From Cypionkella psychrotolerans (GTDB lineage Bacteria; Pseudomonadota; Alphaproteobacteria; Rhodobacterales; Rhodobacteraceae), in contig NZ_LGIC01000007.1 of NCBI RefSeq assembly GCF_001294535.1, positions 1 to 64,000 of the forward strand: a stretch of 64,000 nucleotides of DNA, read 5' to 3'. The notes beneath the pieces are model-generated. The model was not told where the DNA came from and searched no databases. It saw only the letters and a program-made list of their open reading frames with translations. A program made the position numbers and the translations under genes. Below are positions 1-64,000 of the stretch, one piece after another. How positions within the stretch are numbered: position 1 is the stretch's first letter; each line of letters begins with the position of its first letter.

Positions 1-280
1 CCCTTATCCCTGCTAGACGCGCCAAACGCCAAGCCCTGTTGGGGCTGATGTCTTCGCCCATGTCGCACAGATCATCATGCAACTTGCGGTATCCATAGAC
101 CTCGCCGCTGTCATCCCAAGCCTGCTTCAACAGCACCGTTTGGCGCTGATCCTCCAGCGCACGCTGACAAAAAGGTTCACGCAGCCATGCATAGAAGCCG
201 CTCGGATGAACGGCCAGCATCCGGCACATAGCCCTGACGGCAAAGATTGGCCGGTGTTCGGCGATAAACGCATACCTCAC
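1..280 (-). CDS. IS3-family transposase OrfB, partial (DDE catalytic subunit N-terminus)
   Basis: The first 93 codons of OrfB are present, starting at GTG 278-280 and running off the left edge of the window. The visible part reads RYAFIAEHRPIFAVRAMCRM, then LAVHPSGFYAWLREP and YGYRKLHDDL, which is the HTH_21 region that precedes the DDE integrase core in IS3 OrfB proteins. The catalytic residues themselves are outside the window, so intactness cannot be judged. It is probably made mainly as the OrfAB frameshift fusion. Confidence 0.88.
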   Translation of the reverse strand, partial: MRYAFIAEHRPIFAVRAMCRMLAVHPSGFYAWLREPFCQRALEDQRQTVLLKQAWDDSGEVYGYRKLHDDLCDMGEDISPNRAWRLARLAGIR

Positions 281-555
281 CGGGATTCCCTGGCGCAGTA
301 TGCGGTCGCCTTTTTTAGGATGTCCCGTTCCTCCGTGACCCGCAGCAGATCTCGCTTCAACCGGCGGATCTCATCAGCTTGCGCATCGACCTCTTGGATC
401 ACCTTTGCGGGCCGCGAAAACTGCTTCTGCCATGTGTAGATCGACTTGGTGCTGACCCCCAATCGCTCGGCCACCTCGCGCACCGGGTAGCCCCGATCCT
501 CGACCTGTGCGACCGCATCGCGCTTGAACTCATCTGTGAATTTGTTCGTGGACAT
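277..555 (-). CDS. IS3-family transposase OrfA
   Basis: A 92-residue helix-turn-helix protein that binds the ends of the element. The N-terminal half carries the transposase_8-type helix-turn-helix (KFTDEFKRDAVAQV, then VREVAERLGVSTKSIYTWQK). The C-terminal half is a leucine-zipper-like coiled coil (DEIRRLKRDLLRVTEERDIL) used for multimerisation. The ATG at 553-555 is chosen because AGGAGG lies just upstream at 562-567; an earlier ATG at 588 has no such site. The TGA stop overlaps the GTG start of orfB. Confidence 0.9.
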   Translation of the reverse strand: MSTNKFTDEFKRDAVAQVEDRGYPVREVAERLGVSTKSIYTWQKQFSRPAKVIQEVDAQADEIRRLKRDLLRVTEERDILKKATAYCARESR

Positions 556-598
556 ATCGTCCTCCTTGCTTCCAAAATTACCAAGCAAGGCGTCTACA

Positions 599-1082
599 AA
601 TCTAGGGGCTATTCAATCTGCAAACAATGGACAATCGAGCCTGAAAGGTTCACCCTAAACCCGATCCATCAAATGCCGGGACTGAACACCTAGGCAGAAC
701 AGGTTATTTTGAGCGCAAGGGAGCCGAATTGAATGTGGGAACCTGTCGCCGCCGCTTTTCCGCGTAACATTCAGCACGGCTGATACGCCTGAAACGTATA
801 CAGTGGGCAAGGTCGAGGTGGAAAGTTCCGCAAAAGTGGTCGATCGGTGAACGACCAACCGTCCAACATCTGGTTGGCTTTCTGATGGTCTAGACCAAGC
901 ATTGCGCTGCGACCAGAACACTTCCAGCGGAAATACAGCACATGATAGCAGGTTTGCGTTGTAGATAGATCGAGTCGCCTGCATCGGTCAGAGAGTGAAC
1001 TCCAATGATCACTTATGGCATGTTTCATAGAATTGTTGCCTCTGCCCACCCTCCGCTGAAGCCTGGTTTTGCCAAATCACCA
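599..1082. other. Intergenic stretch next to the IS3 end, no convincing gene
   Basis: No protein family is recognisable on either strand. A short plus-strand open frame (713-850) ends in coding-looking residues (FRVTFSTADTPETYTVGKVE) but has a stop at 710-712 and no start codon with a ribosome site, so at most it is the tail of a gene destroyed when the IS arrived. Confidence 0.5.
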
Positions 1083-2030
1083 TCAGCCTGTCTGCGCCAC
1101 CATTCGCTCTCTGATGCGCGGGCCAGCGAAGTCCAGAAAAGCCCGCAGTTTCAGTGGCAAAGCGCCTTGGCCATCGAAAACCAGACTGATGGGCACAGGC
1201 GGCGGCTCGTAAGCTTCCAACACCGTCATCAGGTGTCCGGCACCGCGGGCGGCTGTAATCTGATAGGACAGCACGCGGGTCAGCCCCACACCCGACACGG
1301 CCGCATCGATCGCGGCTTCTGCGGTGTTGACGGCCAGACGCGAGCGGATCGGCATGGCACTTTCGACGCCATTCGTCTGAAAGCTCCAGCGATCTGTGTG
1401 ATCAAGGCCGATGAACGTGATGCAGTGGTGACGGGATATCTCTGCTGGTTCAAGCGGCAGACCATTGGCGGCAAGATACTGCGGGCTGGCGCAAACCACC
1501 CGCCGCACCTCACCCAGTCGTGTCGCCCTTAAACGGCTGTCGGGCAGCGCCCCAATACGCACCGCAACATCGACGTGATCATCCTGCAGATGCAACAGGC
1601 GGTCTGCCAGCGTCAACCTGATGTCAATCTCAGGGTAGGCCTGCAAGAACGCGGTGACGACGGGCAGAACGTGCAGTCGGCCAAACACCACGGGCGCGGT
1701 CAGGGTCAATTCGCCGCGCGCGGTAGTGAACGCACCGGATGCGGCAAGCTCTGCCTCGGCCACATCGTGCAGAATACGTTTACAAGCGGCGAGGTAGGAC
1801 AGCCCCGCCTCGGTCAATGTAACGCGGCGGTTGGAGCGTTGCAGCAGGCGCGCGCCAAGATGTTTTTCGAGATCCGAGATTTTGCGGCTGATCGTGGTCA
1901 GTGGCACCCCCAATTTGCGACCTGCCGCCGAAAGGTTGCCCTGTTCGACGACCTGCAACAGAACATTCATGGCGTCAAAACGATCCACAGTTTGGGCCTT
2001 CATTCCGATAAGTGGAAGCATATCAGCCAT
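1083..2030 (-). CDS. LysR-family transcriptional regulator
   Basis: A 315-residue LysR regulator of normal family length. The winged helix-turn-helix lies at about residues 20-80 (GNLSAAGRKLGVPLTTISRK, then RLLQRSNRRVTLTEAG). A substrate-binding-like effector domain follows from about residue 100 (LTLTAPVVFGRLHVLPVV, VGLTRVLSYQ). It belongs to the subgroup whose N-terminus normally begins near the sequence DRFDAMNVLLQVVEQG, so starts at 2003 or later are as likely as 2030; none has a strong ribosome site. It is divergent from the AhpD-like gene at 2113, the usual arrangement of a LysR regulator and its target, so it probably controls 2113-3810. Confidence 0.9.
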   Translation of the reverse strand: MADMLPLIGMKAQTVDRFDAMNVLLQVVEQGNLSAAGRKLGVPLTTISRKISDLEKHLGARLLQRSNRRVTLTEAGLSYLAACKRILHDVAEAELAASGAFTTARGELTLTAPVVFGRLHVLPVVTAFLQAYPEIDIRLTLADRLLHLQDDHVDVAVRIGALPDSRLRATRLGEVRRVVCASPQYLAANGLPLEPAEISRHHCITFIGLDHTDRWSFQTNGVESAMPIRSRLAVNTAEAAIDAAVSGVGLTRVLSYQITAARGAGHLMTVLEAYEPPPVPISLVFDGQGALPLKLRAFLDFAGPRIRERMVAQTG

Positions 2031-2112
2031 TATTGCCGGATATTCCGCGATTATGAAAGTGATAAGTTTGGTTACAGCGGGTCACAACGGCCCGATCAAC
2101 CCGGAGACTAAA

Positions 2113-2661
2113 ATGACCCGCATCGCCACACCTGTTACCATCGCCGACGCACCGCTCGCAGCACAACCGTTGCTGGAGGCGGTGAAAAAGCAGCTTGGCA
2201 TCGTGCCGAACCTGTTCCGCGTCGTCTCTAACAGCCCCGCGGCCCTAGAAGGCTACCTTGGTCTGTCGGGCGCGTTGGGCAAAGGCACGCTGCCTGCCCC
2301 AACCCGCGAACGCATCGCGCTGGCGGTGGCTGAGATCAATGGCTGCAGCTATTGCCTTTCAGCGCACAGCTATCTTGGCAAGAACCTCGCCAAGCTGGAT
2401 GCGGCCGAAATCCTTGCCAACCGGATGGGGCATTCCAACGATCCCAAGGCCGCTGCGGCGGTGCATTTCGCAACGCTTGTGACCAAGGCGCGCGGCCATG
2501 TCAGCGACGATGATCTGCGGGCGGTGAAGCTGGCAGGGTATGACGACGCGCAAGTGGTTGAAATCGTGCTGCATGTCGCGCTGAACACTTGGACGAACTA
2601 CATCAACGAGGTCGCACAGACCGTGATCGACTTCCCTGTGGCCGAGGCTCTTGCCGCCTAA
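2113..2661 (+). CDS. Carboxymuconolactone decarboxylase / AhpD-like peroxidase-related protein
   Basis: A 182-residue AhpD-fold protein. It keeps the thiol active-site pattern E-x3-C-x2-C-x3-H: Glu74, Cys78, Cys81 and His85, in the stretch [12 protein letters not shown]. In this family the cysteine pair reduces hydroperoxides or passes electrons to peroxiredoxins. The ATG at 2113 is used because the frame upstream runs through the divergent promoter region and the protein aligns with the family only from MTRIATP. It is first in a plus-strand series with the DUF1348 and flavin-binding genes, downstream of the divergent LysR gene. Confidence 0.88.
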
Positions 2662-2716
2662 TCCTTGCAATACAGTGCTGCCTGGATGCGGGCGGCACAC
2701 CAACCGGAGCAAACCA

Positions 2717-3178
2717 ATGTCACCTCCTCTGCCGCCCTTTACCTTGGAAACCGCCGCCCAAAAGGCCCGCATGGCCGAAGATGCGTGGAATTCGCGCGAC
2801 CCCGCCCGCGTCGCGCTGGCCTATACGGAAGACAGCCGCTGGCGCAATCGCACTGAGTTTCTGACAAGCCGCGCCGAGATCGTGGCGTTTCTGACCCGTA
2901 AATGGGAGCGCGAGTTGGATTACCGTCTAATCAAAGAGATTTGGGGCACTTTGGGCAACCGGATCGCGGTGCGCTTTGCCTATGAATGGCGCAATCCGGC
3001 GGGTCAGTGGTTTCGCAGCTATGGCAATGAAAACTGGCAGTTCGATGCGGATGGTTTGATGGAGCAACGCCACGCCAGCATCAACGATCTGGCGATCAGC
3101 GAGGCCGAGCGCAAGTTTCACTGGCCGCTGGGGCGCAGGCCGGATGATCACCCCGGCCTCAGCGCGCTTGGGCTTTGA
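2717..3178 (+). CDS. DUF1348 / NTF2-like protein
   Basis: A 153-residue protein of the SnoaL/NTF2-like cone-fold superfamily, DUF1348 group. Recognisable family stretches are [33 protein letters not shown] and [20 protein letters not shown]. The biochemical role of DUF1348 is not established. The ATG at 2717 gives the typical N-terminus ([11 protein letters not shown]). It lies 55 bases after the AhpD-like gene and ends just before the flavin-binding gene, so the three are probably cotranscribed. Confidence 0.85.
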
Positions 3179-3189
3179 AAGGTCGGCAG

Positions 3190-3810
3190 ATGGGCTATTC
3201 CAGTGACGTCGCATTCTCGGACGCAGTGAAGTCGGTGCAGAGCCGCAAAGGCTCGCGTCGGGCTTACGCGCAGCAGGAGGACGCAGGCAGTTGGCAAACC
3301 GAAATCACTGATGAATTGCGTGGCTTCATCGCCGAGCAGACCAGCGTGTTTCTGGCGACGGCGAGTGCTGACGGCCAGCCCTATATGCAGCATCGCGGCG
3401 GACCGCCGGGTTTTTTGCGGGTGATCAACGACAAGACCTTGGGCTTTGTCGATTTCAGCGGCAATCGCCAGTATATCAGCACGGGCAATCTGGCGGAAAA
3501 CCCCAAGGCTCAGCTATTCCTGATCGACTACACCCAGCGCCGCCGCATCAAGGTCTGGGGTACCGCGCAGGTCATTGAGGGCGATGCCGATCTGGTCGCA
3601 AGTCTGATGCCCGGAGGCTACAAAGCCCGCCCCGAGCAGGTGATCTTGTTTACGGTCACAGCTTGGGATGCCAACTGCCCGCAGCATATCCCGCAGCGCT
3701 TTGATGCAGGGGATGTGGCGCACATAGTGGCCGACCGCGATGCGAAGATCGAGGCACTGGAGGCAGAGCTTGCCGATCTTAGACTTCAGAATGCAGGACT
3801 ACCAGCGTAG
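3190..3810 (+). CDS. Pyridoxamine 5'-phosphate oxidase-family flavin-binding protein
   Basis: A 206-residue split-barrel protein. Diagnostic stretches are FLATASADGQPYMQHRGGPP (about residues 50-70), DFSGNRQYISTGNL and NPKAQLFLIDY, as in the FMN-binding proteins annotated as pyridoxamine 5'-phosphate oxidase-like. The C-terminus is a short helix rich in Glu and Leu (KIEALEAELADLRLQ), probably a coiled coil. ATG 3190 is preferred over a TTG at 3175 because AAAGG precedes it. The substrate is unknown; context suggests redox stress. Its 3' end overlaps the convergent nrsF gene by 12 bases. Confidence 0.83.
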   Translation: MGYSSDVAFSDAVKSVQSRKGSRRAYAQQEDAGSWQTEITDELRGFIAEQTSVFLATASADGQPYMQHRGGPPGFLRVINDKTLGFVDFSGNRQYISTGNLAENPKAQLFLIDYTQRRRIKVWGTAQVIEGDADLVASLMPGGYKARPEQVILFTVTAWDANCPQHIPQRFDAGDVAHIVADRDAKIEALEAELADLRLQNAGLPA

Positions 3811-4437
3811 CATCCGACGCCCTAGCGCTGCGCTGATCAGGGTGACGATCAGGATAGCCGCGCCATACCAAGTCACAAAGAACAGCGGATTATCGCGGGT
3901 GCAAAACAGCGAATAACCGGCGGTGACGCCACTGGCGGCGCTCAGCCCGACAAGGGCGCCGGACAAAGTTGGGGAGGTGGCGGCACCCTCTCGCACCAGT
4001 CGCAGCATCACCCCCACCGGAACGATCGACAGCAGCAAGATCGAGCCCAGACACTCATCCAGCGAAAAGGCACTAACTTCGGCAAAGCGGGCAGACGGTT
4101 CGCGCAGCACGAACGCCCCGATCCACAGCGCAAGGGCTGCCAGCAGGGGCACTGCATAGACCCAGAGGGTGGCCCCAGCCCGCGCCTCGGGTCGGATCAG
4201 GCGCAGCACCAGTAGGATGGACAAAGCACAGGTGATCAACGGCAGAACGGTTTTGAACGGGACAACGGGGTTAGACCATGCAAGCATCAAGCCATGACGG
4301 GTGCCCAGCACCGCCAGAAACAGCGCGACGGGGACAAGGATCGACAAAGCCATCACCATGCCAAGCCGTGCGGGGCGAAGGGCTGTCTGCACGGCTTCGG
4401 TGGATAGCCGGGCGATCAGATCATCGGTCTGCATCAT
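3799..4437 (-). CDS. nrsF: NrsF-type membrane anti-sigma factor (DUF1109)
   Basis: A 212-residue inner-membrane protein with about six hydrophobic segments (about residues 26-45, 63-81, 93-110, 128-146, 160-177 and 186-204), as in the DUF1109/NrsF anti-sigma factors. It should hold the SigF-like sigma factor at the membrane until stress releases it. Two cysteines, Cys129 and Cys179, are 50 residues apart; from memory, the regulatory cysteines of Caulobacter NrsF are Cys131 and Cys181, so the sensing pair seems conserved. Its ATG overlaps the sigma factor stop codon (ATGA), indicating translational coupling. Its C-terminal codons overlap the convergent flavin-binding gene. Confidence 0.88.
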   Translation of the reverse strand: MMQTDDLIARLSTEAVQTALRPARLGMVMALSILVPVALFLAVLGTRHGLMLAWSNPVVPFKTVLPLITCALSILLVLRLIRPEARAGATLWVYAVPLLAALALWIGAFVLREPSARFAEVSAFSLDECLGSILLLSIVPVGVMLRLVREGAATSPTLSGALVGLSAASGVTAGYSLFCTRDNPLFFVTWYGAAILIVTLISAALGRRMLRW

Positions 4438-4991
4438 GGCTGATCCCTGCGACCCAGTGCGGCCATTCGCTTCATCGCGCGGTGCAAGGTGACGCGCAGA
4501 TTGGCCGGGCTGATCTGCAAGCGCGCGCTGACCTCGGCTTGTGTCTCATCGCGCAGCGCCAAAGCCCGCACCACCTCTGCCGAGCGCGGGTCAAGCTGGC
4601 CCAGCAGGTGATCGACTTCTGCCCGGTCATCGCGGGCGGTCAGCGGGCTGGCTATATCCTCGGCGGGCAACAGCTCGCTGTAATCCTCAATCGGCAGATG
4701 CACCGCCACACCGCGCTTGCGATACGCGTCGATGATCTTGTAGCGGGTGATCGCATACAGCCATGGCCGCAGCGGATGCGCCGCGTCCCAAGTGTGGCGC
4801 TTCAGATGGATGCCAAGCAAAACGTCCTGCACAATATCCTCGTGTTGATCGGGGGGAAGGCTGCGGCTGCGCGCGCGCACAATTCCCCGGACGATGGGTG
4901 TGACGGCGTGCAGAAACCGGGCGTATGCTTGCCTGTCATCTGCGTTCGCCGCCTTCAGCAGTGTGGCCAAAGGATCTTCGGTCAGCTGCAT
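4434..4991 (-). CDS. sigF: ECF sigma factor, SigF (NrsF-controlled) type
   Basis: A 185-residue extracytoplasmic-function sigma factor. Region 2 is at about residues 25-95 (DQHEDIVQDVLLGIHLKRHT, then LRPWLYAITRYKIIDAYRKR) and region 4 at about 130-180 (DETQAEVSARLQISPANLRV, TLHRAMKRM). Pairing with a DUF1109 anti-sigma factor places it in the SigF group known from Caulobacter and from the chlorite/hypochlorite response of Azospira. It is divergent from msrB. A motif GTAACG-N16-CGAA in front of it suggests autoregulation. The CGAA element ends only 12 bases before the ATG, so the transcript probably has almost no leader. Confidence 0.9.
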   Translation of the reverse strand: MQLTEDPLATLLKAANADDRQAYARFLHAVTPIVRGIVRARSRSLPPDQHEDIVQDVLLGIHLKRHTWDAAHPLRPWLYAITRYKIIDAYRKRGVAVHLPIEDYSELLPAEDIASPLTARDDRAEVDHLLGQLDPRSAEVVRALALRDETQAEVSARLQISPANLRVTLHRAMKRMAALGRRDQP

Positions 4992-5003
4992 TCCCTTGGT
5001 CCC

Positions 5004-5029
5004 TTCGCGCTGAGCAGGCGGTTCGTTAC
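5004..5029 (-). promoter_or_regulatory. Predicted SigF-type promoter of sigF-nrsF
   Basis: On the minus strand GTAACG (5024-5029) is followed after exactly 16 bases by CGAA (5004-5007). The published Caulobacter SigF promoter is GTAACC-N16-CGAA (from memory), so there is one mismatch. The position directly upstream of sigF fits positive autoregulation. Confidence 0.7.
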
Positions 5030-5097
5030 AAGCGATAGGCGATTATTCTGAATTACTCCACCATCCCGCTTTGTTTGAACACCAAAGCGTGAGCCGC

Positions 5098-5122
5098 GTA
5101 ACAGCCTGGGATTTTGCGCGAA
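5098..5122 (+). promoter_or_regulatory. Predicted SigF-type promoter of msrB operon
   Basis: GTAACA (5098-5103) is followed after 15 bases by CGAA (5119-5122), pointing toward msrB at 5203. It has the same two elements as the promoter facing sigF but a spacer one base shorter. This puts the msrB-dipZ-msrA genes in the predicted SigF regulon, with an untranslated leader of about 70 bases. Confidence 0.6.
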
Positions 5123-5202
5123 TGGAATGCCCGAGAGCCAGATGATGATTCGGCAGGCGCGCGCAGTTGCGCAGTCAGCCCTTAACTTGGAGGAGAATAC
5201 CC

Positions 5203-5688
5203 ATGCAGTTATCGCGCCGTTCCGTTCTGACCAGCCTTATCCTAGGCACCGCCGCCGTCCGGTTCGGCTTTATCGGCAAGGCAGCGCGGGCGGGCGAAAG
5301 CTTTGCTGTCACCCATACCGATGCCGAATGGCGCGCCATGCTGACGCCCGCGCAATATGAGGTGCTGCGCCAGCAAGGCACCGAGCGCGCCTTTAGCAGC
5401 CCGCTGCTGGACGAACACCGCAAGGGCACCTTTTCCTGCGTGGGCTGCGATTTTCCGCTGTATTCTTCGGAAACCAAGTTTGACAGCGGCACCGGCTGGC
5501 CCAGCTTTTGGCAGCCACTGAAAGGCGCGGTTGGCACATCTTCTGATACAGCACTTTCTGAGGCACGCACCGAGGTGCATTGCAGCCGTTGCGGTGGTCA
5601 TCTGGGTCATGTGTTCAACGATGGCCCGCAACCGACTGGCCTGCGCTACTGCATGGACGGTGTCGCTATGACCTTCCACGCCGCCTGA
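5203..5688 (+). CDS. msrB: Exported peptide-methionine (R)-S-oxide reductase MsrB
   Basis: A 161-residue MsrB that reduces methionine-R-sulfoxide in proteins. The zinc-binding cysteines are Cys79/Cys82 (CVGC) and Cys127/Cys130 (CSRC). The GTGWPSFW box is at about residues 96-103. The catalytic cysteine is Cys150 in RYCMDG, where most MsrB proteins read RYCIN. The N-terminus MQLSRRSVLTSLILGTAA is a twin-arginine-type signal ending near ARA-GE, so the enzyme should act in the periplasm. ATG 5203 has a strong GGAGGAGA site upstream. It is the first gene of the predicted SigF-driven operon with the reductant transporter and msrA. Confidence 0.93.
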   Translation: MQLSRRSVLTSLILGTAAVRFGFIGKAARAGESFAVTHTDAEWRAMLTPAQYEVLRQQGTERAFSSPLLDEHRKGTFSCVGCDFPLYSSETKFDSGTGWPSFWQPLKGAVGTSSDTALSEARTEVHCSRCGGHLGHVFNDGPQPTGLRYCMDGVAMTFHAA

Positions 5689-5712
5689 CCCAGCAACCAG
5701 AAGGATCGCAAC

Positions 5713-7020
5713 ATGCTTCTGCTTCTCCTCGCGTATCTCGGCGGTATGCTGACCATCGCCAGCCCCTGCATCCTGCCCGTGTTGCCGTTTGTATTCGCAC
5801 GGGCCGGGCAGCCATTTCTGAAAAGCACCTTGCCGATGCTGGCAGGCATGGCTGCGACCTTCGCCGCTGTCGCCTCGCTCGCCGCGATTGGCGGTGATTG
5901 GGCAGTGACGGCGAACCAATATGGCCGCAGCGTGGCGCTGGTTGTGATGGCGGGCTTCGGGATGATCCTGCTGTTTCCGGCGATGGCTGACAAGGTGGCC
6001 CGGCCCGTGGTCGCCCTTGGCGCGCGGCTGTCCGACAGCGCGGATCGCCATCGCCGTGCTGGCGGATCAGTTGTCGCGGCTTCGCTGGTGCTGGGCACGG
6101 CCACCGGTCTGCTCTGGGCACCCTGCGCTGGACCAATGCTGGGGCTGATCCTGACTGGGGCGGCGCTGAACGGCGCCAACCTTGCCACCAGCCTGTTGCT
6201 GCTGGCCTATGCGTTGGGGGCGGCCACCTCGCTCGCCTTGGCGCTTTTGGTAGGCGGTCGGGTATTTCAGGCGATGAAACGCTCGCTTCTCGCCACAGAA
6301 TGGCTGCGCCGGGGCTTTGGCGTGGCGGTCATTCTCGCGGCGTTTGCGATTGGGCTGGGCGTCGATACCAAGTTTCTGGCGCAGGCATCTTATGCCAGCA
6401 CGGCCATTCTGGAACAGCGCCTGCTTGATAGTGTGTTGCAACCGCACGCTGCGCCCGCAACCGAAGACGAGTTGCTGCAAAATGCCCCCGCCTCTGCGAC
6501 CGAGGACTGGACCAAAAGCGATGTCACCCAGATCAAGGCGCAAAAGGTCAAACTGACCCTGCCGGTTGAGTCGACCACCCCGGACCTGAACGGCGCTGTG
6601 CAATGGCTGAACTCGGAACCTCTGAGCATGGCGCAACTGAAAGGCAAGGTCGTGCTGGTCAACTTCTGGACCTTCGGCTGCATCAACTGCCTGCACACCC
6701 TGCCTTATGTCAAAGAATGGGCGGCCAAATACGCCGATCAGGGCTTTGTGGTGATCGGCGTGCATTCGCCTGAATTCGCCTTCGAGAAAGACCGCGAGAA
6801 CGTCAAGAATGCTGTGGCCGATCTTGGCATCAGCTTTCCGGTGGCGCTCGACAATGATTTCGCGATCTGGCGGCAGTTCAACAACCGCTACTGGCCCGCG
6901 CAATACCTCATTGATGCCGATGGTCAGGTGCGGTTCCACCACTTTGGCGAAGGCAGCTACGATCAGTCTGAACAAGCGATCCGGCGGCTGATTGCCGAAC
7001 GTGACAAGGCGGCCCCGTAA
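5713..7020 (+). CDS. DipZ-like thiol-reductant transporter: CcdA/DsbD membrane domain fused to periplasmic thioredoxin domain
   Basis: A 435-residue fusion. Residues 1-240 are a CcdA/DsbD-type membrane domain with several transmembrane helices and the P-C motif in the first helix (TIASPCILPVLPF). From about residue 290 a thioredoxin-like domain carries the active site FGCINC (Cys323, Cys326) and a redoxin-type core (PVALDNDFAIWRQFNNRYWP). The architecture matches DipZ-type proteins, which carry electrons from cytoplasmic thioredoxin across the membrane. Lying 24 bases after msrB and 52 bases before msrA, it most likely re-reduces these two exported reductases. Confidence 0.88.
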   Translation: MLLLLLAYLGGMLTIASPCILPVLPFVFARAGQPFLKSTLPMLAGMAATFAAVASLAAIGGDWAVTANQYGRSVALVVMAGFGMILLFPAMADKVARPVVALGARLSDSADRHRRAGGSVVAASLVLGTATGLLWAPCAGPMLGLILTGAALNGANLATSLLLLAYALGAATSLALALLVGGRVFQAMKRSLLATEWLRRGFGVAVILAAFAIGLGVDTKFLAQASYASTAILEQRLLDSVLQPHAAPATEDELLQNAPASATEDWTKSDVTQIKAQKVKLTLPVESTTPDLNGAVQWLNSEPLSMAQLKGKVVLVNFWTFGCINCLHTLPYVKEWAAKYADQGFVVIGVHSPEFAFEKDRENVKNAVADLGISFPVALDNDFAIWRQFNNRYWPAQYLIDADGQVRFHHFGEGSYDQSEQAIRRLIAERDKAAP

Positions 7021-7072
7021 AAGCACCGCTGCAATCCAACCCATTTCCCTGCGATCTCTGAAAGGAAACACC

Positions 7073-7804
7073 ATGACCAAGTCCCTGACTGAACAACGGA
7101 AATCCACTCCGCGGCGTATGGTTCTGTGTACAGCGCTGGTACTGGCGGCGCTGATGGGCGGTGCGCTGATGCTGCCCGGCAATGCCAGCTTCGCAGGCGA
7201 AGGCATTGCGATCCCTGCTCCGAGTCTTGACGAGGCTGCCAATGCTGGCACCGAAACGGCGATCTTCGCTGGCGGCTGCTTTTGGGGCGTGCAGGGCGTG
7301 TTCCAGCATGTCGGTGGCGTGATCAGCGCCACCTCGGGCTATACTGGCGGCGAAGGCGCGAACCCCAGCTATGATATGGTCAGCACGGGCACCACCGGCC
7401 ATGCCGAGGCGGTGGAGATCGTCTATGATCCGTCAAAAGTCACCTACGGTCATCTGCTGCACATCTTCTTCTCGGTGGTGGCTGATCCGACCACACTGAA
7501 TTACCAAGGCCCGGATCATGGCACACAATACCGCTCGGCGATTTTCCCGACCAATGCGGCGCAATCCAAAATCGCCAAGGCCTATATCACCGAGCTTGGT
7601 GCGGCCAAGGTGTTTGGCGCTGCCATCGTGACGACGATTGAGCCGCAGGCAAAATTCTTCCCGGCTGAGGATTATCATCAGGACTTTCTGACCTTAAACC
7701 CGACCTATCCCTATATCGTCGTCAATGATTTGCCGAAAGTGGCCGATCTGAAACAGCTGTTCCCCGGCGATTATAAAACCAACCCCGTTTTGGTGATGAA
7801 ATAA
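7073..7804 (+). CDS. msrA: Exported peptide-methionine (S)-S-oxide reductase MsrA
   Basis: A 243-residue MsrA. The catalytic motif GGCFWG holds Cys69. Other family stretches are SGYTGGEGANPSYDMVSTG, GHAEAVEIVYDP, DHGTQYRSAIF and FFPAEDYHQDF. Residues 18-45 form a hydrophobic segment after basic residues (RRMVLCTALVLAALMGGALM), so the enzyme is exported or membrane-anchored, unlike cytoplasmic MsrA. ATG 7073 follows GAAAGGAAAC. With MsrB and the DipZ-like protein it makes a complete periplasmic repair pair for both sulfoxide diastereomers. Confidence 0.93.
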   Translation: MTKSLTEQRKSTPRRMVLCTALVLAALMGGALMLPGNASFAGEGIAIPAPSLDEAANAGTETAIFAGGCFWGVQGVFQHVGGVISATSGYTGGEGANPSYDMVSTGTTGHAEAVEIVYDPSKVTYGHLLHIFFSVVADPTTLNYQGPDHGTQYRSAIFPTNAAQSKIAKAYITELGAAKVFGAAIVTTIEPQAKFFPAEDYHQDFLTLNPTYPYIVVNDLPKVADLKQLFPGDYKTNPVLVMK

Positions 7805-7839
7805 GAATTTAATCTCTCTGGGTTTAAAAGATTTAACCT

Positions 7840-7867
7840 CACGGCATCAGGCGTAAGAGATGCCGTG
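7840..7867 (+). terminator. Hairpin after msrA
   Basis: CACGGCATC (7840-7848) and GATGCCGTG (7859-7867) form a perfect 9-bp stem with a 10-base loop, 36 bases after the msrA stop. No strong T-run follows, so it may be a weak terminator or an operator for the LysR gene downstream. Confidence 0.5.
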
Positions 7868-7918
7868 GGCTATTTGACAACATAACTCCGCCACACAATC
7901 AGGTAGCCCGTAAATCCC

Positions 7919-8869
7919 ATGGAAATGCACCAGATCAAATACTTTCTGGCGGTGACGCGGACGCTGAACTTTACCCGAGCGGCGGATCAATGCAACGTCA
8001 CCCAGCCGTCGCTGACCCGCGCGATCCAGAAACTAGAGGATGAATTCGGCGGCATCTTGTTCAACCGTGAACGCGCGCTGACCCATCTGACCGAGTTGGG
8101 CCGCATGGTGCTGCCGCATCTGGAACAGACCTATGAAGCTGCCGAAGCCGCGACCTCGCTTGCCAGCAGCATTGGTCGGGCCGAGGTTGCTCCGCTGGTA
8201 ATCGGGGTGGCGCATGGCCTAAATTTGCCCGTGCTGGATGAGATATTGGCCGCTTTGGCCAGCACATTGCCCGCGCTTGCGATTGATCTGCGCAGCGGCA
8301 CGTCTGAACAGTTGCTCGATACCGCGCTGAAAGGCGGCATTGATCTGCTGATCATCGCCCAGCCAGAGCAAGCGCCGGATCGGCTAGAGACTTGGCCGCT
8401 GTATGTGCAACGCTACAAAATGGCGATCTGCGCGGGGCATCGGCTTGCCAATGGCCCGCCGCTTTGCATGGCAGAAGTGGCGGCTGAGGCTTGGATCGAC
8501 GGCGGCGACGATGGCACGACTTTGTGGCGCAGCGCGGCCACCGCGATGGGTCTGGCTCCCAGCTTTCGCCACCGCGTTGAAAGCCGCAGCCAAGCCCTGC
8601 GTCTGGTGGCGCTTGGGCTTGGCCATGCGATCATGCCTGCGGGCACATCCGCTTGCGGCACAGCAGCGGTCAGCTTAAGTGATTGCGAGTTATATCAAAA
8701 CATTGTTCTGGCTGCCGTGGCAGGTCGCCGTAGAGGCCGTGCCGCCGATGCGTTCATGCGCGCGGCGCGGGCGCGTGATTGGCAGGAAAGTGCGTCGGGA
8801 ACAGCCGATCAGGCGGGTCTGGTCAGGCTCGACAATGCGCAAAGCACCTCAGCTGGTTCTGCCCGGTGA
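7919..8869 (+). CDS. LysR-family transcriptional regulator
   Basis: A 316-residue LysR regulator. The helix-turn-helix is at about residues 5-65 (LNFTRAADQCNVTQPSLTRA, FNRERALTHLTELG), followed by an effector domain from about residue 90. Several cysteines are present (DQC, AICAGHR, SACGTA, SDCEL), but I cannot identify a specific OxyR-type pair. It sits inside the redox island between msrA and a convergent peroxiredoxin-like gene, whose 3' end it overlaps by 61 bases, so a role as local redox sensor is likely but inferred. ATG 7919 matches the usual family N-terminus MEMHQIKYFLAV. Confidence 0.88.
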   Translation: MEMHQIKYFLAVTRTLNFTRAADQCNVTQPSLTRAIQKLEDEFGGILFNRERALTHLTELGRMVLPHLEQTYEAAEAATSLASSIGRAEVAPLVIGVAHGLNLPVLDEILAALASTLPALAIDLRSGTSEQLLDTALKGGIDLLIIAQPEQAPDRLETWPLYVQRYKMAICAGHRLANGPPLCMAEVAAEAWIDGGDDGTTLWRSAATAMGLAPSFRHRVESRSQALRLVALGLGHAIMPAGTSACGTAAVSLSDCELYQNIVLAAVAGRRRGRAADAFMRAARARDWQESASGTADQAGLVRLDNAQSTSAGSAR

Positions 8870-9462
8870 TGAAAGTCAGGATCGACAAAAGTAAAATGCA
8901 CCTGCCGCGCGCGATCTAGCAGGAAAGTTGCGGGCGCGGGCAGCAAACCATTGGCTGTGCCGTAAGCCTCGGCCAGATCAAAGCCGCCGTCGCGAAACTG
9001 CTGCAACACCACGGGCCCCACCGGAAACGCCAGACCATAGCGTAGGGCCACACCCAGATCGGGATCGCACAGCACCACAGCGCCGTCACCCGCAATCTGC
9101 GCCAAACCCGCCAACCGCCCGCCGGTTTCCGGTGTTACGATGATCAACCGCCCACCCGCCGCAATCAACGCATCGCGATTCTCCGCCCAAGCGCCGATTT
9201 CTTCCTCACAATACGGGCACCAGCTGCCGCGATTGAAACTTAACACCACGGGTCCGTCGGCCAGCAGATCACTCAACCTGCGCAAGCGACCACTGGCATC
9301 GGGCAGTGCAAAGTCAGGCGCAACCGCCCCCACACGCGGCGCGCCCGCCATGGCATCAGACGCCCGCAGCCGCTCAATCAGCGCATCATAACTTTCCAGC
9401 CAAGTGCCGGGAAGGCTTCGGCAGGCAGCAAGGCGCGACGCAAGGGGTACAGGGTTTTTCAT
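8809..9462 (-). CDS. Peroxiredoxin-like (AhpC/TSA-superfamily) protein
   Basis: A 217-residue thioredoxin-fold protein of the AhpC/TSA superfamily. Residues 45-90 read VAPDFALPDASGRLRRLSD and VVLSFNRGSWCPYC, giving a CxxC pair at Cys82/Cys85 in place of the single peroxidatic cysteine of classical peroxiredoxins. It has no signal peptide, so it should be cytoplasmic. The start at 9460-9462 (MKNPVPLASR) is preferred to an upstream ATG at 9573 because the longer frame has no family similarity. It diverges from the methionine-rich protein gene and converges on the LysR gene. Confidence 0.83.
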   Translation of the reverse strand: MKNPVPLASRLAACRSLPGTWLESYDALIERLRASDAMAGAPRVGAVAPDFALPDASGRLRRLSDLLADGPVVLSFNRGSWCPYCEEEIGAWAENRDALIAAGGRLIIVTPETGGRLAGLAQIAGDGAVVLCDPDLGVALRYGLAFPVGPVVLQQFRDGGFDLAEAYGTANGLLPAPATFLLDRARQVHFTFVDPDFHHRAEPAEVLCALSSLTRPA

Positions 9463-9703
9463 CCCGCCATCATTGTGCAATTCCCGCGCTATATAAAGAG
9501 CCTTGCTCGCATGGGTTTCATGCACGCAAAGCATGGACAGCGCCGCTTGATAGCCTACGGGCATTGAAAGCATAGGTAAGTGGCATTTTCTATTTTACAC
9601 GCGCTGGGGCACCCTAATTTCAATCGGTCCCTGACGGATCGGTTCTAACCTGTCGGGCCTGCTGCCAATACCGGCGATGCCCGCACCAAATTGGAGACTC
9701 CCG

Positions 9704-10015
9704 ATGAACCGTTTTCTGATCGCCCTGGCACTCTCGACCGCATTCACCGCTCCGGCATTTGCCGGCAGCATGGCCAAGGATATGGCGTGCAGCGCCTTCT
9801 CGGCAATGGATTCTGATGGCATGATGGCGACGATGAAAGACGCCAAAATGGCAGGCGACGCGATGGCTTCCGGTGACGCAATGGCATCCGGCGATGCAAT
9901 GGCCTCGGGTGATGCGATGGCGATGAGCCCCGAAGATGAGATGGCCGCTGTGGTCAAGACCTGCAAAGAACATCCCGATATGATGCTTATGGATGCGATG
10001 CATCCCAAGATGTGA
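9704..10015 (+). CDS. Methionine-rich periplasmic protein (MrpX-like)
   Basis: A 103-residue exported protein with a clear signal peptide (residues 1-20, ending APAFA-GS). The mature part of 83 residues contains 18 methionines. Residues 51-74 are four tandem hexapeptides of the type GDAMAS. Flanking the repeat are Cys29 (DMACSAF) and Cys87 (VVKTCKEHPD), which could form one disulfide, a pattern reminiscent of small HdeA-like periplasmic proteins (weak inference). Placed before a YedZ/YedY pair and near SigF/NrsF, it corresponds to MrpX of Azospira, a sacrificial methionine-rich scavenger of hypochlorite regenerated by the YedY1 methionine sulfoxide reductase. Sequence similarity to MrpX was not tested. 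Confidence 0.8.
   Translation: MNRFLIALALSTAFTAPAFAGSMAKDMACSAFSAMDSDGMMATMKDAKMAGDAMASGDAMASGDAMASGDAMAMSPEDEMAAVVKTCKEHPDMMLMDAMHPKM
9854..9925 (+). repeat. Four tandem 18-bp repeats inside the methionine-rich gene
   Basis: Units begin at 9854, 9872, 9890 and 9908 and each encodes GDAMA plus Ser (Met in the last). Synonymous third positions differ between units (GGC GAC GCG, GGT GAC GCA, GGC GAT GCA, GGT GAT GCG), so the amino-acid repeat is being kept while the DNA diverges. Confidence 0.9.
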
Positions 10016-10022
10016 TCTGCTG

Positions 10023-10049
10023 CGGGCACTGGGATACTCCCGGTGCCCG
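10023..10049 (+). terminator. Strong hairpin between the methionine-rich gene and the cytochrome gene
   Basis: Arms 10023-10033 and 10039-10049 pair over 11 bp (one T-G wobble) around a 5-base loop, starting 8 bases after the stop codon. No T-run follows. It could stabilise the upstream message or attenuate readthrough, giving more methionine-rich protein than membrane enzyme. Confidence 0.55.
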
Positions 10050-10092
10050 ACCCCACTCTCTCCCGCACCCTCTCACCCGATCAGGACAGCAG

Positions 10093-10944
10093 ATGAGCAT
10101 CACCGAACCGATGACCATGCCGACGCAAACTGCAGCCAAAGGCGGCGATGTTGTGGATCGGCACCGCTTGTCCACCCGGCTGTGGCACTGGACCAATGCC
10201 ATAACCATCGTGATCATGCTGATGAGCGGGCTGATGATCTTCAACGCGCATCCCCGACTGTATTGGGGCGCTTATGGTGCCAACCCGGACTATGCTTGGC
10301 TTCAGATCGGCGCGACCGAGGCCAATACCGGCTTTGTGCGCGTGGGCAGCGTGACCGCCGACACCACCGGTGTTCTGGGCCGCTGGACTGACAGTGACGG
10401 CCAAGTGCGCAACCGCGCCTTCCCGTCTTGGGCGACGCTGCCGCAAAGCTACAATCTGGCATTGGCTCGGCGTTGGCATCTGACCTTCGCTTGGGTGTTT
10501 GCCGTTGGCCTCGCCGCCTATCTGATCCGCAGTCTGCTCAACCGCCATCTGCAACGCGACCTGCTGCCAACAGCCGAGGAAATCCGCCCGTCGCAAATCT
10601 GGAGCGACATCAAGCACCACGCCAAGTTGCAGTTCCCGACGGGTGAGGCCGCGCAACGCTATAATATCTTGCAGAAATTCGCATATCTGTCGGTGTTGAT
10701 CGCCCTTATCCCCGGCATGATCCTGACCGGGTTCACCATGTCTCCCGGCCTGAACGCCTCTTTGCCATGGCTGCTCGATCTGTTCGGCGGCCGGCAATCG
10801 GCCCGATCTTTGCACTTTATCTTCGCGATGGGGATCATGGCGTTCATTGTGGTCCATTTGTTGATGGTTGTCCTCGCTGGACCAATCAACGAGGTGCGCT
10901 CGATGATCACAGGCCGCTACCGCTTGCCGAAGGAGAAAAACTGA
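10093..10944 (+). CDS. Membrane cytochrome b (b561-type), YedZ1-like electron donor
   Basis: A 283-residue membrane protein of the prokaryotic cytochrome b561 type. Four hydrophobic helices carry histidines suitable for haem b (RLWHWTNAITIVI, RRWHLTFAWVF, RSLHFIFAMGI, FIVVHLLMVVL). A soluble insertion separates helices 1 and 2. Coupled by a one-base TGATG overlap to the molybdoenzyme gene, it should transfer electrons from the quinone pool to that enzyme, the job of YedZ1/MsrQ in related systems. It is larger than MsrQ and of a different haem-protein type. The start MSITEP follows the hairpin after the methionine-rich gene. Confidence 0.85.
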   Translation: MSITEPMTMPTQTAAKGGDVVDRHRLSTRLWHWTNAITIVIMLMSGLMIFNAHPRLYWGAYGANPDYAWLQIGATEANTGFVRVGSVTADTTGVLGRWTDSDGQVRNRAFPSWATLPQSYNLALARRWHLTFAWVFAVGLAAYLIRSLLNRHLQRDLLPTAEEIRPSQIWSDIKHHAKLQFPTGEAAQRYNILQKFAYLSVLIALIPGMILTGFTMSPGLNASLPWLLDLFGGRQSARSLHFIFAMGIMAFIVVHLLMVVLAGPINEVRSMITGRYRLPKEKN

Positions 10945-11696
10945 TGGCACTTTTGACCCGCAGATCCGTGCTGACCGGACTTGGCTTTTCCACCATCATC
11001 GGCACCACGGCTGGCCTTGTGTTAAGCCCGAGCTTCCGCGACCTAGCGCTTGGCAGCGGTGAGAAACTGGCCTACCAGACCCACCGCCTGATCGGTCGTA
11101 ACGCTTTAGCGCCAGAGTTTACCGAAGCCGATATGTCGCCAGACTTCCGCACCAACGGTAACACCATGCCCAAGTCATCAGACTACCAGCGCCATATGGA
11201 AACCGATTTCGCCAACTGGCAGTTGCAGGTCGATGGCCTTGTCAGCACCCCAAAAGCCTTCTCACTGGCGGCACTGAAAGCCATGCCCGCCCGCACCCAG
11301 ATCACCCGTCACGACTGTGTCGAGGGGTGGAGCGCGATTGGCAAATGGACTGGAGTGCCGCTCAGCGCGTTGCTGTCTCAGGTCACCCTGCTGCCCTCTG
11401 CGCGCTATCTGGTGCTACATTGCGCCGATGATTTCAGCGGCGACGCATACTACGAAAGCATTGATCTTGTTGACGCTTTCCATCCGCAAACTATCCTCGC
11501 CCATACCATGAACGATCAACCGCTGTCCGTCGGCCACGGCGCGCCGCTGCGGCTGCGGGTCGAGCGGCAACTGGGCTACAAGCAGGCGAAATATATTATG
11601 CGGATAGAGGCGACTGCGACCCTCGCTGCGACGGGTCTTGGCAAAGGCGGCTTCTGGGAAGACCAGATCGGCTATGACTGGTATGCAGGTATATAG
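10944..11696 (+). CDS. Tat-exported molybdopterin oxidoreductase, YedY/MsrP-like
   Basis: A 250-residue protein of the sulfite-oxidase-type molybdopterin fold. The N-terminus TRRSVLTGLGFSTIIG is a twin-arginine signal, as expected for a folded cofactor enzyme sent to the periplasm. The molybdenum-ligand cysteine is Cys125 in HDCVEGWSAIGKW. Other family stretches are LVLHCADDFSGDAYYESID and GAPLRLRVERQLGYKQAKYI. Together with the cytochrome b and the methionine-rich protein it forms the YedY1-YedZ1-MrpX set that repairs oxidised periplasmic methionine. The TGATG junction shows translational coupling with the cytochrome gene. Confidence 0.88.
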   Translation: MALLTRRSVLTGLGFSTIIGTTAGLVLSPSFRDLALGSGEKLAYQTHRLIGRNALAPEFTEADMSPDFRTNGNTMPKSSDYQRHMETDFANWQLQVDGLVSTPKAFSLAALKAMPARTQITRHDCVEGWSAIGKWTGVPLSALLSQVTLLPSARYLVLHCADDFSGDAYYESIDLVDAFHPQTILAHTMNDQPLSVGHGAPLRLRVERQLGYKQAKYIMRIEATATLAATGLGKGGFWEDQIGYDWYAGI

Positions 11697-12150
11697 GCCG
11701 TGAAACGGGTGCATCGGACATGTTATTGGGATCAGCACCTAAAGGCTATAGGCCCGATCCAATGGAGCGACCGCTATCGCCAATGACCGCGTCGATGGAT
11801 CTGTTTTGCAAGTGGCTGCTTTCCGCCCTTATTGTCGCTGTGACCGTTCAAAGTTGATCACTTTGATCTAAGATGTTTTTAAGCTGCGAAAGACTTTGGC
11901 CCCGGCCACGCCGCCTGATGCAAAGGCCAGAATTTCTGAAATCCTGTCCCCGCAGCCAATACCAATAGATACTATCGGGTTCAGGCTGCTCGCGCAGCGC
12001 GGGGTGGGATGATTGCCCGCGACGGTGCGAAACGGTTCGTAAATCCTGTCCCCGCTTCATCGGGTGGCATTCGCATGACAGAAACCCGTCTCATCCAACC
12101 TTAGGCAGCCTCTCGACAGCGTCCTTCAGGATGGGCATTGGGGTTGCCTT
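11697..12150. other. Intergenic stretch with a 15-bp direct repeat
   Basis: No gene is supported. AAATCCTGTCCCCGC occurs at 11939-11953 and again at 12041-12055, 102 bases apart in the same orientation. An imperfect palindrome CAAAGTTGATCACTTTG lies near 11849-11865. The repeats may be remnants of a mobile element between the molybdoenzyme gene and the integrase. Confidence 0.6.
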
Positions 12151-13806
12151 TCAGTAAGTTTTCTCGTGTGTGTCTTTCCCATCGTGCCAGTCTATATCGC
12201 GCACGACTTTATCGTCAGCGATAAGGTTGTCGAATGCGTTTTGGACGTAGTGGCGACAGCTATGTAGCGTGAGACCCGCGCCCTCAGCGCCGAGGCTTCT
12301 ATCGATAACCTCCCGCATTTGCCGCTCTAGCTTCTTGCCGTAGCTTCCCGAAGCGTCGCCCAAATCGGGGAACAAGGAAGGGGGAGCCCTTGGTGCGGAG
12401 GGCCTCGACATAGTCCATGAAACCTAACTCGATCAGGTGGCTGTGGATTGGCACCTTGCGCTGCGAGGGCAGGTTCTTGATGCGCCGCAGATCATTGCCA
12501 TCAATGTCGAAGCAAAGGGTGCACTCCACCTTAATGATATCCTTTGGCATCAGACCAGCAATTTCTTCGCGCCGCGCGCCTGTATAGGCGGCAATCAGAG
12601 GCACCAATAGAGGCCGTTGCGGATGATCCGGCCGCCGGGCTCCCATTGCCGGGCCTCGGACTTCTAGCCCTGCCAAACAGGGCTTTGGAAAAGGGTCTTT
12701 AGCTGTTCGGCGGTGAACGCCTGACGTTTGTCGCGGTCGCGCACATTCTCTTTGCGGCGCAGCTTGCCGAGTTTCAGCGTTTGATCAATCGCAATCCCTT
12801 CGTCATCCGCCCAGGTCACGATCTGGGTCAGATGTTCAAGATGGCGGTTCACCGTGGCGACACTCAGGTTCAATTTTTCCGCTGGTAACTGCTCGGCCCG
12901 CGCCACGATTTCCTCACGGCTGGCCCCCGCATCTCTTTGGCTTTTGTCCCAGATTTTCGGCAGCTTGTGAAGATCCGTGCGAAAAGATGTGACATGGCTT
13001 TGCCGGATCCTGCGGAGGTCAGCAATCCCGGTCAAGGTAGAGAACAGCGTCACAAAGTTTTCATACTCGCGCAGAGTTTTTTCTTCGATTCCTACTGCCC
13101 GCTTAAGCGCGTTCATTCCCTGAACGATCACGGTGAGGCTCGGATCAAGGATTTTGGGATCTGATGCTCCTTGATTTGGGGGATGGTCTGGTTCATGAGT
13201 TTCTTGGGCTTCAATGGGTAGCTGATTAGGAGCTTCCGGCTCCCGCGGGATCGCTTCATCCCAGGCTAAGTGCTTGCCACGGATGTAGAGGTCCATCGCC
13301 TCAATCGTTCCTTGGGCTGAAACCGTTTCGCGCCCGGTCAACGCCTTGAGTTCCCGTAGAATGATCCGTCGGCGCGTATCGCTGGTCAGGTCGCTCCGCA
13401 AAAGATCGACATCGCGGGCGAAGAGGCTGTTACCGTCGGGGGTTGGCGCATGGACGTCATTGTTGGCGATATGTGCCCAAGCGGCCCGCATCGCCTCGTC
13501 ATGGCGGCGATCATCAGCCGGATCGCAACTGTCGACACGGCTGAACATGGCAATTGTGGCGCGCTCGCGCTTCGCAACCTCCGCAAGCCAGCTACGTGCC
13601 TCGGTTTCTGTGATCTGATTTCTGACGGCGCATTCCATAGCGATATCACTCTCCGCGCTAAGCTTCCGAGATAAGATAACCGCAATGCGCGGGTCGGTGG
13701 TGCGCAAAGAGAGCTTGATTTCGACGATTCTTGTGGATTGTCGCCTTATGCGACGGCACCAATGGAACACTTGTCCGCGTCGGAAGAGGTGGGGTTGGCC
13801 GTTCAT
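12151..13806 (-). pseudogene. Tyrosine site-specific integrase, decayed
   Basis: A phage-type integrase broken into three frames. Residues 1-380 (13806 to 12664) contain the SAM-like core-binding domain and end at an in-frame TAG (12664-12666) after SPVWQG. The catalytic domain resumes in another frame with the first arginine box (PLIAAYTGARREEIAGL). It shifts again near 12400 and ends with LTLHSCRHYVQNAF, which contains the H-x2-R motif, and THEKTY, whose Tyr is followed directly by the stop. One nonsense change and two frameshifts make an active protein unlikely. It starts about 120 bases from the tRNA-Asn 3' end, the usual place for an integrase at its attachment site. Confidence 0.85.
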
Positions 13807-13875
13807 CTAATATCCGTTCCTAGTTGGACGGACAGATAAATCAGCTGTGCAGGATGGAATATCCTTATGCCACAT

Positions 13876-13902
13876 AGACGAAGCCAAATTTTGGCTTTGT
13901 CT
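13876..13902. repeat. Inverted repeat between integrase and tRNA-Asn
   Basis: Two 13-base arms (13876-13888 and 13890-13902) around a single base, with one mismatch; core AAGCCAAATTTTGGCTT. It may be an integrase arm site or a terminator. Confidence 0.6.
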
Positions 13903-13905
13903 ATT

Positions 13906-13928
13906 ATTTCAACGGCTTGCGTTGAAAT
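13906..13928. repeat. Inverted repeat abutting the tRNA-Asn 3' end
   Basis: ATTTCAAC (13906-13913) and GTTGAAAT (13921-13928) form a perfect 8-bp stem with a 7-base loop. It touches the CCA end of tRNA-Asn and may end its transcript or belong to the attachment site. Confidence 0.6.
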
Positions 13929-14003
13929 TGGCTCCGGCGGTAGGGATCGAACCTACGACCAATTGATTAACAGTCAACTGCTCTACCGCTGAGCTACGCC
14001 GGA
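13929..14003 (-). tRNA. tRNA-Asn (anticodon GTT)
   Basis: On the minus strand the gene starts TCCGGCGTAGCTCAGCGGTA and ends CGCCGGA plus G and an encoded CCA. The acceptor stem pairs over 7 bp (TCCGGCG with CGCCGGA). The anticodon loop CTGTTAA gives GTT, and the T-arm reads GGTTCGATCC. It is the likely attachment site for the decayed integrase next to it. Confidence 0.96.
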
Positions 14004-14072
14004 ACACGAGGGGTCTATAGCAAGGGTGTTTGGGGGCGGCAAGGGGGGGAGCGCATAAAAATGCATTGCGGC

Positions 14073-14942
14073 TCAGATGATTTTGAACTGTGCCCCGGCG
14101 CCAAGCGGTTCGGTGGAAAAGACGACATTTCTGTCATGCAGATCAATAAGATGCGCAAGAATGTTGCGGGCGGCGGCGGGCAACAGGGCGGGTGGGGTGT
14201 CGGTGTAAAGCTGGGCCGCCAAATCGGCGGGGCGGGCGGGTCCTGCCTGCAACGCCGCACAAATTGCGGTTTCGCGGGCGTGGCGGTGGGCGGCAAGCTC
14301 GGCCAGACGCAGAGTCGGATCGGCGATTGTCTCGCCATGGCCGGGCCAGAAGCGCCGCCAGTGCTGTGCCTGCAACCGCCGCAGTGACGCCATATAGGCG
14401 CTCATATCGCCATCGGGCGGCGAGATCAGCGTGCTGGCCCAGCCCATCACGTGATCGCCGCTGAACAGAGCATCGCCCAGTGCGAAGCACAGATGCCCAC
14501 CCATATGGCCGGGGGTGTGCAACGCCTCAATCTGCAAGCCCGCCAGTGCCAGCACCGCGCCATCCGCCACCAGAACGTCCGGCACAAAGCCCGCATCCAC
14601 CCCTTCGCCGCCGCCCTGCAACCCAGCCGCTGCCAGCCGCTGCATCAGCGCAGAGCGCCCCGCCAAAGCCCCGCCAAAGCCATAGACCTGCGCCCCGGTC
14701 GCCGCCTGCAATTCAGGCACCAGCCCGGAATGGTCCAGATGCGGATGCGTCACCAAGATCGCCCGCACTGGCGCGCCCTGCACAGCCGCCAGCACCGCCG
14801 CCAGATGATCGGGCAGGGCGGGGCCGGGGTCGATCACCACCGCGCCATCAGCCCCGTGCAGCACATAAGTGTTGGTGCCAGTCCCGGTCATCGGGCTGGG
14901 GTTCGCGGCCCTGATCCGGCGCACACCTGTCGCTATGTCCAT
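14073..14942 (-). CDS. MBL-fold metallo-hydrolase (LACTB2-like)
   Basis: A 289-residue metallo-beta-lactamase-fold hydrolase. The zinc motif H-x-H-x-D-H appears as THPHLDHSG. Further ligands are expected in HTPGHMGGHL, SGDHVMGWAST and WPGHGE. The C-terminal 60 residues form the winged-helix tail seen in LACTB2-like members. The start ATG at 14940-14942 (MDIATGVRRIRAANPSP) is where family similarity begins; the frame stays open upstream through the divergent kinase gene but this is a shadow. The substrate is unknown. Confidence 0.88.
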   Translation of the reverse strand: MDIATGVRRIRAANPSPMTGTGTNTYVLHGADGAVVIDPGPALPDHLAAVLAAVQGAPVRAILVTHPHLDHSGLVPELQAATGAQVYGFGGALAGRSALMQRLAAAGLQGGGEGVDAGFVPDVLVADGAVLALAGLQIEALHTPGHMGGHLCFALGDALFSGDHVMGWASTLISPPDGDMSAYMASLRRLQAQHWRRFWPGHGETIADPTLRLAELAAHRHARETAICAALQAGPARPADLAAQLYTDTPPALLPAAARNILAHLIDLHDRNVVFSTEPLGAGAQFKII

Positions 14943-14984
14943 CCCAGCTTCCCATCTTGCTGCATCCTCGCTAACCTTGCCGCT

Positions 14985-16310
14985 ATGGCAAGCCGTCTCA
15001 AGCCCTTTCTGCCCCGCAGCCTGTTTGGGCGTGCAGCGCTTATTCTGGTGCTGCCGGTGGTGGTGGTGCAGTTGATCGTCTCGATCGCCTTCATCCAGCG
15101 GCATTTTGATGGCGTCACCCGGCAGATGACCGGCGGGGTCAGTATTGAAATCCGCTACATCCGTGCCCGCGTCGATGCGGTCGAGACGCAAGCCCAAGCG
15201 CAAGCCCTCGCCTATGATCTGACCCGCGGGCTGGATCTTGGCCTGAAATTCCCGCTGGACGCCGCCGAAATCCCGCAAACCGACAGCCGTGCGTGGTTCG
15301 ACTATGCCGGTCGTGCCGTCGCCCTGACGCTGTATGAGCGGCTGTCCGGCGTGCGCGCGGTGGATCTGACCAGCAATCCCTTGGCGGTGCAGGTCTATAT
15401 GGACACCAACAAAGGTCCGATCCGGTTTGAGATAAAACGCTCGCGCATCTCGGCCAGCAACCCGCATCAGCTGCTGGTTTGGATGGTGTTCACCTCGGCG
15501 CTGATGACCTTCATCGCCTATATTTTCCTGCGCAACCAACTCAGCCCGGTCACAAGACTGGCCCGCGCCGCCGATGCGTTCGGCAAGGGTCAAACCGTGC
15601 CCTACACGCCGCGCGGTGCCACCGAAGTTCGTGCTGCGGGCAATGCGTTTCTGAACATGCGCGCCCGGATTGAGCGGCAGATCGAAAGCCGCACCCAGAT
15701 GCTATCCGGCGTCAGCCATGATCTGCGCACGCCGCTGACGCGGTTGAAACTCGGCCTGTCGTTCCTGCCCGAAGACGACGACACGCGCGCGCTGCAGCAG
15801 GACGTGGCGGATATGGAGCGGCTGGTCGATGAATTCCTGTCCTTCGCACGCGGCGATGCGATGGAGGAAGCCGAGCCTGTCGACCCCACCGCTTTGCTGC
15901 ATCACATCGTCGACAATGCCATCCGTATGGGCCAGCCAGTCACGCTTGGCCCCGGAGATGCGCTGGATTTCGCCAAACTGCGCCCGCAGGCCATCACCCG
16001 CGCGTTGGAGAATCTGATCGGCAATGCGGTGCGCCATGCCAAACGTGTCGAGGTCAGCCTGCAAGTCAGTGACCGCGTCTTGCGCTTTATCGTCGAAGAT
16101 GACGGACCCGGCATCGCCAAAGACCGCCGCGATGAGGCATTAGAGCCGTTCAAACGCCTTGATCCGGCGCGCAACCCCAACAAGGGCGGCGGGGTAGGGC
16201 TTGGCCTGTCGATTGCCTCGGATATCGCCCGCAGCCATGGCGGCGCGTTGCGCTTGGGCGACAGCGAGCGGCTGGGGGGCTTGCGAGCAGAGATCAGCGT
16301 GGCGCGCTAA
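14985..16310 (+). CDS. Sensor histidine kinase, EnvZ-like
   Basis: A 441-residue membrane kinase. One transmembrane helix is at about residues 15-38 (AALILVLPVVVVQLIVSIAF), then a periplasmic domain, a second helix at about 165-185 and a HAMP linker. The phosphorylated histidine lies in GVSHDLRTPLTRLKL. The ATP-binding domain has N, G1 and G2 boxes (ENLIGNAVRHA, EDDGPGIA, GGGVGLGLSIA). The periplasmic part resembles EnvZ, but no OmpR-like response regulator is adjacent; upstream is the divergent MBL gene and downstream an untranslated stretch and clpP. Confidence 0.9.
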   Translation: MASRLKPFLPRSLFGRAALILVLPVVVVQLIVSIAFIQRHFDGVTRQMTGGVSIEIRYIRARVDAVETQAQAQALAYDLTRGLDLGLKFPLDAAEIPQTDSRAWFDYAGRAVALTLYERLSGVRAVDLTSNPLAVQVYMDTNKGPIRFEIKRSRISASNPHQLLVWMVFTSALMTFIAYIFLRNQLSPVTRLARAADAFGKGQTVPYTPRGATEVRAAGNAFLNMRARIERQIESRTQMLSGVSHDLRTPLTRLKLGLSFLPEDDDTRALQQDVADMERLVDEFLSFARGDAMEEAEPVDPTALLHHIVDNAIRMGQPVTLGPGDALDFAKLRPQAITRALENLIGNAVRHAKRVEVSLQVSDRVLRFIVEDDGPGIAKDRRDEALEPFKRLDPARNPNKGGGVGLGLSIASDIARSHGGALRLGDSERLGGLRAEISVAR

Positions 16311-16709
16311 GCTGGCACGACGATCTTTGGTTTTGCCAGATTAGCCAAGCGACGGTTTGCGGGACAAACCTCCTTGCTCAACGGCTTCCAGCCTTACGAG
16401 CAACTCACCGAGAAACGCTCCACTGGAGCGTTTCCATTCGGTTCGATCACCACCGCCAGTCCCTAGCCCCTTGCGCCCGCAGTTAATGCGCCACCCGTTG
16501 AAACATGGCTCTCGCCACCCTACGTCACGCAGGTTGAAACTTTCGCATTAACCAAATTTTCAGCACATCCCCGCTAAACCCAAACGCAACCCATCGCCGA
16601 TTGCAGCAATGCGCCCGCCCGCCCTTGCACCCCCCCGCGCGCGCCACTAAGACTCTGCAAAGCATCCGGCGATTAAAACAGTTCCACGGACCTAAACAGG
16701 CAGGTTTTC
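16311..16709. other. Intergenic region before clpP
   Basis: About 400 bases without a supported gene. It contains a strong hairpin at 16412-16434 and, near 16615-16650, a very C-rich stretch. The clpP leader (16680-16709) should carry the clpP promoter, but I cannot assign a heat-shock consensus with confidence. Confidence 0.5.
16412..16434. terminator. Hairpin between kinase gene and clpP
   Basis: GAAACGCTCC (16412-16421) and GGAGCGTTTC (16425-16434) form a perfect 10-bp stem with a 3-base loop, about 100 bases after the kinase stop. No T-run follows, so its terminator role is tentative. Confidence 0.55.
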
Positions 16710-17339
16710 ATGCGCGATCCAGTTGACCACTATATGAACACCCTCGTGCCGATGGTGGTCGAACAGACCAGCCGCGGCGAACGCGCTTACGACATTTTCA
16801 GCCGTATGCTGAAAGAGCGCATCATTTTCCTCGCAGGCCCGGTGCATGACGGCATGTCGTCACTGATCTGCGCCCAGCTTTTGTTCCTTGAGGCGGAAAA
16901 CCCGTCGAAGGAAATTGCGATGTATATCAACAGCCCCGGCGGCGTTGTGACCTCCGGTCTGTCAATCTACGACACCATGCAATACATCCGCCCCAAAGTG
17001 TCTACCTTGGTGATCGGCCAAGCGGCCTCAATGGGTTCGCTTTTGCTGCAAGCGGGCGAAAAGGGCATGCGCTTCAGCCTGCCGAACAGCCGTGTCATGG
17101 TCCACCAGCCCTCGGGCGGCTACCAGGGCCAAGCGACTGACATCATGATTCACGCGCGGGAAACCGAAAAGCTGAAACGCCGCCTTAATGAGATCTACGT
17201 CCGCCACACCGGCAACGATTATGAGACGGTCGAAGCGGCGCTTGAGCGCGACAATTTCATGTCCGCTGAAGATGCCAAGGCTTGGGGACTGATTGACGAG
17301 ATTCTCGAAAGCCGTGGCAAGGTTGACGAGGTGAAGTAA
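16710..17339 (+). CDS. clpP: ATP-dependent Clp protease proteolytic subunit ClpP
   Basis: A 209-residue serine protease subunit of usual length. The catalytic serine is in [11 protein letters not shown] and the catalytic histidine in [13 protein letters not shown]. The [20 protein letters not shown] region shapes the tetradecamer's active-site pocket. It assembles with ClpX, or ClpA, for regulated protein degradation in the cytoplasm. It is followed by a terminator-like hairpin and by clpX 109 bases further on, the normal clpP-clpX order. Confidence 0.98.
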
Positions 17340-17344
17340 CCCCG

Positions 17345-17373
17345 GTGCCCCCGGTTCATGCTGGGGGCACTTT
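17345..17373 (+). terminator. Terminator-like hairpin between clpP and clpX
   Basis: GTGCCCCC (17345-17352) and GGGGGCAC (17363-17370) form a perfect 8-bp stem with a 10-base loop, followed by TTT. It probably separates clpP from clpX transcription at least in part. Confidence 0.7.
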
Positions 17374-17448
17374 CGGATTGTAGAGGTTTGGGCCTTGGCC
17401 TACACTTCCTTCAAACGCCCCTCACGGGCGCAGGGCTAGAGGATACCC

Positions 17449-18714
17449 ATGGCGAACAATTCCGGCAGCGACAGCAAGAATACGCTCTATTGCTCCTTCT
17501 GCGGCAAAAGCCAGCATGAGGTGCGCAAGCTGATCGCCGGCCCGACGGTTTTCATCTGCGATGAATGTGTCGAGCTGTGTATGGACATCATCCGCGAGGA
17601 AACCAAGACCACGGGGCTGAAAACCACCGATGGCGTGCCAACGCCGCGTGATATCTGCAAGGTTCTGGATGATTATGTCATCGGTCAGGTCCATGCCAAG
17701 CGCGTGCTCTCGGTCGCGGTGCATAACCACTACAAGCGGCTGAATCACGCATCAAAGACCGACATCGAACTGTCGAAATCCAATATCCTGCTGATCGGGC
17801 CGACCGGTTGCGGCAAGACCTTGCTGGCGCAGACCTTGGCCCGCATCTTGGATGTGCCGTTCACCATGGCGGATGCGACGACCCTCACTGAGGCGGGCTA
17901 TGTCGGCGAAGATGTCGAAAACATCATCCTGAAACTGCTGCAAGCCTCGGAGTATAACGTTGAACGCGCCCAACGCGGCATCGTCTATATCGACGAAGTT
18001 GATAAGATCACCCGCAAGTCGGACAACCCCTCGATCACCCGCGATGTTTCGGGCGAAGGCGTGCAGCAGGCCCTGTTGAAGATCATGGAAGGCACTGTCG
18101 CTTCCGTTCCGCCGCAAGGCGGGCGCAAGCATCCGCAGCAGGAATTCCTGCAAGTCGACACCACCAACATCCTGTTCATCTGCGGTGGGGCGTTCTCGGG
18201 GCTTGAGAAAATCATCGCACAACGCGGCAAAGGCTCGGCCATCGGCTTTGGCGCGGCGGTGAAGGGCCCGGAAGATCGTGGAGCGGGCGAGTTGTTCCAG
18301 GAACTGGAGCCGGAAGATCTGTTGAAATTCGGTCTGATCCCGGAATTCGTCGGTCGCCTTCCCGTGATCGCCACCCTGACCGATCTCGACGAAGCTGCGC
18401 TGATCACGATTTTGACCGAGCCGAAGAACGCTTTGGTCAAGCAATACCAGCGTCTGTTCGACATCGAAGGCACCAAGCTAAGCTTCACCCCCGATGCGCT
18501 GATCGCCATCGCCAAACGCGCCATCAAGCGCAAAACCGGCGCGCGTGGGTTGCGGTCGATCATGGAAAGCATCCTGCTGAACACTATGTTTGAGCTGCCC
18601 GGCATGGATGACGTCGAAGAAGTCGTGGTCAATGAAGAAGCGGTGAATAACGGTGCAGCGCCGTTGCTGGTCCACACCGAGACGAAGAAAAAAGAACCCG
18701 CAACTGCCAGCTAA
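17449..18714 (+). CDS. clpX: ATP-dependent Clp protease ATP-binding subunit ClpX
   Basis: A 421-residue AAA+ unfoldase. The N-terminal zinc domain has the four cysteines CSFC and CDEC (about residues 16-45). Walker A is [15 protein letters not shown] and Walker B is [11 protein letters not shown]. The sensor and C-terminal domain ([20 protein letters not shown]) are complete. It recognises tagged substrates and feeds them to ClpP. Confidence 0.98.
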
Positions 18715-18739
18715 GGCGTTTGCATATAAGACAAGCAGC

Positions 18740-18764
18740 GGCGGGCCATTGGCTCGCCGTTTTT
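18740..18764 (+). terminator. Rho-independent terminator after clpX
   Basis: GGCGGGCC (18740-18747), a 3-base loop and GGCTCGCC (18751-18758) form a GC-rich stem with one wobble pair, followed by GTTTTTC. It lies 26 bases after the clpX stop. Confidence 0.85.
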
Positions 18765-18872
18765 CTTATAACGCCTGAAAAACCGGGCGCAAATCCACCG
18801 CCCACCCGCGTGCCCCCTAGACCTTTCCACCCCTTTCGGCCATATCAAGACGAAACCCCTGCGGAGGCCTCT

Positions 18873-19247
18873 ATGTATTTCCTCAAGCGAATGCTGACCT
18901 GGTGGAACAGCCAAACTTTGGGCACCCAGATCTATACCGCCCGTAAGGGTCAAAGGGTCGGCGAGGATGAGCAAGGCAATATCTACTACCAAACCGCCGA
19001 CACCAAGCGCCGCTGGGTGATCTACAACGGCGAATCCGAGGCCTCTCGCGTTTCGCCCGATTGGCACGGCTGGCTGCATTTCACTTGGAATGATCCGCCG
19101 ACCAAAACCCCGTTGAAGCACAAGGCATGGGAGCAGCCGCATCAGGAAAACCTGACGGGCACGCCCGCCGCCTACGCCCCTCCCGGCTCGATCCGCGCAC
19201 ATGCCCCCGCCTTGCGCAGCGATTACGAGGCGTGGCAGCCGAAATAA
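18873..19247 (+). CDS. NADH:ubiquinone oxidoreductase NDUFA12-family subunit
   Basis: A 124-residue protein of the NDUFA12 (B17.2) family, an accessory subunit of complex I in alphaproteobacteria and mitochondria. Diagnostic stretches are [35 protein letters not shown] and [16 protein letters not shown]. The ATG at 18873 follows a GGAGG site (GCGGAGGCCTCT). It is the first gene of a likely transcript with mlaD and the DUF2155 gene, an arrangement I recognise from Rhodobacterales. Confidence 0.93.
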
Positions 19248-19278
19248 TGGCAGCCCGAATAAGGCCTGAGACCCAAAC

Positions 19279-19779
19279 ATGAGTGAAAATCGCGCAGAAA
19301 TCTTGGCAGGGGCCGCCGTGCTCGCCGCCGCCATCGGCTTTCTGGTCTATGCCACCGGCGGGCAGGGCTTGACCGCTGCGGCGGGCACCTATCCGTTGAA
19401 AGCCTCGTTCCGCTCGGTTGATGGTATCACGCCCGGGTCAGATGTGCGGCTGGCAGGCGTCAAGGTCGGCAGCATCACTGCGCTGACGTTGAACCCCGAA
19501 ACCTTCTTTGCCGACGCCAGCATCGCCATCGACAGCAAAATCCAACTGCCGACCGACACCGCGATTCTGATCTCTTCCGAAGGCCTGCTCGGCGGCAATT
19601 TTGTCGAACTGGTGCCCGGTGGCGCGCCCGATATTCTCGCCCCCGGTGATGAGATCGAAGACACCCAAGGCTCGGTCAGCCTGATCTCACTGTTGATGAA
19701 ATTCGTCTCTAGCGGCTCCTCCAGCGGCGACAAACCGGCTGATCCGGTCGCGACCGCGCCGGATGCTTCAACACCATGA
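19279..19779 (+). CDS. mlaD: Outer-membrane lipid asymmetry protein MlaD
   Basis: A 166-residue MCE-domain protein. One N-terminal membrane helix (about residues 7-27, EILAGAAVLAAAIGFLVYAT) anchors it in the inner membrane. The MCE domain follows (YPLKASFRSVDGITPGSDVR, LAGVKVGSITAL, EGLLGGNFVELVPGG). MlaD forms the periplasmic hexamer of the Mla phospholipid transporter. The other mla genes are not next to it. Its last codon overlaps the start of the DUF2155 gene (ATGA). Confidence 0.93.
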   Translation: MSENRAEILAGAAVLAAAIGFLVYATGGQGLTAAAGTYPLKASFRSVDGITPGSDVRLAGVKVGSITALTLNPETFFADASIAIDSKIQLPTDTAILISSEGLLGGNFVELVPGGAPDILAPGDEIEDTQGSVSLISLLMKFVSSGSSSGDKPADPVATAPDASTP

Positions 19780-20228
19780 AACGCTTGGCGATTTGCCTTA
19801 GTCTGCTGGCCAGCATGGCCACAGCGCAGGACGTCGCCGACGCCCCCGGCGCGAAACTGCGCCTGCTCGATAAGCTGACCGGCAAGGTCACCGACCTTGA
19901 TCTGTCCAACGGCCAATCGCAAACTGTGGGTCGGCTGACCGTGCAGATGGACGGTTGCCGTTATTACCCCGACAGCCCCGCCGCCGAGGCCTTTGCGCAT
20001 CTGACCATTCTCGATGCCCAAGTGCCCGACCCGGTGTTCAACGGCTGGATGACCGCCTCCAGTCCCGCATTGTCGGCGCTGGACAACGCCCGCTACGATG
20101 TCTGGGTGCTGCGCTGCGATGTGCCCGATGTGGTGCTGCCCGATGTCGAAGACCCGCCCGAGGATACCCCCGGCGAGGGTCAGGACCCCAACGCTGACCC
20201 CGCCACCACTGATGGCGGCAACGGCTGA
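19776..20228 (+). CDS. DUF2155 periplasmic protein
   Basis: A 150-residue exported protein. The signal peptide is residues 1-17 (MKRLAICLSLLASMATA). The DUF2155 core includes LRLLDKLTGKVTDLDL, DGCRYYP, VFNGWMTASSPALSALDN and YDVWVLRC. Two cysteines (DGC and LRC) may pair. The C-terminus is acidic and proline-rich (EDPPEDTPGEGQDPNADP). No function is known; it is translationally coupled to mlaD. Its 3' end overlaps the convergent aat gene by 49 bases. Confidence 0.9.
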   Translation: MKRLAICLSLLASMATAQDVADAPGAKLRLLDKLTGKVTDLDLSNGQSQTVGRLTVQMDGCRYYPDSPAAEAFAHLTILDAQVPDPVFNGWMTASSPALSALDNARYDVWVLRCDVPDVVLPDVEDPPEDTPGEGQDPNADPATTDGGNG

Positions 20229-20821
20229 TAGCCAGCTGGGGTAAAGCTTGCTTGGCCTTGCACGGCTGCCGTGAGGCGACGCTGATACTCCGCACGCGGA
20301 ATTTCCACAGCACCTAGCGACGCCAGATGCGGCGTCAGAAACTGCGTGTCAAACAGCTGAAATCCACCCGCCCGTAGCCGATGGGTCAGATAAGCGAGGG
20401 CGGTCTTGGAAGCATTGGTCTGCCGCGAAAACATGCTTTCACCGAAAAAGGCCGCCCCCAAAGTCACGCCATACACCCCGCCAATCAGCGCTTCGCCCCG
20501 CCAAACCTCTAGGCTATGCGCAAAGCCCATCTGGTGCAGGGCGGTGTAAAGCTCGGTGATCTCGGTATTGATCCACGTCTCGGGCCGGTCCGCGCAGCCT
20601 GCGACCACCTCTGCGAAGGCCTCATTCACGCTGATGCGGTAATCCGCCGTCAGGATATGCTTGGCCAGAGATCGCGAGATATGAAACCCGTCCAGCGGAA
20701 AAACCCCGCGTCGTTTCGGGTCGACCCAGTGAATTTCAGGATTGTCCCGGCTTTCCGCCATCGGAAAAATCCCGATGCCATAGGCGCGCAACAGGATTTC
20801 TGGAGTGAGGATTTGGGTCAT
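20180..20821 (-). CDS. aat: Leucyl/phenylalanyl-tRNA--protein transferase
   Basis: A 213-residue Aat. Diagnostic stretches are AYGIGIFPMAESRDNPEIHW, VDPKRRGVFPLDGFHISRSL, EVWRGEALIGGVYGVTLGAA and FFGESMFSRQTNASKTAL. The enzyme attaches Leu or Phe to N-terminal Arg/Lys of substrate proteins, creating an N-degron for ClpAP. This fits a neighbourhood with clpP and clpX. The C-terminal codons overlap the DUF2155 gene on the other strand. Confidence 0.95.
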   Translation of the reverse strand: MTQILTPEILLRAYGIGIFPMAESRDNPEIHWVDPKRRGVFPLDGFHISRSLAKHILTADYRISVNEAFAEVVAGCADRPETWINTEITELYTALHQMGFAHSLEVWRGEALIGGVYGVTLGAAFFGESMFSRQTNASKTALAYLTHRLRAGGFQLFDTQFLTPHLASLGAVEIPRAEYQRRLTAAVQGQASFTPAGYQPLPPSVVAGSALGS

Positions 20822-20892
20822 CAGGCACCTTTGTTACGCGCACTTCAAGCAAACAACCCGCCCGGAATCAAGGCGCTTTAGCGCCGCCGGGC

Positions 20893-20922
20893 AGCGCCCG
20901 ACCGCCCCCTCGGGCGGGCGCT
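20893..20922. repeat. GC-rich hairpin between aat and accC
   Basis: AGCGCCCG (20893-20900) can pair with CGGGCGCT (20915-20922) around a C-rich loop. The rest of the 320-base gap (20822-21141) shows no gene. It lies just upstream of aat on the minus strand and may be a leftover transcription barrier after accC. Confidence 0.5.
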
Positions 20923-21116
20923 TCTGCGCTGTCTCGCTTAGAACCACTGGGGGATTGGCTGAACCATAAACCGCCTAGAACAACCGTTGCCGCGCCCACC
21001 CGGCGGTCAGCCGCCACCCTCTGATGGTGTCAAACTGTTAAAAATCCGTTAACGGCTTATAGTCAAGCCATTGATTCGAAACCATAAAAAAGGTCCCGAG
21101 TTGGGGCCATAGCAAA

Positions 21117-21134
21117 GGGCGCCCGAAAGCGCCC
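21117..21134 (-). terminator. Rho-independent terminator of accBC
   Basis: Read on the minus strand, GGGCGC (21129-21134), a 6-base loop and GCGCCC (21117-21122) form a stem followed by TTT (21114-21116), directly after the accC stop codon at 21142. Confidence 0.75.
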
Positions 21135-21141
21135 CTCACTC

Positions 21142-22491
21142 TCATTGCCCGAAGGTCGCTTCCAGCCATTTCTCCAGCCAGTGAATGCCATATTCCCCGT
21201 TCTGAATATCCGGCTCGGCCAGCAGCATATCAAACAGCGGCACCGTGGTCTCAATCCCGTCGATGATCAGCTCTCCCAGTGCCCGTTTCAGGCGTGCGAG
21301 GGCCTCAGGTCGATCCCGACCATGCACGATCAGTTTGCCGATCAGGCTGTCATAATAAGGCGGGATCGAATAGCCGCCATAGAGCGCCGAATCCATCCGA
21401 ACGCCCAATCCACCGGGCGCGTGGAACACCTTGACCTTGCCGGGGCGCGGCGCGAAATCGGGCAGCCGTTCCGCGTTGATCCGCACCTCAATCGCGTGGC
21501 CGTTGATTTCCAGCTCATCCTGCGTGAAGGACATATCCATCCCCGCCGCAACCCGGATCTGTTCACGCACGAGGTCCACACCGAAGATCGCCTCGGTGAC
21601 AGGATGTTCGACCTGCAACCGGGTGTTCATCTCGATAAAGAAGAACTCGCCATCCTCATACAGAAACTCAATCGTGCCCGCGCCGATATAGTTGATCTTG
21701 GCGACCGCATCCGCGCAGGTCTTACCAATCCGCGCCCGCATTTCCGGGGTGATGCAGGGGCCGGGGGCTTCCTCAAACACCTTCTGGTGGCGGCGCTGCA
21801 AGGAACAATCCCGCTCACCCAGATGCACAGCGCGGCCTTTGCCATCACCGAACACCTGAATTTCGATATGGCGCGGCTTTTGCAGGTATTTCTCGATGTA
21901 AACTTCATCGTTGCCAAACGCGGCCTTGGACTCCGACCGCGCGGTGCGGAAGGCGATCTCCAACTCTTCCGCGTTCTTGGCGACCTTCATGCCGCGGCCA
22001 CCGCCACCAGCGGTGGCTTTGATGATCACCGGAAAGCCAATGCCTGCCGCCACACCAATCGCCGTTTCAAAATCAGCGACACCGCCATCCGAGCCCGGCA
22101 CCACCGGAATCCCCAGATCTTTCGCGGTGATCTTGGCGGTGATCTTGTCGCCCATGATGCGGATATGCTCGGCCTTGGGGCCGATAAAGGTGATGCCGTG
22201 ATCTTCCAACGCCTGCGCGAACGCGGCATTTTCAGACAGGAAGCCATAGCCTGGATGCACCGCCTGCGCCCCAGTGATCTCGCAGGCCGAGATGATCGCG
22301 GCCTTCGACAGATAGCTGTCGGTGGACGAGGCCGGGCCGATACAGACCGACTCGTCCGCCATCCGGACATGCATCGCATCGGCGTCGGCGGTGGAATGTA
22401 CGGCGACCGATTTGATCCCCATCTCCTGGCAGGCGCGGATCACGCGGAGGGCGATCTCGCCCCGGTTGGCGATCAGGATTTTTTCAAACAT
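21142..22491 (-). CDS. accC: Acetyl-CoA carboxylase, biotin carboxylase subunit AccC
   Basis: A 449-residue biotin carboxylase. The ATP-grasp domain has the glycine-rich loop [14 protein letters not shown], followed by [17 protein letters not shown] and the catalytic [17 protein letters not shown]. It carboxylates biotin on AccB using bicarbonate and ATP, the first step of malonyl-CoA synthesis. The start codon lies 4 bases after the accB stop, so the two are cotranscribed; a terminator follows immediately. Confidence 0.98.
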
Positions 22492-22495
22492 CGGC

Positions 22496-22984
22496 TTACT
22501 CGATGATCATTAGCGGCGCGCCGTATTCGACAGAATTGCCGTCGGCGACCAGAATGCGCTTCACGGTGCCCGCGCGCTGCGCCGGGATGTGGTTCATGGT
22601 TTTCATCGCTTCGATGATCAGCACGGTCTGGCCTTCGGTCACAACCGACCCTACGCTGACAAAAGCCGCAGCCCCCGGTTCTGCCGAGAGATACGCGGTG
22701 CCAACCATCGGTGATGTCAAAGCGCCCGGATGCTGCGCGGGGTCTTCATTTGCCAAAGCGGCGGCTGGGGCAGGAGCAGCCCCTGCAACGGGCGCAGGCG
22801 CGTATTGCACTGCGGGCGCTGCGGCCATCTGCACGATATTGGATTGCTTGACCACGCGCACTTCGAGGCTGTCATCCTCGCCGTACTCACGTTTAACCGA
22901 CAGTTCGGTCAGGTCATTCTTATTCAAAAGCTCTGCAAGAGCCGAGATAAACGCAACGTCTGCGTCGGAAGATTGTTTGCTCAT
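22496..22984 (-). CDS. accB: Acetyl-CoA carboxylase, biotin carboxyl carrier protein AccB
   Basis: A 162-residue carrier protein. The biotinyl lysine is in [11 protein letters not shown] near the C-terminus. Between the N-terminal domain and the biotinyl domain is an Ala/Pro linker (about residues 62-80). The ATG at 22982-22984 ([12 protein letters not shown]) is chosen because family similarity begins there; an upstream in-frame ATG at 23056 would add an unrelated leader. Confidence 0.97.
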
Positions 22985-23140
22985 GCCGTCCTCTTTTGGC
23001 GTCATTGCTGCGCGCTGGATGGGCCATATCCGCGCCTTGATCGCACACATATACATAAGCCAGCGCCTAGAAAAAAGGCCGAAGATCGGTTGCGGCTGGC
23101 CAGAGCCAAAAAAACTGCCCGCAAACCGCCTCGCATAAAA

Positions 23141-23156
23141 TTTACCATTTGATAAA
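23141..23156 (+). promoter_or_regulatory. Candidate RutR-type operator upstream of preT
   Basis: TTTACCATTTGATAAA is an imperfect palindrome that matches 11 of the 14 defined positions of the E. coli RutR site TTGACCA-NN-TGGTCAA (consensus from memory). It lies 55 bases before the preT start, a good position for repression. Confidence 0.45.
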
Positions 23157-23210
23157 AAAATAAAGCTGTGCCAGCCTCAATAAAACAACATAGCCAAGGG
23201 AGGCCCCGCC

Positions 23211-24515
23211 TTGTCCAATAGCCCGTTGACCCCCGGCGTCGTGGCAGAACGCTTGTCGCCCGCCGCCTATGCCGAGAACTTTTCCGATGTGCAGCCGGTG
23301 TTTGATCGCCACGAGGCGCGGGTGGCGGCGGATCGCTGTTACTTCTGCTTTGATGCGCCCTGCATGACGGCGTGCCCGACCTCAATCGACATTCCCCTGT
23401 TCATCCGCCAGATCGCCACTGGCACGCCGGATGCGGCGGCCAAGACGATCTTTGCGCAGAATATTCTGGGGGGGATGTGCGCGCGGGTCTGTCCGACCGA
23501 GCAGCTCTGCGAGGAGGTTTGCGTGCGTGAGGTCGCCGAGGGCAAGCCGGTGGAAATTGGGCGGTTGCAGCGTTTTGCGACCGATACGCTGATGTCTAAG
23601 GGCGTGCATCCGTTCACGCGGGCGGCTGTGACGGGCAAAAAAGTGGCGGTGGTCGGGGCAGGGCCTGCGGGTCTGGCCTGCGCGCATCGCTTGGCGTTGA
23701 AGGGGCATGAGGTCACGGTGTTTGAACGCCGCGCCAAGCCGGGTGGGTTGAACGAATACGGCATCGCCACCTATAAAACCCCCGAGAATTTCGCCGCGCG
23801 TGAGGTGGAGTGGTTGTTGAAAATCGGCGGGATCACGGTGAAAACCGGGGTGGAGCTGGGCCGCGATGTGACGTTGGATCAGTTGCAGGCCGAGTATGAC
23901 GCGGTATTTCTGGGCATCGGTCTGGCGGGCGTGAATGCTTTGCGTGCGGCGGGGGAAGATTTAAACGGCGTGCGAAATGCCGTTGATTTCATTGCGGAAT
24001 TGCGGCAGTCTGACAAGCCTACGGTCGCGGTAGGCCGCGATGTGGTGGTGATCGGCGGCGGCATGACGGCGGTGGATGCGGCTGTGCAATCCAAGCTTTT
24101 GGGCGCAAATTCGGTGACGATGGTGTATCGGCGCGGCAAGGATAAGATGAGCGCCTCGGAATATGAGCAAGACCACGCGACGCAAAGCGGGGTGCGGATT
24201 ATTTATGGTGCTGCTCCGGTTAAGGTGCTTGGCGGAGCCGCGGTGGAGGGTGTAGAATTTGCCTATACCCATGATGGCCCGAACGGGCTTGAGATGGGCG
24301 AAACCTTTACGCTGAAGGCCGATCAGGTGTTCAAGGCGATTGGTCAGACGCTTGGCGCGGCACCGATTGGCCAAGAGGGGGCCAAGCTTGTGAAACAGCA
24401 GGGCAAAATCTGGGCCGGCGGCGATTGTGCGGCGGGCGGCGAGGATTTGACGGTCACAGCGGTGGCCGAGGGGCGCGATGCGGCGGAAGCGATGCATCTG
24501 GCGCTGATGGCATAG
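23211..24515 (+). CDS. preT: NAD-dependent dihydropyrimidine dehydrogenase subunit PreT
   Basis: A 434-residue flavoprotein. The N-terminal Fe-S region has the GltD-type cysteines (CYFCFDAPCMTACPT, MCARVCPTEQLCEEVC). The FAD site is VVGAGPAGLACAHRLA and the NAD(P)H site VVIGGGMTAVDAAVQS. With PreA it reduces uracil and thymine to dihydropyrimidines, step one of reductive pyrimidine breakdown. The start is a TTG at 23211; AAGGGAGG at 23196-23203 gives ideal spacing and no ATG is available nearby. preA follows after 9 bases. Confidence 0.93.
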   Translation: MSNSPLTPGVVAERLSPAAYAENFSDVQPVFDRHEARVAADRCYFCFDAPCMTACPTSIDIPLFIRQIATGTPDAAAKTIFAQNILGGMCARVCPTEQLCEEVCVREVAEGKPVEIGRLQRFATDTLMSKGVHPFTRAAVTGKKVAVVGAGPAGLACAHRLALKGHEVTVFERRAKPGGLNEYGIATYKTPENFAAREVEWLLKIGGITVKTGVELGRDVTLDQLQAEYDAVFLGIGLAGVNALRAAGEDLNGVRNAVDFIAELRQSDKPTVAVGRDVVVIGGGMTAVDAAVQSKLLGANSVTMVYRRGKDKMSASEYEQDHATQSGVRIIYGAAPVKVLGGAAVEGVEFAYTHDGPNGLEMGETFTLKADQVFKAIGQTLGAAPIGQEGAKLVKQQGKIWAGGDCAAGGEDLTVTAVAEGRDAAEAMHLALMA

Positions 24516-24524
24516 GGGAACATC

Positions 24525-25826
24525 ATGGCAAATCTGACAACCGACTTCATTGGCATCAAATCCCCCAATCCGTTCTGGCTGGCCTCTGCGCCGCCGACCG
24601 ACAAAGAGGTCAACGTGCGCCGCGCGTTTGAGGCGGGCTGGGGTGGGGTGGTTTGGAAGACGCTTGGCTCGGAAGGCCCTCCGGTCGTCAACGTCAACGG
24701 CCCGCGTTATGGCGCGATCTGGGGCGCAGACCGCAGGCTTCTGGGGCTGAACAACATCGAGTTGATCACCGATCGCCCGTTGGAAGTGAACCTGCGCGAA
24801 ATCAAAGCGGTGAAGCGCGATTACAAAGACCGCGCCATGATCATCAGCCTGATGGTGCCCTGTGATGAGGATTCGTGGCGCGATATTCTGGGTCATCTGG
24901 AAGATACCGAGGCCGATGGGGTTGAACTGAACTTCGGCTGCCCGCATGGCATGGCCGAGCGCGGCATGGGCGGCGCGGTGGGGCAGGTGCCGGAATATAT
25001 CGAGATGGTGACGCGTTGGTGCAAAAAGCACACCCGCATGCCGGTGATCGTCAAGCTGACGCCAAACATCACCGACATCCGCAAACCTGCCGAGGCCGCC
25101 AAGCGTGGCGGCGCGGATGCGGTCAGCCTGATCAACACGATCAACTCAATCACCTCGGTAAACCTCGACAGCTTTGCACCCGAACCGACGATTGACGGCA
25201 AGGGCACCCATGGCGGCTATTGCGGCCCGGCTGTGAAGCCGATTGCGCTGAATATGGTGGCGGAAATTGCCCGAAGCCGCGAAACCCACGGCATGCCGAT
25301 TTCTGGCATCGGTGGCATCACCACCTGGCGCGATGCGGCGGAATTCATGGCGCTTGGTGCGGGCAATGTGCAGGTTTGCACGGCGGCGATGACCTATGGC
25401 TTCAAGATCGTGCAGGAAATGATCTCGGGTCTGTCGGAATATATGGACGAAAAGGGCATGACTAATACGTCGGAGTTGGTCGGGCGGGCGGTGCCGAATG
25501 TCACCGATTGGCAGTTCCTGAACCTGAATTATGTCACCAAAGCCCATATCAGTCAGGACGATTGCATCAAATGCGGCCGCTGCTATGCGGCCTGCGAGGA
25601 TACCAGCCACCAAGCGATTGCGATGTCGGCGGACCGCACCTTCACCGTCAAGGACGACGAATGCGTCGCCTGCAACCTCTGCGTCAACGTCTGCCCGGTG
25701 GAAAACTGCATCACCATGATCGAGCTGCCGAAAGGGGCTATGGACGAACGCACGGGCCGCCCGGTTAGCGATTATGCCAACTGGACTACACATCCGAACA
25801 ACCCGATGGCCAAAGCGGCGGAATAG
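24525..25826 (+). CDS. preA: NAD-dependent dihydropyrimidine dehydrogenase subunit PreA
   Basis: A 433-residue subunit. Residues 1-330 are a dihydroorotate-dehydrogenase-like TIM barrel binding FMN (LNFGCPHGMAERGMGGAVGQ, VIVKLTPNITD, ISGIGGITTW). The C-terminus carries two [4Fe-4S] ferredoxin clusters (CIKCGRCYAACED and CVACNLCVNVCPVENC). It is the catalytic pyrimidine-reducing half of the PreTA enzyme. Confidence 0.96.
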   Translation: MANLTTDFIGIKSPNPFWLASAPPTDKEVNVRRAFEAGWGGVVWKTLGSEGPPVVNVNGPRYGAIWGADRRLLGLNNIELITDRPLEVNLREIKAVKRDYKDRAMIISLMVPCDEDSWRDILGHLEDTEADGVELNFGCPHGMAERGMGGAVGQVPEYIEMVTRWCKKHTRMPVIVKLTPNITDIRKPAEAAKRGGADAVSLINTINSITSVNLDSFAPEPTIDGKGTHGGYCGPAVKPIALNMVAEIARSRETHGMPISGIGGITTWRDAAEFMALGAGNVQVCTAAMTYGFKIVQEMISGLSEYMDEKGMTNTSELVGRAVPNVTDWQFLNLNYVTKAHISQDDCIKCGRCYAACEDTSHQAIAMSADRTFTVKDDECVACNLCVNVCPVENCITMIELPKGAMDERTGRPVSDYANWTTHPNNPMAKAAE

Positions 25827-25836
25827 CCAAATGGCC

Positions 25837-26451
25837 TCAAGCGCGCTTGTCGACGCTTGGGGCCGCCTCGGGATCTGGCATGACCTGATCCGGGTCTGGC
25901 GGCTCAGTGGTGGCCGCAGGCTCTGCCCGCATCGCTGAAATCTCGCGCTCGTCGAGGTAGGCGCGTTCGGCGTGGTCGGATTGCACTTGCGCGGGTTCGT
26001 CCTGCGCCTCGGTTTCGGGATGCAGAGCGGCAGGCGTCACAAAGGCCAATGCCGCCGTCTCAGGTGGTTTGGCTTTTGGCGCAGGCGGGGGCTCGGCTTG
26101 CGGCAGATCGTCCAAAAGCACCGCGCCGTCGCGCAGATAGGGGATGCCGTCCAGGCTGATGCCATCCACCTCGGTCAGCATTTCGATCTGTCCGCTGTCC
26201 GTCGCCTCCGCCACCTGCACCAGTGCGGGTTGCATCGGCAGCAGACCCTTGAAGATCGCCTCGCTGTTGGCGGGCGGCAAGATCGGGCGCGGGGCCGTTT
26301 CCGTCGGCAGTTCCGCCCTCAAGTTCTGCGCAGCGGCATGGCCGTCTGGGCTGGGCGTCATTAGCGCCGCCGCAGCGCGGGCCACAGGTTTCACGATCAG
26401 CGATTGAAACTGCGGCGCGGACGGCGCCGCAAGCGACGAGATCTGTCCCAT
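25837..26451 (-). CDS. Hypothetical Ala/Pro-rich protein
   Basis: A 204-residue protein I do not recognise. It has no membrane helix or signal. The sequence is rich in Ala, Pro and acidic residues, with a more ordered middle part (about residues 60-118: [49 protein letters not shown]). The tails are probably disordered. It converges on preA with a gap of only 10 bases, so it is a separate transcript. Start ATG 26449-26451 has AGGTGCAAGGATG upstream. Confidence 0.7.
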
Positions 26452-26703
26452 CCTTGCACCTCTTTTACAACGAACCCAAGCCTGACCTTAGCAGAAATTA
26501 ACCGCCTTCGCTGGGACAAACTGCCAAACTTTATAAGCACTTGCCATGCTTTCGCCATGATCCGGCATGGGATTTCACCCGTCCAACGCCCCAATCCACA
26601 GATAAATCCCTGCGTGCATCTTCCAATTCGGCAAACTAAACCCAACTGTATAGAAAGCCCGCGATGGCTTCGCATCCGGTGCCGCAACAACAAAAGAAAT
26701 CCC

Positions 26704-27684
26704 ATGCAATATTCGCTACTTGATCTGTCTCCGGTGGCCGAGGGTCAAACCGCTACTGACGCCCTCGCCAACACGCTGGACCTTGCCCGTCATGCCGAGG
26801 CTTGGGGTTACCATCGCTTTTGGCTGGCCGAACATCACAATATGCCGGGGATCGCGTCGGCTGCGACCTCTATCGTGATCGGGCATGTGGCAGGCGGCAC
26901 CAAGACCATTCGGGTGGGCGCTGGCGGCATCATGCTGCCCAACCACGCGCCCTTGGTGATTGCCGAGCAGTTCGGCACCCTTGCCACCTTGTTCCCCGAC
27001 CGGATTGATCTGGGCCTTGGCCGCGCGCCGGGCACTGATCAGGGCACCGCACGGGCTTTGCGGCGCAACATGCAAGCCTCGGATCAGTTCCCCGAAGATG
27101 TGTTGGAGCTGATCAACTATCTCGATGCCCCGCACCCCGACGCCCGCATCCGCGCGGTGCCGGGGGAGGGCACCGAGGTGCCGGTGTGGATACTTGGATC
27201 AAGCCTCTATGGCGCGCAACTGGCGGCCTATCTTGGGCTGCCCTATGCCTTTGCCAGCCATTTCGCGCCCGCTATGCTGGAGCAGGCGATTGAGACCTAT
27301 CGTGCCACCTTTCGGCCCTCGCAATGGCACGACAAGCCCTATTTCATGCTGCTCGCCGGGATGGCAGCGGCGGAGACCGATGCCGAGGCGGAATATCTGC
27401 GCTCGTCGCAAGTGCTGGCGTTTTCGCGGCTGCGCTCGGGTCAGCCCGGCAAACTGCCGCGACCGGTGCATGATCTGTCGGAAGTTTCGCCGCAGATGCG
27501 GGCCGAGGTGGAACGCGCGTTGTCCTGTGCGGCCGTCGGCTCGCCCGCGACCCTGCGCGGTCAACTGGCCAAGCTGATTGAAACTTACGCCCCGGATGAG
27601 ATTATGCTGACCGGCATGATCCACGATCACCAAGCGCGGTTGCGCTCGTTTGAGATCGCGGCAGAGGTGATGCGAGGCTTGTAA
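26704..27684 (+). CDS. LLM-class flavin-dependent oxidoreductase (luciferase-like)
   Basis: A 326-residue bacterial-luciferase-fold monooxygenase of the single-domain group. Recognisable stretches are [40 protein letters not shown] and [20 protein letters not shown]. The start ATG at 26704 begins the family N-terminus [14 protein letters not shown]. The substrate is unknown. It ends at a long palindrome shared with the convergent kup gene. Confidence 0.92.
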
Positions 27685-27689
27685 GCCAG

Positions 27690-27720
27690 CAACAACTGGC
27701 GATCAGATCGCCAGTTGTTG
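27690..27720. terminator. Bidirectional terminator palindrome overlapping the kup stop codon
   Basis: Two 15-base arms (27690-27704 and 27706-27720) form a perfect palindrome around one base. The left arm starts 6 bases after the LLM gene stop; the right arm encodes the last codons of kup. It probably ends transcription from both sides. Confidence 0.75.
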
Positions 27721-29628
27721 CCCCAGTTCCACCACCCGGTTCGAGGGCAGGCAGTAGAACGCCGTCGCATCCGAGGCCGATTTGGTCATCGAGATGAACA
27801 CGCGCTCCTGCCAGAACGGCAGGCCGTGATTGCGGGCCGAGCGGAAGGTGCGGCGGTTCAGGAAGAACGACGTGGTCATGATGTCGAACTTCTCGCCGCG
27901 CCTGCGTGCCAAAGCCAAGGCGCGTGGCACGTTCGGGGTTTCCATATAGCCAAACAGCAGCCGCACCCGCACGAAGTTCTCCGACAACCGCTCAATCGTG
28001 ATGCGGTTCTCGTCATTGACCTTCGGCGTGGTCGCCACCCCAACAGTCACAATAAAGTTCTGGCTGTGCAAAACCCGGTTGTGTTTGAGGTTATGCAGCA
28101 AAGCCGAGGGGGCCGTCTCGGAGTCTTGCGTCAGGAACACGGCGGTGCCCGGTACTTCAATGGGGTGGGATTTTTCCAGCATCTTGATCAGCTTAGGCAA
28201 TTCGACCGCAGAATCATGCGCCTTGCGTTGAACGTGTGCGGTGCCACGCACCCATGTCCAGATCAGGAAGCACGAGGTGGCCGCCATCAGCACTGGCACA
28301 TAACCACCATCTGGCAGCTTAATCAGGTTGGCCGACAGGAACATCAACTCGATGATGAAGATCGGCAGCAGCACGGCGATCACGCCCCATAGCGGCCATT
28401 TCCACGCCTTGCGGAACAGGATCGAGGCAAGGATGGTGGTGATCACCATATCGCCGGTCACCGCAATGCCATAAGCCGAGGCTAGGTTGGAGGATGAGCC
28501 AAACGCGACCACCAGACACAATACCCCCACCATCAGGATCAGGTTGACCTTGGGCAGATAGATCTGACCCAGCGTGGTCTCGGAGGTATGACGGATCTCA
28601 AAACGCGGCAGCAGGCCCATTTGCACCGCCTGATGCATCATCGAGAACGCCCCCGAAATCACCGCTTGGCTGGCGATGATGGTGGCGCAGACTGACAGCA
28701 GCACCAAGGGCAGCAGCAGAAAATCCGGCGCCATCAGGAAGAATGGGTTGTGGAATGTCTCGGGGTGCGCCAGCACCAAAGCCCCTTGGCCAAGGTAAGA
28801 CAGCGTCAGCGCCGGGAACACCAAAAGCGCCCAAGCCAGCCGGATCGGACGGCGGCCAAAATGCCCCATATCGGCATAAAGCGCCTCGCCCCCAGTCACC
28901 GCCAGAAACACCGAGCCCAGCACGAAGAATGACGCTTTACCGTTGGTGACAAGAAATCCCAAAGCATGGGCAGGGTTGAAAGCGGTCAGGATGCTTAAGT
29001 CATCGCTCAGATGGTAAATCCCCAAAGCCGCCATCACCAGAAACCACGCCACCATGATCGGGCCAAACAGGATCGCCACCCGCTCGGTGCCTTGGCTTTG
29101 GAACAAAAACAGCCCCAGAATGATCGCCAGCGTCAGCGGCAACACGAAGGGGCCCATTGAGGGGGCGACCAGATCAAGCCCTTCCACCGCAGACAGCACC
29201 GACATCGCCGGCGTGATCATCGCATCGCCGAAAAACAGCGAAATCCCGATCACCCCGATTGCCAGCAACCAACCGGGGCGCTTGTTCAGCGCGCGCTGCA
29301 CCAAGGCCACCAGCGACAGGGTGCCACCTTCGCCCTTGTTGTCGGCCCGCATGATCAAGGCGACATATTTCACAGTGACAATCAGGATCAGTGTCCAGAT
29401 CAGCAGCGAAATCACCCCAATCACATCATCGCGAGACAGCCCGTCATAGCTGGCGGCGTGCAGCGATTCCCGCATAGCATAAAGCGGCGACGTGCCTATA
29501 TCGCCATAGACGACGCCGATACAGCCCAGCACCAATTTCCCCATGTTTTGCGGGGTGTGATGCTCGGGGTGCGGGGGAACTGGCGTCGGGTTGGCAGCCC
29601 GATCGGGGGTTTCGTTTGGTGGGTTCAT
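27703..29628 (-). CDS. kup: Potassium uptake protein Kup
   Basis: A 641-residue KUP-family potassium/proton symporter. The N-terminal membrane domain has about 12 helices with the family signature GVVYGDIGTSPLYAMRES (about residues 38-55) and further motifs ADNKGEGGTLSLVALVQRAL and GGEALYADMGHFGRRPIRLA. A cytoplasmic tail of about 150 residues follows. Its last codons form half of the terminator palindrome. Confidence 0.96.
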   Translation of the reverse strand: MNPPNETPDRAANPTPVPPHPEHHTPQNMGKLVLGCIGVVYGDIGTSPLYAMRESLHAASYDGLSRDDVIGVISLLIWTLILIVTVKYVALIMRADNKGEGGTLSLVALVQRALNKRPGWLLAIGVIGISLFFGDAMITPAMSVLSAVEGLDLVAPSMGPFVLPLTLAIILGLFLFQSQGTERVAILFGPIMVAWFLVMAALGIYHLSDDLSILTAFNPAHALGFLVTNGKASFFVLGSVFLAVTGGEALYADMGHFGRRPIRLAWALLVFPALTLSYLGQGALVLAHPETFHNPFFLMAPDFLLLPLVLLSVCATIIASQAVISGAFSMMHQAVQMGLLPRFEIRHTSETTLGQIYLPKVNLILMVGVLCLVVAFGSSSNLASAYGIAVTGDMVITTILASILFRKAWKWPLWGVIAVLLPIFIIELMFLSANLIKLPDGGYVPVLMAATSCFLIWTWVRGTAHVQRKAHDSAVELPKLIKMLEKSHPIEVPGTAVFLTQDSETAPSALLHNLKHNRVLHSQNFIVTVGVATTPKVNDENRITIERLSENFVRVRLLFGYMETPNVPRALALARRRGEKFDIMTTSFFLNRRTFRSARNHGLPFWQERVFISMTKSASDATAFYCLPSNRVVELGQQLAI

Positions 29629-29705
29629 AACCTTCGACCGGAAACTCTTGCAGGGGTGCTGGTTATACTGCCGACGATCAAAGGTCCAGCACTACACGCA
29701 TGACG

Positions 29706-30362
29706 TCAGGTTGCCGCAGCGTCGCTCGATGGGGAGAGCAGTTTTGTGAACAGGATTTGCAGAAAATCCCCGGCTTCTGCGAATGGATCGTGACCCGGCC
29801 CTAAGACTGCGCGCACCTGCACGTCGAAATCGGCATAATGCTGCGTCATCGCCCAAATCGAGAAGATCAGATGCACCGGGGGCAGTTTTGCGATCCGGCC
29901 CTGATCCATCCACGCCTGCAACACGGCGGCCTTTTCATCGACGAGGGTTTTCAGATCGCCCTCGATCACGTCGCGCATCCGCGGCGCGCCTTGCAGCATC
30001 TCATTGGCGAACAACCGGCTTTCGCGGGGGAAATCGCGCGACAACTCCAACTTGCGATGCACATAGGCCATGATTTCGGCCACCGGATCGCCCTCGGGGT
30101 TCATCGCGCGCAACGGGTCCAGCCAAGTGCGCAGCAGTTGGTTCAAAAGCGCCGTGTGGACGGCTTCTTTCGAGGGGAAGTAATACAGCAGGTTCGGCTT
30201 GGACAGGCCCGCCACATCGGCAATCTGATCCAGAGTCGCGCCGCGAAACCCCTGTTGTGAGAACACGTCCAAAGCCGCATCCAGAATCGTGTTTGAGTTG
30301 CGCGCCTGTATCCGGGTTCGGGGTTTGGTCATTGCACTCGCCGCCATTTGCTTCGCCGCCAT
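29706..30362 (-). CDS. TetR-family regulator, RutR-type
   Basis: A TetR regulator of up to 218 residues. The helix-turn-helix region reads VFSQQGFRGATLDQIADVAG, LSKPNLLYYFPSKEAVHTAL. The ligand domain has RutR-like stretches (KLELSRDFPRESRLFANEML, IFSIWAMTQHYADFDVQV) that closely resemble E. coli RutR, the uracil-sensing regulator. Later ATG starts (for example 30332, MTKPRTRIQ) are equally possible. It is divergent from a cupin gene and may control the dispersed pyrimidine genes in this window together with the second RutR-like gene at 33107. Confidence 0.85.
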   Translation of the reverse strand: MAAKQMAASAMTKPRTRIQARNSNTILDAALDVFSQQGFRGATLDQIADVAGLSKPNLLYYFPSKEAVHTALLNQLLRTWLDPLRAMNPEGDPVAEIMAYVHRKLELSRDFPRESRLFANEMLQGAPRMRDVIEGDLKTLVDEKAAVLQAWMDQGRIAKLPPVHLIFSIWAMTQHYADFDVQVRAVLGPGHDPFAEAGDFLQILFTKLLSPSSDAAAT

Positions 30363-30476
30363 CTGCGCCTAGGAGGGCTAAAGTGACGCATAGTTGGGCA
30401 GGATGTAAACCCCAATCGGCGCAGGCTTGACGTGGAGCTTGCACCGGGTAGCCTGACAAAAAAAAGGAGCCTGCCC

Positions 30477-30761
30477 ATGCGCGAAACCTGCATCGCCACC
30501 CAACTGGTTGATGACGACCGCGTCCGCGTCACCCGTTTTGACTTCGCGCCGGGGGCAGAGACCGGATGGCACCGCCACAGCATGGATTATGTGATCACCG
30601 CCGTCACCGATTGCCATATGCTGCTGGAAGACCCCGACGGCAGCACCCGGCAAGTGCTGGTGCCTGCTGGCACCGCCTACCGCCGCGCCGAAGGCGTCGA
30701 GCATAATGTGATCAACGATGGCGATCAGGTGATGAGCTTTGTCGAGGTGGAGCTGAAATAG
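30477..30761 (+). CDS. Small cupin-domain protein
   Basis: A 94-residue single-domain cupin. The metal-binding motif GWHRHSMDYVITAV supplies His ligands, and VEHNVINDGDQVMSFVEVEL forms the second cupin motif. AAAGGAG precedes the ATG at 30477. In Rhodobacterales such cupins often accompany pyrimidine or amide breakdown genes, but the function here is unassigned. It is divergent from the RutR-type gene and convergent with the HbpS-like gene. Confidence 0.85.
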   Translation: MRETCIATQLVDDDRVRVTRFDFAPGAETGWHRHSMDYVITAVTDCHMLLEDPDGSTRQVLVPAGTAYRRAEGVEHNVINDGDQVMSFVEVELK

Positions 30762-30767
30762 CCACGA

Positions 30768-31223
30768 TCACCCGGCAAGCATCGCCTGTATCGCAGCCAC
30801 CACCAGCGCATGATCCTCGGCTTGCGGCAGGCCCGAAACGGTCGCGCAGGCCACGACCCCCACGCCCGTCACCCGGATCGGCACAGCCCCACCGTGATCG
30901 GCATAGTCGGTCTCAGACAAGCCATTGCCCGCCAGCGAGCCACCATTGGCCTTGTGTCGCAATCCCACCAGAAACGACGGCAGTTGAAACAGCAGCGCGG
31001 TATTGCTTTTGCGCCTTGCCCAAAGATCGTTCAGCGGGGCCGATCCCGGCAAGGCCGCATGAAAGAACACCCGCTCGGCGCTGCGAATATTGATCACCAC
31101 CGGGGCCGCCCCCGCCAGTTCCACCAGTTTTTGCCCCAAAGCCCAAGCCTCGGCCTCGGCAAAGCGCGGAAAGTGCAGATCGGCGTATTCGGTTTCAAGG
31201 CTTGCTGTGGTGGCGGCTGTCAT
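30768..31223 (-). CDS. HbpS/GlcG-like (DUF336-superfamily) protein
   Basis: A 151-residue protein of the GlcG/HbpS fold, UPF0303-like group. Family stretches are VVINIRSAERVFFHAALPGS, LNDLWARRKSNTALLFQLPS and DHGGAVPIRVTGVGVVACAT. Members are annotated as haem-degrading-domain proteins, but a haem role has not been shown for this group. It lies 12 bases downstream of the glycosyltransferase-like gene on the same strand and may be cotranscribed with it. Confidence 0.8.
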   Translation of the reverse strand: MTAATTASLETEYADLHFPRFAEAEAWALGQKLVELAGAAPVVINIRSAERVFFHAALPGSAPLNDLWARRKSNTALLFQLPSFLVGLRHKANGGSLAGNGLSETDYADHGGAVPIRVTGVGVVACATVSGLPQAEDHALVVAAIQAMLAG

Positions 31224-31235
31224 CTCAGGCTCCGG

Positions 31236-32129
31236 TCAGAATTGATCGCGCATACCGTCGGGCAACCGATAGGTCTTGCGGTTGTGCAAGCGGTCGTGCC
31301 GCCAGATGCCAGCCTCTGCATCATAGGCCCAACTGTCAACGATACGCTTGCGTTGCCAGCCAAAGCTGAAATCACTGTCCAAGGGTGGCCCGGCATCGAC
31401 AAAGCTTTGCAGGAAATCCGTCATCTCCTGCGCGCCCTTCAACCAACCCGCCCCCGCCACTTCGGCCCCTTTGGCGGCCCCCGGCTGCATCATCGCCTGA
31501 CGGCTGGTCTGCCGCGCGCGCAGCATGTCGTGATCGACAAAGCGCAGATGGAACAGGAACAAGGCCGGGTCGAGATGCAGGGTCGGATAATCTGAATAAT
31601 GCCCGCCAATGCTCCAGTTCAGCGGTCTGGAGGTGATGCAAGGCTTGCAATAGCTGGCGTTGATCCGACCAAACCGCCGCTGCGCCAGCACAGAGCGGGT
31701 GGCGTCCAGCGGCTCTGGTTCCAGATCAATCCGGTGCAGCATCTCAATGGCAAAGGGTGAGATCACCCCCACGTCCCGAGCCCGCCCGATACGGCCCAGC
31801 AGATCACCGCCCTGCGCCGGGTCGGCCAGCAAAATCTCATCAACATCGTTGAACACAACGACGCCAAAGCGCAGCAGCAAGGTCTGCGTGAACAGCGAGA
31901 TCATCCGCCAGCGCGCCAGATCCCAACCCGGCCCCGGCGTGACACTGGGCAACCAAATGATCTGACAGCCCTCGGCATCGGGCGGGATCACGCGGTGCAA
32001 GCCGTCCACCAGAATGAACAACTGCGCTTTCGGAACGAAGCGCGCATAGTAATTGATCCAGATCGGCAGGAACACCGGCTCGTCGCCGACCATGGTCGCA
32101 AAAGCAAAATCGCTTGGCGCGGGTTCCAT
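31236..32129 (-). CDS. Glycosyltransferase family 2-like protein
   Basis: A protein of about 297 residues, similar to the glycosyltransferase group that begins FAFATMVGDEPVFLPIWINY. A DxD-type metal motif occurs in VVVFNDVDEILLADP. Other stretches are RRFGRINASYCKPCITSRPL and DPALFLFHLRFVDHD. ATG 32129 starts 5 bases after the upstream methyltransferase stop; earlier ATGs at 32147 and 32180 would overlap that gene. The acceptor is unknown; the paired FkbM gene suggests a modified glycan. Confidence 0.75.
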   Translation of the reverse strand: MEPAPSDFAFATMVGDEPVFLPIWINYYARFVPKAQLFILVDGLHRVIPPDAEGCQIIWLPSVTPGPGWDLARWRMISLFTQTLLLRFGVVVFNDVDEILLADPAQGGDLLGRIGRARDVGVISPFAIEMLHRIDLEPEPLDATRSVLAQRRFGRINASYCKPCITSRPLNWSIGGHYSDYPTLHLDPALFLFHLRFVDHDMLRARQTSRQAMMQPGAAKGAEVAGAGWLKGAQEMTDFLQSFVDAGPPLDSDFSFGWQRKRIVDSWAYDAEAGIWRHDRLHNRKTYRLPDGMRDQF

Positions 32130-32133
32130 CGCT

Positions 32134-33030
32134 CTATCGCCTGCCATCCGTCCGCAACGCCTCTGGCATCCGGTCGACATATTGCCCCGGCAATTCCGCA
32201 GCGATCACCTGGCGCGCCACCAAAGTATCCAGACAATACAGCACCAGCGAATGGCTGTGAAACACCCCCGCCGCCAAGATCGCCTGATGCTTCAACTGCT
32301 CATCGCTGTAGGCATCCAACTCGGCAATGTTGCGCAAATAAACCCCATCGCCATCAATCAACTGATCCTGCAGCTTCTTCGCCTTCAACCGCCGCGCCTG
32401 CGAATTGCTCAGCATATAGCCTTTGTTGAACATGAACTTATGCAGATAAAACCCCTGACGGCGCAGCTCTGTATCCACCCCGCCCAGCATCGGCTCACCA
32501 TGGTAAAGCCGCATATAGCGCAACTCGACCATCACCGCGATGCAGCCCTTCAGCACCCGTTCGGCGCCCTGAAACACCAGAGTTTCCGCGCCCTGAATGT
32601 CGATCTTCAGCAGATCAAACTCCGGCAGATCCTCGGTCTGATCCAGCGCCACCGTGTCCATCGAAACGGTTTCGCGCACCCGCGCCATGCCCATCTCATT
32701 CACCATCGCCATCGTTGGCACATAGGGATCAAAGATCGAGGTCATGCCGGATGATTTGTAAATCTGCAGGCTCAGCGTTTCCCCGGTGCCGACCGCGAAG
32801 GGATAATAGGTCTCATCCGGCCCCTTGTTCTTTTGCAACTCAGCAAAGGCTGCCGCCTGCGGCTCAAACCCCACCACCTTGCAGCCCCCCACCCGCAACA
32901 GTTCAGCATAATCCGGCGCATAGATCGGGTTCGCGCCAACATCGACAATGGTCGTCTTGCGGGCAGGGGCCAGCGCGCCGAGCAGCCAAGTCAGAGTGTC
33001 CACCGGGGTTTCGCTGTCTTCACCGTCCAT
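32134..33030 (-). CDS. FkbM-family methyltransferase
   Basis: A protein of about 298 residues with the FkbM S-adenosylmethionine-dependent methyltransferase fold. The cofactor loop is TIVDVGANPIYAPDYAELL, followed by VVGFEPQAAAFAEL, and the FkbM motif FDLLKIDIQGAETLVFQGAE. An upstream TTG at 33060 with GGAG is an alternative start. FkbM enzymes typically O-methylate sugars. It is tightly linked to the glycosyltransferase-like gene downstream, suggesting a two-gene surface-glycan module. Confidence 0.83.
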   Translation of the reverse strand: MDGEDSETPVDTLTWLLGALAPARKTTIVDVGANPIYAPDYAELLRVGGCKVVGFEPQAAAFAELQKNKGPDETYYPFAVGTGETLSLQIYKSSGMTSIFDPYVPTMAMVNEMGMARVRETVSMDTVALDQTEDLPEFDLLKIDIQGAETLVFQGAERVLKGCIAVMVELRYMRLYHGEPMLGGVDTELRRQGFYLHKFMFNKGYMLSNSQARRLKAKKLQDQLIDGDGVYLRNIAELDAYSDEQLKHQAILAAGVFHSHSLVLYCLDTLVARQVIAAELPGQYVDRMPEALRTDGRR

Positions 33031-33106
33031 CACGCCACACCGTTTCCAATAGGGATACAATCACTCCGATATCTGCGAGATTTGGTAAGACGGCAAGAAA
33101 AACTCG

Positions 33107-33736
33107 TCAAACAGCGCCAATCCCGCGCAGGATCATCGCCTTGACGCTGTCTTTCGCCTCGCGCCACTGCAACTCTGTCAGCGGCCCCCCATTCAACGTC
33201 TCAATCTGATGGCCAAAATCCGCGTAATGCTGGGTGGCCGCCCAGAGCATATACAAAAGGTGATCCGGGTTCACCGCCACCATCTGCCCGTCATCAATCC
33301 AGCCTTGGATCAGCGCCGCCCGCCCCGCCGTCCAGTCCCGCAGCGTCGTCTCCAGATAATCCTGAATGACCGGGGCGCCATGCATCACCTCCGAGGCCCA
33401 GACCTTAGATCCATCGGGATGGCGGCGTGAGATTTCCATCTTGGCGTCGATATAGGCGCCGATGCCCTCTACCGGGCCGGGCGCATTGTCCATCGACTCA
33501 GCCGCGTGCAGCCAGATGTCGAAAATATTCGAGACAACTTTGCGGTAAAGTTCCTCTTTGCTGGTGAAGTAGTAATGCAAATTCGCCTTCGGCAGCCCTG
33601 CCACATCGGCGATCAACTGCATGGTAGCACCACCAAAGCCCGCCTCGGCAAAGACTTTCTCGGCTGCCTGTAAAATCAGCGCCTCGTTCTGTTGCCGTAT
33701 CTCATTGCGCCGCGCGGGGCGAAGGGCCTCGGACAT
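33107..33736 (-). CDS. TetR-family regulator, RutR-type (local regulator of pyrimidine genes)
   Basis: A 209-residue TetR regulator. The DNA-binding part reads VFAEAGFGGATMQLIADVAG, LPKANLHYYFTSKEELYRKV. The ligand domain is of the YcdC/RutR type (KMEISRRHPDGSKVWASEVM, LYMLWAATQHYADFGHQIE). It is divergent from the amidohydrolase-dihydropyrimidinase-ABC operon, and two RutR-like palindromes lie in the shared control region, so it most likely represses both itself and that operon until a pyrimidine ligand is bound. Confidence 0.88.
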   Translation of the reverse strand: MSEALRPARRNEIRQQNEALILQAAEKVFAEAGFGGATMQLIADVAGLPKANLHYYFTSKEELYRKVVSNIFDIWLHAAESMDNAPGPVEGIGAYIDAKMEISRRHPDGSKVWASEVMHGAPVIQDYLETTLRDWTAGRAALIQGWIDDGQMVAVNPDHLLYMLWAATQHYADFGHQIETLNGGPLTELQWREAKDSVKAMILRGIGAV

Positions 33737-33759
33737 GTGCTTAAGCCTTCAGATTTTAG

Positions 33760-33775
33760 TTGATCGCTTGGTCAG
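33760..33775. promoter_or_regulatory. Candidate RutR-type operator, weaker copy
   Basis: TTGATCGCTTGGTCAG matches 11 of the 14 defined positions of TTGACCA-NN-TGGTCAA. It lies 24 bases from the TetR gene start and 33 bases (about three helical turns, centre to centre) from the stronger copy. Confidence 0.5.
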
Positions 33776-33792
33776 GTTCTATAGCGTTGGAG

Positions 33793-33808
33793 TTGACCAT
33801 ACGGTCAG
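33793..33808. promoter_or_regulatory. Candidate RutR-type operator, stronger copy
   Basis: TTGACCATACGGTCAG contains the perfect inverted repeat TGACC-N4-GGTCA and matches the RutR consensus at 12 of 14 defined positions. It lies 57 bases before the amidohydrolase gene. Confidence 0.65.
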
Positions 33809-33864
33809 GAAAAGATTCGCAGCAAGCGAGATCTGGGGCAACGTCCCCGCAGGGAGTTTTGGTG

Positions 33865-35115
33865 ATGACGACGATCGGTGCAAATCTGCGAATCAATTCC
33901 GCCCGTCTTTGGGACAGCCTTGATCAGATGGCACAAATCGGCCCCGGCATCGCGGGCGGCAACAACCGCCAAACCCTGACCGACGCCGATAGCGCGGGCC
34001 GTCATTTGTTCGCCGATTGGTGTAAGGCCGCCGGCATGGCGATGGGAGTCGACACCATGGGTAACATGTTCGCCACCCGCGCAGGCACCGACCCGGATGC
34101 GCTGCCGGTCTACATGGGTTCGCATCTGGATACCCAACCCACCGGAGGCCGCTACGACGGCGTTCTGGGTGTTCTGGGTGCGTTGGAGGTGGTGCGCTCT
34201 CTGAACGATATGAACATACAGACCAAGCACCCGATCGTGGTGACGAACTGGACGAATGAGGAAGGCGCGCGGTTCGCCCCGGCCATGCTGGCTTCTGGCG
34301 TCTTCGCAGGCCTGCATACCCAAGATTACGCCTACAACCGCACCGATATGGACGGCCTGCGCTTTGGCGACGAGTTGGCCCGCATCGGCTGGGTCGGCGA
34401 CGAAGTGGTAGGCGCGCGCAAAATGCACGCCATGTTAGAGTTGCACATCGAGCAGGGGCCGATTCTGGAGGCTGAGGGCAAAGAAATCGGCGTCGTCACC
34501 CATGGCCAAGGCCTGTGGTGGCTGGAAATCACTCTGACCGGGCGCGATGCCCATACCGGTTCTACGCCGATGGCAATGCGGGTGAACGCAGGCCTCGGTA
34601 TGGCCCGGATCACCGAGCGCGTGCATCAGATCGCCATGGGTCACCAGCCGGGCGCTGTGGGCGCGGTGGGGCAGGTCAAGGTGTTCCCGAACTCCCGCAA
34701 CGTGATCCCCGGTAAAGTCATCTTCACCGTCGATATCCGCTCCCCCGATCAAACCAAGCTGGATTTGATGCGCGGCGAAGTCGAACGCGCCGCCCACGCT
34801 GTCGCCGCCGAGTTGGGCCTTGGCTGCTCCATCGAACCCGTCGGCCATTTCGACCCCGTAACCTTCGATGCAAACCTCGTGAACATCGTCCGCCAAAGTG
34901 CTGAAAAGCTAGGCTATTCCCATATGGACATCATCTCGGGCGCAGGCCACGACGCCTGCTGGATCAACCGCGTCGCCCCCACCGTCATGGTGATGTGCCC
35001 CTGTGAGGGGGGATTGTCGCACAACGAGGCCGAGAAGATTTCCCCGGAATGGGCAGCCGCAGGCACCGATGTTCTACTGCACGCCGTGCTGGAAGTGGCG
35101 GGGGTGGTGGGGTGA
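33865..35115 (+). CDS. N-carbamoyl-beta-alanine amidohydrolase (M20 hydantoinase/carbamoylase family)
   Basis: A 416-residue binuclear-metal amidohydrolase. Metal ligands lie in SHLDTQPTGGRYDGVLGVLG, NWTNEEGARFAPAM and LELHIEQGPILE. Dimer-domain residues include GRDAHTGSTPMAMR. In the reductive pyrimidine pathway this enzyme hydrolyses N-carbamoyl-beta-alanine to beta-alanine, CO2 and ammonia (PydC role). The assignment over allantoate or amino-acid carbamoylases rests on the dihydropyrimidinase gene downstream. ATG 33865 has AGGGAG upstream with rather long spacing. Confidence 0.9.
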   Translation: MTTIGANLRINSARLWDSLDQMAQIGPGIAGGNNRQTLTDADSAGRHLFADWCKAAGMAMGVDTMGNMFATRAGTDPDALPVYMGSHLDTQPTGGRYDGVLGVLGALEVVRSLNDMNIQTKHPIVVTNWTNEEGARFAPAMLASGVFAGLHTQDYAYNRTDMDGLRFGDELARIGWVGDEVVGARKMHAMLELHIEQGPILEAEGKEIGVVTHGQGLWWLEITLTGRDAHTGSTPMAMRVNAGLGMARITERVHQIAMGHQPGAVGAVGQVKVFPNSRNVIPGKVIFTVDIRSPDQTKLDLMRGEVERAAHAVAAELGLGCSIEPVGHFDPVTFDANLVNIVRQSAEKLGYSHMDIISGAGHDACWINRVAPTVMVMCPCEGGLSHNEAEKISPEWAAAGTDVLLHAVLEVAGVVG

Positions 35116-35591
35116 GGTTGGCTGCGCTGATCATGTCATTTTTCGCAGCCGCCCAGCCAGCAAGCGCGGACGCGTGGAAGAACATGTATCTTGCCGACAC
35201 AGGCGGCAGCCACCTCATAGGGGTTGAACCTTCAGAAAGCCAGCAAACGGATGCTTATGTTGATCAATCGGGCGGCGATGCTTTTCTTGGCACTGGCGGC
35301 GGCTTAATGCTTGGCATGAGTTGCGACCGGATACGTCTAGCCAACGGTGATCCTTTCTTGGGGAGTGAGATTGCTTTTGTTGCCACGTTTGACGGCGGCG
35401 AACCTGTCGCGTTGGGACAATTCGGATATGCTGGAGGTGCTTACTTGGCACCGTATAATATTGAGTTGGTAGAGAAATTTCGAAACCATGCTTCGCTAAC
35501 TATCTCAGCGCCTAGCAAGAATTTGTCTTTCGAGTTCAGTCTGCAAGGCTTCGTGGAGGCCTTCGACCAAATTGAATGCTTCAAAAGGTAG
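35112..35591 (+). CDS. Small exported hypothetical protein
   Basis: A 159-residue protein with no family I recognise. Translation probably starts at GTG 35112, overlapping the amidohydrolase stop (GTGA). This gives a signal peptide (RLAALIMSFFAAAQPASA-DA). The mature part has beta-rich character (IAFVATFDGGEPVALGQFGY, LTISAPSKNLSFEFSLQGF) and two cysteines (MSCDR, IECFK) that could pair. Base composition is more AT-rich than its neighbours, suggesting recent insertion into the operon. It sits between the two pyrimidine enzymes but has no obvious catalytic motif. Confidence 0.7.
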   Translation: MRLAALIMSFFAAAQPASADAWKNMYLADTGGSHLIGVEPSESQQTDAYVDQSGGDAFLGTGGGLMLGMSCDRIRLANGDPFLGSEIAFVATFDGGEPVALGQFGYAGGAYLAPYNIELVEKFRNHASLTISAPSKNLSFEFSLQGFVEAFDQIECFKR

Positions 35592-35595
35592 CACC

Positions 35596-37047
35596 ATGAC
35601 CACAGTCATCAAAAACGGCACCATCGTCACCGCTGATCTGACCTACAAAGCCGATGTCCTTATCGACCAAGGCAAGATCATCGAGATTGGCCCGAACCTG
35701 ACAGGCGACCGCACCCTCGACGCCACGGGGTGCTATGTGATGCCCGGCGGGATTGATCCGCATACGCATCTGGAGATGCCGTTTATGGGCACCTATTCGG
35801 CGGATGATTTCGAATCCGGCACGCGGGCAGCGCTCGCGGGCGGCACCACGATGGTGGTGGATTTCGTCCTACCGGGGCAGGGGCAGGGGCTGATGGATGC
35901 AGCCCAGATGTGGCACAACAAATCCACCCGCGCGAATTGCGACTATTCCTACCATATGGCGATCACCTGGTGGGGCCAGAAGGTTTGGGAGGATATGGAG
36001 CTATCCGTCAAGGCAGGCATGACCTCCTTCAAGCATTTCATGGCCTACAAGGGCGCGTTGATGGTCAACGATGATGAAATGTATCAATCTTTCAAACGGG
36101 TTGGCGATCTGGGTGGCCTTGCGATGGTCCATGCCGAGAACGGCGATGTGGTGGCCGAACTGACCGCCAAACTGCTGGCCGAGGGTAACACTGGCCCCGA
36201 AGCCCACGCCTATTCCCGCCCGCCGCAGGTGGAAGGTGAGGCCACCAACCGCGCCATCATGATCGCCGATATGGCCGGGGTGCCGCTGTATGTCGTACAT
36301 ACGTCCTGCGAGGACAGCCACGAAGCCATCCGCCGCGCCCGGATGCAGGGCAAACGGGTCTGGGGCGAGCCGCTGATCCAGCACCTGACGCTGGACGAGT
36401 CCGAATACTTCAACCCCGACTGGGACCACGCCGCCCGCCGCGTGATGAGCCCCCCCTTCCGCAACAAATCGCATCAAGACAGCCTATGGGCCGGTCTGCA
36501 ATCGGGGTCTTTGAGCGTTGTGGCCACCGACCATTGCGCCTTTACCACCGAACAGAAGCGCTATGGTGTCGGCAATTTCTCCAAAATCCCGAATGGAACC
36601 GGCGGGCTAGAGGATCGGATGCCGATGCTGTGGACCTATGGTGTTGCCACGGGCCGCCTCACGCCGAATGAATTCGTCGCCGTCACCTCCACCAACATCG
36701 CCAAAATCCTGAACTGCTACCCGCAAAAAGGCGCGGTTCTGGTCGGCGCCGATGCCGATCTGGTGGTGTGGGACCCTGAAAAGTCGAAAACCATAGCCGC
36801 CAGCACCCAGCAATCCGCGATTGATTACAACGTGTTCGAGGGCAAAGCTGTCAAGGGCCTGCCCCGCTACACCCTGTCGCGCGGCGTGGTCTCGGTCGAG
36901 GACGGCGAGATCAAAACCCGCGAAGGCCATGGCCAATTCATCGCCCGCGACCCCCGCCCCGCCGTGAACCGCGCGCTGAGTGCATGGAAAGACCTGACCT
37001 CCCCGCGCCCGGTGGCCCGGTCGGGCGTGCCTGTGACGGGGGTGTGA
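35596..37047 (+). CDS. hydA: Dihydropyrimidinase (D-hydantoinase)
   Basis: A 483-residue cyclic amidohydrolase. The metal-binding motif is GGIDPHTHLEMPF. The carboxylated lysine is in SFKHFMAYKGALM. Further metal and substrate residues are in YVVHTSCEDSHEAI and VVATDHCAFTTEQK. It opens dihydrouracil/dihydrothymine to the N-carbamoyl amino acid, step two of the reductive pathway, between PreTA and the amidohydrolase. ATG 35596 is preferred to one at 35572 because it starts the family N-terminus TTVIKNGTIV. Confidence 0.96.
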   Translation: MTTVIKNGTIVTADLTYKADVLIDQGKIIEIGPNLTGDRTLDATGCYVMPGGIDPHTHLEMPFMGTYSADDFESGTRAALAGGTTMVVDFVLPGQGQGLMDAAQMWHNKSTRANCDYSYHMAITWWGQKVWEDMELSVKAGMTSFKHFMAYKGALMVNDDEMYQSFKRVGDLGGLAMVHAENGDVVAELTAKLLAEGNTGPEAHAYSRPPQVEGEATNRAIMIADMAGVPLYVVHTSCEDSHEAIRRARMQGKRVWGEPLIQHLTLDESEYFNPDWDHAARRVMSPPFRNKSHQDSLWAGLQSGSLSVVATDHCAFTTEQKRYGVGNFSKIPNGTGGLEDRMPMLWTYGVATGRLTPNEFVAVTSTNIAKILNCYPQKGAVLVGADADLVVWDPEKSKTIAASTQQSAIDYNVFEGKAVKGLPRYTLSRGVVSVEDGEIKTREGHGQFIARDPRPAVNRALSAWKDLTSPRPVARSGVPVTGV

Positions 37048-37520
37048 TGAAGGATTCCGAATTCTCCCACATGCCATATCGAAACGTTGTGCTGGTTGGG
37101 GTTGGCACAGTTTTTGGCACTTTGGGGGTTATTTTGCTGGCGATGCTGGGAGAGGCCGTTGTTTGGCCGGTTGACCCGGACACGACACTGGATGATCTGC
37201 TGCGCGGGTTATTGCTCTACGCAATAGTCGGGGGGATGATTGCATCGGGCATTTGCGTGGTGCTGGTTGCACCGATGTTGCTGCTGTGGGATCCTGTTTT
37301 TATTCTATTTCGTCGAAGGGGTTACGCGCTTCCTCAGGCGGCGATGGCATCAGCAGGTGTGCTTTCATTTTTGGCAACACTTGGCATTTTAGTGTCATTT
37401 GAATGGATGGAAAGGCCGCTGCCGCTCGTCGGCTGGCCATTCGTCTCTGTGCCTGTGATAATCGCAGTCTTCCTTGCCAGATATTTTTCCTTTGTCCGAA
37501 GCGGAGCCGTTTGGGAATGA
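37047..37520 (+). CDS. Small membrane protein of unknown function
   Basis: A 157-residue membrane protein with about four hydrophobic helices (VVLVGVGTVFGTLGVILLAM, LLLYAIVGGMIASGICVVLV, a third near SAGVLSFLATLGILV and a fourth near FVSVPVIIAVFLARY). I do not recognise a family. Its ATG overlaps the dihydropyrimidinase stop (TGATG), and its own stop overlaps the ABC ATPase start (ATGA), so it belongs to the operon. A role with the importer is possible but unproven. Base use is more AT-rich than the flanking genes. Confidence 0.72.
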   Translation: MKDSEFSHMPYRNVVLVGVGTVFGTLGVILLAMLGEAVVWPVDPDTTLDDLLRGLLLYAIVGGMIASGICVVLVAPMLLLWDPVFILFRRRGYALPQAAMASAGVLSFLATLGILVSFEWMERPLPLVGWPFVSVPVIIAVFLARYFSFVRSGAVWE

Positions 37521-38311
37521 AAGACACGCTAAACCCCTCTGCCGTCATCGAAGCCAAAAACCTGCAACTGGTGTTCACCACCAATGACGGCCCGGTGCAG
37601 GCGCTGAAGGATGTGAACCTGACCATCAACAAGGGTGATTTCGTCTCGTTCATTGGGCCAAGTGGTTGTGGTAAAACCACATTCCTGCGTGCGATTGCGG
37701 CTTTGGAAAAGCCGACGGGCGGCAGCTTAACCGTCAACGGTCTCAGCCCTGACGAGGCCCGCCGCAAGCGCGCCTATGGCTATGTATTTCAGGCGGCAGG
37801 GCTTTATCCTTGGCGCACGATCGCGGGGAATATCCGGCTTCCGCTTGAAATCATGGGGTTTTCCAAGGCGGAGCAGAACCAGCGGGTTGAGCAAGTGCTG
37901 GAATTGGTGGAGCTTTCCGGCTTCGGCAAGAAATTCCCGTGGCAGCTTTCCGGCGGTATGCAGCAGCGCGCCAGCATCGCCCGCGCGCTCGCCTTTGATG
38001 CCGATATCCTGCTGATGGACGAACCCTTCGGCGCGCTGGATGAGATTGTGCGGGATCGCCTGAATGAGGAGGTTCTCAAACTCTGGGCGCGCACCGGCAA
38101 AACCATTGGTTTTGTGACCCATTCCATCCCCGAGGCGGTGTATCTTTCGACCAAGATCGTGGTGATGTCGCCCCGTCCGGGGCGGATTACCGATGTGATC
38201 GACAGCCCTTTGCCGAAGGAACGCCCCTTGGATATTCGCGACTCCAAGGAGTTCATCGAGATTTCGCATCGGGTGCGTGAGGGACTTCGGGCGGGGCATT
38301 CCGATGAATAA
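37517..38311 (+). CDS. ABC transporter ATP-binding protein (NitT/TauT type)
   Basis: A 264-residue ATPase. Walker A is GPSGCGKTTFLRAIAAL, the signature motif is LSGGMQQRASIARAL and Walker B is ILLMDEPFGALDE, followed by the switch histidine in FVTHSIPEAVYL. It belongs to the nitrate/taurine/pyrimidine-type importers. With two permeases and the periplasmic protein downstream it makes one importer. Its operon with dihydropyrimidinase predicts pyrimidines or dihydropyrimidines as substrate. Confidence 0.93.
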   Translation: MKDTLNPSAVIEAKNLQLVFTTNDGPVQALKDVNLTINKGDFVSFIGPSGCGKTTFLRAIAALEKPTGGSLTVNGLSPDEARRKRAYGYVFQAAGLYPWRTIAGNIRLPLEIMGFSKAEQNQRVEQVLELVELSGFGKKFPWQLSGGMQQRASIARALAFDADILLMDEPFGALDEIVRDRLNEEVLKLWARTGKTIGFVTHSIPEAVYLSTKIVVMSPRPGRITDVIDSPLPKERPLDIRDSKEFIEISHRVREGLRAGHSDE

Positions 38312-38371
38312 ACGCTCAATGCAACCCGCGCTTACCCCGCGCTTCATCACTGCATGCGCAAGGGGTACGCG

Positions 38372-38704
38372 ATGAATCTTGTCACCCTCGCGTGGCTCGC
38401 CGCCTCAACCGCCGTGTTTGTTGCAGCCAATGGCGTGCTGAAAACCTATGCGCAGCAGGGCGGCATTTGGGTGCTGGCGGGCGCACTGGCACTGTTCTGC
38501 CTTGGCAACACGCTGATGGTGCAGGTGATGCGCGGCAATGGCCTTGGCGTGGCGATTGCGCTGTCGGTGGTGTTCCAACTGGTGGCGATCACCGCGATGG
38601 CGGTGGTGGTGTTTGGCGAAAGGCCAAGCCCGCTGCAACTGGCGGGCATGGCCTTGGGCGTGGTCGCGGTGCTGATGATTGCATGGCCGGGGGGGCAGGC
38701 ATGA
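38372..38704 (+). CDS. SMR/EamA-like small membrane transporter
   Basis: A 110-residue four-helix protein resembling the small multidrug resistance / EamA half-transporter fold (LAWLAASTAVFVAANGVLKT, YAQQGGIWVLAGALALFCLG, GVAIALSVVFQLVAITAMAV, ERPSPLQLAGMALGVVAVLM). The E of ERPSPLQ precedes helix 4 as in SMR proteins, but the helix-1 glutamate of classical SMR pumps is not seen. AAGGGG lies before the ATG. It is inserted between the ABC ATPase and first permease and its stop overlaps that permease's ATG. Its substrate is unknown. Confidence 0.78.
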   Translation: MNLVTLAWLAASTAVFVAANGVLKTYAQQGGIWVLAGALALFCLGNTLMVQVMRGNGLGVAIALSVVFQLVAITAMAVVVFGERPSPLQLAGMALGVVAVLMIAWPGGQA

Positions 38705-39561
38705 AGCGGGTGGCACCCATCCTGACCGTTCTGTTGATCATCATAGCCGTCTGGTATGCGGCGGCCATCTGGATGAACGCGACTTGGGCCTATGATCAGG
38801 CGGCGCGGGCGGAGGCTGCGGCACCTACTTGGGCAGAACTGCCGGGGCTGACGTTGAACCAAGATCGCCCGGTGTTGCCAAGCCCGCATCAGGTGATCGC
38901 TGAGTTGGCGCGCTCGACGTTTGGGTTGCCGCCGAGCTCAAAAAGATCGCTGGTCTATCATGCTTGGGTGACGATCTCGGGCACGCTTATGGGCTTTGCG
39001 ATGGGCACGACGTTGGGGGTCTTGCTGGCGGTCGGGATTGTCTATTCGCGGTCGATGGAGATGAGCGTTTTGCCTTGGGCGATTGCGAGCCAAATGGTGC
39101 CGATCATCGCCCTCGCGCCGATGCTGGCGGTGGTGATGCATGCGGTGGGGGCGACGCCTTTGATGACCAAAGCGGTGATCTCGGCTTATCTCAGTTTCTT
39201 CCCGGTGGTGGTAGGGATGGTGAAAGGCTTGCGCAGCCCGGAGGTGATGCAGTTGGATTTGTTGCAAACCTATGCGGCCCCCGGTGGGGCGGTGTTCTGG
39301 AAGCTGCGGTTGCCATCATCGATGCCGTATTTCTTCGCAAGCGTGAAGGTGGGGATCGCGGCGAGCCTCGTGGGCGCGATTGTGGCCGAGTTGAACCAGC
39401 AGGCGGGCCTTGGCGCACGGCTGTTGCAGGGGTCGTATTACGGGCAGACCACGCAGATTTGGGCGGCTTTGTTTCTGTCGGCGATCCTTGCTGCGGTGTT
39501 GGTGATGCTGGCGGGGCGGATTGAGGGGCGGGTGCTTAAGCGGATGGGGATGGCGCGATGA
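38701..39561 (+). CDS. ABC transporter permease
   Basis: A 286-residue inner-membrane permease of the BPD_transp_1 type. An N-terminal helix (APILTVLLIIIAVWYAAAIW) is followed by a periplasmic segment, then five or six helices. The EAA-type loop that contacts the ATPase is DLLQTYAAPGGAVFWKLRLP. ATG 38701 overlaps the preceding stop. It should form a heterodimer with the next permease. Confidence 0.92.
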   Translation: MKRVAPILTVLLIIIAVWYAAAIWMNATWAYDQAARAEAAAPTWAELPGLTLNQDRPVLPSPHQVIAELARSTFGLPPSSKRSLVYHAWVTISGTLMGFAMGTTLGVLLAVGIVYSRSMEMSVLPWAIASQMVPIIALAPMLAVVMHAVGATPLMTKAVISAYLSFFPVVVGMVKGLRSPEVMQLDLLQTYAAPGGAVFWKLRLPSSMPYFFASVKVGIAASLVGAIVAELNQQAGLGARLLQGSYYGQTTQIWAALFLSAILAAVLVMLAGRIEGRVLKRMGMAR

Positions 39562-40406
39562 TGGTGCTGGACCCGCGGTTGTGGTGCTTGCTGGCGTTTT
39601 GGGCCGGGACTTGGTTGCTCAATTCGGAACTGTCGAAGGGCCGTACGGCTTGGGTGCGCTATGCGGTGCCGCTGGTGTTCGGGCTGACGGTGCTGGTGCT
39701 GTGGCAGGCGGGGGTGACGGCGTATGGCGTCAACAAGATCATCCTGCCGCCGCCGAGTGATGTGGCCGCACGCATGGCACGCAGTGTGCCGACCCTCTGG
39801 GCCGATCTGGTGCAGACCTTCTTCAAGGGTGCGTTGAGCGGCTATGCGATTGGCTGCACAGCGGCGATCCTGACGGCGATTGCGATTGACCGCTCGCCGT
39901 TCCTGCAAGCGGGGTTACTGCCGGTGGGCAATTTCGTCGCCGCTTTGCCGATTGTGGGGATCGCCCCGATTCTGGTGATGTGGTTTGGCTTTGACTGGCA
40001 GTCGAAGGCCGCCGTGGTTGTCGTGATGGTGTTCTTCCCGGTGCTGGTCAACACCATTGCCGGGTTGGCGGCGTCCGAGGTGATGCAGCGTGATCTGATG
40101 GCGACCTATTCGGCGAGTTACTGGCAGACGCTGTTCAAGCTGCGGCTGCCCGCGGCGATGCCGTTCATCTTCAACGGGCTGAAAATCGCGACAACTTTGG
40201 CGCTGATCGGCGCGATTGTTGCTGAATTTTTCGGCAGCCCTATCGTGGGCATGGGATTTCGCATCGTGGCTGAGGTTGGGCGCTCTAATCCCGACATGGT
40301 TTGGGCCGAGATTGCGGTGGCGGCATTGGCGGGATCGGCGTTCTATGGGCTGGTCGCGCTGATCGAGAAGCGGGTGACGTTCTGGCATCCGTCACAAAGA
40401 AACTGA
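39558..40406 (+). CDS. ABC transporter permease
   Basis: A 282-residue permease, second half of the importer channel. The EAA loop reads DLMATYSASYWQTLFKLRLP, followed by AAMPFIFNGLKIATTLALIG. About six helices are present. Its ATG overlaps the stop of the first permease by 4 bases and the periplasmic binding protein gene follows after 45 bases. Confidence 0.93.
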   Translation: MMVLDPRLWCLLAFWAGTWLLNSELSKGRTAWVRYAVPLVFGLTVLVLWQAGVTAYGVNKIILPPPSDVAARMARSVPTLWADLVQTFFKGALSGYAIGCTAAILTAIAIDRSPFLQAGLLPVGNFVAALPIVGIAPILVMWFGFDWQSKAAVVVVMVFFPVLVNTIAGLAASEVMQRDLMATYSASYWQTLFKLRLPAAMPFIFNGLKIATTLALIGAIVAEFFGSPIVGMGFRIVAEVGRSNPDMVWAEIAVAALAGSAFYGLVALIEKRVTFWHPSQRN

Positions 40407-40451
40407 GGCACGAAACTGGCCCAAAACCGGGCTTCAACTTGGAGGTTGAGA

Positions 40452-41447
40452 ATGAAAAAGTTACTCACAGCGGCGCTGTTCACCGCACTGGCGGCGGGCG
40501 GTCTGACTTCGGCGGCACAGGCAGCCGATGACGTGACGCTGCAGTTGAAATGGGTCACCCAAGCCCAGTTCGCCGGCTATTATGTGGCGGCGGCGAAAGG
40601 TTATTACACCGAAGAAGGCCTGAACGTCACCATTCTGCCCGGTGGCCCGGATGTGGCCCCAACGCAAGTCATCGCAGGCGGTGGTGCGGATGTAGTGGTC
40701 GACTGGATGCCCTCGGCACTGGCTGCCCGCGAAAAGGGGCTGGCACTGGTCAACATCGCGCAGCCATTCAAATCTTCGGGCATGATGCTGACCTGTCTCA
40801 AAGAGTCCGGCGTCGCAACCCCGGCTGACTTCGCCGACAAGACCCTGGGCGTCTGGTTTGGCGGCAACGAATATCCGTTCCTGAACTGGATGAACAAACT
40901 TGGCCTGAAGACCGATGGCTCGGCGGGTGGCGTCACCGTGCTGAAGCAGGGCTTCAACGTCGATCCGTTGCTGCAAAAGCAGGCGGCTTGCATCTCGACG
41001 ATGACTTATAACGAATATTGGCAGGTGATCGACGCCGGCGTGAAGCCGGAAGATCTGGTGACCTTCAAATATGAAGATGAAGGCGTCGCCACGCTGGAAG
41101 ACGGGCTTTACGTCATGGAAGACAAGCTGGCCGACCCGGCCTTTGAAGACAAAATGGTGCGCTTCGTGCGCGCCTCGATGAAAGGCTGGAAATACGCCGA
41201 AGGCAACACCGATGAGGCCGCACAGATCGTATTGGACAATGACGCAACGGGTGCGCAAACCATCGAGCATCAAAAACGCATGATGGCTGAGATTGCCAAG
41301 CTGACCGCAGGCTCGAACGGTGCGTTGGATGAGGCGGACTACAAGCGCACCGTGGCCGCGCTGATGTCGGGTGGTTCGGACCCGGTGATCACCAAAGAGC
41401 CGGTTGGCGCTTGGACCCACGCTGTGACCGATAAAGCCCTGCAATAA
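40452..41447 (+). CDS. ABC transporter substrate-binding protein (NMT1/THI5-like)
   Basis: A 331-residue periplasmic binding protein. The signal peptide is residues 1-26 (MKKLLTAALFTALAAGG, ending QAA-DD). The NMT1/THI5-like core includes QLKWVTQAQFAGYYVAAAKG, YYTEEGLNVTILPGGPDVAP and VVVDWMPSALAAREKG. Members of this family bind pyrimidine-like ligands, such as the thiamine pyrimidine precursor. Together with dihydropyrimidinase in the operon this supports a pyrimidine importer. GGAGGTTGAG precedes the ATG. A terminator follows. Confidence 0.92.
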   Translation: MKKLLTAALFTALAAGGLTSAAQAADDVTLQLKWVTQAQFAGYYVAAAKGYYTEEGLNVTILPGGPDVAPTQVIAGGGADVVVDWMPSALAAREKGLALVNIAQPFKSSGMMLTCLKESGVATPADFADKTLGVWFGGNEYPFLNWMNKLGLKTDGSAGGVTVLKQGFNVDPLLQKQAACISTMTYNEYWQVIDAGVKPEDLVTFKYEDEGVATLEDGLYVMEDKLADPAFEDKMVRFVRASMKGWKYAEGNTDEAAQIVLDNDATGAQTIEHQKRMMAEIAKLTAGSNGALDEADYKRTVAALMSGGSDPVITKEPVGAWTHAVTDKALQ

Positions 41448-41467
41448 GCGCAAGGCTTAGCGATGAA

Positions 41468-41502
41468 GCGGGCGCGGGGGCAACCTCGCGCCCGCTTTGT
41501 TT
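41468..41502 (+). terminator. Rho-independent terminator of the pyrimidine operon
   Basis: GCGGGCGCG (41468-41476) and CGCGCCCGC (41487-41495) form a perfect 9-bp stem followed by TTTGTTT, 20 bases after the binding-protein stop. Confidence 0.9.
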
Positions 41503-41601
41503 GCGCAAGACGATTTATCAAAGACATTAATCGGGGCCATCCTGCGCATTGTAAAGTTTTCAATTTCTTGTAAATTTCATGGAAGAAGCGGGAGTTATGC
41601 C

Positions 41602-42837
41602 ATGCCAATCTCTGCCCTGACCGGAACCCGTCTGCGCGAGCGGCGTGTGGCTTTGGGCCTGCGGCAGGCCGATCTGGCCGAAACCGTCGGCATTTCAGCA
41701 TCCTATCTCAACCTGATCGAACACAACCGCCGCCGCATTGCCGAGCCCTTGTTGGCGCGGCTGGCAGAAGCTTTGGGTCAGCCGCCGCAAAGCTTTCACG
41801 AAGGCGTAGGCGGCACCGTGCTGGACGATCTGCGCGCGGCGGCGGCGCGGCTGCCGGCGGCGGAAATTGATCGCAGCGAGGATTTCGCGGGCAGGTTTCC
41901 CGGCTGGGCCGCGACGGTGATCGGTCTGCATCAGCGCGTGGCCGGGCTGGAGCGGGCGTTAGAGGCAATGAACGACCGGATGAGCCACGATCCGCATCTG
42001 TCAGCCAGCTTGCATGAGGTCCTTTCGGCGGTGGCCTCGGTGCGCTCCACTGCCGCGATTCTCGCCGATACCGAGGATATTGAGCCTGAATGGCAGGCGC
42101 GGTTCCTGGGCAACCTGCGAGATGACAGCAAGCGGCTGGCCTTGGGGGCAGAGGCTTTGGTGCGCTATCTCGATACGGCAGGGCAAGACCAGGAGCAGGG
42201 GCTGGCCTCGCCGCAAGAGGAGTTAGAGGCGTGGTTGGCCGCCAATGACTGGCAGGCGGCGGATGCGCGCGGGCTGGCCTCGGGGGCTGCGCGGCAGATG
42301 GCTGACGCATGGTTGGCGCAAGCCGCGCGCGATCTGGCGGCCTATCCGGCCGCGGGATTTGCGCAGGCTTTGACAGAATTGGGGCCTGATCCGGCGGCGC
42401 TGGCGGCGCGCTTCGGCGGCGATGTGCTGGCGGCATTCCGACGGATTGCCTTACAGCCGGGAATGCAGGCGGGATTGGTGGTCTGTGATGCCTCGGGGAC
42501 TCTCATATTCCGCAAGCCGATCTCGGGCTTTGCTTTGCCGCGTTTTGGCGCGGCTTGCCCGCTTTGGCCGTTGTTCGCGGCGCTGTCGCGACCGATGACA
42601 CCGATTGAAATGGTGATCGAAACCGCCGGGCCGCAGCCCCTGCGCTTTCGGGTGCGGGCGTTTTGTCAGCCGCGCTTTCCGCAGGGGTTTCGCGGACCGG
42701 AACTGCGCGAGGCGGCGATGCTGATCTTGCCAGAGTTGGCGCGCGGAGGCGAGGCCTTGGCGATTGGCTCGACCTGCCGGATTTGCCAGCGCACGGCCTG
42801 CCCTGCGCGGCGGGAGCCTTCGATTTTGTCGGCGTAA
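41602..42837 (+). CDS. XRE-family regulator of the ScfR / short-chain-fatty-acyl type
   Basis: A 411-residue regulator. The N-terminal helix-turn-helix (about residues 8-65) reads LRERRVALGLRQADLAETVG, ISASYLNLIEHNRRRI. A long ligand-type region follows. The C-terminus has the cysteine cluster CRICQRTACPAR that is typical of the XRE proteins with a DUF2083-type tail, regulators linked to acyl-CoA metabolism. It precedes the receiver/symporter-kinase genes by 145 bases with an intervening palindrome, so it is probably transcribed separately. Confidence 0.85.
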   Translation: MPISALTGTRLRERRVALGLRQADLAETVGISASYLNLIEHNRRRIAEPLLARLAEALGQPPQSFHEGVGGTVLDDLRAAAARLPAAEIDRSEDFAGRFPGWAATVIGLHQRVAGLERALEAMNDRMSHDPHLSASLHEVLSAVASVRSTAAILADTEDIEPEWQARFLGNLRDDSKRLALGAEALVRYLDTAGQDQEQGLASPQEELEAWLAANDWQAADARGLASGAARQMADAWLAQAARDLAAYPAAGFAQALTELGPDPAALAARFGGDVLAAFRRIALQPGMQAGLVVCDASGTLIFRKPISGFALPRFGAACPLWPLFAALSRPMTPIEMVIETAGPQPLRFRVRAFCQPRFPQGFRGPELREAAMLILPELARGGEALAIGSTCRICQRTACPARREPSILSA

Positions 42838-42867
42838 GGTTTGGCGGTGGAGTGGAGCCTCCGGCTA

Positions 42868-42889
42868 ACCGGAATTCTAGAATTCCGGT
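42868..42889. repeat. Perfect 22-bp palindrome before the receiver gene
   Basis: The sequence ACCGGAATTCT followed by its exact complement occupies 42868-42889, with no loop. It lies 30 bases after the XRE gene stop and about 95 bases before the receiver gene. It may be a terminator stem or an operator. Confidence 0.7.
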
Positions 42890-42982
42890 CTGGATATTTA
42901 GGCCAGGATGAAACGGCGAGGGCAGTGGCTTCCTTTGACACGGGGCAGCTTTGCCACGATAGTCGGCTTCCGGGGGGAATTT

Positions 42983-43348
42983 ATGCGTCAGGTTTTGCTG
43001 ATTGAGGATGAGGCCAACATCGCCGAGGCGTTGCGCTTTATTCTGTCGCGCGATGGTTGGGCGGTGTCCGTCGTGTCGGATGGCGCGCTGGCCTTGGCGG
43101 AAGTCGGGCGCTTGCGGCCCGATCTGGTGATTTTGGACTCGATGCTGCCGGGGATGAGCGGGTTGGAGATTCTGCTCGCCCTGCGCGGCGATCCGGCCAA
43201 CGCGGCGCTGCCGATCCTGATGCTGACCGCCAAGGGTCAGTTGCGCGACCGTGAGGCCGCCGAGCGGGCAGGTGTGACGGCCTTCATGAGCAAGCCATTC
43301 GATAACTCGGAGATTCGCGCCAAGGTGCGGGAATTGCTGGGGCTCTGA
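42983..43348 (+). CDS. Single-domain response regulator
   Basis: A 121-residue receiver with no output domain. The acidic pocket is IEDE (residues 7-10), the phosphorylated aspartate is Asp52 (VILDSMLPG), the switch threonine is Thr82 (LTAKG) and the conserved lysine is Lys104 (FMSKPFDNSE). It starts the cluster with the two-helix protein and the symporter-domain kinase (TGATG junctions), so the kinase is its likely partner. Without a DNA-binding domain it may act through a phosphorelay or protein contact. Confidence 0.93.
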   Translation: MRQVLLIEDEANIAEALRFILSRDGWAVSVVSDGALALAEVGRLRPDLVILDSMLPGMSGLEILLALRGDPANAALPILMLTAKGQLRDREAAERAGVTAFMSKPFDNSEIRAKVRELLGL

Positions 43349-43602
43349 TGCGCCGCCCGCGCGCGCCCTTGTTTCTCGCCCGCGCGGTCTACCGCCAGCG
43401 CCGCCTGCGCGATGCAGCTCGGTTGCTGCCGCTGGTCGGGTTCTTCCTGCTGATGCTGCCGTTGATGTGGAGCGATACGGCCGGGGCAGGCCACACTGCG
43501 GTCTATGTGTTCGGCGTCTGGGCGCTGCTGATTGGCCTTGCCGCCTATGTCGCCCCCGGATTGGCGCAGCCCGAAGCCGATACGCCGCCCGAGGACGTCT
43601 GA
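43348..43602 (+). CDS. Two-helix membrane protein of the symporter-kinase cluster
   Basis: An 84-residue protein with two membrane helices (AARLLPLVGFFLLMLPLMWS and AVYVFGVWALLIGLAAYVAP) after a basic N-terminus. The layout resembles the small membrane partners (DUF485/DUF4212 type) of solute:sodium symporters, though sequence similarity is not clear. It is translationally coupled on both sides (TGATG junctions with the receiver and the kinase), which supports a functional link. Confidence 0.8.
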   Translation: MRRPRAPLFLARAVYRQRRLRDAARLLPLVGFFLLMLPLMWSDTAGAGHTAVYVFGVWALLIGLAAYVAPGLAQPEADTPPEDV

Positions 43603-46289
43603 TGCCATTCAATGTGCTGGTGCTGACCTGTCTGGCCTATGTGGCGTTCCTGTTTCTTGTCGCCTTCGTCGTCGAACGTCGCGCCTCGCGTGGCGAGATG
43701 CGATTTCTGCGCTCGCCTTTGGTCTATACGCTGTCGCTTTCGATCTATTGCACCGCTTGGACCTTCTACGGCGCGGTGGGCTCGGCGGCCCGCACCGGGC
43801 TGGAGTTTCTGACGATCTACCTCGGCCCAACCTTGGTCTTCGTCGGCTGGTGGTGGGTGCTGCGCAAGCTTCTGCGGATCGGGCGCAGGCAGCGCGTGAC
43901 CTCGATCGCCGATTTGATTTCCAGCCGCTATGGCAAGTCGAACCTGTTGGGCGTGATCGTCACGGTGATCGCGGTGGTCGCCGCCACCCCCTATATCGCG
44001 CTGCAACTGCAATCGGTGACGCTGTCGTTCAGCGTTTTCGCTCAAAGCTCACCCGCGACCTGGGCGATGCCCGACCGTGATGCCACCGCGATCTGGGTGG
44101 CGGCGGGGCTTGCGTTGTTCACCATCCTGTTCGGCACCCGTAATCTCGACGCCAAAGAGCAGCACCACGGCATCGTCATGGCCATCGCGGTTGAGGCGGT
44201 GGTCAAACTGGTGGCCCTGCTGGCGGTGGGCATCTTCGTGGTCTGGGGTCTGGGCGGCGGCCCCGTCGCGATGATCAGCCGGATTGAGACTTACGCCGAT
44301 CCGAACTGGGCGATCCAGCCCGGTCGCTGGGGCGGCTTGATCTTTCTCTCCGCCGCCGCCGTGATCACCCTGCCGCGGATGTTCCAGGTGCTGGTGGTCG
44401 AAAACGTCGAGGAGGGCCATCTTGCCCGCGCCTCCTGGGCGTTTCCGACCTATCTGTTTCTGATCAGCCTGTTCATCCTGCCCATCGCCATGATCGGGCT
44501 GGAGCGGATGCCCGCAGGCTCAAACCCCGATATGATGGTGCTAACCCTGCCGCTGCACGAAGGCCAAGGCGGCCTCGCACTGCTGGCGTTCCTTGGCGGG
44601 TTTTCCTCGGCCACCTCGATGGTGATTGTCGAAACCATTGCCCTCGCAACCATGGTCTCAAACCATATCCTGATGCCCGCGTGGCTGTGGCTGCGCCCGC
44701 AAGCCGCCCATTCGGGCGATCTGCGCGGCGCGATCCTGCTCGCACGGCGGTTCTCGATCATCGGCGTGCTGGCGCTGGGGTTGGAGTATTTCCGCCTCTC
44801 GGGCGGTTCTGCAGCGCTGGCAGCCATCGGCCAGATTGCCTTTGCCGGCATGGCGCAGGTGCTGCCCGCGCTGCTGGGCGGGATTTTCTGGCGCGGCGGC
44901 ACCAAACTGGGCGCGAGTTTGGGCCTGAGCATCGGCTTTGCCACTTGGGGCTTTACCCTGTTCCTGCCGTCGTTTGGCGCGGGTGCTGCGATCTCGGCGG
45001 ATGTCTTGCAACACGGGCTGTTCGACCTGTCGTGGTTACGCCCGCAAGCGTTGTTTGGCACCGAGGGCATGGACCCGCTGAACCATGCGATCTTCTGGTC
45101 CTTGGCCCTCAATATCGCGGGCTATGCCGCAGGCTCTCTGCTGTCGTTCCCCGATCCGGTGGAGCGTATTCAAGGCGCTGCCTTCGTCAATGCCTTTGAC
45201 GATGAGTTGCAGGCCGAACGCTTGGGCTGGACCCATGGCCAAGCCGAACCGGAAGCCCTGATGAATATGGCGCAGCGCATCTTGGGCGACGAAGCCGCGA
45301 TTTCCTTCTTTGAGGCCGAAGCCCGCGCGCAAGGCAAAGCGGGCTTTCTGCCTGACCTCACCCCGCGCTTTCTGGCGGGGCTGGAGCGTCATCTTGCAGG
45401 CTCGGTCGGTGCCGCCACCGCCCATGCGATGATCAGCCAGCTGTTTGGCCGCGCCACGGTGACGGTGGAAGATCTGATGGCGGTGGCGAATGAAACCGCA
45501 CAGATCATGGAATATTCGGCGCGGCTGGAAGAACAACAAGGCGAGCTTTCCCGCACCGCCCGCCAGCTGCGTGAGGTCAACGAAAAGCTGACCCAGCTTT
45601 CGGTGCAAAAAGATGCCTTCCTGTCACAGATCAGCCATGAGCTGCGCACCCCGATGACCTCGATACGGGCGTTTTCCGAGATTCTCGCCGAGGGCGATCT
45701 GCCAGGCCCGCGCGTCGCTGAATACGGCCAGATCATCCACGCCGAGGCGAAACGCTTGACCCGGCTGCTGGATGATCTGCTGGACCTTTCCGTGTTGGAA
45801 AATGGCGCGGTGCAGCTTGATCTCGGGCTTGCGCATCTGGGTCAAATGATCGACCGCGCCTTGGCCAGCGCCAGCCAGACCCGGCCCGAGCGCAACTTTG
45901 ACATCCAGCGCGACTATACGTCAGAGGAGATTTTCCTGCGCACCGACGCTGATCGTCTGGTGCAGGTGTTTATCAATCTGATTTCAAACGCGCGGAAATA
46001 TTGCGATGCCGTCGATCCGGTGTTGCGCATCGCGGTGCGGCAAAAGGGCGGGCGGGTGGTGGTGGATTTCATCGACAATGGCGGCGGCATTGCCAAGGAG
46101 GCGCGTGGGCTGATCTTCGAGAAATTCTCGCGGCTGACCGATGCGGCACGGGCGGGTGGTGCCGGGCTTGGTCTTGCGATCTGCCGCGAGATCATGGCGA
46201 ATTTGGGCGGCACCGTCACTTATCTGCCGGGGCAGAGCGGGGCTGCATTCCGGGTGTCCGTGCCGCTGCGGATGGAAAAACCGCTGTGA
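43602..46289 (+). CDS. Sensor histidine kinase with sodium/solute symporter-like membrane domain
   Basis: An 895-residue kinase. The first 500 or so residues are a solute:sodium symporter-like domain with about 13 helices (VYTLSLSIYCTAWTFYGAVG, RRQRVTSIADLISSRYGKSN). After a cytoplasmic linker and a coiled coil comes the HisKA domain with His679 (ISHELRTPMTSIRAF), then the ATPase boxes (NLISNARKYCDAV, FIDNGGGIAKEARG, GGAGLGLAICREIM). There is no receiver domain at the C-terminus, unlike several CbrA/CrbS-like relatives; the separate receiver gene upstream may replace it. Such kinases regulate carbon-source uptake such as acetate or histidine. Confidence 0.9.
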   Translation: MPFNVLVLTCLAYVAFLFLVAFVVERRASRGEMRFLRSPLVYTLSLSIYCTAWTFYGAVGSAARTGLEFLTIYLGPTLVFVGWWWVLRKLLRIGRRQRVTSIADLISSRYGKSNLLGVIVTVIAVVAATPYIALQLQSVTLSFSVFAQSSPATWAMPDRDATAIWVAAGLALFTILFGTRNLDAKEQHHGIVMAIAVEAVVKLVALLAVGIFVVWGLGGGPVAMISRIETYADPNWAIQPGRWGGLIFLSAAAVITLPRMFQVLVVENVEEGHLARASWAFPTYLFLISLFILPIAMIGLERMPAGSNPDMMVLTLPLHEGQGGLALLAFLGGFSSATSMVIVETIALATMVSNHILMPAWLWLRPQAAHSGDLRGAILLARRFSIIGVLALGLEYFRLSGGSAALAAIGQIAFAGMAQVLPALLGGIFWRGGTKLGASLGLSIGFATWGFTLFLPSFGAGAAISADVLQHGLFDLSWLRPQALFGTEGMDPLNHAIFWSLALNIAGYAAGSLLSFPDPVERIQGAAFVNAFDDELQAERLGWTHGQAEPEALMNMAQRILGDEAAISFFEAEARAQGKAGFLPDLTPRFLAGLERHLAGSVGAATAHAMISQLFGRATVTVEDLMAVANETAQIMEYSARLEEQQGELSRTARQLREVNEKLTQLSVQKDAFLSQISHELRTPMTSIRAFSEILAEGDLPGPRVAEYGQIIHAEAKRLTRLLDDLLDLSVLENGAVQLDLGLAHLGQMIDRALASASQTRPERNFDIQRDYTSEEIFLRTDADRLVQVFINLISNARKYCDAVDPVLRIAVRQKGGRVVVDFIDNGGGIAKEARGLIFEKFSRLTDAARAGGAGLGLAICREIMANLGGTVTYLPGQSGAAFRVSVPLRMEKPL

Positions 46290-46355
46290 TGTAAACGCTT
46301 TGTTAGCCTGCGCGCGGTTACTCTGGCCATAGGGCGGTCCGATCAGGGGAACCAA

Positions 46356-47315
46356 GTGGCAGAAGCACAGCAAGACGGCGTCATTCGGCGCAAAATCGCG
46401 GCAGCCAAGGCGGCGTTGGCTGAAGGCGGGCCGGGGGCAGATCGCGGTTGGCGCTTGGCTTTGGCGCGTGCCGCACGCGACAGGCTCAGCCTGTCGGTTG
46501 AGGTGACGGCGCTGGTCATACAGCGCCAATCGCTGGCAGAACTGCTGGAACTGCCGCCGCATCAAGCGCTGATTGCGGTGCTGCAAGGCCCGGCGGAAGG
46601 TATGGGCCTGCTGATCCTGACGCCCCCGGTGCTCGCCGCAATGATCGAGGCGCAGACCTTGGGCAAAGTCTCGACCAGCCCGCTCGCCAGCCGCAAACCC
46701 ACGCGCACCGATGCTGCGATGGTGGCCCCGACGCTGGATGCAGCACTTGAGGGGCTAGAGCAGGCCTTGGCGCAAGAGGCAGATTTGCACTGGGCGGGCG
46801 GCTTTCGCTACGCAAGTTTTCTGGATGATCCGCGCCCCTTGGGGCTGCTGCTTGAGGATATCGACTACCGGGTGCTGACCGCAGAGCTGTCCTTGGGTTT
46901 GGGCGCACGGCACGGCATGATCCTGCTGGCGCTGCCAGCCGAGGGCAAAGGCGTGATGCCTATGGCGCGGGTGCCGGGGCCAGAGGCTGCGGCGCAATCC
47001 GGACTGGCCTTTGCGCAGGCTTTGGCGGAACAGGTAGAACAGACAGCCTGCGTGCTCGATGCGGTGGTCAGCCGGGTGTCGCTGCCGCTGAACCAGGTGC
47101 TGGGGCTGAAAGTGGGTGAGACGATCACCCTGCCGCGCGCCTCGATTGACCGGATTCAGTTTGAAGGCATGGATGGCCGCAGGCTGGCAGAGGGTCGCTT
47201 GGGGCAGAATCGCGGCATGCGGGCGATCCGACTGACCAGCGGCGATGTTCAGGCGCGCAAGGCCGTTGGGATTGAGGTCGCCGTGGTCCCAGAACCGCTG
47301 CGTCAGACCGGCTGA
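46356..47315 (+). CDS. FliM/FliN-like protein with C-terminal SPOA domain
   Basis: A 319-residue protein. The C-terminal 80 residues resemble the SPOA domain of flagellar switch proteins FliM/FliN (VVSRVSLPLNQVLGLKVGET, ITLPRASIDRIQFEGMDGRR). The middle has a FliM-like section. Translation probably starts at GTG 46356, with AGGGGA just upstream; the following residues are MAEAQQDGVIRRKIAAAK. No other flagellar genes are present in the window, so it may be a stray motor component or a switch-like protein of another complex. Confidence 0.75.
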   Translation: MAEAQQDGVIRRKIAAAKAALAEGGPGADRGWRLALARAARDRLSLSVEVTALVIQRQSLAELLELPPHQALIAVLQGPAEGMGLLILTPPVLAAMIEAQTLGKVSTSPLASRKPTRTDAAMVAPTLDAALEGLEQALAQEADLHWAGGFRYASFLDDPRPLGLLLEDIDYRVLTAELSLGLGARHGMILLALPAEGKGVMPMARVPGPEAAAQSGLAFAQALAEQVEQTACVLDAVVSRVSLPLNQVLGLKVGETITLPRASIDRIQFEGMDGRRLAEGRLGQNRGMRAIRLTSGDVQARKAVGIEVAVVPEPLRQTG

Positions 47316-47338
47316 GCGCGAAGCAGCCCACGCCGAAC

Positions 47339-47383
47339 CGATTTCCGAAGCGGAAATCGTATCGGAATTTTTGGAAAATTCCG
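47339..47383. terminator. Two tandem hairpins after the FliM/FliN-like gene
   Basis: CGATTTCCG (47339-47347) pairs with CGGAAATCG (47351-47359), and CGGAATTTT (47363-47371) pairs with AAAATTCCG (47375-47383). Both are perfect 9-bp stems with 3-base loops, 3 bases apart. They probably end transcription between this gene and the convergent sulfur genes. Confidence 0.65.
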
Positions 47384-47479
47384 GCTTGGGACAAAGGTTA
47401 AGCCTTTATGAACGACCACCTGCAAGCCCTTGATTTATCAAGCGGCGGCCCTGTGTCCACGCGTGGACATGGCCAAAAC

Positions 47480-48376
47480 TCAGTCTATGCCGGCGCCCGA
47501 TTCCGCCGCAAAAGCCTCAATCTGACCCCGCAACGGCTCCAGATTATAGCCATATTTCGCCGGGGTGCGGATCAGATCATCGGTCGATCTGTGCCCCGCA
47601 TTCATCAGCGCCCAAACCACCGAACAGCGGTTTCCCGAGGCACAATAAGCAAACACCGGCCCGGTCGCATCGGCCATCACCTTGGATTGCAGCCGGACGT
47701 TTTCCATCGTCAACGCCCCGCCAATCACCGGGTTGGCGACGAATGTCAGCCCCAAAGCCTCCGCCGCCGCTTTCATATGCGGGGTGTGCAGATGGGCGGG
47801 GATTTCGCCGTCGGGGCGGTTGTCGATCACGGTGGTGAAGCCTGCCGCCTTGATCGCGGGCAGGTCGGAAAGCTCGATCTGCGGCGAGACGGCATAGGTC
47901 GGGGTCAGGGCGCGAATGTCCATTTTGCTCCTCGGTCTGGCGGCTGGGGCGGCGCCATCAAGACGCACGCGCAGGGCGGGTGCCGCGACCATACCGCCGA
48001 GCATCGCCAATAGGAAGACCAGACCGCCGATGCCTCCAAAACTGATCGAGGCCAGCGCCGGGCCAGGGCAAAGCCCCGCCAGCGCCCAGCCCATGCCAAA
48101 CAGGATCGAGCCTGCGATAAGGTTCCGGTCGAGATCGCGGCTGGGGGCCGCAGGCAAAGCAAGCCCGAGATACGAACGCTCCAACCGCGCGGCCACCCGC
48201 CATGCGACCGCCATCGGCAGGATTGCGCCGCCCAGCACAAAGGCGAGCGTCGGATCCCATGTGCCGAACACATCCAGCCAATTCTGCACTTTGATCGTGT
48301 CTGTCATCCCAGAAATTCGCAGACCCGCGCCGAACAGCCCACCCGATAGCACTGCAAGTCCATAACGCCGCATCAT
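47480..48376 (-). CDS. YeeE/YedE-type membrane protein fused to a DUF442 (TIGR01244) rhodanese-like phosphatase-fold domain
   Basis: A 298-residue fusion. Residues 1-140 are the second half of a YeeE/YedE sulfur-transporter-like protein (DUF6691 type; GLFGAGLRISGMTDTIKVQN, ALAGLCPGPALASISFGGIG). Residues 152-298 are a TIGR01244/DUF442 domain (TPTYAVSPQIELSDLPAIKA, VIDNRPDGEIPAHLHTP) with the active-site loop YCASGNRCSVVWA. In most relatives these are separate genes. The fusion retains an internal ATG at 47923 preceded by AGGAG, so the soluble domain may also be made alone. It starts inside the preceding yeeE stop codon (ATGA). Confidence 0.85.
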   Translation of the reverse strand: MMRRYGLAVLSGGLFGAGLRISGMTDTIKVQNWLDVFGTWDPTLAFVLGGAILPMAVAWRVAARLERSYLGLALPAAPSRDLDRNLIAGSILFGMGWALAGLCPGPALASISFGGIGGLVFLLAMLGGMVAAPALRVRLDGAAPAARPRSKMDIRALTPTYAVSPQIELSDLPAIKAAGFTTVIDNRPDGEIPAHLHTPHMKAAAEALGLTFVANPVIGGALTMENVRLQSKVMADATGPVFAYCASGNRCSVVWALMNAGHRSTDDLIRTPAKYGYNLEPLRGQIEAFAAESGAGID

Positions 48377-48795
48377 ATCACCCCGATCACTTGGCGCAGC
48401 AGCGCAATGGTCAGCCCGCCCGCCAGCAGATAGATCAGCGTCGCGACTATCCCGCGCAGCGACAGCCGCGAGATCCCGCAAACGCCGTGGCCAGACGTGC
48501 AGCCATTGGCAAGCCTTGTGCCGATGCCGACCAAAAGCCCGGCAAGCACGATCACCAGCCAGTTGCTGGTCAGATGAGTCTCGCCGCCGATCAGCAGCGA
48601 GAGCAGATACGGCACGCCGATCAATCCGGCCAGAAAGGCCAAGCGCTCGGCCCAGTTGCCCCAGCCGGTGCGATCCACCAACTCGCCGATGATCCCCGAG
48701 GCCCCCATGATCCGACCATTGAACAGCAAATACACCGCTGCGGCCCCGCCGATCATCAGACCGCCAACAAATCCCCAAACCCAATCCAGCATCAC
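48373..48795 (-). CDS. YeeE/YedE-type membrane protein (first half)
   Basis: A 140-residue membrane protein with about four helices, first half of the YeeE/YedE sulfur-compound transporter pair. The conserved cysteine region [20 protein letters not shown] contains the two cysteines thought to handle thiosulfate or persulfide sulfur. Related genes form pmpA/pmpB in BigR-controlled sulfide detoxification operons. It lies 18 bases after the MBL dioxygenase gene and overlaps the next gene. Confidence 0.9.
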
Positions 48796-48813
48796 AGCCC
48801 TCTCATCGCATGT

Positions 48814-49677
48814 TCAAAGGCCATTCAGCGGCACTTTCAGATAGGACAGACCATTATCCTCGGGCTCGGGCATCTGGCCTGCGCGCATGTTGATTTGCAG
48901 CGAGGGGATGATCAGCCGCGGCATCGCGAGGGTGGCATCGCGTTTTTCACGCAGGGCGACGAAGTCATCCCGGTTTCGGCCCGCGCCGACATGCACGTTC
49001 AGCGCCTTTTGTGCGCCAACGGTGGATTCCCAAGCAAAGTCTTCACGCCCCGGCGCCTTGTAGTCGTGACCGACGAAAATTCGGGTGGCGTCGGGCAAAG
49101 TCAAAATACGCTGCACGGAATCGTACATCACGGCAGCCGAGCCACCGGGGAAATCGCAGCGCGCGGTGCCGAAATCGGGCATAAACAGCGTATCGCCGAC
49201 GAAGGCCGCATCGCCCGCCACATAGGTCAGGCAGGCGGGCGTATGGCCGGGTGTGTGCATCACATCGACTCGCATCTGGCCGACCATCAGACTGTCGCCA
49301 TCGCGAAACAGCCGATCAAACTGGCTGCCATCGCGGGCAAACCGGGTGCCTTCATTGAACACCTTGCCGAAGGTTTCCTGCACCACGGTGATCTGATCGC
49401 CAATACCGATCTGACCGCCCAATGCCTCTTGAATATAGGGGGCTGCGGAAAGGTGGTCGGCGTGAACGTGGGTTTCTAAAACCCATTGCAGAGCAAGCCC
49501 TTCAGCGCGGATATAGGCGATCACCGCATCGGCGGACCGCGTGTCGGTGCGGCCTGACGCATAATCGAAATCCAGCACGGAATCGATCACCGCACAGCTG
49601 CGGCCATTGGGTTCACGTAAGAGATAAGTGATGGTGTTCGTGGCTTCGTCGAAAAAGGCGTGGACGTCGGGGTGCAT
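48814..49677 (-). CDS. MBL-fold persulfide dioxygenase-like protein (ETHE1/Blh type)
   Basis: A 287-residue metallo-beta-lactamase-fold protein of the ETHE1/Blh group. The motif THVHADHLSAAPYI gives H-x-H-x-D-H; other ligand stretches are VMHTPGHTPACLTY, FVGDTLFMPDFGTAR and IFVGHDYKAPGRE. ETHE1-type enzymes oxidise glutathione persulfide to sulfite. Together with two YeeE halves and a rhodanese-type domain it forms a sulfide/persulfide detoxification operon; Blh in Agrobacterium and Xylella is a dioxygenase-rhodanese fusion, here split. It is divergent from the DksA-like gene. Confidence 0.9.
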   Translation of the reverse strand: MHPDVHAFFDEATNTITYLLREPNGRSCAVIDSVLDFDYASGRTDTRSADAVIAYIRAEGLALQWVLETHVHADHLSAAPYIQEALGGQIGIGDQITVVQETFGKVFNEGTRFARDGSQFDRLFRDGDSLMVGQMRVDVMHTPGHTPACLTYVAGDAAFVGDTLFMPDFGTARCDFPGGSAAVMYDSVQRILTLPDATRIFVGHDYKAPGREDFAWESTVGAQKALNVHVGAGRNRDDFVALREKRDATLAMPRLIIPSLQINMRAGQMPEPEDNGLSYLKVPLNGL

Positions 49678-49736
49678 CGCGGAATCCTTGGGCTGATGGT
49701 TGGCAAGATAGGTGTTGAAGGCTCACATCGCAATGT

Positions 49737-49750
49737 CTGAATGTATTCAG
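49737..49750. promoter_or_regulatory. Palindrome upstream of the persulfide dioxygenase operon, candidate BigR/SqrR-like operator
   Basis: CTGAATGTATTCAG is an inverted repeat with 6-base arms and a 2-base centre, 60 bases upstream of the dioxygenase ATG. The inverted ATTC/GAAT elements recall sites of sulfide-sensing ArsR-family repressors, but their spacing differs from what I remember, so the factor is uncertain. No bigR-like gene is adjacent. Confidence 0.4.
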
Positions 49751-49761
49751 CTGTACTTGGA

Positions 49762-49775
49762 TTGATATGCATCAA
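49762..49775. promoter_or_regulatory. FNR/FnrL box
   Basis: TTGATATGCATCAA matches the FNR consensus TTGAT-N4-ATCAA perfectly. On the plus strand a -10-like TATAGT lies at 49792-49797, which would place the box near -36 to -41 as in class II activation of the DksA-like gene. On the minus strand it is about 85 bases upstream of the persulfide dioxygenase ATG. Oxygen-dependent control of one or both transcripts is predicted. Confidence 0.7.
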
Positions 49776-49827
49776 CGACGCACCCTCTGATTATAGTAGA
49801 ATCGGCGCAGTCAGGAAAGGACAGCGC

Positions 49828-50145
49828 ATGATCTCAACCACTGACCACAAGGCGCAGATGCAGCGGCGTTTGGCCGCTCTGAAAAGCCGATTGAGCGGAA
49901 TCTCGACGGAACTTGTTGCCGAGCATTCGCCAGATTGGGAAGACCTTGCCGCCGAACGCGAGGGCGATGAAGTGCTGGAAGGGATGGGCAACGCCGGGCT
50001 GCTGGAAATTCGGCGGATCGAGGCTGCATTGGCGCGGATCGAGGCTGGGGATTACGGAATTTGCGTCACTTGCGGCCAAGAGATCGAGCCAAGCAGGTTG
50101 GATGTGCTGCCTGACACGCCGTTCTGCCGCAACTGTGCTACATAG
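49828..50145 (+). CDS. DksA/TraR-family zinc-finger protein
   Basis: A 105-residue DksA/TraR-type protein, shorter than true DksA (about 150). The zinc finger has four cysteines in YGICVTCGQEIEPSRLDVLP and FCRNC. The N-terminal half is helical (QMQRRLAALKSRLSGISTEL). An acidic tip (EREGDEVLEGMGN) replaces the DxxDxA tip of DksA. ATG 49828 follows AGGAAAGGACAG. A perfect FNR box and -10-like element lie upstream, so expression is probably raised when oxygen is low. Confidence 0.9.
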   Translation: MISTTDHKAQMQRRLAALKSRLSGISTELVAEHSPDWEDLAAEREGDEVLEGMGNAGLLEIRRIEAALARIEAGDYGICVTCGQEIEPSRLDVLPDTPFCRNCAT

Positions 50146-50156
50146 GGGGAAGTCTT

Positions 50157-50360
50157 ATGCCGAAGAACAATCCAATGGCCGAAATGACGACCGAAATGCT
50201 GGCGGCTACGCTGTCTGCGCAGGCGGTGGGGATGGACCTGTTGCTGGCAGAAATGCGGGCGCTGAGCGAAGTGCTGCCGGGTGCCTTGGTACAGATGCCC
50301 GTGCTGCCCGAGCATGTCGGTGCCGCTGAAGAAGCCGATTTCGACAATATGCCGGTTTGA
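50157..50360 (+). CDS. Small hypothetical protein
   Basis: A 67-residue acidic, methionine- and leucine-rich protein (EMTTEMLAATLSAQAVGMDL, LLAEMRALSEVLPGALVQMP) that is probably one or two amphipathic helices. It begins 11 bases after the DksA-like gene with GGGGGA in front of the ATG, so the two should be cotranscribed under the FNR-type promoter. No family recognised. Confidence 0.7.
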   Translation: MPKNNPMAEMTTEMLAATLSAQAVGMDLLLAEMRALSEVLPGALVQMPVLPEHVGAAEEADFDNMPV

Positions 50361-50453
50361 CATCGCGCAGACCCGCCGCTTGATGCGGACTGGGATTGCC
50401 AATGCCCCCGCGCCGCCGCTTAATGCTGCAACGGTTTTGGTGGAGCGGGTGAT

Positions 50454-52277
50454 ATGGACGGCAAGACCTTGACGGAGGCGGTGCGTGTCGAGCGCAGGGG
50501 AGCCGTTTTGCTGCTGATTCTGGCGCAGCGTCCGGTGAATGTGCTGTCACAGCATCTGCGCGCCACGCTTTCGGCGGCACTAAGCGCGGTCGCCGAGAGT
50601 GATCTGCGCGCCGTGGTGATTTGCTCGGATCTGGCGGCGTTTTCAGCCGGAGCAGATTTGTCCGAGTTGGGGAAAACCAGTGCCGCGCCGGGATTGTCGA
50701 CGCTTTGCCAGCAAATAGAGGATTTCCCCAAGCCGGTGATCGTGGCTCTGAACGGCAGCACGTTGGGGCCGGGATTGGAACTGGCTTTGGCCGCGCATGG
50801 CAGGGTGGCGAGCCCTGCGGCGCAGCTTGGCCTGCCCGAGATCGGGCTGGGACTGGTGCCCGAGGCCGGTGCGACGCAGCGCTTGCCGCGTCTGATCGGG
50901 GCTGCGGCGGCGTTGAAACTGATGCTGGAACCCGCGCCGTTGACGGCCGCGCAGGCGCTGACAATCGGCTTGGTGGATCAGGTGGTTGAGGGCGATCTGC
51001 GGGCGCAGGCCTGCGCTTTTGCCGAAACCATGGCGGCGGCGTTGAACGGCGCGGCACCGCTGAAAACCTCGGATCGGCGCGACGGCTTGCGCGATGGCAA
51101 GGCCTATCAGGCGGCGATTGTGACGGGGCGGGCGCGCTATGCGGGTTCGCCTTTGCCAGCACCTTTGCGGCTGATCGACTGTGTCGAGGCAGCACAACTT
51201 TTGCCATTGGAACAAGGGCTTGCCTTTGAGGCCGCGGCCTATGATGCTCTGGTCCACACGCCTGAATCGCTGGGCTTGCGCCATGCTTTTTTTGCCGAGC
51301 GGCGGGCGGCTTTTCCACCTGCACCATTGGTTCAGTTCGGGACAGGCAAGCTGACCAGCCTTGCGGTTTGGGGCGCAGCAGAGCCTGCGGCAGTGCTGGT
51401 GGCGCAAGCTTTGGCGGCTGGGCTGCGGGTCAGTCTGATCGACCCCTCACGCGAGGCGCTGGTTGCCGCGTTGCAGAAAATCGCGTCGCGGCAAGAGGTG
51501 GCAGTTGCAGAGGGGCGGTTGACCCCCGAGGCGCGCGATGCCGATTGGGCGCGGCTGAGCACAGGATCAGCGACGATCAGCGGAGTTGATCTGGTGTTGA
51601 ACAACGCCGATGCGCCGCCGCCGCTGGAAGATGCGGTCCTTCCGGTTATCGCGCTGGGGGCTTTGCCCGCGCGGGGGGCGGGAACGCGGGTTGGCATCAG
51701 CGTGGCGCTGGCGGCGGGTCTGGTGGCAGAACTGGCGGCGGGGGCGGATGCTCCGGTGGCGGTGCAGGCATTGGGGCTGGCACTGGGGCGGCGGCTTGGC
51801 TGGAAGCTGGTGTTCACCGGGCCGGGCGGGCCGATGGATCGCCGCCTGCGCGCGGCTTTGTCTGCGGCCATCGCGCAGTTGGAAATCGAGGGTCTGGCGC
51901 GACCGGCAATTGCGGCGGCATTGGGATCATTCGGGATCGGGGTTTCCGCACGCGGGCCGCTGCCTAAGCCGCCGCCAGAGGCAAAGCGGGTGCTCGATGC
52001 CTGTCTCGCGGCTTTGGCCAATCAGAGCGCCCGGTTGATCAGCGAGGGCGTCGCACGCAGGCCGCTGGATGTGGATGCGGCGGCGGTGCTGCATGGGATG
52101 TTCCCGCGCTGGCAGGGTGGTCCGCTGTTTCAGGCTGATAAGCGCGGGTTGTTGGTGTTGCGCGCCGATCTTAAGCGTCGGGCCGAGGTGGCACCGCAGA
52201 TTTATGCCCCGGATGCGCTGTTTGACCGGTTGATTGCCGATGGCTGCGATTTTGCGTCGCTCAACGGTGCCGTCTAG
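50454..52277 (+). CDS. Enoyl-CoA hydratase / degenerate 3-hydroxyacyl-CoA dehydrogenase fusion (FadB/FadJ-like)
   Basis: A 607-residue protein shaped like a FadB/FadJ multifunctional enzyme but shorter. Residues 1-190 are a crotonase domain (FSAGADLSELG, LNGSTLGPGLELALAAHGR, QLGLPEIGLGLVPEAGATQR). From about residue 300 a Rossmann domain follows, but the glycine-rich loop is not the usual GAGxMG (it reads VWGAAEPAAVLVAQAL) and the catalytic His motif of dehydrogenases is not seen. The C-terminal helical domain is recognisable (RRPLDVDAAAVLHGMFPRWQ). The dehydrogenase half may be inactive. The stop codon TAG contains the IS5 target site. Confidence 0.8.
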   Translation: MDGKTLTEAVRVERRGAVLLLILAQRPVNVLSQHLRATLSAALSAVAESDLRAVVICSDLAAFSAGADLSELGKTSAAPGLSTLCQQIEDFPKPVIVALNGSTLGPGLELALAAHGRVASPAAQLGLPEIGLGLVPEAGATQRLPRLIGAAAALKLMLEPAPLTAAQALTIGLVDQVVEGDLRAQACAFAETMAAALNGAAPLKTSDRRDGLRDGKAYQAAIVTGRARYAGSPLPAPLRLIDCVEAAQLLPLEQGLAFEAAAYDALVHTPESLGLRHAFFAERRAAFPPAPLVQFGTGKLTSLAVWGAAEPAAVLVAQALAAGLRVSLIDPSREALVAALQKIASRQEVAVAEGRLTPEARDADWARLSTGSATISGVDLVLNNADAPPPLEDAVLPVIALGALPARGAGTRVGISVALAAGLVAELAAGADAPVAVQALGLALGRRLGWKLVFTGPGGPMDRRLRAALSAAIAQLEIEGLARPAIAAALGSFGIGVSARGPLPKPPPEAKRVLDACLAALANQSARLISEGVARRPLDVDAAAVLHGMFPRWQGGPLFQADKRGLLVLRADLKRRAEVAPQIYAPDALFDRLIADGCDFASLNGAV

Positions 52278-52298
52278 CAGGTTGCTGAATTAGTTGGC
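52277..52298 (+). repeat. Left terminal inverted repeat of the IS5 element
   Basis: 22 bases matching the complement of 53621-53642 at 20 positions. Preceded by the target TA at 52275-52276. Confidence 0.9.
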
Positions 52299-52392
52299 GA
52301 CGCATTCTGGTTTTCCTTAATCACGGTCGGCGTCGGTTCGTTTCACGTCCTTTGAGGCGACTTGGGTGTGTGTCTGATCAGGCTGCTGTTCG

Positions 52393-53568
52393 TCATGCGG
52401 CCAGCAATCGGGGCAGTCGGGCGATGGTGTTTGCGGCCATCGTGCGGATGAAGCGGGCGCGCACCCGCTCAACGCCGCGATAGACGGTTTGGGCCATGGC
52501 GCCAACGGTCTTGGCCCAGCCGAAGGCCTCTTCGATCCGCTTGCGGTGCTTGATCGACAGGGCGTAGCCCTCGTGCCGGGTGGTGCGGCCGTCGATCGCT
52601 GAATGTCGTGACTTCTGCGCGACGTGGGGCGTGACACAAGCCTGACGCAGGTCGGCGGCGACCTCGGCCGCGTCGAAACCCTTGTCGGCCCCGAGCGTCA
52701 ACCGTCGGGTCGATCCCGGTGAGTGGCGATGGATCATGTCCGGCGCGGCGTTCGGTATGGTCGTCGGCCCGCGTCAGGTCGCCCTGTACGATCAGTCCCG
52801 AACGGTTTTCCATCAGCACATCGCCGATGAAGCACAGCGTCGCCCCAGCGCCGGGCGACTTCTTGTAGAGCCGGGCGTCCGGGTCGGTGGTGGAGGCATG
52901 GGTAGCATTGGAGCGTTTCTCGCCCTTGAGGTCGACCTCGGCATTGCGGTTCTGACGGGGGGGGGGCGGGGCATCGGGTCGGTCTCAGTTTGGGTATCTT
53001 CGGGCTGGTCTATGGCGGGCCTGTCGTGTCCAGGCGGATTACCCGGCTTCTCATCATCCGGGGGCGCACCCTCTGTCTTCGGCTGGAAGCTCTTCATCGA
53101 AGCCCATGCCTTGACCAGAGTGCCGTCGACCAAGAAGTGATCGTCCGACAGAAGCGGCGCCACCTCGCGGTGCGCCAGGATTGCCGCCATCATCTTGTGC
53201 GACATGTCCGTGGTCAGCAGCCGGTCGCGGTTCTTGGTGAACACGGTGGGAACCCAGACCGGGTCGTCAATGCCCAACCCCACAAACCAGCGGAGCATCA
53301 GGTTATACTGCAACTGTTCCATCAATTGCCGTTCGGAGCGGACCGAAAACAGGATCTGAACCAAGCTCGCCCGGATCGGCCGCTCCGGCGCGATCGAGGG
53401 GCGGCCAAAGTCGACATACAGCGCCTCGAACTCGGCATCGAGACTGGCCAGGGCGTCATTCACCACCTGTCGGATCTTGCGAAGCGGGTGTTTGGCGGGG
53501 ATGCGGTCTTCAAGATCGACATAACTGAACAGCGAAGCGCTCTTCTGATCCGTCCCGCGCATCGTCAC
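52393..53568 (-). pseudogene. IS5-family transposase, frameshifted
   Basis: The N-terminal frame (53568 downward) has the family start MRGTDQKSASLFSYVDLEDR and the first catalytic aspartate in HFLVDGTLVKAWAS. It leaves frame at a run of ten C (minus strand, 52957-52966). A second frame carries LCFIGDVLMENRSGLIVQGD. A third, from about 52737, carries LGADKGFDAAEV (second Asp) and RKRIEEAFGWAKTVG (catalytic Glu) and ends at 52393. All DDE residues are present but two frame changes are needed, so the enzyme is probably inactive unless slippage or sequencing error explains the first. Confidence 0.87.
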
Positions 53569-53620
53569 CCCCGCCGCTATCCTGCTGAGGGTGAATCCTG
53601 TTCCTCAATCCCCGTCGAGG

Positions 53621-53642
53621 GCCGACTAATTCAGCAGCCTGC
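53621..53642 (-). repeat. Right terminal inverted repeat of the IS5 element
   Basis: 22 bases matching 52277-52298 in inverted orientation at 20 positions. Followed by the second TA copy at 53643-53644. Confidence 0.9.
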
Positions 53643-53857
53643 TAAGCCAGAATAACCCCGACGACGACCATGATCAGCCCCAGAAACGACACCGCCAGCG
53701 CGCCCATATTCCACGCCACCACCCGCTGCATTGCCACGCGCGCCTGATCATCGGCCAAAGCCTGCCGCTTGATGCCCAGCACCAGTTTGATGCACCACGC
53801 CAACCCAACGATGCCCATCAGGGTTAGCGCCGTCCCGATCCAGATCACGATTTGCAT
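53642..53857 (-). CDS. Small two-helix membrane protein
   Basis: A 71-residue protein with two membrane helices (VIWIGTALTLMGIVGLAWCI and WNMGALAVSFLGLIMVVVGV) separated by a basic/polar loop (KRQALADDQARVAMQRVV). ATG 53855-53857 follows AGGGAGGCAGAA. The stop TAG (53642-53644, minus strand) includes the TA duplicated by the IS5 insertion. Unknown function; of a type common in alphaproteobacteria. Confidence 0.78.
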   Translation of the reverse strand: MQIVIWIGTALTLMGIVGLAWCIKLVLGIKRQALADDQARVAMQRVVAWNMGALAVSFLGLIMVVVGVILA

Positions 53858-53988
53858 TTCTGCCTCCCTGAAAACCTGCGCCTGCGGTAACGGTGTTGGC
53901 AAAGCCTTGCAACCCCGCGCGCGGCACGCTTGATCCTGCCAGCCCCGCCCTATAGGAACAGCCAAACCCAAAGCAAAAGAGTCCCGCG

Positions 53989-54243
53989 ATGAATGATGTA
54001 ACCGCTGCCTATACCGTGACCGCCGACGAGCTGCGCCAGTTCATTGAGCGCGCCGAGCAACTCGCGTCCGAGAAAAAGGACGTGGCCGAGCAGGAAAAAG
54101 AGCTGTTCGCCGAGGCGAAGGGTCGTGGCTATGACACCAAAGTCATGCGCAAAGTGATCGCTCTGCGCAAACGCAAGCCCGATGAGATCGCCGAAGAAGA
54201 AGCGATCATCGAGATGTATAAATCCGCGTTGGGGATGCAGTAA
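53989..54243 (+). CDS. gapR: GapR-family DNA-binding protein (DUF2312)
   Basis: An 84-residue DUF2312 protein. The family stretch ELRQFIERAEQLASEKKDVA forms the long N-terminal helix and GYDTKVMRKVIALRKRKPDE the conserved basic part. GapR in Caulobacter is a nucleoid-associated protein that encircles overtwisted AT-rich DNA and helps topoisomerases ahead of replication forks. The length matches the family. A rho-independent terminator follows. Confidence 0.93.
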   Translation: MNDVTAAYTVTADELRQFIERAEQLASEKKDVAEQEKELFAEAKGRGYDTKVMRKVIALRKRKPDEIAEEEAIIEMYKSALGMQ

Positions 54244-54275
54244 CCGCTGCCACTGACGATCAGCTTGAAAAAAAA

Positions 54276-54309
54276 ACGGGTAGTGCGCTGGCGCTGCCTG
54301 GTTTTTTTG
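54276..54309 (+). terminator. Rho-independent terminator after gapR
   Basis: A stem of GGGTAGTGCGC against GCGCTGCCTGG (54278-54301, with mismatches and wobble pairs), flanked by an A-run before and GTTTTTTT after. It lies 33 bases after the gapR stop and may work in both directions. Confidence 0.85.
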
Positions 54310-54423
54310 TTTGATAATAATCTGCTAAAGCTTAGCTAGAACTGCCATCCTCTGTGCGCAAATATCCCACGGGGGTTTGGGGGTGAGGAGACCCCAATCG
54401 GCCATAGTGCAGGGCCGCCAACT

Positions 54424-55296
54424 TCAAGGCGCGATGAAATCTACCCCCGGCATATGGGTGATGCGATAGACATCCTCCTCATAAAGCCGGGTCAGCTCGG
54501 CCACGGTCGCCTCGGTCCAGCCGGGCATTTCGACCTCGGTGGCGATGCGATCCGGCAGCGCGAATTTATCCAGAAAAGCCGAGACGATCTTGCGGCGCTG
54601 CATCACTGATCCGGGCGGATGGCCCTCAAGATAGCTGCGCAGCCGGGTCAGGCCTTCGCCCGACATCAGGCTGGCCAGCAAATCATCCTCGCCCTCCAGC
54701 ACCACATCATCGGGCAGGCCCGACACTGCGCGCAACACTTCGGGCCAGATCAACGGGGTGTCTTCATCGCACCAGATCGTCAGCGGCGTGCCGGGATTTT
54801 GTGCCAGAATCCGCGCGATCACCTGCGACCAGTGCAGATCGTAGATATTGGCCTTGCCGATGAATTGAGCATAGGTCTTGTCGGGCAGCTTTTGCAAAAG
54901 TGCTGGCAGGAAGGTCGCGGGGTTGCGGATGGCCAAGTGAAACTCGGCCTCGATCTCGGGGAAAATCTGGCTGAAAGCGCGCACACGGTCGCCTGCGACC
55001 GGATAAAGCGTGCCCTCTAGCACCCAAGGGGCCAGTGACAAAAAGCTGTCCCAAGACAAAACCATCCGGTCGGCGATGTCTTCTTCCATGATCTTGTCAA
55101 GGATCAGCGCTTGGGTGTCACGGCTGGCGGTGTTGCCTTTCAGTTCAATCGCGGTGGCGCGTAGCAGGTTGCGGTAGCGTTTGGGGCCGGGCACCACGAT
55201 GCCATGCTCGGCCAACACCTCGCGGTTTTTCAAAAGACATTTCAGAAGACGCTCTTCATCGGTGAAGTGCGCGCCAAGGTGATAGACGATCCGCAT
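54424..55296 (-). CDS. Hypothetical conserved protein
   Basis: A 290-residue protein I cannot assign to a family with a known role. It starts RIVYHLGAHFTDEERLLKCL and has further ordered stretches (DRMVLSWDSFLSLAPWVLEG, AEFHLAIRNPATFLPALLQK, LTIWCDEDTPLIWPEVLRAV). The layout (N-terminal beta strand with GAH, later conserved Trp-Asp) recalls sulfotransferase-like folds, but no P-loop or PAPS motif is evident. The start ATG at 55294-55296 is divergent from the iron-type permease. Confidence 0.72.
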   Translation of the reverse strand: MRIVYHLGAHFTDEERLLKCLLKNREVLAEHGIVVPGPKRYRNLLRATAIELKGNTASRDTQALILDKIMEEDIADRMVLSWDSFLSLAPWVLEGTLYPVAGDRVRAFSQIFPEIEAEFHLAIRNPATFLPALLQKLPDKTYAQFIGKANIYDLHWSQVIARILAQNPGTPLTIWCDEDTPLIWPEVLRAVSGLPDDVVLEGEDDLLASLMSGEGLTRLRSYLEGHPPGSVMQRRKIVSAFLDKFALPDRIATEVEMPGWTEATVAELTRLYEEDVYRITHMPGVDFIAP

Positions 55297-55383
55297 CGGG
55301 GGGTGGCCTGCCTGCTTGTTCTTGTTGGCGCAACTATAGTCGGTTTTCTTTACAGGGAAACAGCTTTCCGTTATCTGGCGCGG

Positions 55384-57060
55384 ATGATGCCCTTGCAAAA
55401 CAGTCAGAAATCGCCCATTCGCCCGCGCTGGCTGCGGATCAAAGCGCTGCGGTTTGATATCTGGTCGCTGGGCGCGCTGCTGGTCGGCGGCATCGTGCTG
55501 GTGCCGATGCTGGCGGTGGTCTGGATCGCGTTTCATCCGACGGAAAACATCTGGCCGCATCTGCTGTCCACCGTTTTGCCGCGCTATTTCACCGCCACTT
55601 TGCGGATGATGCTGGGTGTCGGCGTGCTGTCGGCGGCAATGGGGGCGGGGGCGGCTTGGCTGGTGGTGATGTACCGCTTTCCCGGCAGCCGCATCTTGGA
55701 TTATGCGCTGCTGTTTCCGATGGCGATCCCGGCCTATGTCGGGGCCTACGCGCTGGTGGATTTTCTGGATTATGCCGGGCCGTTGCAGACCGCGTTGCGG
55801 CTGAGTTTTGGCTGGCGCAACGCCCGAGATTACTGGTTTCCCGAGATCAACTCCGAGCCTGCCGCAATATTGGTGCTGTCAGCAGCGCTGTATCCCTATG
55901 TCTATCTGATGACTCGTGCTGCGCTGCGCGAGCAATCGGGCGCGAGTTACGAAGTGGCGCGCTCCTTAGGCTTGGGGCCTTGGGGGATGTTCTGGCGGCT
56001 GGGCCTGCCCTTGGTGCGCCCGGCGATCGCAGCGGGTGTGGCTTTGACGATGATGGAGACGGTGGCTGATTTTGGCACGGTCTCGACCTTTGGCGTGCAG
56101 ACGCTGACCACCGGGGTGTTCTCAACCTGGCTGAACGGCGGCAATGCCGGGGGGGCGGCGCAGATCGCGGGGGTGATTCTGTCGCTGGTGCTGGTGCTGT
56201 TGGGTATCGAATATGTCAGTCGTCGCAACGCCCGCTTTCACCGTCCATCGCGGGCGACTCGTCCGGTGACGCCGATCCAGTTGGGCGGACCGAAAGCTTG
56301 GGCTGCGGCGGCTTTGTGTCTGGTGCCGTTTTTGTTGGGCTTTGTGCTGCCGACGGCGGTGATGCTGGGCCATGCCTTGGCGAAGCCGCAGATGTGGCTG
56401 GCACCGGGGCTTCTTCAGGCGGCGCTGAACACGGTGATCGTGGGCGGCATTGCGGCGCTGCTGACCGTCTCTGCGGCGTTGTTTTTGGTCTACGGAGTGC
56501 GGATGGCGGGGCGCAGCCTTGCGCGCACCGTGCTGCCGCTGACCACTTTGGGCTATGCCATGCCCGGAGCCGTGCTGGCCGTAGGTTTACTGGTGCCGCT
56601 GGCAGCGCTGGATCACCGTGTGGCCGATCTGGTGCTGGCGGTTACTGGCCATGATCCCGGCCTGATGCTGACCGGAACGGCGGCGGCGATTGTGCTGGCC
56701 TATCTGGTGCGGTTTTTCGGCATCGCGCAGGGCGCGGTGGATTCGGCCTTTGGGCGGATTTCACCGTCACTGCCAATGGCCGCGCGCAGTTTGGGGCGCG
56801 GCGTCGGGGGCACTTTGCGCGATGTCTATCTGCCGCTGATGCGGGGCTCGGTGTTGACTGCCCTGCTGTTGGTCTTTGTCGAATGTGTCAAGGAACTGCC
56901 CGCGACTTTGCTGCTGCGGCCGTTCAATTTCAACACCTTAGCCACGCGAGTCTATGAACTCGCCAGCCTAGAGCGCATTGGCGAAGCCGCCCCCGCCGCC
57001 CTGATCGTCACTGCCATGGGCCTTGCCGCCGTGGCCCTGCTGGTCCGCGCTACAAGATAG
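55384..57060 (+). CDS. Two-domain ABC transporter permease, iron(III) type (FbpB/SfuB-like)
   Basis: A 558-residue permease with about twelve helices in two homologous halves. Each half has an EAA loop for the ATPase: EVARSLGLGPWGMFWRLGLP and PMAARSLGRGVGGTLRDVYL. Fused double permeases of this kind transport ferric iron or similar. Neither the binding protein nor the ATPase gene is adjacent. The frame is open further upstream, but family similarity begins near MMPLQNSQKSPIRPRW. It ends just before tRNA-Thr. Confidence 0.9.
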   Translation: MMPLQNSQKSPIRPRWLRIKALRFDIWSLGALLVGGIVLVPMLAVVWIAFHPTENIWPHLLSTVLPRYFTATLRMMLGVGVLSAAMGAGAAWLVVMYRFPGSRILDYALLFPMAIPAYVGAYALVDFLDYAGPLQTALRLSFGWRNARDYWFPEINSEPAAILVLSAALYPYVYLMTRAALREQSGASYEVARSLGLGPWGMFWRLGLPLVRPAIAAGVALTMMETVADFGTVSTFGVQTLTTGVFSTWLNGGNAGGAAQIAGVILSLVLVLLGIEYVSRRNARFHRPSRATRPVTPIQLGGPKAWAAAALCLVPFLLGFVLPTAVMLGHALAKPQMWLAPGLLQAALNTVIVGGIAALLTVSAALFLVYGVRMAGRSLARTVLPLTTLGYAMPGAVLAVGLLVPLAALDHRVADLVLAVTGHDPGLMLTGTAAAIVLAYLVRFFGIAQGAVDSAFGRISPSLPMAARSLGRGVGGTLRDVYLPLMRGSVLTALLLVFVECVKELPATLLLRPFNFNTLATRVYELASLERIGEAAPAALIVTAMGLAAVALLVRATR

Positions 57061-57117
57061 GCTATTGCAAGCAACCCCCTTGCACCGGACCGCGCCTGCC
57101 GATATTTGAGGGGGACT

Positions 57118-57193
57118 GCCCTTATAGCTCAGCTGGTAGAGCACCTGATTTGTAATCAGGGGGTCTCGGGTTCGAATCCTGATGGGGGCACCA
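57118..57193 (+). tRNA. tRNA-Thr (anticodon TGT)
   Basis: It starts GCCCTTATAGCTCAGCTGGT and ends TGGGGGC plus A and an encoded CCA (57191-57193). The acceptor stem pairs with two G-T wobbles. The anticodon stem-loop CTGATTTGTAATCAG gives TGT (Thr). The T-arm reads GGGTTCGAATCC. The accessory island starts directly after it, which makes this tRNA the likely integration site. Confidence 0.96.
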
Positions 57194-57534
57194 AATTACC
57201 ACGCAATTACAATAGCTTACAAGCTGGCGCGCAGCGTTCTCACCGCGTAAATTTCTTCATACTAGCGCTATACTAGCAGTCAAGTTTTTCACCGATTCCC
57301 GGTCCTCCTGCATTTCGTGAAAACACCCCCTGCCTTTCGGCAGAGGGTGCTACAGCGTCGGTTGCGCGCCCAAGTGGCATGGGTTCCCCAAAAGATGCGC
57401 AACCTCAACCCAATCCCAGAGATAGGGACCAGTTGTTGAGTCCGTTCGTTTATCGTCCGACGGTTCCCTTACGACGGCGGGGGCACTACTCCCCGAACCC
57501 CAACGACCGGCAATCCAAAGTCGCAGGGGTATTC
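57194..57534. other. Island left end: terminator and unassigned sequence
   Basis: After the tRNA comes about 130 bases without genes, then the terminator of the minus-strand operon (57324-57349). From 57350 to 57534 a minus-strand frame is open but I cannot support it as a protein; it overlaps the gene at 57535 out of frame. The attachment-site core must lie around 57175-57200. Confidence 0.6.
57324..57349 (-). terminator. Rho-independent terminator of the island's minus-strand genes
   Basis: Arms 57339-57349 and 57324-57334 pair over 11 positions with one mismatch around the tetraloop GAAA (minus strand), followed by TTTTC on that strand. It closes the transcript that runs from about 60254 to 57535. 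Confidence 0.85.
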
Positions 57535-57876
57535 CTATTCGATCCGCATCTTGCAGGGTGTGCAGATTCGCAACCGCACAACGTCCTCGCTCCAGAAGGG
57601 GCGCTGGCACCGCATACAGACCCGCCACCCGACTTGCCTGACCACGCGCGGCGGGTGTCGGTCCATGTCCAAAACAGCTTCGCGCCTCGCGCCACCGTCC
57701 AATGCCCAAGGCTCTGGTTCGCTGAAACCCGTGCTGTGCTGCGCTGTAGTGCGGCTGGCGGTGCCACTACCCCGCCGCGCTTGCTGAGTCGGGTGCTGCT
57801 GCCCCGGCTGTGCTGGCTGTCCGGGTGCATCTTTACCCCGCCACGCGCTAAGCCATGCAGGTTCATCGGGCGGCAT
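57535..57876 (-). CDS. Island protein with C-terminal CxxC-CxxC zinc ribbon
   Basis: A 113-residue protein. The N-terminal part is low-complexity and polar (PGQPAQPGQQHPTQQARRGS). The C-terminus VCMRCQRPFWSEDVVRLRIC, followed by TPCK, has two CxxC pairs suited to one zinc ion. Similar short zinc proteins occur in prophages and islands, but the role is unknown. It overlaps the upstream 85-residue gene by 14 bases and is the last gene before the terminator. Confidence 0.65.
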   Translation of the reverse strand: MPPDEPAWLSAWRGKDAPGQPAQPGQQHPTQQARRGSGTASRTTAQHSTGFSEPEPWALDGGARREAVLDMDRHPPRVVRQVGWRVCMRCQRPFWSEDVVRLRICTPCKMRIE

Positions 57877-58120
57877 ACTGTGGCTGGCCGTTGTTGTGGT
57901 AACGGAACCCGCTCCACAACATGTCTCGATGCCAGTTCCGCACAGCGTTCAGCACCAACGGCGCATCCGTGCCATCCAGCTTACGCGCCGCAATGTCAGC
58001 ACTCACCTTTTCCTCAAACGCGCCAAAGCTGCCGTATGCCACCTCGAAGGGCGACTTGGGTGCAACCCGCGCGGCTTCCAGCTTTGCAACGCGGGTCAGG
58101 AGGGAGCGCACGCTTGTCAT
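57863..58120 (-). CDS. Small island protein
   Basis: An 85-residue protein of unknown function (SVRSLLTRVAKLEAARVAPK, LDGTDAPLVLNAVRNWHRDM). Two helices are likely, the first possibly a coiled coil. Its ATG overlaps the stop of the 50-residue gene upstream (ATGA) and its end overlaps the zinc-ribbon gene, so it is part of a tightly packed operon. Confidence 0.68.
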   Translation of the reverse strand: MTSVRSLLTRVAKLEAARVAPKSPFEVAYGSFGAFEEKVSADIAARKLDGTDAPLVLNAVRNWHRDMLWSGFRYHNNGQPQYAAR

Positions 58121-58269
58121 TCGAACGGTTGCCGCGTTGCGGTCAGCACGTCAGAAATGGCTTTGGCGTATGCCGCATTCGCCTGCCGCGCTTTCAACGC
58201 TTGCTCAATCCGGTCATACGCGGCAACAACTTGGCGGGTGCTGGGCTGCGGTTTGGGCTGGTCGGGCAT
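58117..58269 (-). CDS. 50-residue island protein
   Basis: A short gene (ATG at 58267-58269, stop at 58117-58119) whose product is one long helix (AAYDRIEQALKARQANAAYA, KAISDVLTATRQPFE) after a Pro/Gln-rich start (MPDQPKPQPSTRQ). Support comes from its exact fit between the 114-residue gene (4 bases away) and the next gene (ATGA overlap). Function unknown. Confidence 0.62.
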   Translation of the reverse strand: MPDQPKPQPSTRQVVAAYDRIEQALKARQANAAYAKAISDVLTATRQPFE

Positions 58270-58273
58270 GTGG

Positions 58274-58618
58274 TTATCCCCGGCTCCGATTGTCGAGCTT
58301 TTGCATTTCAGCCATCAACCCCGGCGCTGCACCAATGGCATGGGCAACAGCCATCTGACCGCGAAGCGCCAGCAAGTCGGTGCGTTCTGCCCGGTGCTGG
58401 TGAACCGCGTCAAGATCAGCTTGCGTCACCTGCCCGCGCAAATGCTCGCCAGCGTCAGCAACCTTCGTGGGGTTAAGCACCCGCGCTTCGGCACGCTGCC
58501 GCACATGGCGCTCGTTGACCTGCTGCTGATTGCGGGCTTGCCGATCTTGCAGCCAAGCACCGAGCGCAACGCCGCCAGCAGGCTCAACATCGTCGGGGTT
58601 CGTGTTTTGGTCCGTCAT
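58274..58618 (-). CDS. Small island protein
   Basis: A 114-residue hydrophilic, glutamine- and alanine-rich protein (ALGAWLQDRQARNQQQVNER, LRGQMAVAHAIGAAPGLMAE), probably mostly helical. Its ATG overlaps the stop of the upstream 131-residue gene by 4 bases. In the operon order (DUF5681 protein, 131-residue protein, this one) it could be a small structural or packaging-associated protein, but no motif supports a specific role. Confidence 0.66.
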   Translation of the reverse strand: MTDQNTNPDDVEPAGGVALGAWLQDRQARNQQQVNERHVRQRAEARVLNPTKVADAGEHLRGQVTQADLDAVHQHRAERTDLLALRGQMAVAHAIGAAPGLMAEMQKLDNRSRG

Positions 58619-59010
58619 CGTGTCATGTCTCCCATGTTCATCAAAAGTTGCATCGCGTCAGCCCGCACCGCCACCAGCGGGCTTTTGACCAGTGCGGTCT
58701 TGCAGGCAGTGACCACGGCATGACGCCATTCCGCTTCATGCTCCGGGGTCTGACCCTCAAACAGCGTTGCCGGGTCAACGCCCATCGCATCGGTCATTTC
58801 GTTATGTGTCAGGCACAGCAGCTTCACGACGATAGGTCGCGGGTGCTGCACATAGTTTGCAAAGGCCTGGGCCACGGTCAGCGCCGCCTCGTAATCGGCA
58901 ATGGGCTGCACAAAGACGCGCTTGCCAAAGAGCGTGGTCACCACAAACAGATCGTCGGGTGCTGGTGACATGGTGGACACGCAATTCCCGTTCTGACACC
59001 AAATGTTCAT
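58615..59010 (-). CDS. Island protein of unknown function
   Basis: A 131-residue protein, alpha/beta in character (DDLFVVTTLFGKRVFVQPIA, EAALTVAQAFANYVQHPRPI, VVKLLCLTHNEMTDAMGVDP). A pair of cysteines near the N-terminus (WCQNGNC) could bind metal. It begins one base inside the stop of the DUF5681 gene and overlaps the next gene by 4 bases. No family recognised. Confidence 0.68.
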   Translation of the reverse strand: MNIWCQNGNCVSTMSPAPDDLFVVTTLFGKRVFVQPIADYEAALTVAQAFANYVQHPRPIVVKLLCLTHNEMTDAMGVDPATLFEGQTPEHEAEWRHAVVTACKTALVKSPLVAVRADAMQLLMNMGDMTR

Positions 59011-59489
59011 CAGACTGCCTTTGCCTCCAATATCGCCAAGCGGGACTCCAAATCCTCAACAGCACGGATGCCCGCAACCGACTGGATGCAACCGACCAGC
59101 ATTTTCGCTGTATCAGCGTCCAGCTTACCGTCTGCGACCGCCTGTAGGATTTGGCGCGCTTGCGCTGACAGCGGCACATCATCGCTCAACTCAAACTGCA
59201 CCCGCTCTGCCTGCGCCCGCAGCGGCGGGGCAATCCGGGCAAGCGCAATGTTCGCCGCTTGCATGTCGCCTTCCAGCGCCTTGTCGATGACAACCTTTGC
59301 GATGGACACAGCTTCGTCCGCGAAGGCGTTGTGCAGCTTCTGCCGCTTGTCGATGATACCCTTTGGACGCCCAGCGGGGTTTGGGGAAGGGCCGCCACGC
59401 TTCCACGATGGGTTGCCGGGGCTACCGTCCCCCGGTCCATGCGACGGGACATACCCCTGCATCCATTCAGGTTGAATTATCTCATTCAT
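59010..59489 (-). CDS. DUF5681-domain protein (possible small-terminase-like)
   Basis: A 159-residue protein. The N-terminus carries the DUF5681 signature of a glycine/proline-rich stretch ending PSPNPAGRPKGIIDKRQKL. A helical C-terminal part follows (AFADEAVSIAKVVIDKALEG, DADTAKMLVGCIQSVAGIRA). DUF5681 proteins occur in prophages and integrative elements and are often compared with small terminase subunits, so a DNA-packaging or DNA-binding role is plausible but unproven. This gene gives the best hint of phage ancestry in the minus-strand operon. Confidence 0.78.
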   Translation of the reverse strand: MNEIIQPEWMQGYVPSHGPGDGSPGNPSWKRGGPSPNPAGRPKGIIDKRQKLHNAFADEAVSIAKVVIDKALEGDMQAANIALARIAPPLRAQAERVQFELSDDVPLSAQARQILQAVADGKLDADTAKMLVGCIQSVAGIRAVEDLESRLAILEAKAV

Positions 59490-59531
59490 CCGATTGCCTT
59501 GCTTTAATCAGGGTTTGAACAAACTTCGCGG

Positions 59532-60254
59532 TCAGACGTTAAAGGCGCGCTTGGAAGCATTGTTGGCTTCGCGCAGCATTTTGATTTTGCGGTAGTCCGC
59601 GCCAATCGCCTTTTGCACTTGACCGAGAATAAGACCGCCACCGCGCTCCAATACGCCAACCCCGGCTTTCAGTGCAGCGAGTTGCTTGGTCTTTTGCGGC
59701 GATGCCTTTTCGTGATACATCCGCAAGAGCGCCACTTGTTGCTCATTGGTCAAGCCGCTCAAATATGCAGGTGCGCCCAACACGGCGGATGCAGAAGACA
59801 AGTCACCTTCATTCAAGCATTGTCGCACAAAGCTCATTGGCGAACTGCCTGTGGCTTTCAGCCCGCGCACATGATCCCGAATTTCTTTGGAGATTGAGCT
59901 GTTGGCTGCATGGCTTTGAACGGGTTGCGACAACTCGCCTTCAATCTGCGCGATTTGCTTGGTCAGCACGCCATACGCGCTGTCCACCGCCTTCGTTGCG
60001 CGCTCTTGCAGCTTGTCGGCAAAGTCAGCCACCGCGATTGCACGCGCTGCCTCATTCATGGTCGGGTCTTTTTCCGCCTGCTCCCGTGCATCGTGAATCT
60101 GCGCAATGGTGCGGTAGGCCAATTCGAGTGCTTGCTCGGTATTTGCGAGCAGGTGCCGATTGGTTTCGTCAGCGTATTCCGGCAGCGACCGCACGATTTG
60201 CGGGTGCAGTGTCGAAGTTACGCGCGTGTCGATTACAAGTTCTTTATCCGCCAT
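59532..60254 (-). CDS. Island protein, helical, unknown function
   Basis: A 240-residue protein predicted to be mostly helical with coiled-coil character (ALELAYRTIAQIHDAREQAE, FADKLQERATKAVDSAYGVL). A short Gly-rich stretch GVGVLERGGGLILGQVQ lies near residues 203-219. It is the first clear gene of the minus-strand operon; the DUF5681 gene follows after 42 bases. I recognise no family. Confidence 0.7.
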   Translation of the reverse strand: MADKELVIDTRVTSTLHPQIVRSLPEYADETNRHLLANTEQALELAYRTIAQIHDAREQAEKDPTMNEAARAIAVADFADKLQERATKAVDSAYGVLTKQIAQIEGELSQPVQSHAANSSISKEIRDHVRGLKATGSSPMSFVRQCLNEGDLSSASAVLGAPAYLSGLTNEQQVALLRMYHEKASPQKTKQLAALKAGVGVLERGGGLILGQVQKAIGADYRKIKMLREANNASKRAFNV

Positions 60255-60607
60255 TTTGGCCCCCTAACACCTGATACGGCTTGTATTGTGCTGTTAGGGT
60301 AGCTGCTATCGCTGTAGTTCAGCTAGCGATTTCTTTTGTTATCAATATCTTAGGTCTAAAAATGAGGCGCTGGCTTTCATATCAAGTATGTGTGGGTCGG
60401 GCTTTACGCCTATGATGCGCCGGACGCGTCTGTTAGCATGGTGTTGCACGAAGAAGGCTTGCATGGCGGGTGCAATCACCGCCGCAACCGCCGATGAGGC
60501 GTCAGTGGTGACGTGAACGGATGACCATGCCGTCAGAAACATAACTTGTCGGAAGGGTGAGTTACGCCAGTTTGCCTTGGACAGGAGCGGCATCGCTACG
60601 TTAGGCT
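60255..60607. other. Divergent control region of the island
   Basis: This gap separates the minus-strand operon (starts 60254) from the plus-strand nucleotidyltransferase pair (starts 60608). It should hold promoters for both. One minus-strand frame within it (60342-60593) is listed separately at low confidence. Confidence 0.55.
60342..60593 (-). CDS. Possible small protein, weakly supported
   Basis: An 83-residue open frame (SAVAAVIAPAMQAFFVQHHA, RRIIGVKPDPHILDM) with a moderately hydrophobic centre. Start at 60591-60593 lacks a clear ribosome site. No family is recognisable, and a plus-strand frame over the same bases is similarly open. It may be a leader gene of the minus-strand operon or a chance frame. 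Confidence 0.3.
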   Translation of the reverse strand: MPLLSKANWRNSPFRQVMFLTAWSSVHVTTDASSAVAAVIAPAMQAFFVQHHANRRVRRIIGVKPDPHILDMKASASFLDLRY

Positions 60608-61222
60608 ATGAAAAATTTATTGAGAGATGTCATGGCCATTCCAGAGTTTGCCCCACATGGTGCCCTGCCTCCTTATGTCGATGGAAATCCTACTAGTCGC
60701 CGCGCTCGTTCTCCGTATTCGGCCAGCATATTTGAGGTTGTTGAACGCTTCTGCACGTCGCCACACAGGGCCAAGCTTCTGACTGGCTTGAATGAGTATC
60801 GAAAGCATCTCCATCAAGGCGGGTTCATCTCAGGCACCCAGTGGGTCGACGGTAGCTTTGTAAAAAATGTCGAGTTAACTTTGAAACGTGATCCGAAGGA
60901 TATTGACATTATAACCTTGTTCAATCGTCCTATCAAATACCAAGTGCAGCCCACTAAATGGGACAGCGACTATGAAACTCATCTGCACGGTGCTTACTTC
61001 CATACAAAGCGCATGAAGCCAATATACCTTTGCGACACATATGGGATTGATTTGGATGTTGGGCAAATGTCCCTGATTCGAGATACTACCTACTGGATGG
61101 GGTTATTTACCGACATTCGCGGCTCTTTTAACAAGAAAGGAATTGTTGAGATTCCACTTGCGTCAGATCCGATGGAGTTTAGCGCTGTTGCGCAGGCAAT
61201 AGGGGGCAAATATAATGTCTGA
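60608..61222 (+). CDS. Nucleotidyltransferase-fold protein, putative defence/toxin-type enzyme
   Basis: A 204-residue protein with minimal-nucleotidyltransferase features. Gly82-Ser83 (WVDGSFV) is followed by Asp98-x-Asp100 (DPKDIDIITLF), giving the G-S...D-x-D pattern of the polymerase-beta fold; Asp148/Asp150 (GIDLDVGQ) could supply the third carboxylate. This recalls the DUF6932 group, whose function is unknown. The gene is more AT-rich than the surrounding DNA and overlaps the next gene by 8 bases, so the two are made together. A role as toxin, defence enzyme or small-RNA modifier is inference. Confidence 0.7.
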   Translation: MKNLLRDVMAIPEFAPHGALPPYVDGNPTSRRARSPYSASIFEVVERFCTSPHRAKLLTGLNEYRKHLHQGGFISGTQWVDGSFVKNVELTLKRDPKDIDIITLFNRPIKYQVQPTKWDSDYETHLHGAYFHTKRMKPIYLCDTYGIDLDVGQMSLIRDTTYWMGLFTDIRGSFNKKGIVEIPLASDPMEFSAVAQAIGGKYNV

Positions 61223-62162
61223 CCTCCAACGGCTTTCATTTCTAAAAGGACAGATTTCTGAACTGGAAATTCTTATAGACGAAGCTGCGTTGTCGGGAAA
61301 TACGGTCGGTAGACTAAATTACGCAACTAGACTTGAGGTTGTGACCGAAGAACTTGATGCGCTTTTACTGAAAGACACATTGGTCGGAGAAATAGCGATT
61401 CTGTTTGACGGACCACCCGTCACGGGCACCAGAGCAATCGACGCTTCGTTCGCGGCGCTTGCGCTCACGTATTTTCAAGGAATTGTTACGCGTCTATATT
61501 CAGCAAGTCTTGGCGGGCAGTTGAATGCTCGGGGCAAGATCAGGGGATCTCGGCTGGCAGGGCTGAATATTCGTGCGGTTGCGACGGGATCGTTTGGGTT
61601 CATTCTTGAAGAAAGCGAGCCGAGGCAAGCGAGCATGATTAAGACCCCTATTCGTGAAACTCTAGAGGCAGCGACCGCTCTGCTATCAGAATTCGCGCAG
61701 GAGGACGATGATAATTTTCTTATTGACGTAGATGAAATAGACCCCCGTGTCTTCATTGCGCTTTCTAAGTTCTTTAGGCATCTAGAGTTGAACGATGCGA
61801 CATTAAAGACCAATTTGCCTGATAAGCTGTATTCATTCGGTCGCGCGGATATTGAGAGAGCATATAAGCGGATTTCAAATACGCATGTAAAGATTGAGCC
61901 TGTATCGTGGACGGGTCGGCTAGTGGGGCTTTCACCCATAAAACGCTCGTTCGACTTTAAGCGCGATGGCGGTGAGGCGATTGTGACTGGAAAATTCAGC
62001 CACCAAGTCAGCCAAGACTATCTTGAAAGAATTGAGAATGCTGATGGGATTACGCTTGGGCATCGGTTTGTTGCGGCGATAGAGATTGGCACTATTCGGA
62101 AACCTGATGGCTCGACAAGTGTATCTTATACGGTCACTGATCTTGTGGAAATTTCCGAGTAA
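61215..62162 (+). CDS. Partner protein of the nucleotidyltransferase gene, unknown function
   Basis: A 315-residue protein I do not recognise. The N-terminus (about residues 5-50: LSFLKGQISELEILIDEAAL, LEVVTEELDALLL) is probably a coiled coil. The middle and C-terminal parts look alpha/beta and soluble (LNIRAVATGSFGFILEESEP, GEAIVTGKFSHQVSQDYLER, ITLGHRFVAAIEIGTIRK). No membrane helix or signal is seen. Its start overlaps the upstream gene by 8 bases, an arrangement common for toxin-antitoxin or enzyme-sensor pairs. AT-rich like its partner. Confidence 0.68.
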   Translation: MSDLQRLSFLKGQISELEILIDEAALSGNTVGRLNYATRLEVVTEELDALLLKDTLVGEIAILFDGPPVTGTRAIDASFAALALTYFQGIVTRLYSASLGGQLNARGKIRGSRLAGLNIRAVATGSFGFILEESEPRQASMIKTPIRETLEAATALLSEFAQEDDDNFLIDVDEIDPRVFIALSKFFRHLELNDATLKTNLPDKLYSFGRADIERAYKRISNTHVKIEPVSWTGRLVGLSPIKRSFDFKRDGGEAIVTGKFSHQVSQDYLERIENADGITLGHRFVAAIEIGTIRKPDGSTSVSYTVTDLVEISE

Positions 62163-62389
62163 ATCACCCCAATATGGATTGCTTGCCTTTCCCAAGCCAC
62201 GCATAGCCCGCACAGCGCACGCCACCACCTGCCGCCACCGTTGCCGCGCAACACTGCGCGTCTGCACCACAGCGCAGCGCAGCCATCAAACGCGCCCTAA
62301 GGGTATAGCTGCGGCTAGCACTGGGCTGGTTCATCAACAGACCCACACGCCTAACCTAAACCATTCCAGCCGCTTGGTCGGTAGGGCGG

Positions 62390-62406
62390 TCATACTGCAA
62401 GTATGA
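62390..62406. repeat. Palindrome TCATACT-GCA-AGTATGA
   Basis: Perfect 7-bp arms with a 3-base centre, probably a regulator or replication-protein site. Confidence 0.7.
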
Positions 62407-62426
62407 TGCCCGGCATTTATGACGGC

Positions 62427-62467
62427 AGCCCCCTTATGCCCCCTTGCGCCCCCTTTACCGTAAAGGG
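62427..62467. repeat. 10-bp-phased CCCCCTT repeats plus palindrome
   Basis: GCCCCCTT begins at 62428, 62438 and 62448, exactly 10 bases apart, so all face the same side of the helix. The last unit runs into the palindrome CCCTTTACCGTAAAGGG (62451-62467, 8-bp arms around one base). Confidence 0.75.
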
Positions 62468-62513
62468 CAGTGCCAATGACCTATCCTTTTTCATGGAAGC
62501 AGCACTTTTGTAG

Positions 62514-62542
62514 TAAGGGGGCTAAAGGGGGCTAAGGGGGCT
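62514..62542. repeat. Inverted cluster of AAGGGGGC repeats
   Basis: AAGGGGGC begins at 62515, 62525 and 62534, about one helical turn apart and in the opposite orientation to the cluster at 62427-62467. It stops 6 bases before the 3' end of the helicase gene. Confidence 0.75.
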
Positions 62543-62547
62543 GGGCA

Positions 62548-63987
62548 TCAGTTCGGCCTGCAAAGCTCCTGCTCAACAGCTTGGGCATTGGCACCCCGCC
62601 ACCGCTGTGGGTTCCTAAGCACCCAAACCTTTACCTTCGGTCTTCCGAACATGTTAAAAGGTTTCGGCATCGGCTCAATGCCTGCCTTCCGAGCAATAGG
62701 TCCTAGCAGCTTCCAGCGACGGCTGGCGTCAGAAATCATGCTGCTTGGGTCAACACCAAAGACAACCTCAAACAGGTGTTCGGCGGTGATCAGGTCGCGG
62801 GGGCAGGTGTCCACCAGCGCCGTCGCATTTTCGTCTTCCGGTGTCATGCTGTTTGCAACGACCGCCTCTTTAGCCATGTTCATCGTGGCTCGGGCCCCGG
62901 GGTTAAATCCTGCGATAGGGCGGGAGTGCAGGAATTGGCGCACCGAGGCAATGAACATCGCGTCAGGCACTGGATAGAGCTTGCCGTAAAGGCGGCGGTA
63001 GTATCCATCGTCACCCTTCGGTTCGCTTGGATTGCGGATCACATTCCAGCGGCGATCATCTGCGGTGAGGGGCAGTGCAGTTTCATAGTTTGAAAATAGT
63101 AGCCAGCGACAACAGTTTTTTTCGGTGTGCTGCAAGCCATACTTCACGTTGATGAACCTGTGGGAGGCGGTCACCATCGACTTGAGCTTTTCGCTATGCT
63201 GCCACCGCTCCCCTGCGCCGCCTTCGTTAATTTCATCTACCACTGCAAGCAGCTTGCGGGAAAGCTGTCCGTTGAAGCCATTCGACAGGCTGGACTTGAG
63301 ATCGAAATCCATTGCCACATGCCCAGACCAGATATGCGCCAACAGCGCCGCCAACCAGTTCCGCCCAACTCCCTGTTGCGTGGCGATCATCAGATAATGG
63401 TTGTGTGGCAAGACACCGGGTTGCTGTTCAATATGGGCAAGCCAATCGAGAAACCTATTCCGCTCCGCCTCGTCGGGGATCAGATAGGTTACATGTTCAA
63501 TGAAAAGCTGGATTTGCTGTTGCCAGTTGGCAGGGGCGCTGTGCGGGCGCGGTTTCCATAGGTTCAACGCCCACCGCCCATCTTCGGAATTGCAGAACTC
63601 CCCCGCGCTCGGGTCGAAGGTTAGAGTATATGCCACCATGCGGCGCTCGCTGCTTTGCCAGAGGCCGAAGGTTGAGGCTTCAGACTCTCCATCTTCGCTC
63701 AAGATGGTCGTTGTGTTGTGCTTTAGCAGCGCCCCCATCCCGGCAGGGGGCAACTGAACAGCAAGGTTTTCGCGGAGAACAACCATTGGCTTCTCCGCGG
63801 CGATATACACAAGCGCCCGGTGCATTTCCTTCGCGTCCATGCTGGGCGGAAGTGCTGCAACTGCTGTCGTTAGTCCCTCACCAAAGGCTTTGAAGCTGGC
63901 CCTCTGTGCCTCTACGTTCCGATTTTCGTCAGCTTGCCGACTACGAATCTTGTCGAGCGTAAGGTTCAGGTAGCGGTCATCTTTCAT
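62548..63987 (-). CDS. DUF5906-type replication helicase (phage/satellite D5-like)
   Basis: A 479-residue protein with the DUF5906 helicase core of phage and satellite primase-helicases. The nucleotide loop is TQQGVGRNWLAALLAHIWSG, with Arg in place of the usual Walker A Lys, a variant I believe occurs in this family. Walker B-like residues are LLAVVDEINEGG and sensor residues lie in CCRWLLFSNYETALPLTADD. The N-terminal 110 residues are not a recognisable primase. GAGAAGG precedes the ATG at 63985-63987, so the gene appears complete. It probably melts and unwinds the repeat-containing origin next to its 3' end. Confidence 0.85.
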   Translation of the reverse strand: MKDDRYLNLTLDKIRSRQADENRNVEAQRASFKAFGEGLTTAVAALPPSMDAKEMHRALVYIAAEKPMVVLRENLAVQLPPAGMGALLKHNTTTILSEDGESEASTFGLWQSSERRMVAYTLTFDPSAGEFCNSEDGRWALNLWKPRPHSAPANWQQQIQLFIEHVTYLIPDEAERNRFLDWLAHIEQQPGVLPHNHYLMIATQQGVGRNWLAALLAHIWSGHVAMDFDLKSSLSNGFNGQLSRKLLAVVDEINEGGAGERWQHSEKLKSMVTASHRFINVKYGLQHTEKNCCRWLLFSNYETALPLTADDRRWNVIRNPSEPKGDDGYYRRLYGKLYPVPDAMFIASVRQFLHSRPIAGFNPGARATMNMAKEAVVANSMTPEDENATALVDTCPRDLITAEHLFEVVFGVDPSSMISDASRRWKLLGPIARKAGIEPMPKPFNMFGRPKVKVWVLRNPQRWRGANAQAVEQELCRPN

Positions 63988-64000
63988 TGCCTTCTCACGC

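Follow-up and report, generated by a model that had tools for sequence, protein, structure and literature searches.

Gene content of the locus

In the window (the whole stretch of 64,000 nucleotides that was analysed), a block of ten genes extends from position 3799 to 11696. All genes named at this place in a preliminary description are confirmed by open frames and family profile searches.

3799–4437, minus strand: nrsF, DUF1109-type anti-sigma factor (Pfam NrsF 137.6 bits, cut-off 26.8)
4434–4991, minus strand: sigF, ECF sigma factor (sigma-70 r2 and r4_2 above cut-off; four-base overlap with nrsF)
5203–5688, plus strand: msrB (160.8 bits; Tat-like signal by eye; two CxxC pairs and RYC)
5713–7020, plus strand: dipZ-like gene (CcdA-like membrane domain and TlpA-like thioredoxin domain)
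7073–7804, plus strand: msrA (193.1 bits; export signal by eye; mature protein with a single cysteine, GCFWG)
7919–8869, plus strand: lysR, candidate second-tier regulator (Pfam LysR_substrate and HTH_1)
8809–9573, minus strand: prx, AhpC/TSA-type redoxin with CPYC (Pfam AhpC-TSA 62.6 bits; no signal peptide seen by eye)
9704–10015, plus strand: gene for a methionine-rich exported protein, apparently HdeA/HdeB-related (DAMASG repeat insert between Cys29 and Cys87)
10093–10944, plus strand: cytochrome b561-type membrane partner (Pfam PF01292 87.1 bits)
10944–11696, plus strand: YedY1-type molybdopterin enzyme, MsrP-like (PF00174 119.2 bits; TRRSVL signal by eye)

The export signals of the MsrB, MsrA, methionine-rich and YedY-like proteins were judged by eye only. 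Catalytic cysteines are present where expected, and the start of the PF00174 enzyme gene overlaps the stop of the cytochrome gene. The overlapping genes at 3799–4991 place an ECF sigma factor beside a DUF1109 anti-sigma factor, as in ECF16 SigF/NrsF-type Msr regulons. With the NCBIfam equivalog, whose cut-off is 300, NrsF reaches 72 bits. Judged by its partner and its promoter, SigF is of the ECF16 class, in line with the SigF–NrsF pair proposed earlier.

The DipZ-like protein matches PDB entries of DipZ (2hyx; residues 287–429, E 2.2e-48) and CcdA (5vkv; residues 3–217, E 4.6e-05), with DsbD_TM under the Pfam cut-off. Cys19 and Cys138 lie in the membrane domain and Cys323-x-x-Cys326 in the TlpA-like domain. 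With the presumed topology, this gives the membrane cysteine pair and periplasmic CxxC motif of a DipZ/CcdA thiol relay. The C-terminal part found in DipZ proteins of 577–597 amino acids is missing.

Promoters and candidate regulatory sites

5004–5029, minus strand: ECF16 promoter motif TGTAAC-N17-CGAA before sigF (motif match)
5080–5122, plus strand: extended ECF16 promoter before msrB, a CACCAANNCGTGA element and then CGTAAC-N16-CGAA (motif match)
7840–7867, plus strand: hairpin between msrA and lysR, without a T tract (by eye)
9622–9643, no strand assigned: conserved dyad/repeat AATCGGTCC-N5-GGATCGGT between prx and the methionine-rich gene, candidate operator (four-genome alignment)

The ECF16 consensus is (T/C)GTAAC-N17-CGAA (PMC8315932, available in part), and a promoter of this type precedes both sigF (N17) and msrB (N16), the pattern of an ECF16 regulon. 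The divergent GTAAC-N16/17-CGAA pair between the two genes is found in all four genomes compared (G000, G247, G297 and G077), and in rhizobia a similar pair lies between sigF and MXKDX–cytochrome–YedY genes, for example at L110 and L176. The bare motif with a spacer of 14–16 occurs at 33 places in G000 and at 188 in the reversed control, and when the window was shuffled 100 times, 13 of the shuffles reached the two matches observed; for this motif the weight rests on place, divergence and conservation. The extended element CACCAANNCGTGANNNNNGTAAC has five exact matches in the four whole genomes (∼17.8 Mb), four preceding msrB and one preceding the lysR of a detached module in G077. The pattern was derived from four of these five sites, and with up to three mismatches it gives 53 matches in the four genomes versus 105 in the reversed control, so it informs only on the absence of further exact copies. 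The msrB-type promoter in front of the detached lysR suggests a SigF-to-LysR cascade.

The operon of the methionine-rich protein, cytochrome b and YedY-like enzyme is not preceded by an ECF16 consensus in any of the four genomes. A degenerate CTAACC..CCAAT, present in G000 and G247 and not conserved in G297 and G077, was rejected as a direct ECF16 promoter. Of the SigF-linked cassette put forward earlier, the thiol branch has an ECF16 promoter before it, whereas the quinol operon lacks the consensus and may come under control by way of LysR. The dyad upstream of the methionine-rich gene is kept in all four genomes, and from its position we guess that LysR acts there. In Gemmobacter (L133), sigF–nrsF directly adjoins an HdeA-like methionine-rich operon at a locus with no ECF16 consensus site, so the motif is not a mark of every such locus.

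A terminator search found no intrinsic terminator after msrA at 7840–7867. G247 shares the hairpin stem, and G297 has a stem made of different bases. It is a possible obstacle to read-through into lysR.

Conservation and surroundings of the block

The ten genes stand in identical order in three of the 15 genomes of the genus (G000, G247 and G297). A split version occurs in one other genome (G077) among the 40 further NrsF loci in the family sample (42 places besides the window exceed the cut-off; G216:C224 and G162:C180 were left out). The block is rare, with dipZ found in two of 295 family genomes, which, like the separation of the halves in G077, counts against the cassette reading proposed below. 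The quinol and thiol branches that had been noticed side by side form a conserved unit. The right flank of the window has no match in the compared stretches of G247 or G297, and the left flank matches G247 only. Each of the ten genes has a dN/dS of 0.07–0.30 in both comparisons, a sign that purifying selection acts on the whole set. A shared gene order in three genomes with differing surroundings, together with these low ratios, argues that the block is more than a chance assembly.

Two independent stress modules could instead be travelling together, with SigF controlling msrB–dipZ–msrA only and the LysR, redoxin, methionine-rich, cytochrome and YedY genes answering another signal. The halves are indeed separable, being ∼45–49 kb apart in G077, while G154 has the quinol half and no NrsF match and Rhizobium L104 has the thiol half as msrB–dipZ alone. 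The missing ECF16 consensus at the methionine-rich operon also agrees with independence, and the integrase pieces and tRNA-Asn beside the block would fit hitch-hiking; no repeat of the tRNA-Asn end (attachment site) was found within the window. What makes this reading unlikely is that the detached lysR of G077 shares the extended promoter of msrB and that three genomes with differing surroundings preserve the union. Like unions occur in Kaistia (L201), where MsrA and MsrB, both apparently exported, adjoin MXKDX–cytochrome–YedY, and in a Nitrospirae MAG (L197), where MsrA, an incomplete MsrB frame, a ResA-like thioredoxin, a cytochrome and YedY lie on one strand.

Among 80 YedY1 loci, six have msrA or msrB within 10 kb versus about two expected, assuming six such genes per 5 Mb as in G000; with the small numbers and the incomplete L197 frame, this enrichment involves too few loci to press. 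The HMMs of the survey were trained on few sequences and missed sigF at L169, L175 and L193, and the methionine-rich genes of L179 and L182 were missed as well.

The molybdopterin enzyme and its cytochrome

In a tree of 145 sequences the window enzyme belongs to a YedY1 clade of 99 members (0.943), sister to 22 MsrP sequences (1.0) and apart from 23 SoxC-like ones. The tree covers SigF-linked rhizobial proteins but not the Azospira and Brucella enzymes themselves, its labels were verified for one sequence each of MsrP and SoxC, and at least two genes were entered twice (L111/L122 and L121/L253). By its sequence the enzyme is of the YedY1 type, distinct from MsrP and SoxC, and the kinship with YedY1 expected in the preliminary description is upheld. 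Its top PDB match is 1xdq, the E. coli YedY structure, which the depositors named 'Bacterial Sulfite Oxidase'. A sulfite oxidase reading is disfavoured by the tree and the family scores.

The cytochrome is 49–51% identical to its counterparts in L103, L107, L109 and L110, of which L103 and L110 are SigF-linked, and is predicted to be a b-type partner as in the SigF-linked MrpX–YedY1–YedZ1 (bcrXQP) loci. Canonical MsrP is likewise exported, belongs to PF00174 and pairs with a membrane cytochrome, MsrQ. The window enzyme differs in its separate clade, in its score (91.6 bits against an MsrP cut-off of 207) and in its PF01292 cytochrome; MsrQ belongs to another family.

The methionine-rich protein

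The mature methionine-rich protein has 18 methionines in 83 residues, mostly spaced six apart, and acidic repeats. It had been taken for an MrpX-like protein, a reading that profile comparison does not support, pointing to HdeA/HdeB instead. Its mature chain, including both cysteines, aligns with HdeA/HdeB over 90 columns (hhalign, 98.2%), whereas only 19 signal-peptide columns align with the MXKDX profile (74.4%). TIGR02953 (MXKDX) gives no match, and these two results leave MXKDX membership unsupported. Against the non-MXKDX reading counts the Gemmobacter L133 relative, which reaches 26.9 bits with TIGR02953 (cut-off 41).

PF06411 gives 9.7 bits (E 1.4) for the window protein, ranked behind a chance match, and 19.6 bits for its best relative, both under the Pfam cut-off of 22 bits. 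Searched against the PDB, an eight-row profile retrieves HdeB as sole matches (E 0.067 and 0.51), and a five-row profile places HdeB second (E 1.1) after an unrelated dehydrogenase (E 0.76). Foldseek with low-confidence models (pLDDT ∼60) returns HdeA/HdeB as seven of seven and eight of eight matches, with E 0.21 or weaker. The protein thus resembles HdeA/HdeB below the family cut-offs, sharing profile kinship, a two-cysteine frame and, tentatively, a predicted helical fold, and differs in the methionine-rich repeat insert between the cysteines and in its linkage to Msr genes.

HdeA and HdeB are acid-activated periplasmic chaperones. Given this kinship, the protein might be a chaperone switched by methionine oxidation and not mainly a decoy, with the two Msr routes resetting the switch. 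The comparison with E. coli Spy cuts both ways: the accessible part of PMC12503329 describes methionine oxidation repaired by MsrPQ, but there oxidation inactivates the chaperone and does not activate it. As the sequence has diverged from HdeA/HdeB and the insert resembles a simple repeat, we regard such a switch as unlikely and keep to the protein as mainly a decoy. Cu(I) binding is common among methionine-rich periplasmic proteins. A cassette for copper or other metal stress, with Cu(I) bound by this protein and metal-induced damage mended by the reductases, is nevertheless highly improbable, even though the available parts of three reports link Caulobacter SigF to chromium and cadmium (PMC3511200), name it in a copper stress study (PMC8224329) and connect E. 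coli MsrPQ with copper stress (PMC9302797), since Pfam and NCBIfam profiles detect no copper-handling family in the ten proteins, the methionine spacing and acidic repeats speak against it, and the partners are reductases and not exporters.

Comparison with known systems

Brucella BcrS–AbcS/bcrXQP and Azospira SigF–NrsF/MrpX–YedY1–YedZ1 share with the window an ECF16 sigma factor with a DUF1109 anti-sigma factor, a methionine-rich exported protein, a cytochrome and an MsrP/YedY-type enzyme; this comparison is by description, for Azospira partly through PMC8315932. In Brucella, according to the same part, ECF16 controls MXKDX–cytochrome–YedY and the promoters are likewise divergent. The window departs from both systems in that its ECF16 promoter faces msrB–dipZ–msrA and not the methionine-rich operon, that its methionine-rich protein is HdeA/HdeB-like and not MXKDX, and that LysR and a redoxin are added.

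In Bradyrhizobium japonicum, the ECF16 pair EcfF–OsrA controls methionine sulfoxide reductases together with a DsbD-like membrane protein and an anchored thioredoxin, the latter two being the proposed electron donor (PMC3420878), a likeness to the thiol branch. Unlike the compact window block, that regulon is scattered over the genome in seven transcription units, and Table 3 of PMC3420878 lists several hypothetical proteins but neither a YedY-type enzyme nor a methionine-rich protein. Haemophilus influenzae msrAB also provides periplasmic MsrA and MsrB activities with a CcdA-type relay and thioredoxin; there MsrA and MsrB are fused, and the available portion of PMC9404787 mentions no molybdenum enzyme or methionine-rich protein in the operon. 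The combined locus had been thought undescribed. ECF16 control is already published for each branch separately, for Msr enzymes with a DsbD-like donor in PMC3420878 and for the quinol branch in the accessible part of PMC8315932, and what is new is the compact union.

Proposed mechanism

We consider it reasonably probable that the block is a SigF(ECF16)/NrsF-controlled cassette for periplasmic methionine redox balance. Oxidative damage probably induces its ten genes as a group. Judged by sequence, their products appear to repair oxidized methionines beyond the cell membrane, with electrons arriving by two separate routes, and to include a methionine-rich decoy. An oxidant would be sensed by NrsF and SigF freed; SigF would then read the paired divergent promoters, yielding more SigF/NrsF as well as msrB–dipZ–msrA, whose transcript probably extends to lysR. 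DipZ would relay electrons of cytoplasmic thioredoxin across the membrane and deliver them to MsrB for the R-sulfoxide and to MsrA for the S-sulfoxide. LysR, at the dyad between prx and the methionine-rich gene, would turn on the redoxin and the operon of the methionine-rich protein, cytochrome b and YedY1, the molybdenum enzyme to which quinol electrons would flow. The HdeA/HdeB-like protein would absorb oxidant on its methionines and could be reset by either route.

The two routes had been proposed as a means of repairing both sulfoxide diastereomers. Two branches are present, but an MsrP-type enzyme reduces both diastereomers by itself (PMC9404787, available in part), so the gain would be a second electron source and not a missing diastereomer. 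If the model holds, one envelope-stress sigma factor pools thioredoxin and quinol such that repair persists when one source fails, and methionine-rich decoys arose more than once on different scaffolds. The HdeA/HdeB scaffold also allows a direct test of whether methionine redox state and chaperoning in the periplasm are connected. A more elaborate version is unlikely: a two-tier cassette with two electron sources, SigF acting on MsrB/MsrA and, via LysR, on YedY1, resets an HdeA/HdeB-fold chaperone whose methionine-rich insert is the oxidation switch. Such a chaperone would act in the periplasm and respond to the oxidation of its methionines instead of to acid.

Organization of the ten-gene block

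The reading frames and gene families assigned in the preliminary description are borne out at the block, which is arranged together with its surroundings as follows.

Genes of the block and neighbouring features
Left end of the block, minus strand: nrsF and sigF
Next to the right, plus strand: msrB, dipZ, msrA and lysR
After lysR, minus strand: redoxin gene, overlapping end to end with lysR over 61 bases
Right end of the block, plus strand: methionine-rich gene, cytochrome b561 and PF00174 enzyme, the last two overlapping (TGATG)
12151–14003, minus strand: integrase-like frames in pieces, immediately right of the block
13929–14003: tRNA-Asn, adjoining the integrase pieces
277–588, minus strand: transposase gene (HTH_Tnp_1), near the contig end (window base 1)

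The mature part of the methionine-rich protein contains 18 methionines in 83 residues. Outside the block the genome carries two more MsrB genes and two more MsrA genes, but nothing else in it scores above the PF00174 cut-off. The first integrase-like frame combines DUF6538 with a sub-cut-off phage integrase SAM domain, and the two others have no Pfam match; no second copy of the tRNA-Asn end is found within the window.

The thiol and quinol branches

Residues 287–429 of DipZ match a solved DipZ (E = 2.2e-48) and residues 3–217 a solved CcdA (E = 4.6e-05), with Cys19 and Cys138 in the membrane part and Cys323 and Cys326 in the thioredoxin part. Mature MsrA has a single cysteine and MsrB five, four of them in two CxxC pairs, so that both enzymes would depend on an external thiol donor. 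EcfF, the ECF16 (SigF/NrsF group) factor of Bradyrhizobium japonicum, is reported to control the methionine sulfoxide reductases bll5855, blr7043 and blr7044, as well as bll1027–1026, a DsbD-like protein and an anchored thioredoxin proposed as the donor (PMC3420878). The msrAB operon of H. influenzae is described as including CcdA and a thioredoxin (PMC9404787).

A tree was computed from 250 columns of 145 PF00174 sequences, with the SoxC-like group as root. It places the window enzyme within a YedY1 clade of 99 (support 0.943) with 22 MsrP sequences as sister (1.0) and 23 SoxC-like sequences apart, the MsrP label having been checked by L095 (427.6 bits), the SoxC label by L226 (628.9 bits) and the others resting on the tree. 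The kinship with YedY1 proposed earlier, as opposed to a sulfite-oxidizing group, thus holds in this tree, where Gemmobacter, Halovulum and Marinosulfonomonas lie near the window enzyme and point to Rhodobacteraceae as the probable host family. Its closest solved structure is 1xdq (44.1 bits; 'Bacterial Sulfite Oxidase' to its depositors), which we take to be E. coli YedY, followed by a sulfite dehydrogenase (28.1 bits).

Among the best 80 of at least 592 loci retrieved with the YedY alignment, local HMMs find sigF, nrsF and the cytochrome within 10 kb in 17, and a methionine-rich frame lies ahead of the cytochrome in 22, most of these resembling by eye MXKDX, the peptide of known SigF-linked YedY1 systems. 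The three proteins tested (L110, L139 and L201) score 54–65 bits against the NCBIfam MXKDX cut-off of 41. On rhizobial plasmids (Rhizobium T136, Neorhizobium NCHU2750) the order is nrsF–sigF, then MXKDX–cytochrome–YedY. In two loci, L118 (7776–10499, minus strand) and L119 (6204–8342, minus strand), the cytochrome b561 forms the C-terminal end of open frames of 907 and 712 amino acids in which only cytochrome-type families are matched, either a fusion or read-through by the frame caller.

Conservation and spread

NrsF is over the cut-off in 41 of the 295 sampled family genomes. Apart from the window there are 42 over-cut-off places, of which we compared 40, searching each for all ten proteins. 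One of them (L058 in G247) belongs to the window's genus and carries the complete set in identical order. In another (L057 in G077) sigF–nrsF is faced by msrB–msrA without dipZ, and the lysR–redoxin–methionine-rich–cytochrome–YedY half lies ∼45–49 kb away on the same contig. The stretches compared for the other 38, several of them short, give no match to MsrA, MsrB, the cytochrome or YedY; two of them (L051 and L055) match part of DipZ at 33–34%. A third genus genome, G297 (locus L224), has the ten genes complete and in order. The neighbourhood put forward in the preliminary description is thus shared, in the same order, by 3/15 genomes of the genus: the window's own, G247 and G297.

At E ≤ 1e-40, DipZ is found in two of the 295 family genomes, both of the window's genus. 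Within the genus 3/15 genomes have dipZ, or 3/9 when completeness of at least 90% and contamination of at most 5% are required. YedY is matched at E ≤ 0.001 in 255/295 family genomes and reaches 120 bits in only 13. The left-flank window genes have a match in G247 and none in G297, and the right-flank genes have none in G247 (3.7 kb compared) or G297. All ten genes have dN/dS of 0.07–0.30 in both comparisons.

Elsewhere, apparently exported MsrA and MsrB adjoin MXKDX–cytochrome–YedY in Kaistia dalseonensis (L201); a Nitrospirae MAG (L197) combines MsrA, an incomplete MsrB frame, a ResA-like thioredoxin, the cytochrome and YedY; and in Rhodoblastus (L165) an apparently exported MsrB lies ∼2–3 kb ahead of the methionine-rich gene. 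These loci suggest independent unions of the two branches.

Promoters and regulation

The ECF16 consensus is given as (T/C)GTAAC-N17-CGAA, with Msr genes as recurrent regulon members (PMC8315932). GTAAC-N15..18-CGAA occurs only twice in the window, divergently between sigF and msrB; two matches are reached in 13/100 window shuffles, so the number of sites is not significant by itself. The divergent pair is also present in G247, G297 and G077. Various rhizobial loci also have such sites ahead of their MXKDX genes; L133, L151, L129 and L123 have none. No ECF16-type site lies ahead of the methionine-rich operon in the window, G247, G297 or G077, which have in common there the dyad AATCGGTCC-N5/6-GGAYCGGT.

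An upstream element is common to the msrB promoters, and across the four genomes the pattern CACCAANNCGTGANNNNNGTAAC is matched exactly at five places, four ahead of msrB and one ∼250 bases ahead of the detached lysR in G077; with mismatches allowed, matches are no commoner than in the reversed control. From this arrangement we infer that in the genus the SigF operon extends to lysR, which in G077 would have a separate SigF promoter. With lysR under SigF, SigF would reach the quinol branch through LysR. A hairpin lies between msrA and lysR (7840–7867), its stem seemingly kept in G297 with other bases, and lacks a T tract.

Relation of the methionine-rich protein to HdeA/HdeB

The methionine-rich protein of the window matches no family over a cut-off. 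When five rhodobacterial methionine-rich proteins (window, L133, L058, L122 and L112) were scanned against Pfam at a loose limit, HdeA was listed for four and ranked first for three of them: L133 (E = 0.0011, 19.6 bits, cut-off 22), L058 (E = 0.27) and L122 (E = 0.46). For the window protein it comes second (E = 1.4), with a chance match (0.072) ranking above it. L112 has no listing at this limit, nor has the G297 copy at a stricter one. L133 scores 26.9 bits against the MXKDX model (cut-off 41), which we attribute to its repeat.

HdeA-family genes over the cut-off are found in 4/149 genomes, including the window's, which has three (L208, L213 and L214 on contigs C31, C20 and C76). Two of their products are methionine-rich and share the C-terminal ending PDM.LMD.MH with the window protein. 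The mature window protein aligns to one of the three with a score of 88 (shuffled mean 35.8, s.d. 6.7; 0/2000 reach 88), both being methionine-rich. Profile comparison of the five methionine-rich with five HdeA-like proteins gives 98.2% over 90 columns, against 74.4% over 19 columns, all signal peptide, for the methionine-rich profile and MXKDX, and 14.4%, signal peptide only, for MXKDX and HdeA. Against the PDB, the five-row profile finds HdeB second (E = 1.1) after an unrelated dehydrogenase (0.76); an eight-row profile including the three HdeA genes matches two HdeB sequences only (E = 0.067 and 0.51). Foldseek matches of two low-confidence AlphaFold models (pLDDT 58.5 and 60.3) are all to HdeA/HdeB (7/7 and 8/8; best E = 0.31 and 0.21). 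We conclude that the methionine-rich protein and HdeA/HdeB are of common descent, with the methionine-rich repeat between the two cysteines.

An HdeA/HdeB-like methionine-rich protein precedes the cytochrome–YedY genes in six loci (window, L058, L224, L111, L112 and L133). Across the 295 family genomes the five-row profile recovers four of the six, together with a weak match in G006 (E = 4.9e-4) to a protein that is not methionine-rich.

To judge by their titles and the opening lines of their abstracts, none of the publications listed describes the combined two-branch locus or links HdeA with methionine richness or sulfoxides. According to Barnum and Coates, Msr systems occur in the vicinity of chlorite dismutase (PMC9751292). 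The parts are already known, and, as far as our searches reach, the compact union, the SigF–LysR arrangement and the HdeA/HdeB scaffold are new.

Eight aligned MXKDX proteins (L110 6821–7066, plus strand, L139, L142 and others) have a two-cysteine segment, DCxxKAxMExDxMKKxxMxxxC, with no profile relation to the HdeA-like proteins. In an HdeA-family protein of 243 amino acids (L211 1450–2181, plus strand) the two cysteine segments are separated by a long Gly/Thr/Ala-rich insert, which suggests that the fold may accommodate inserts there.
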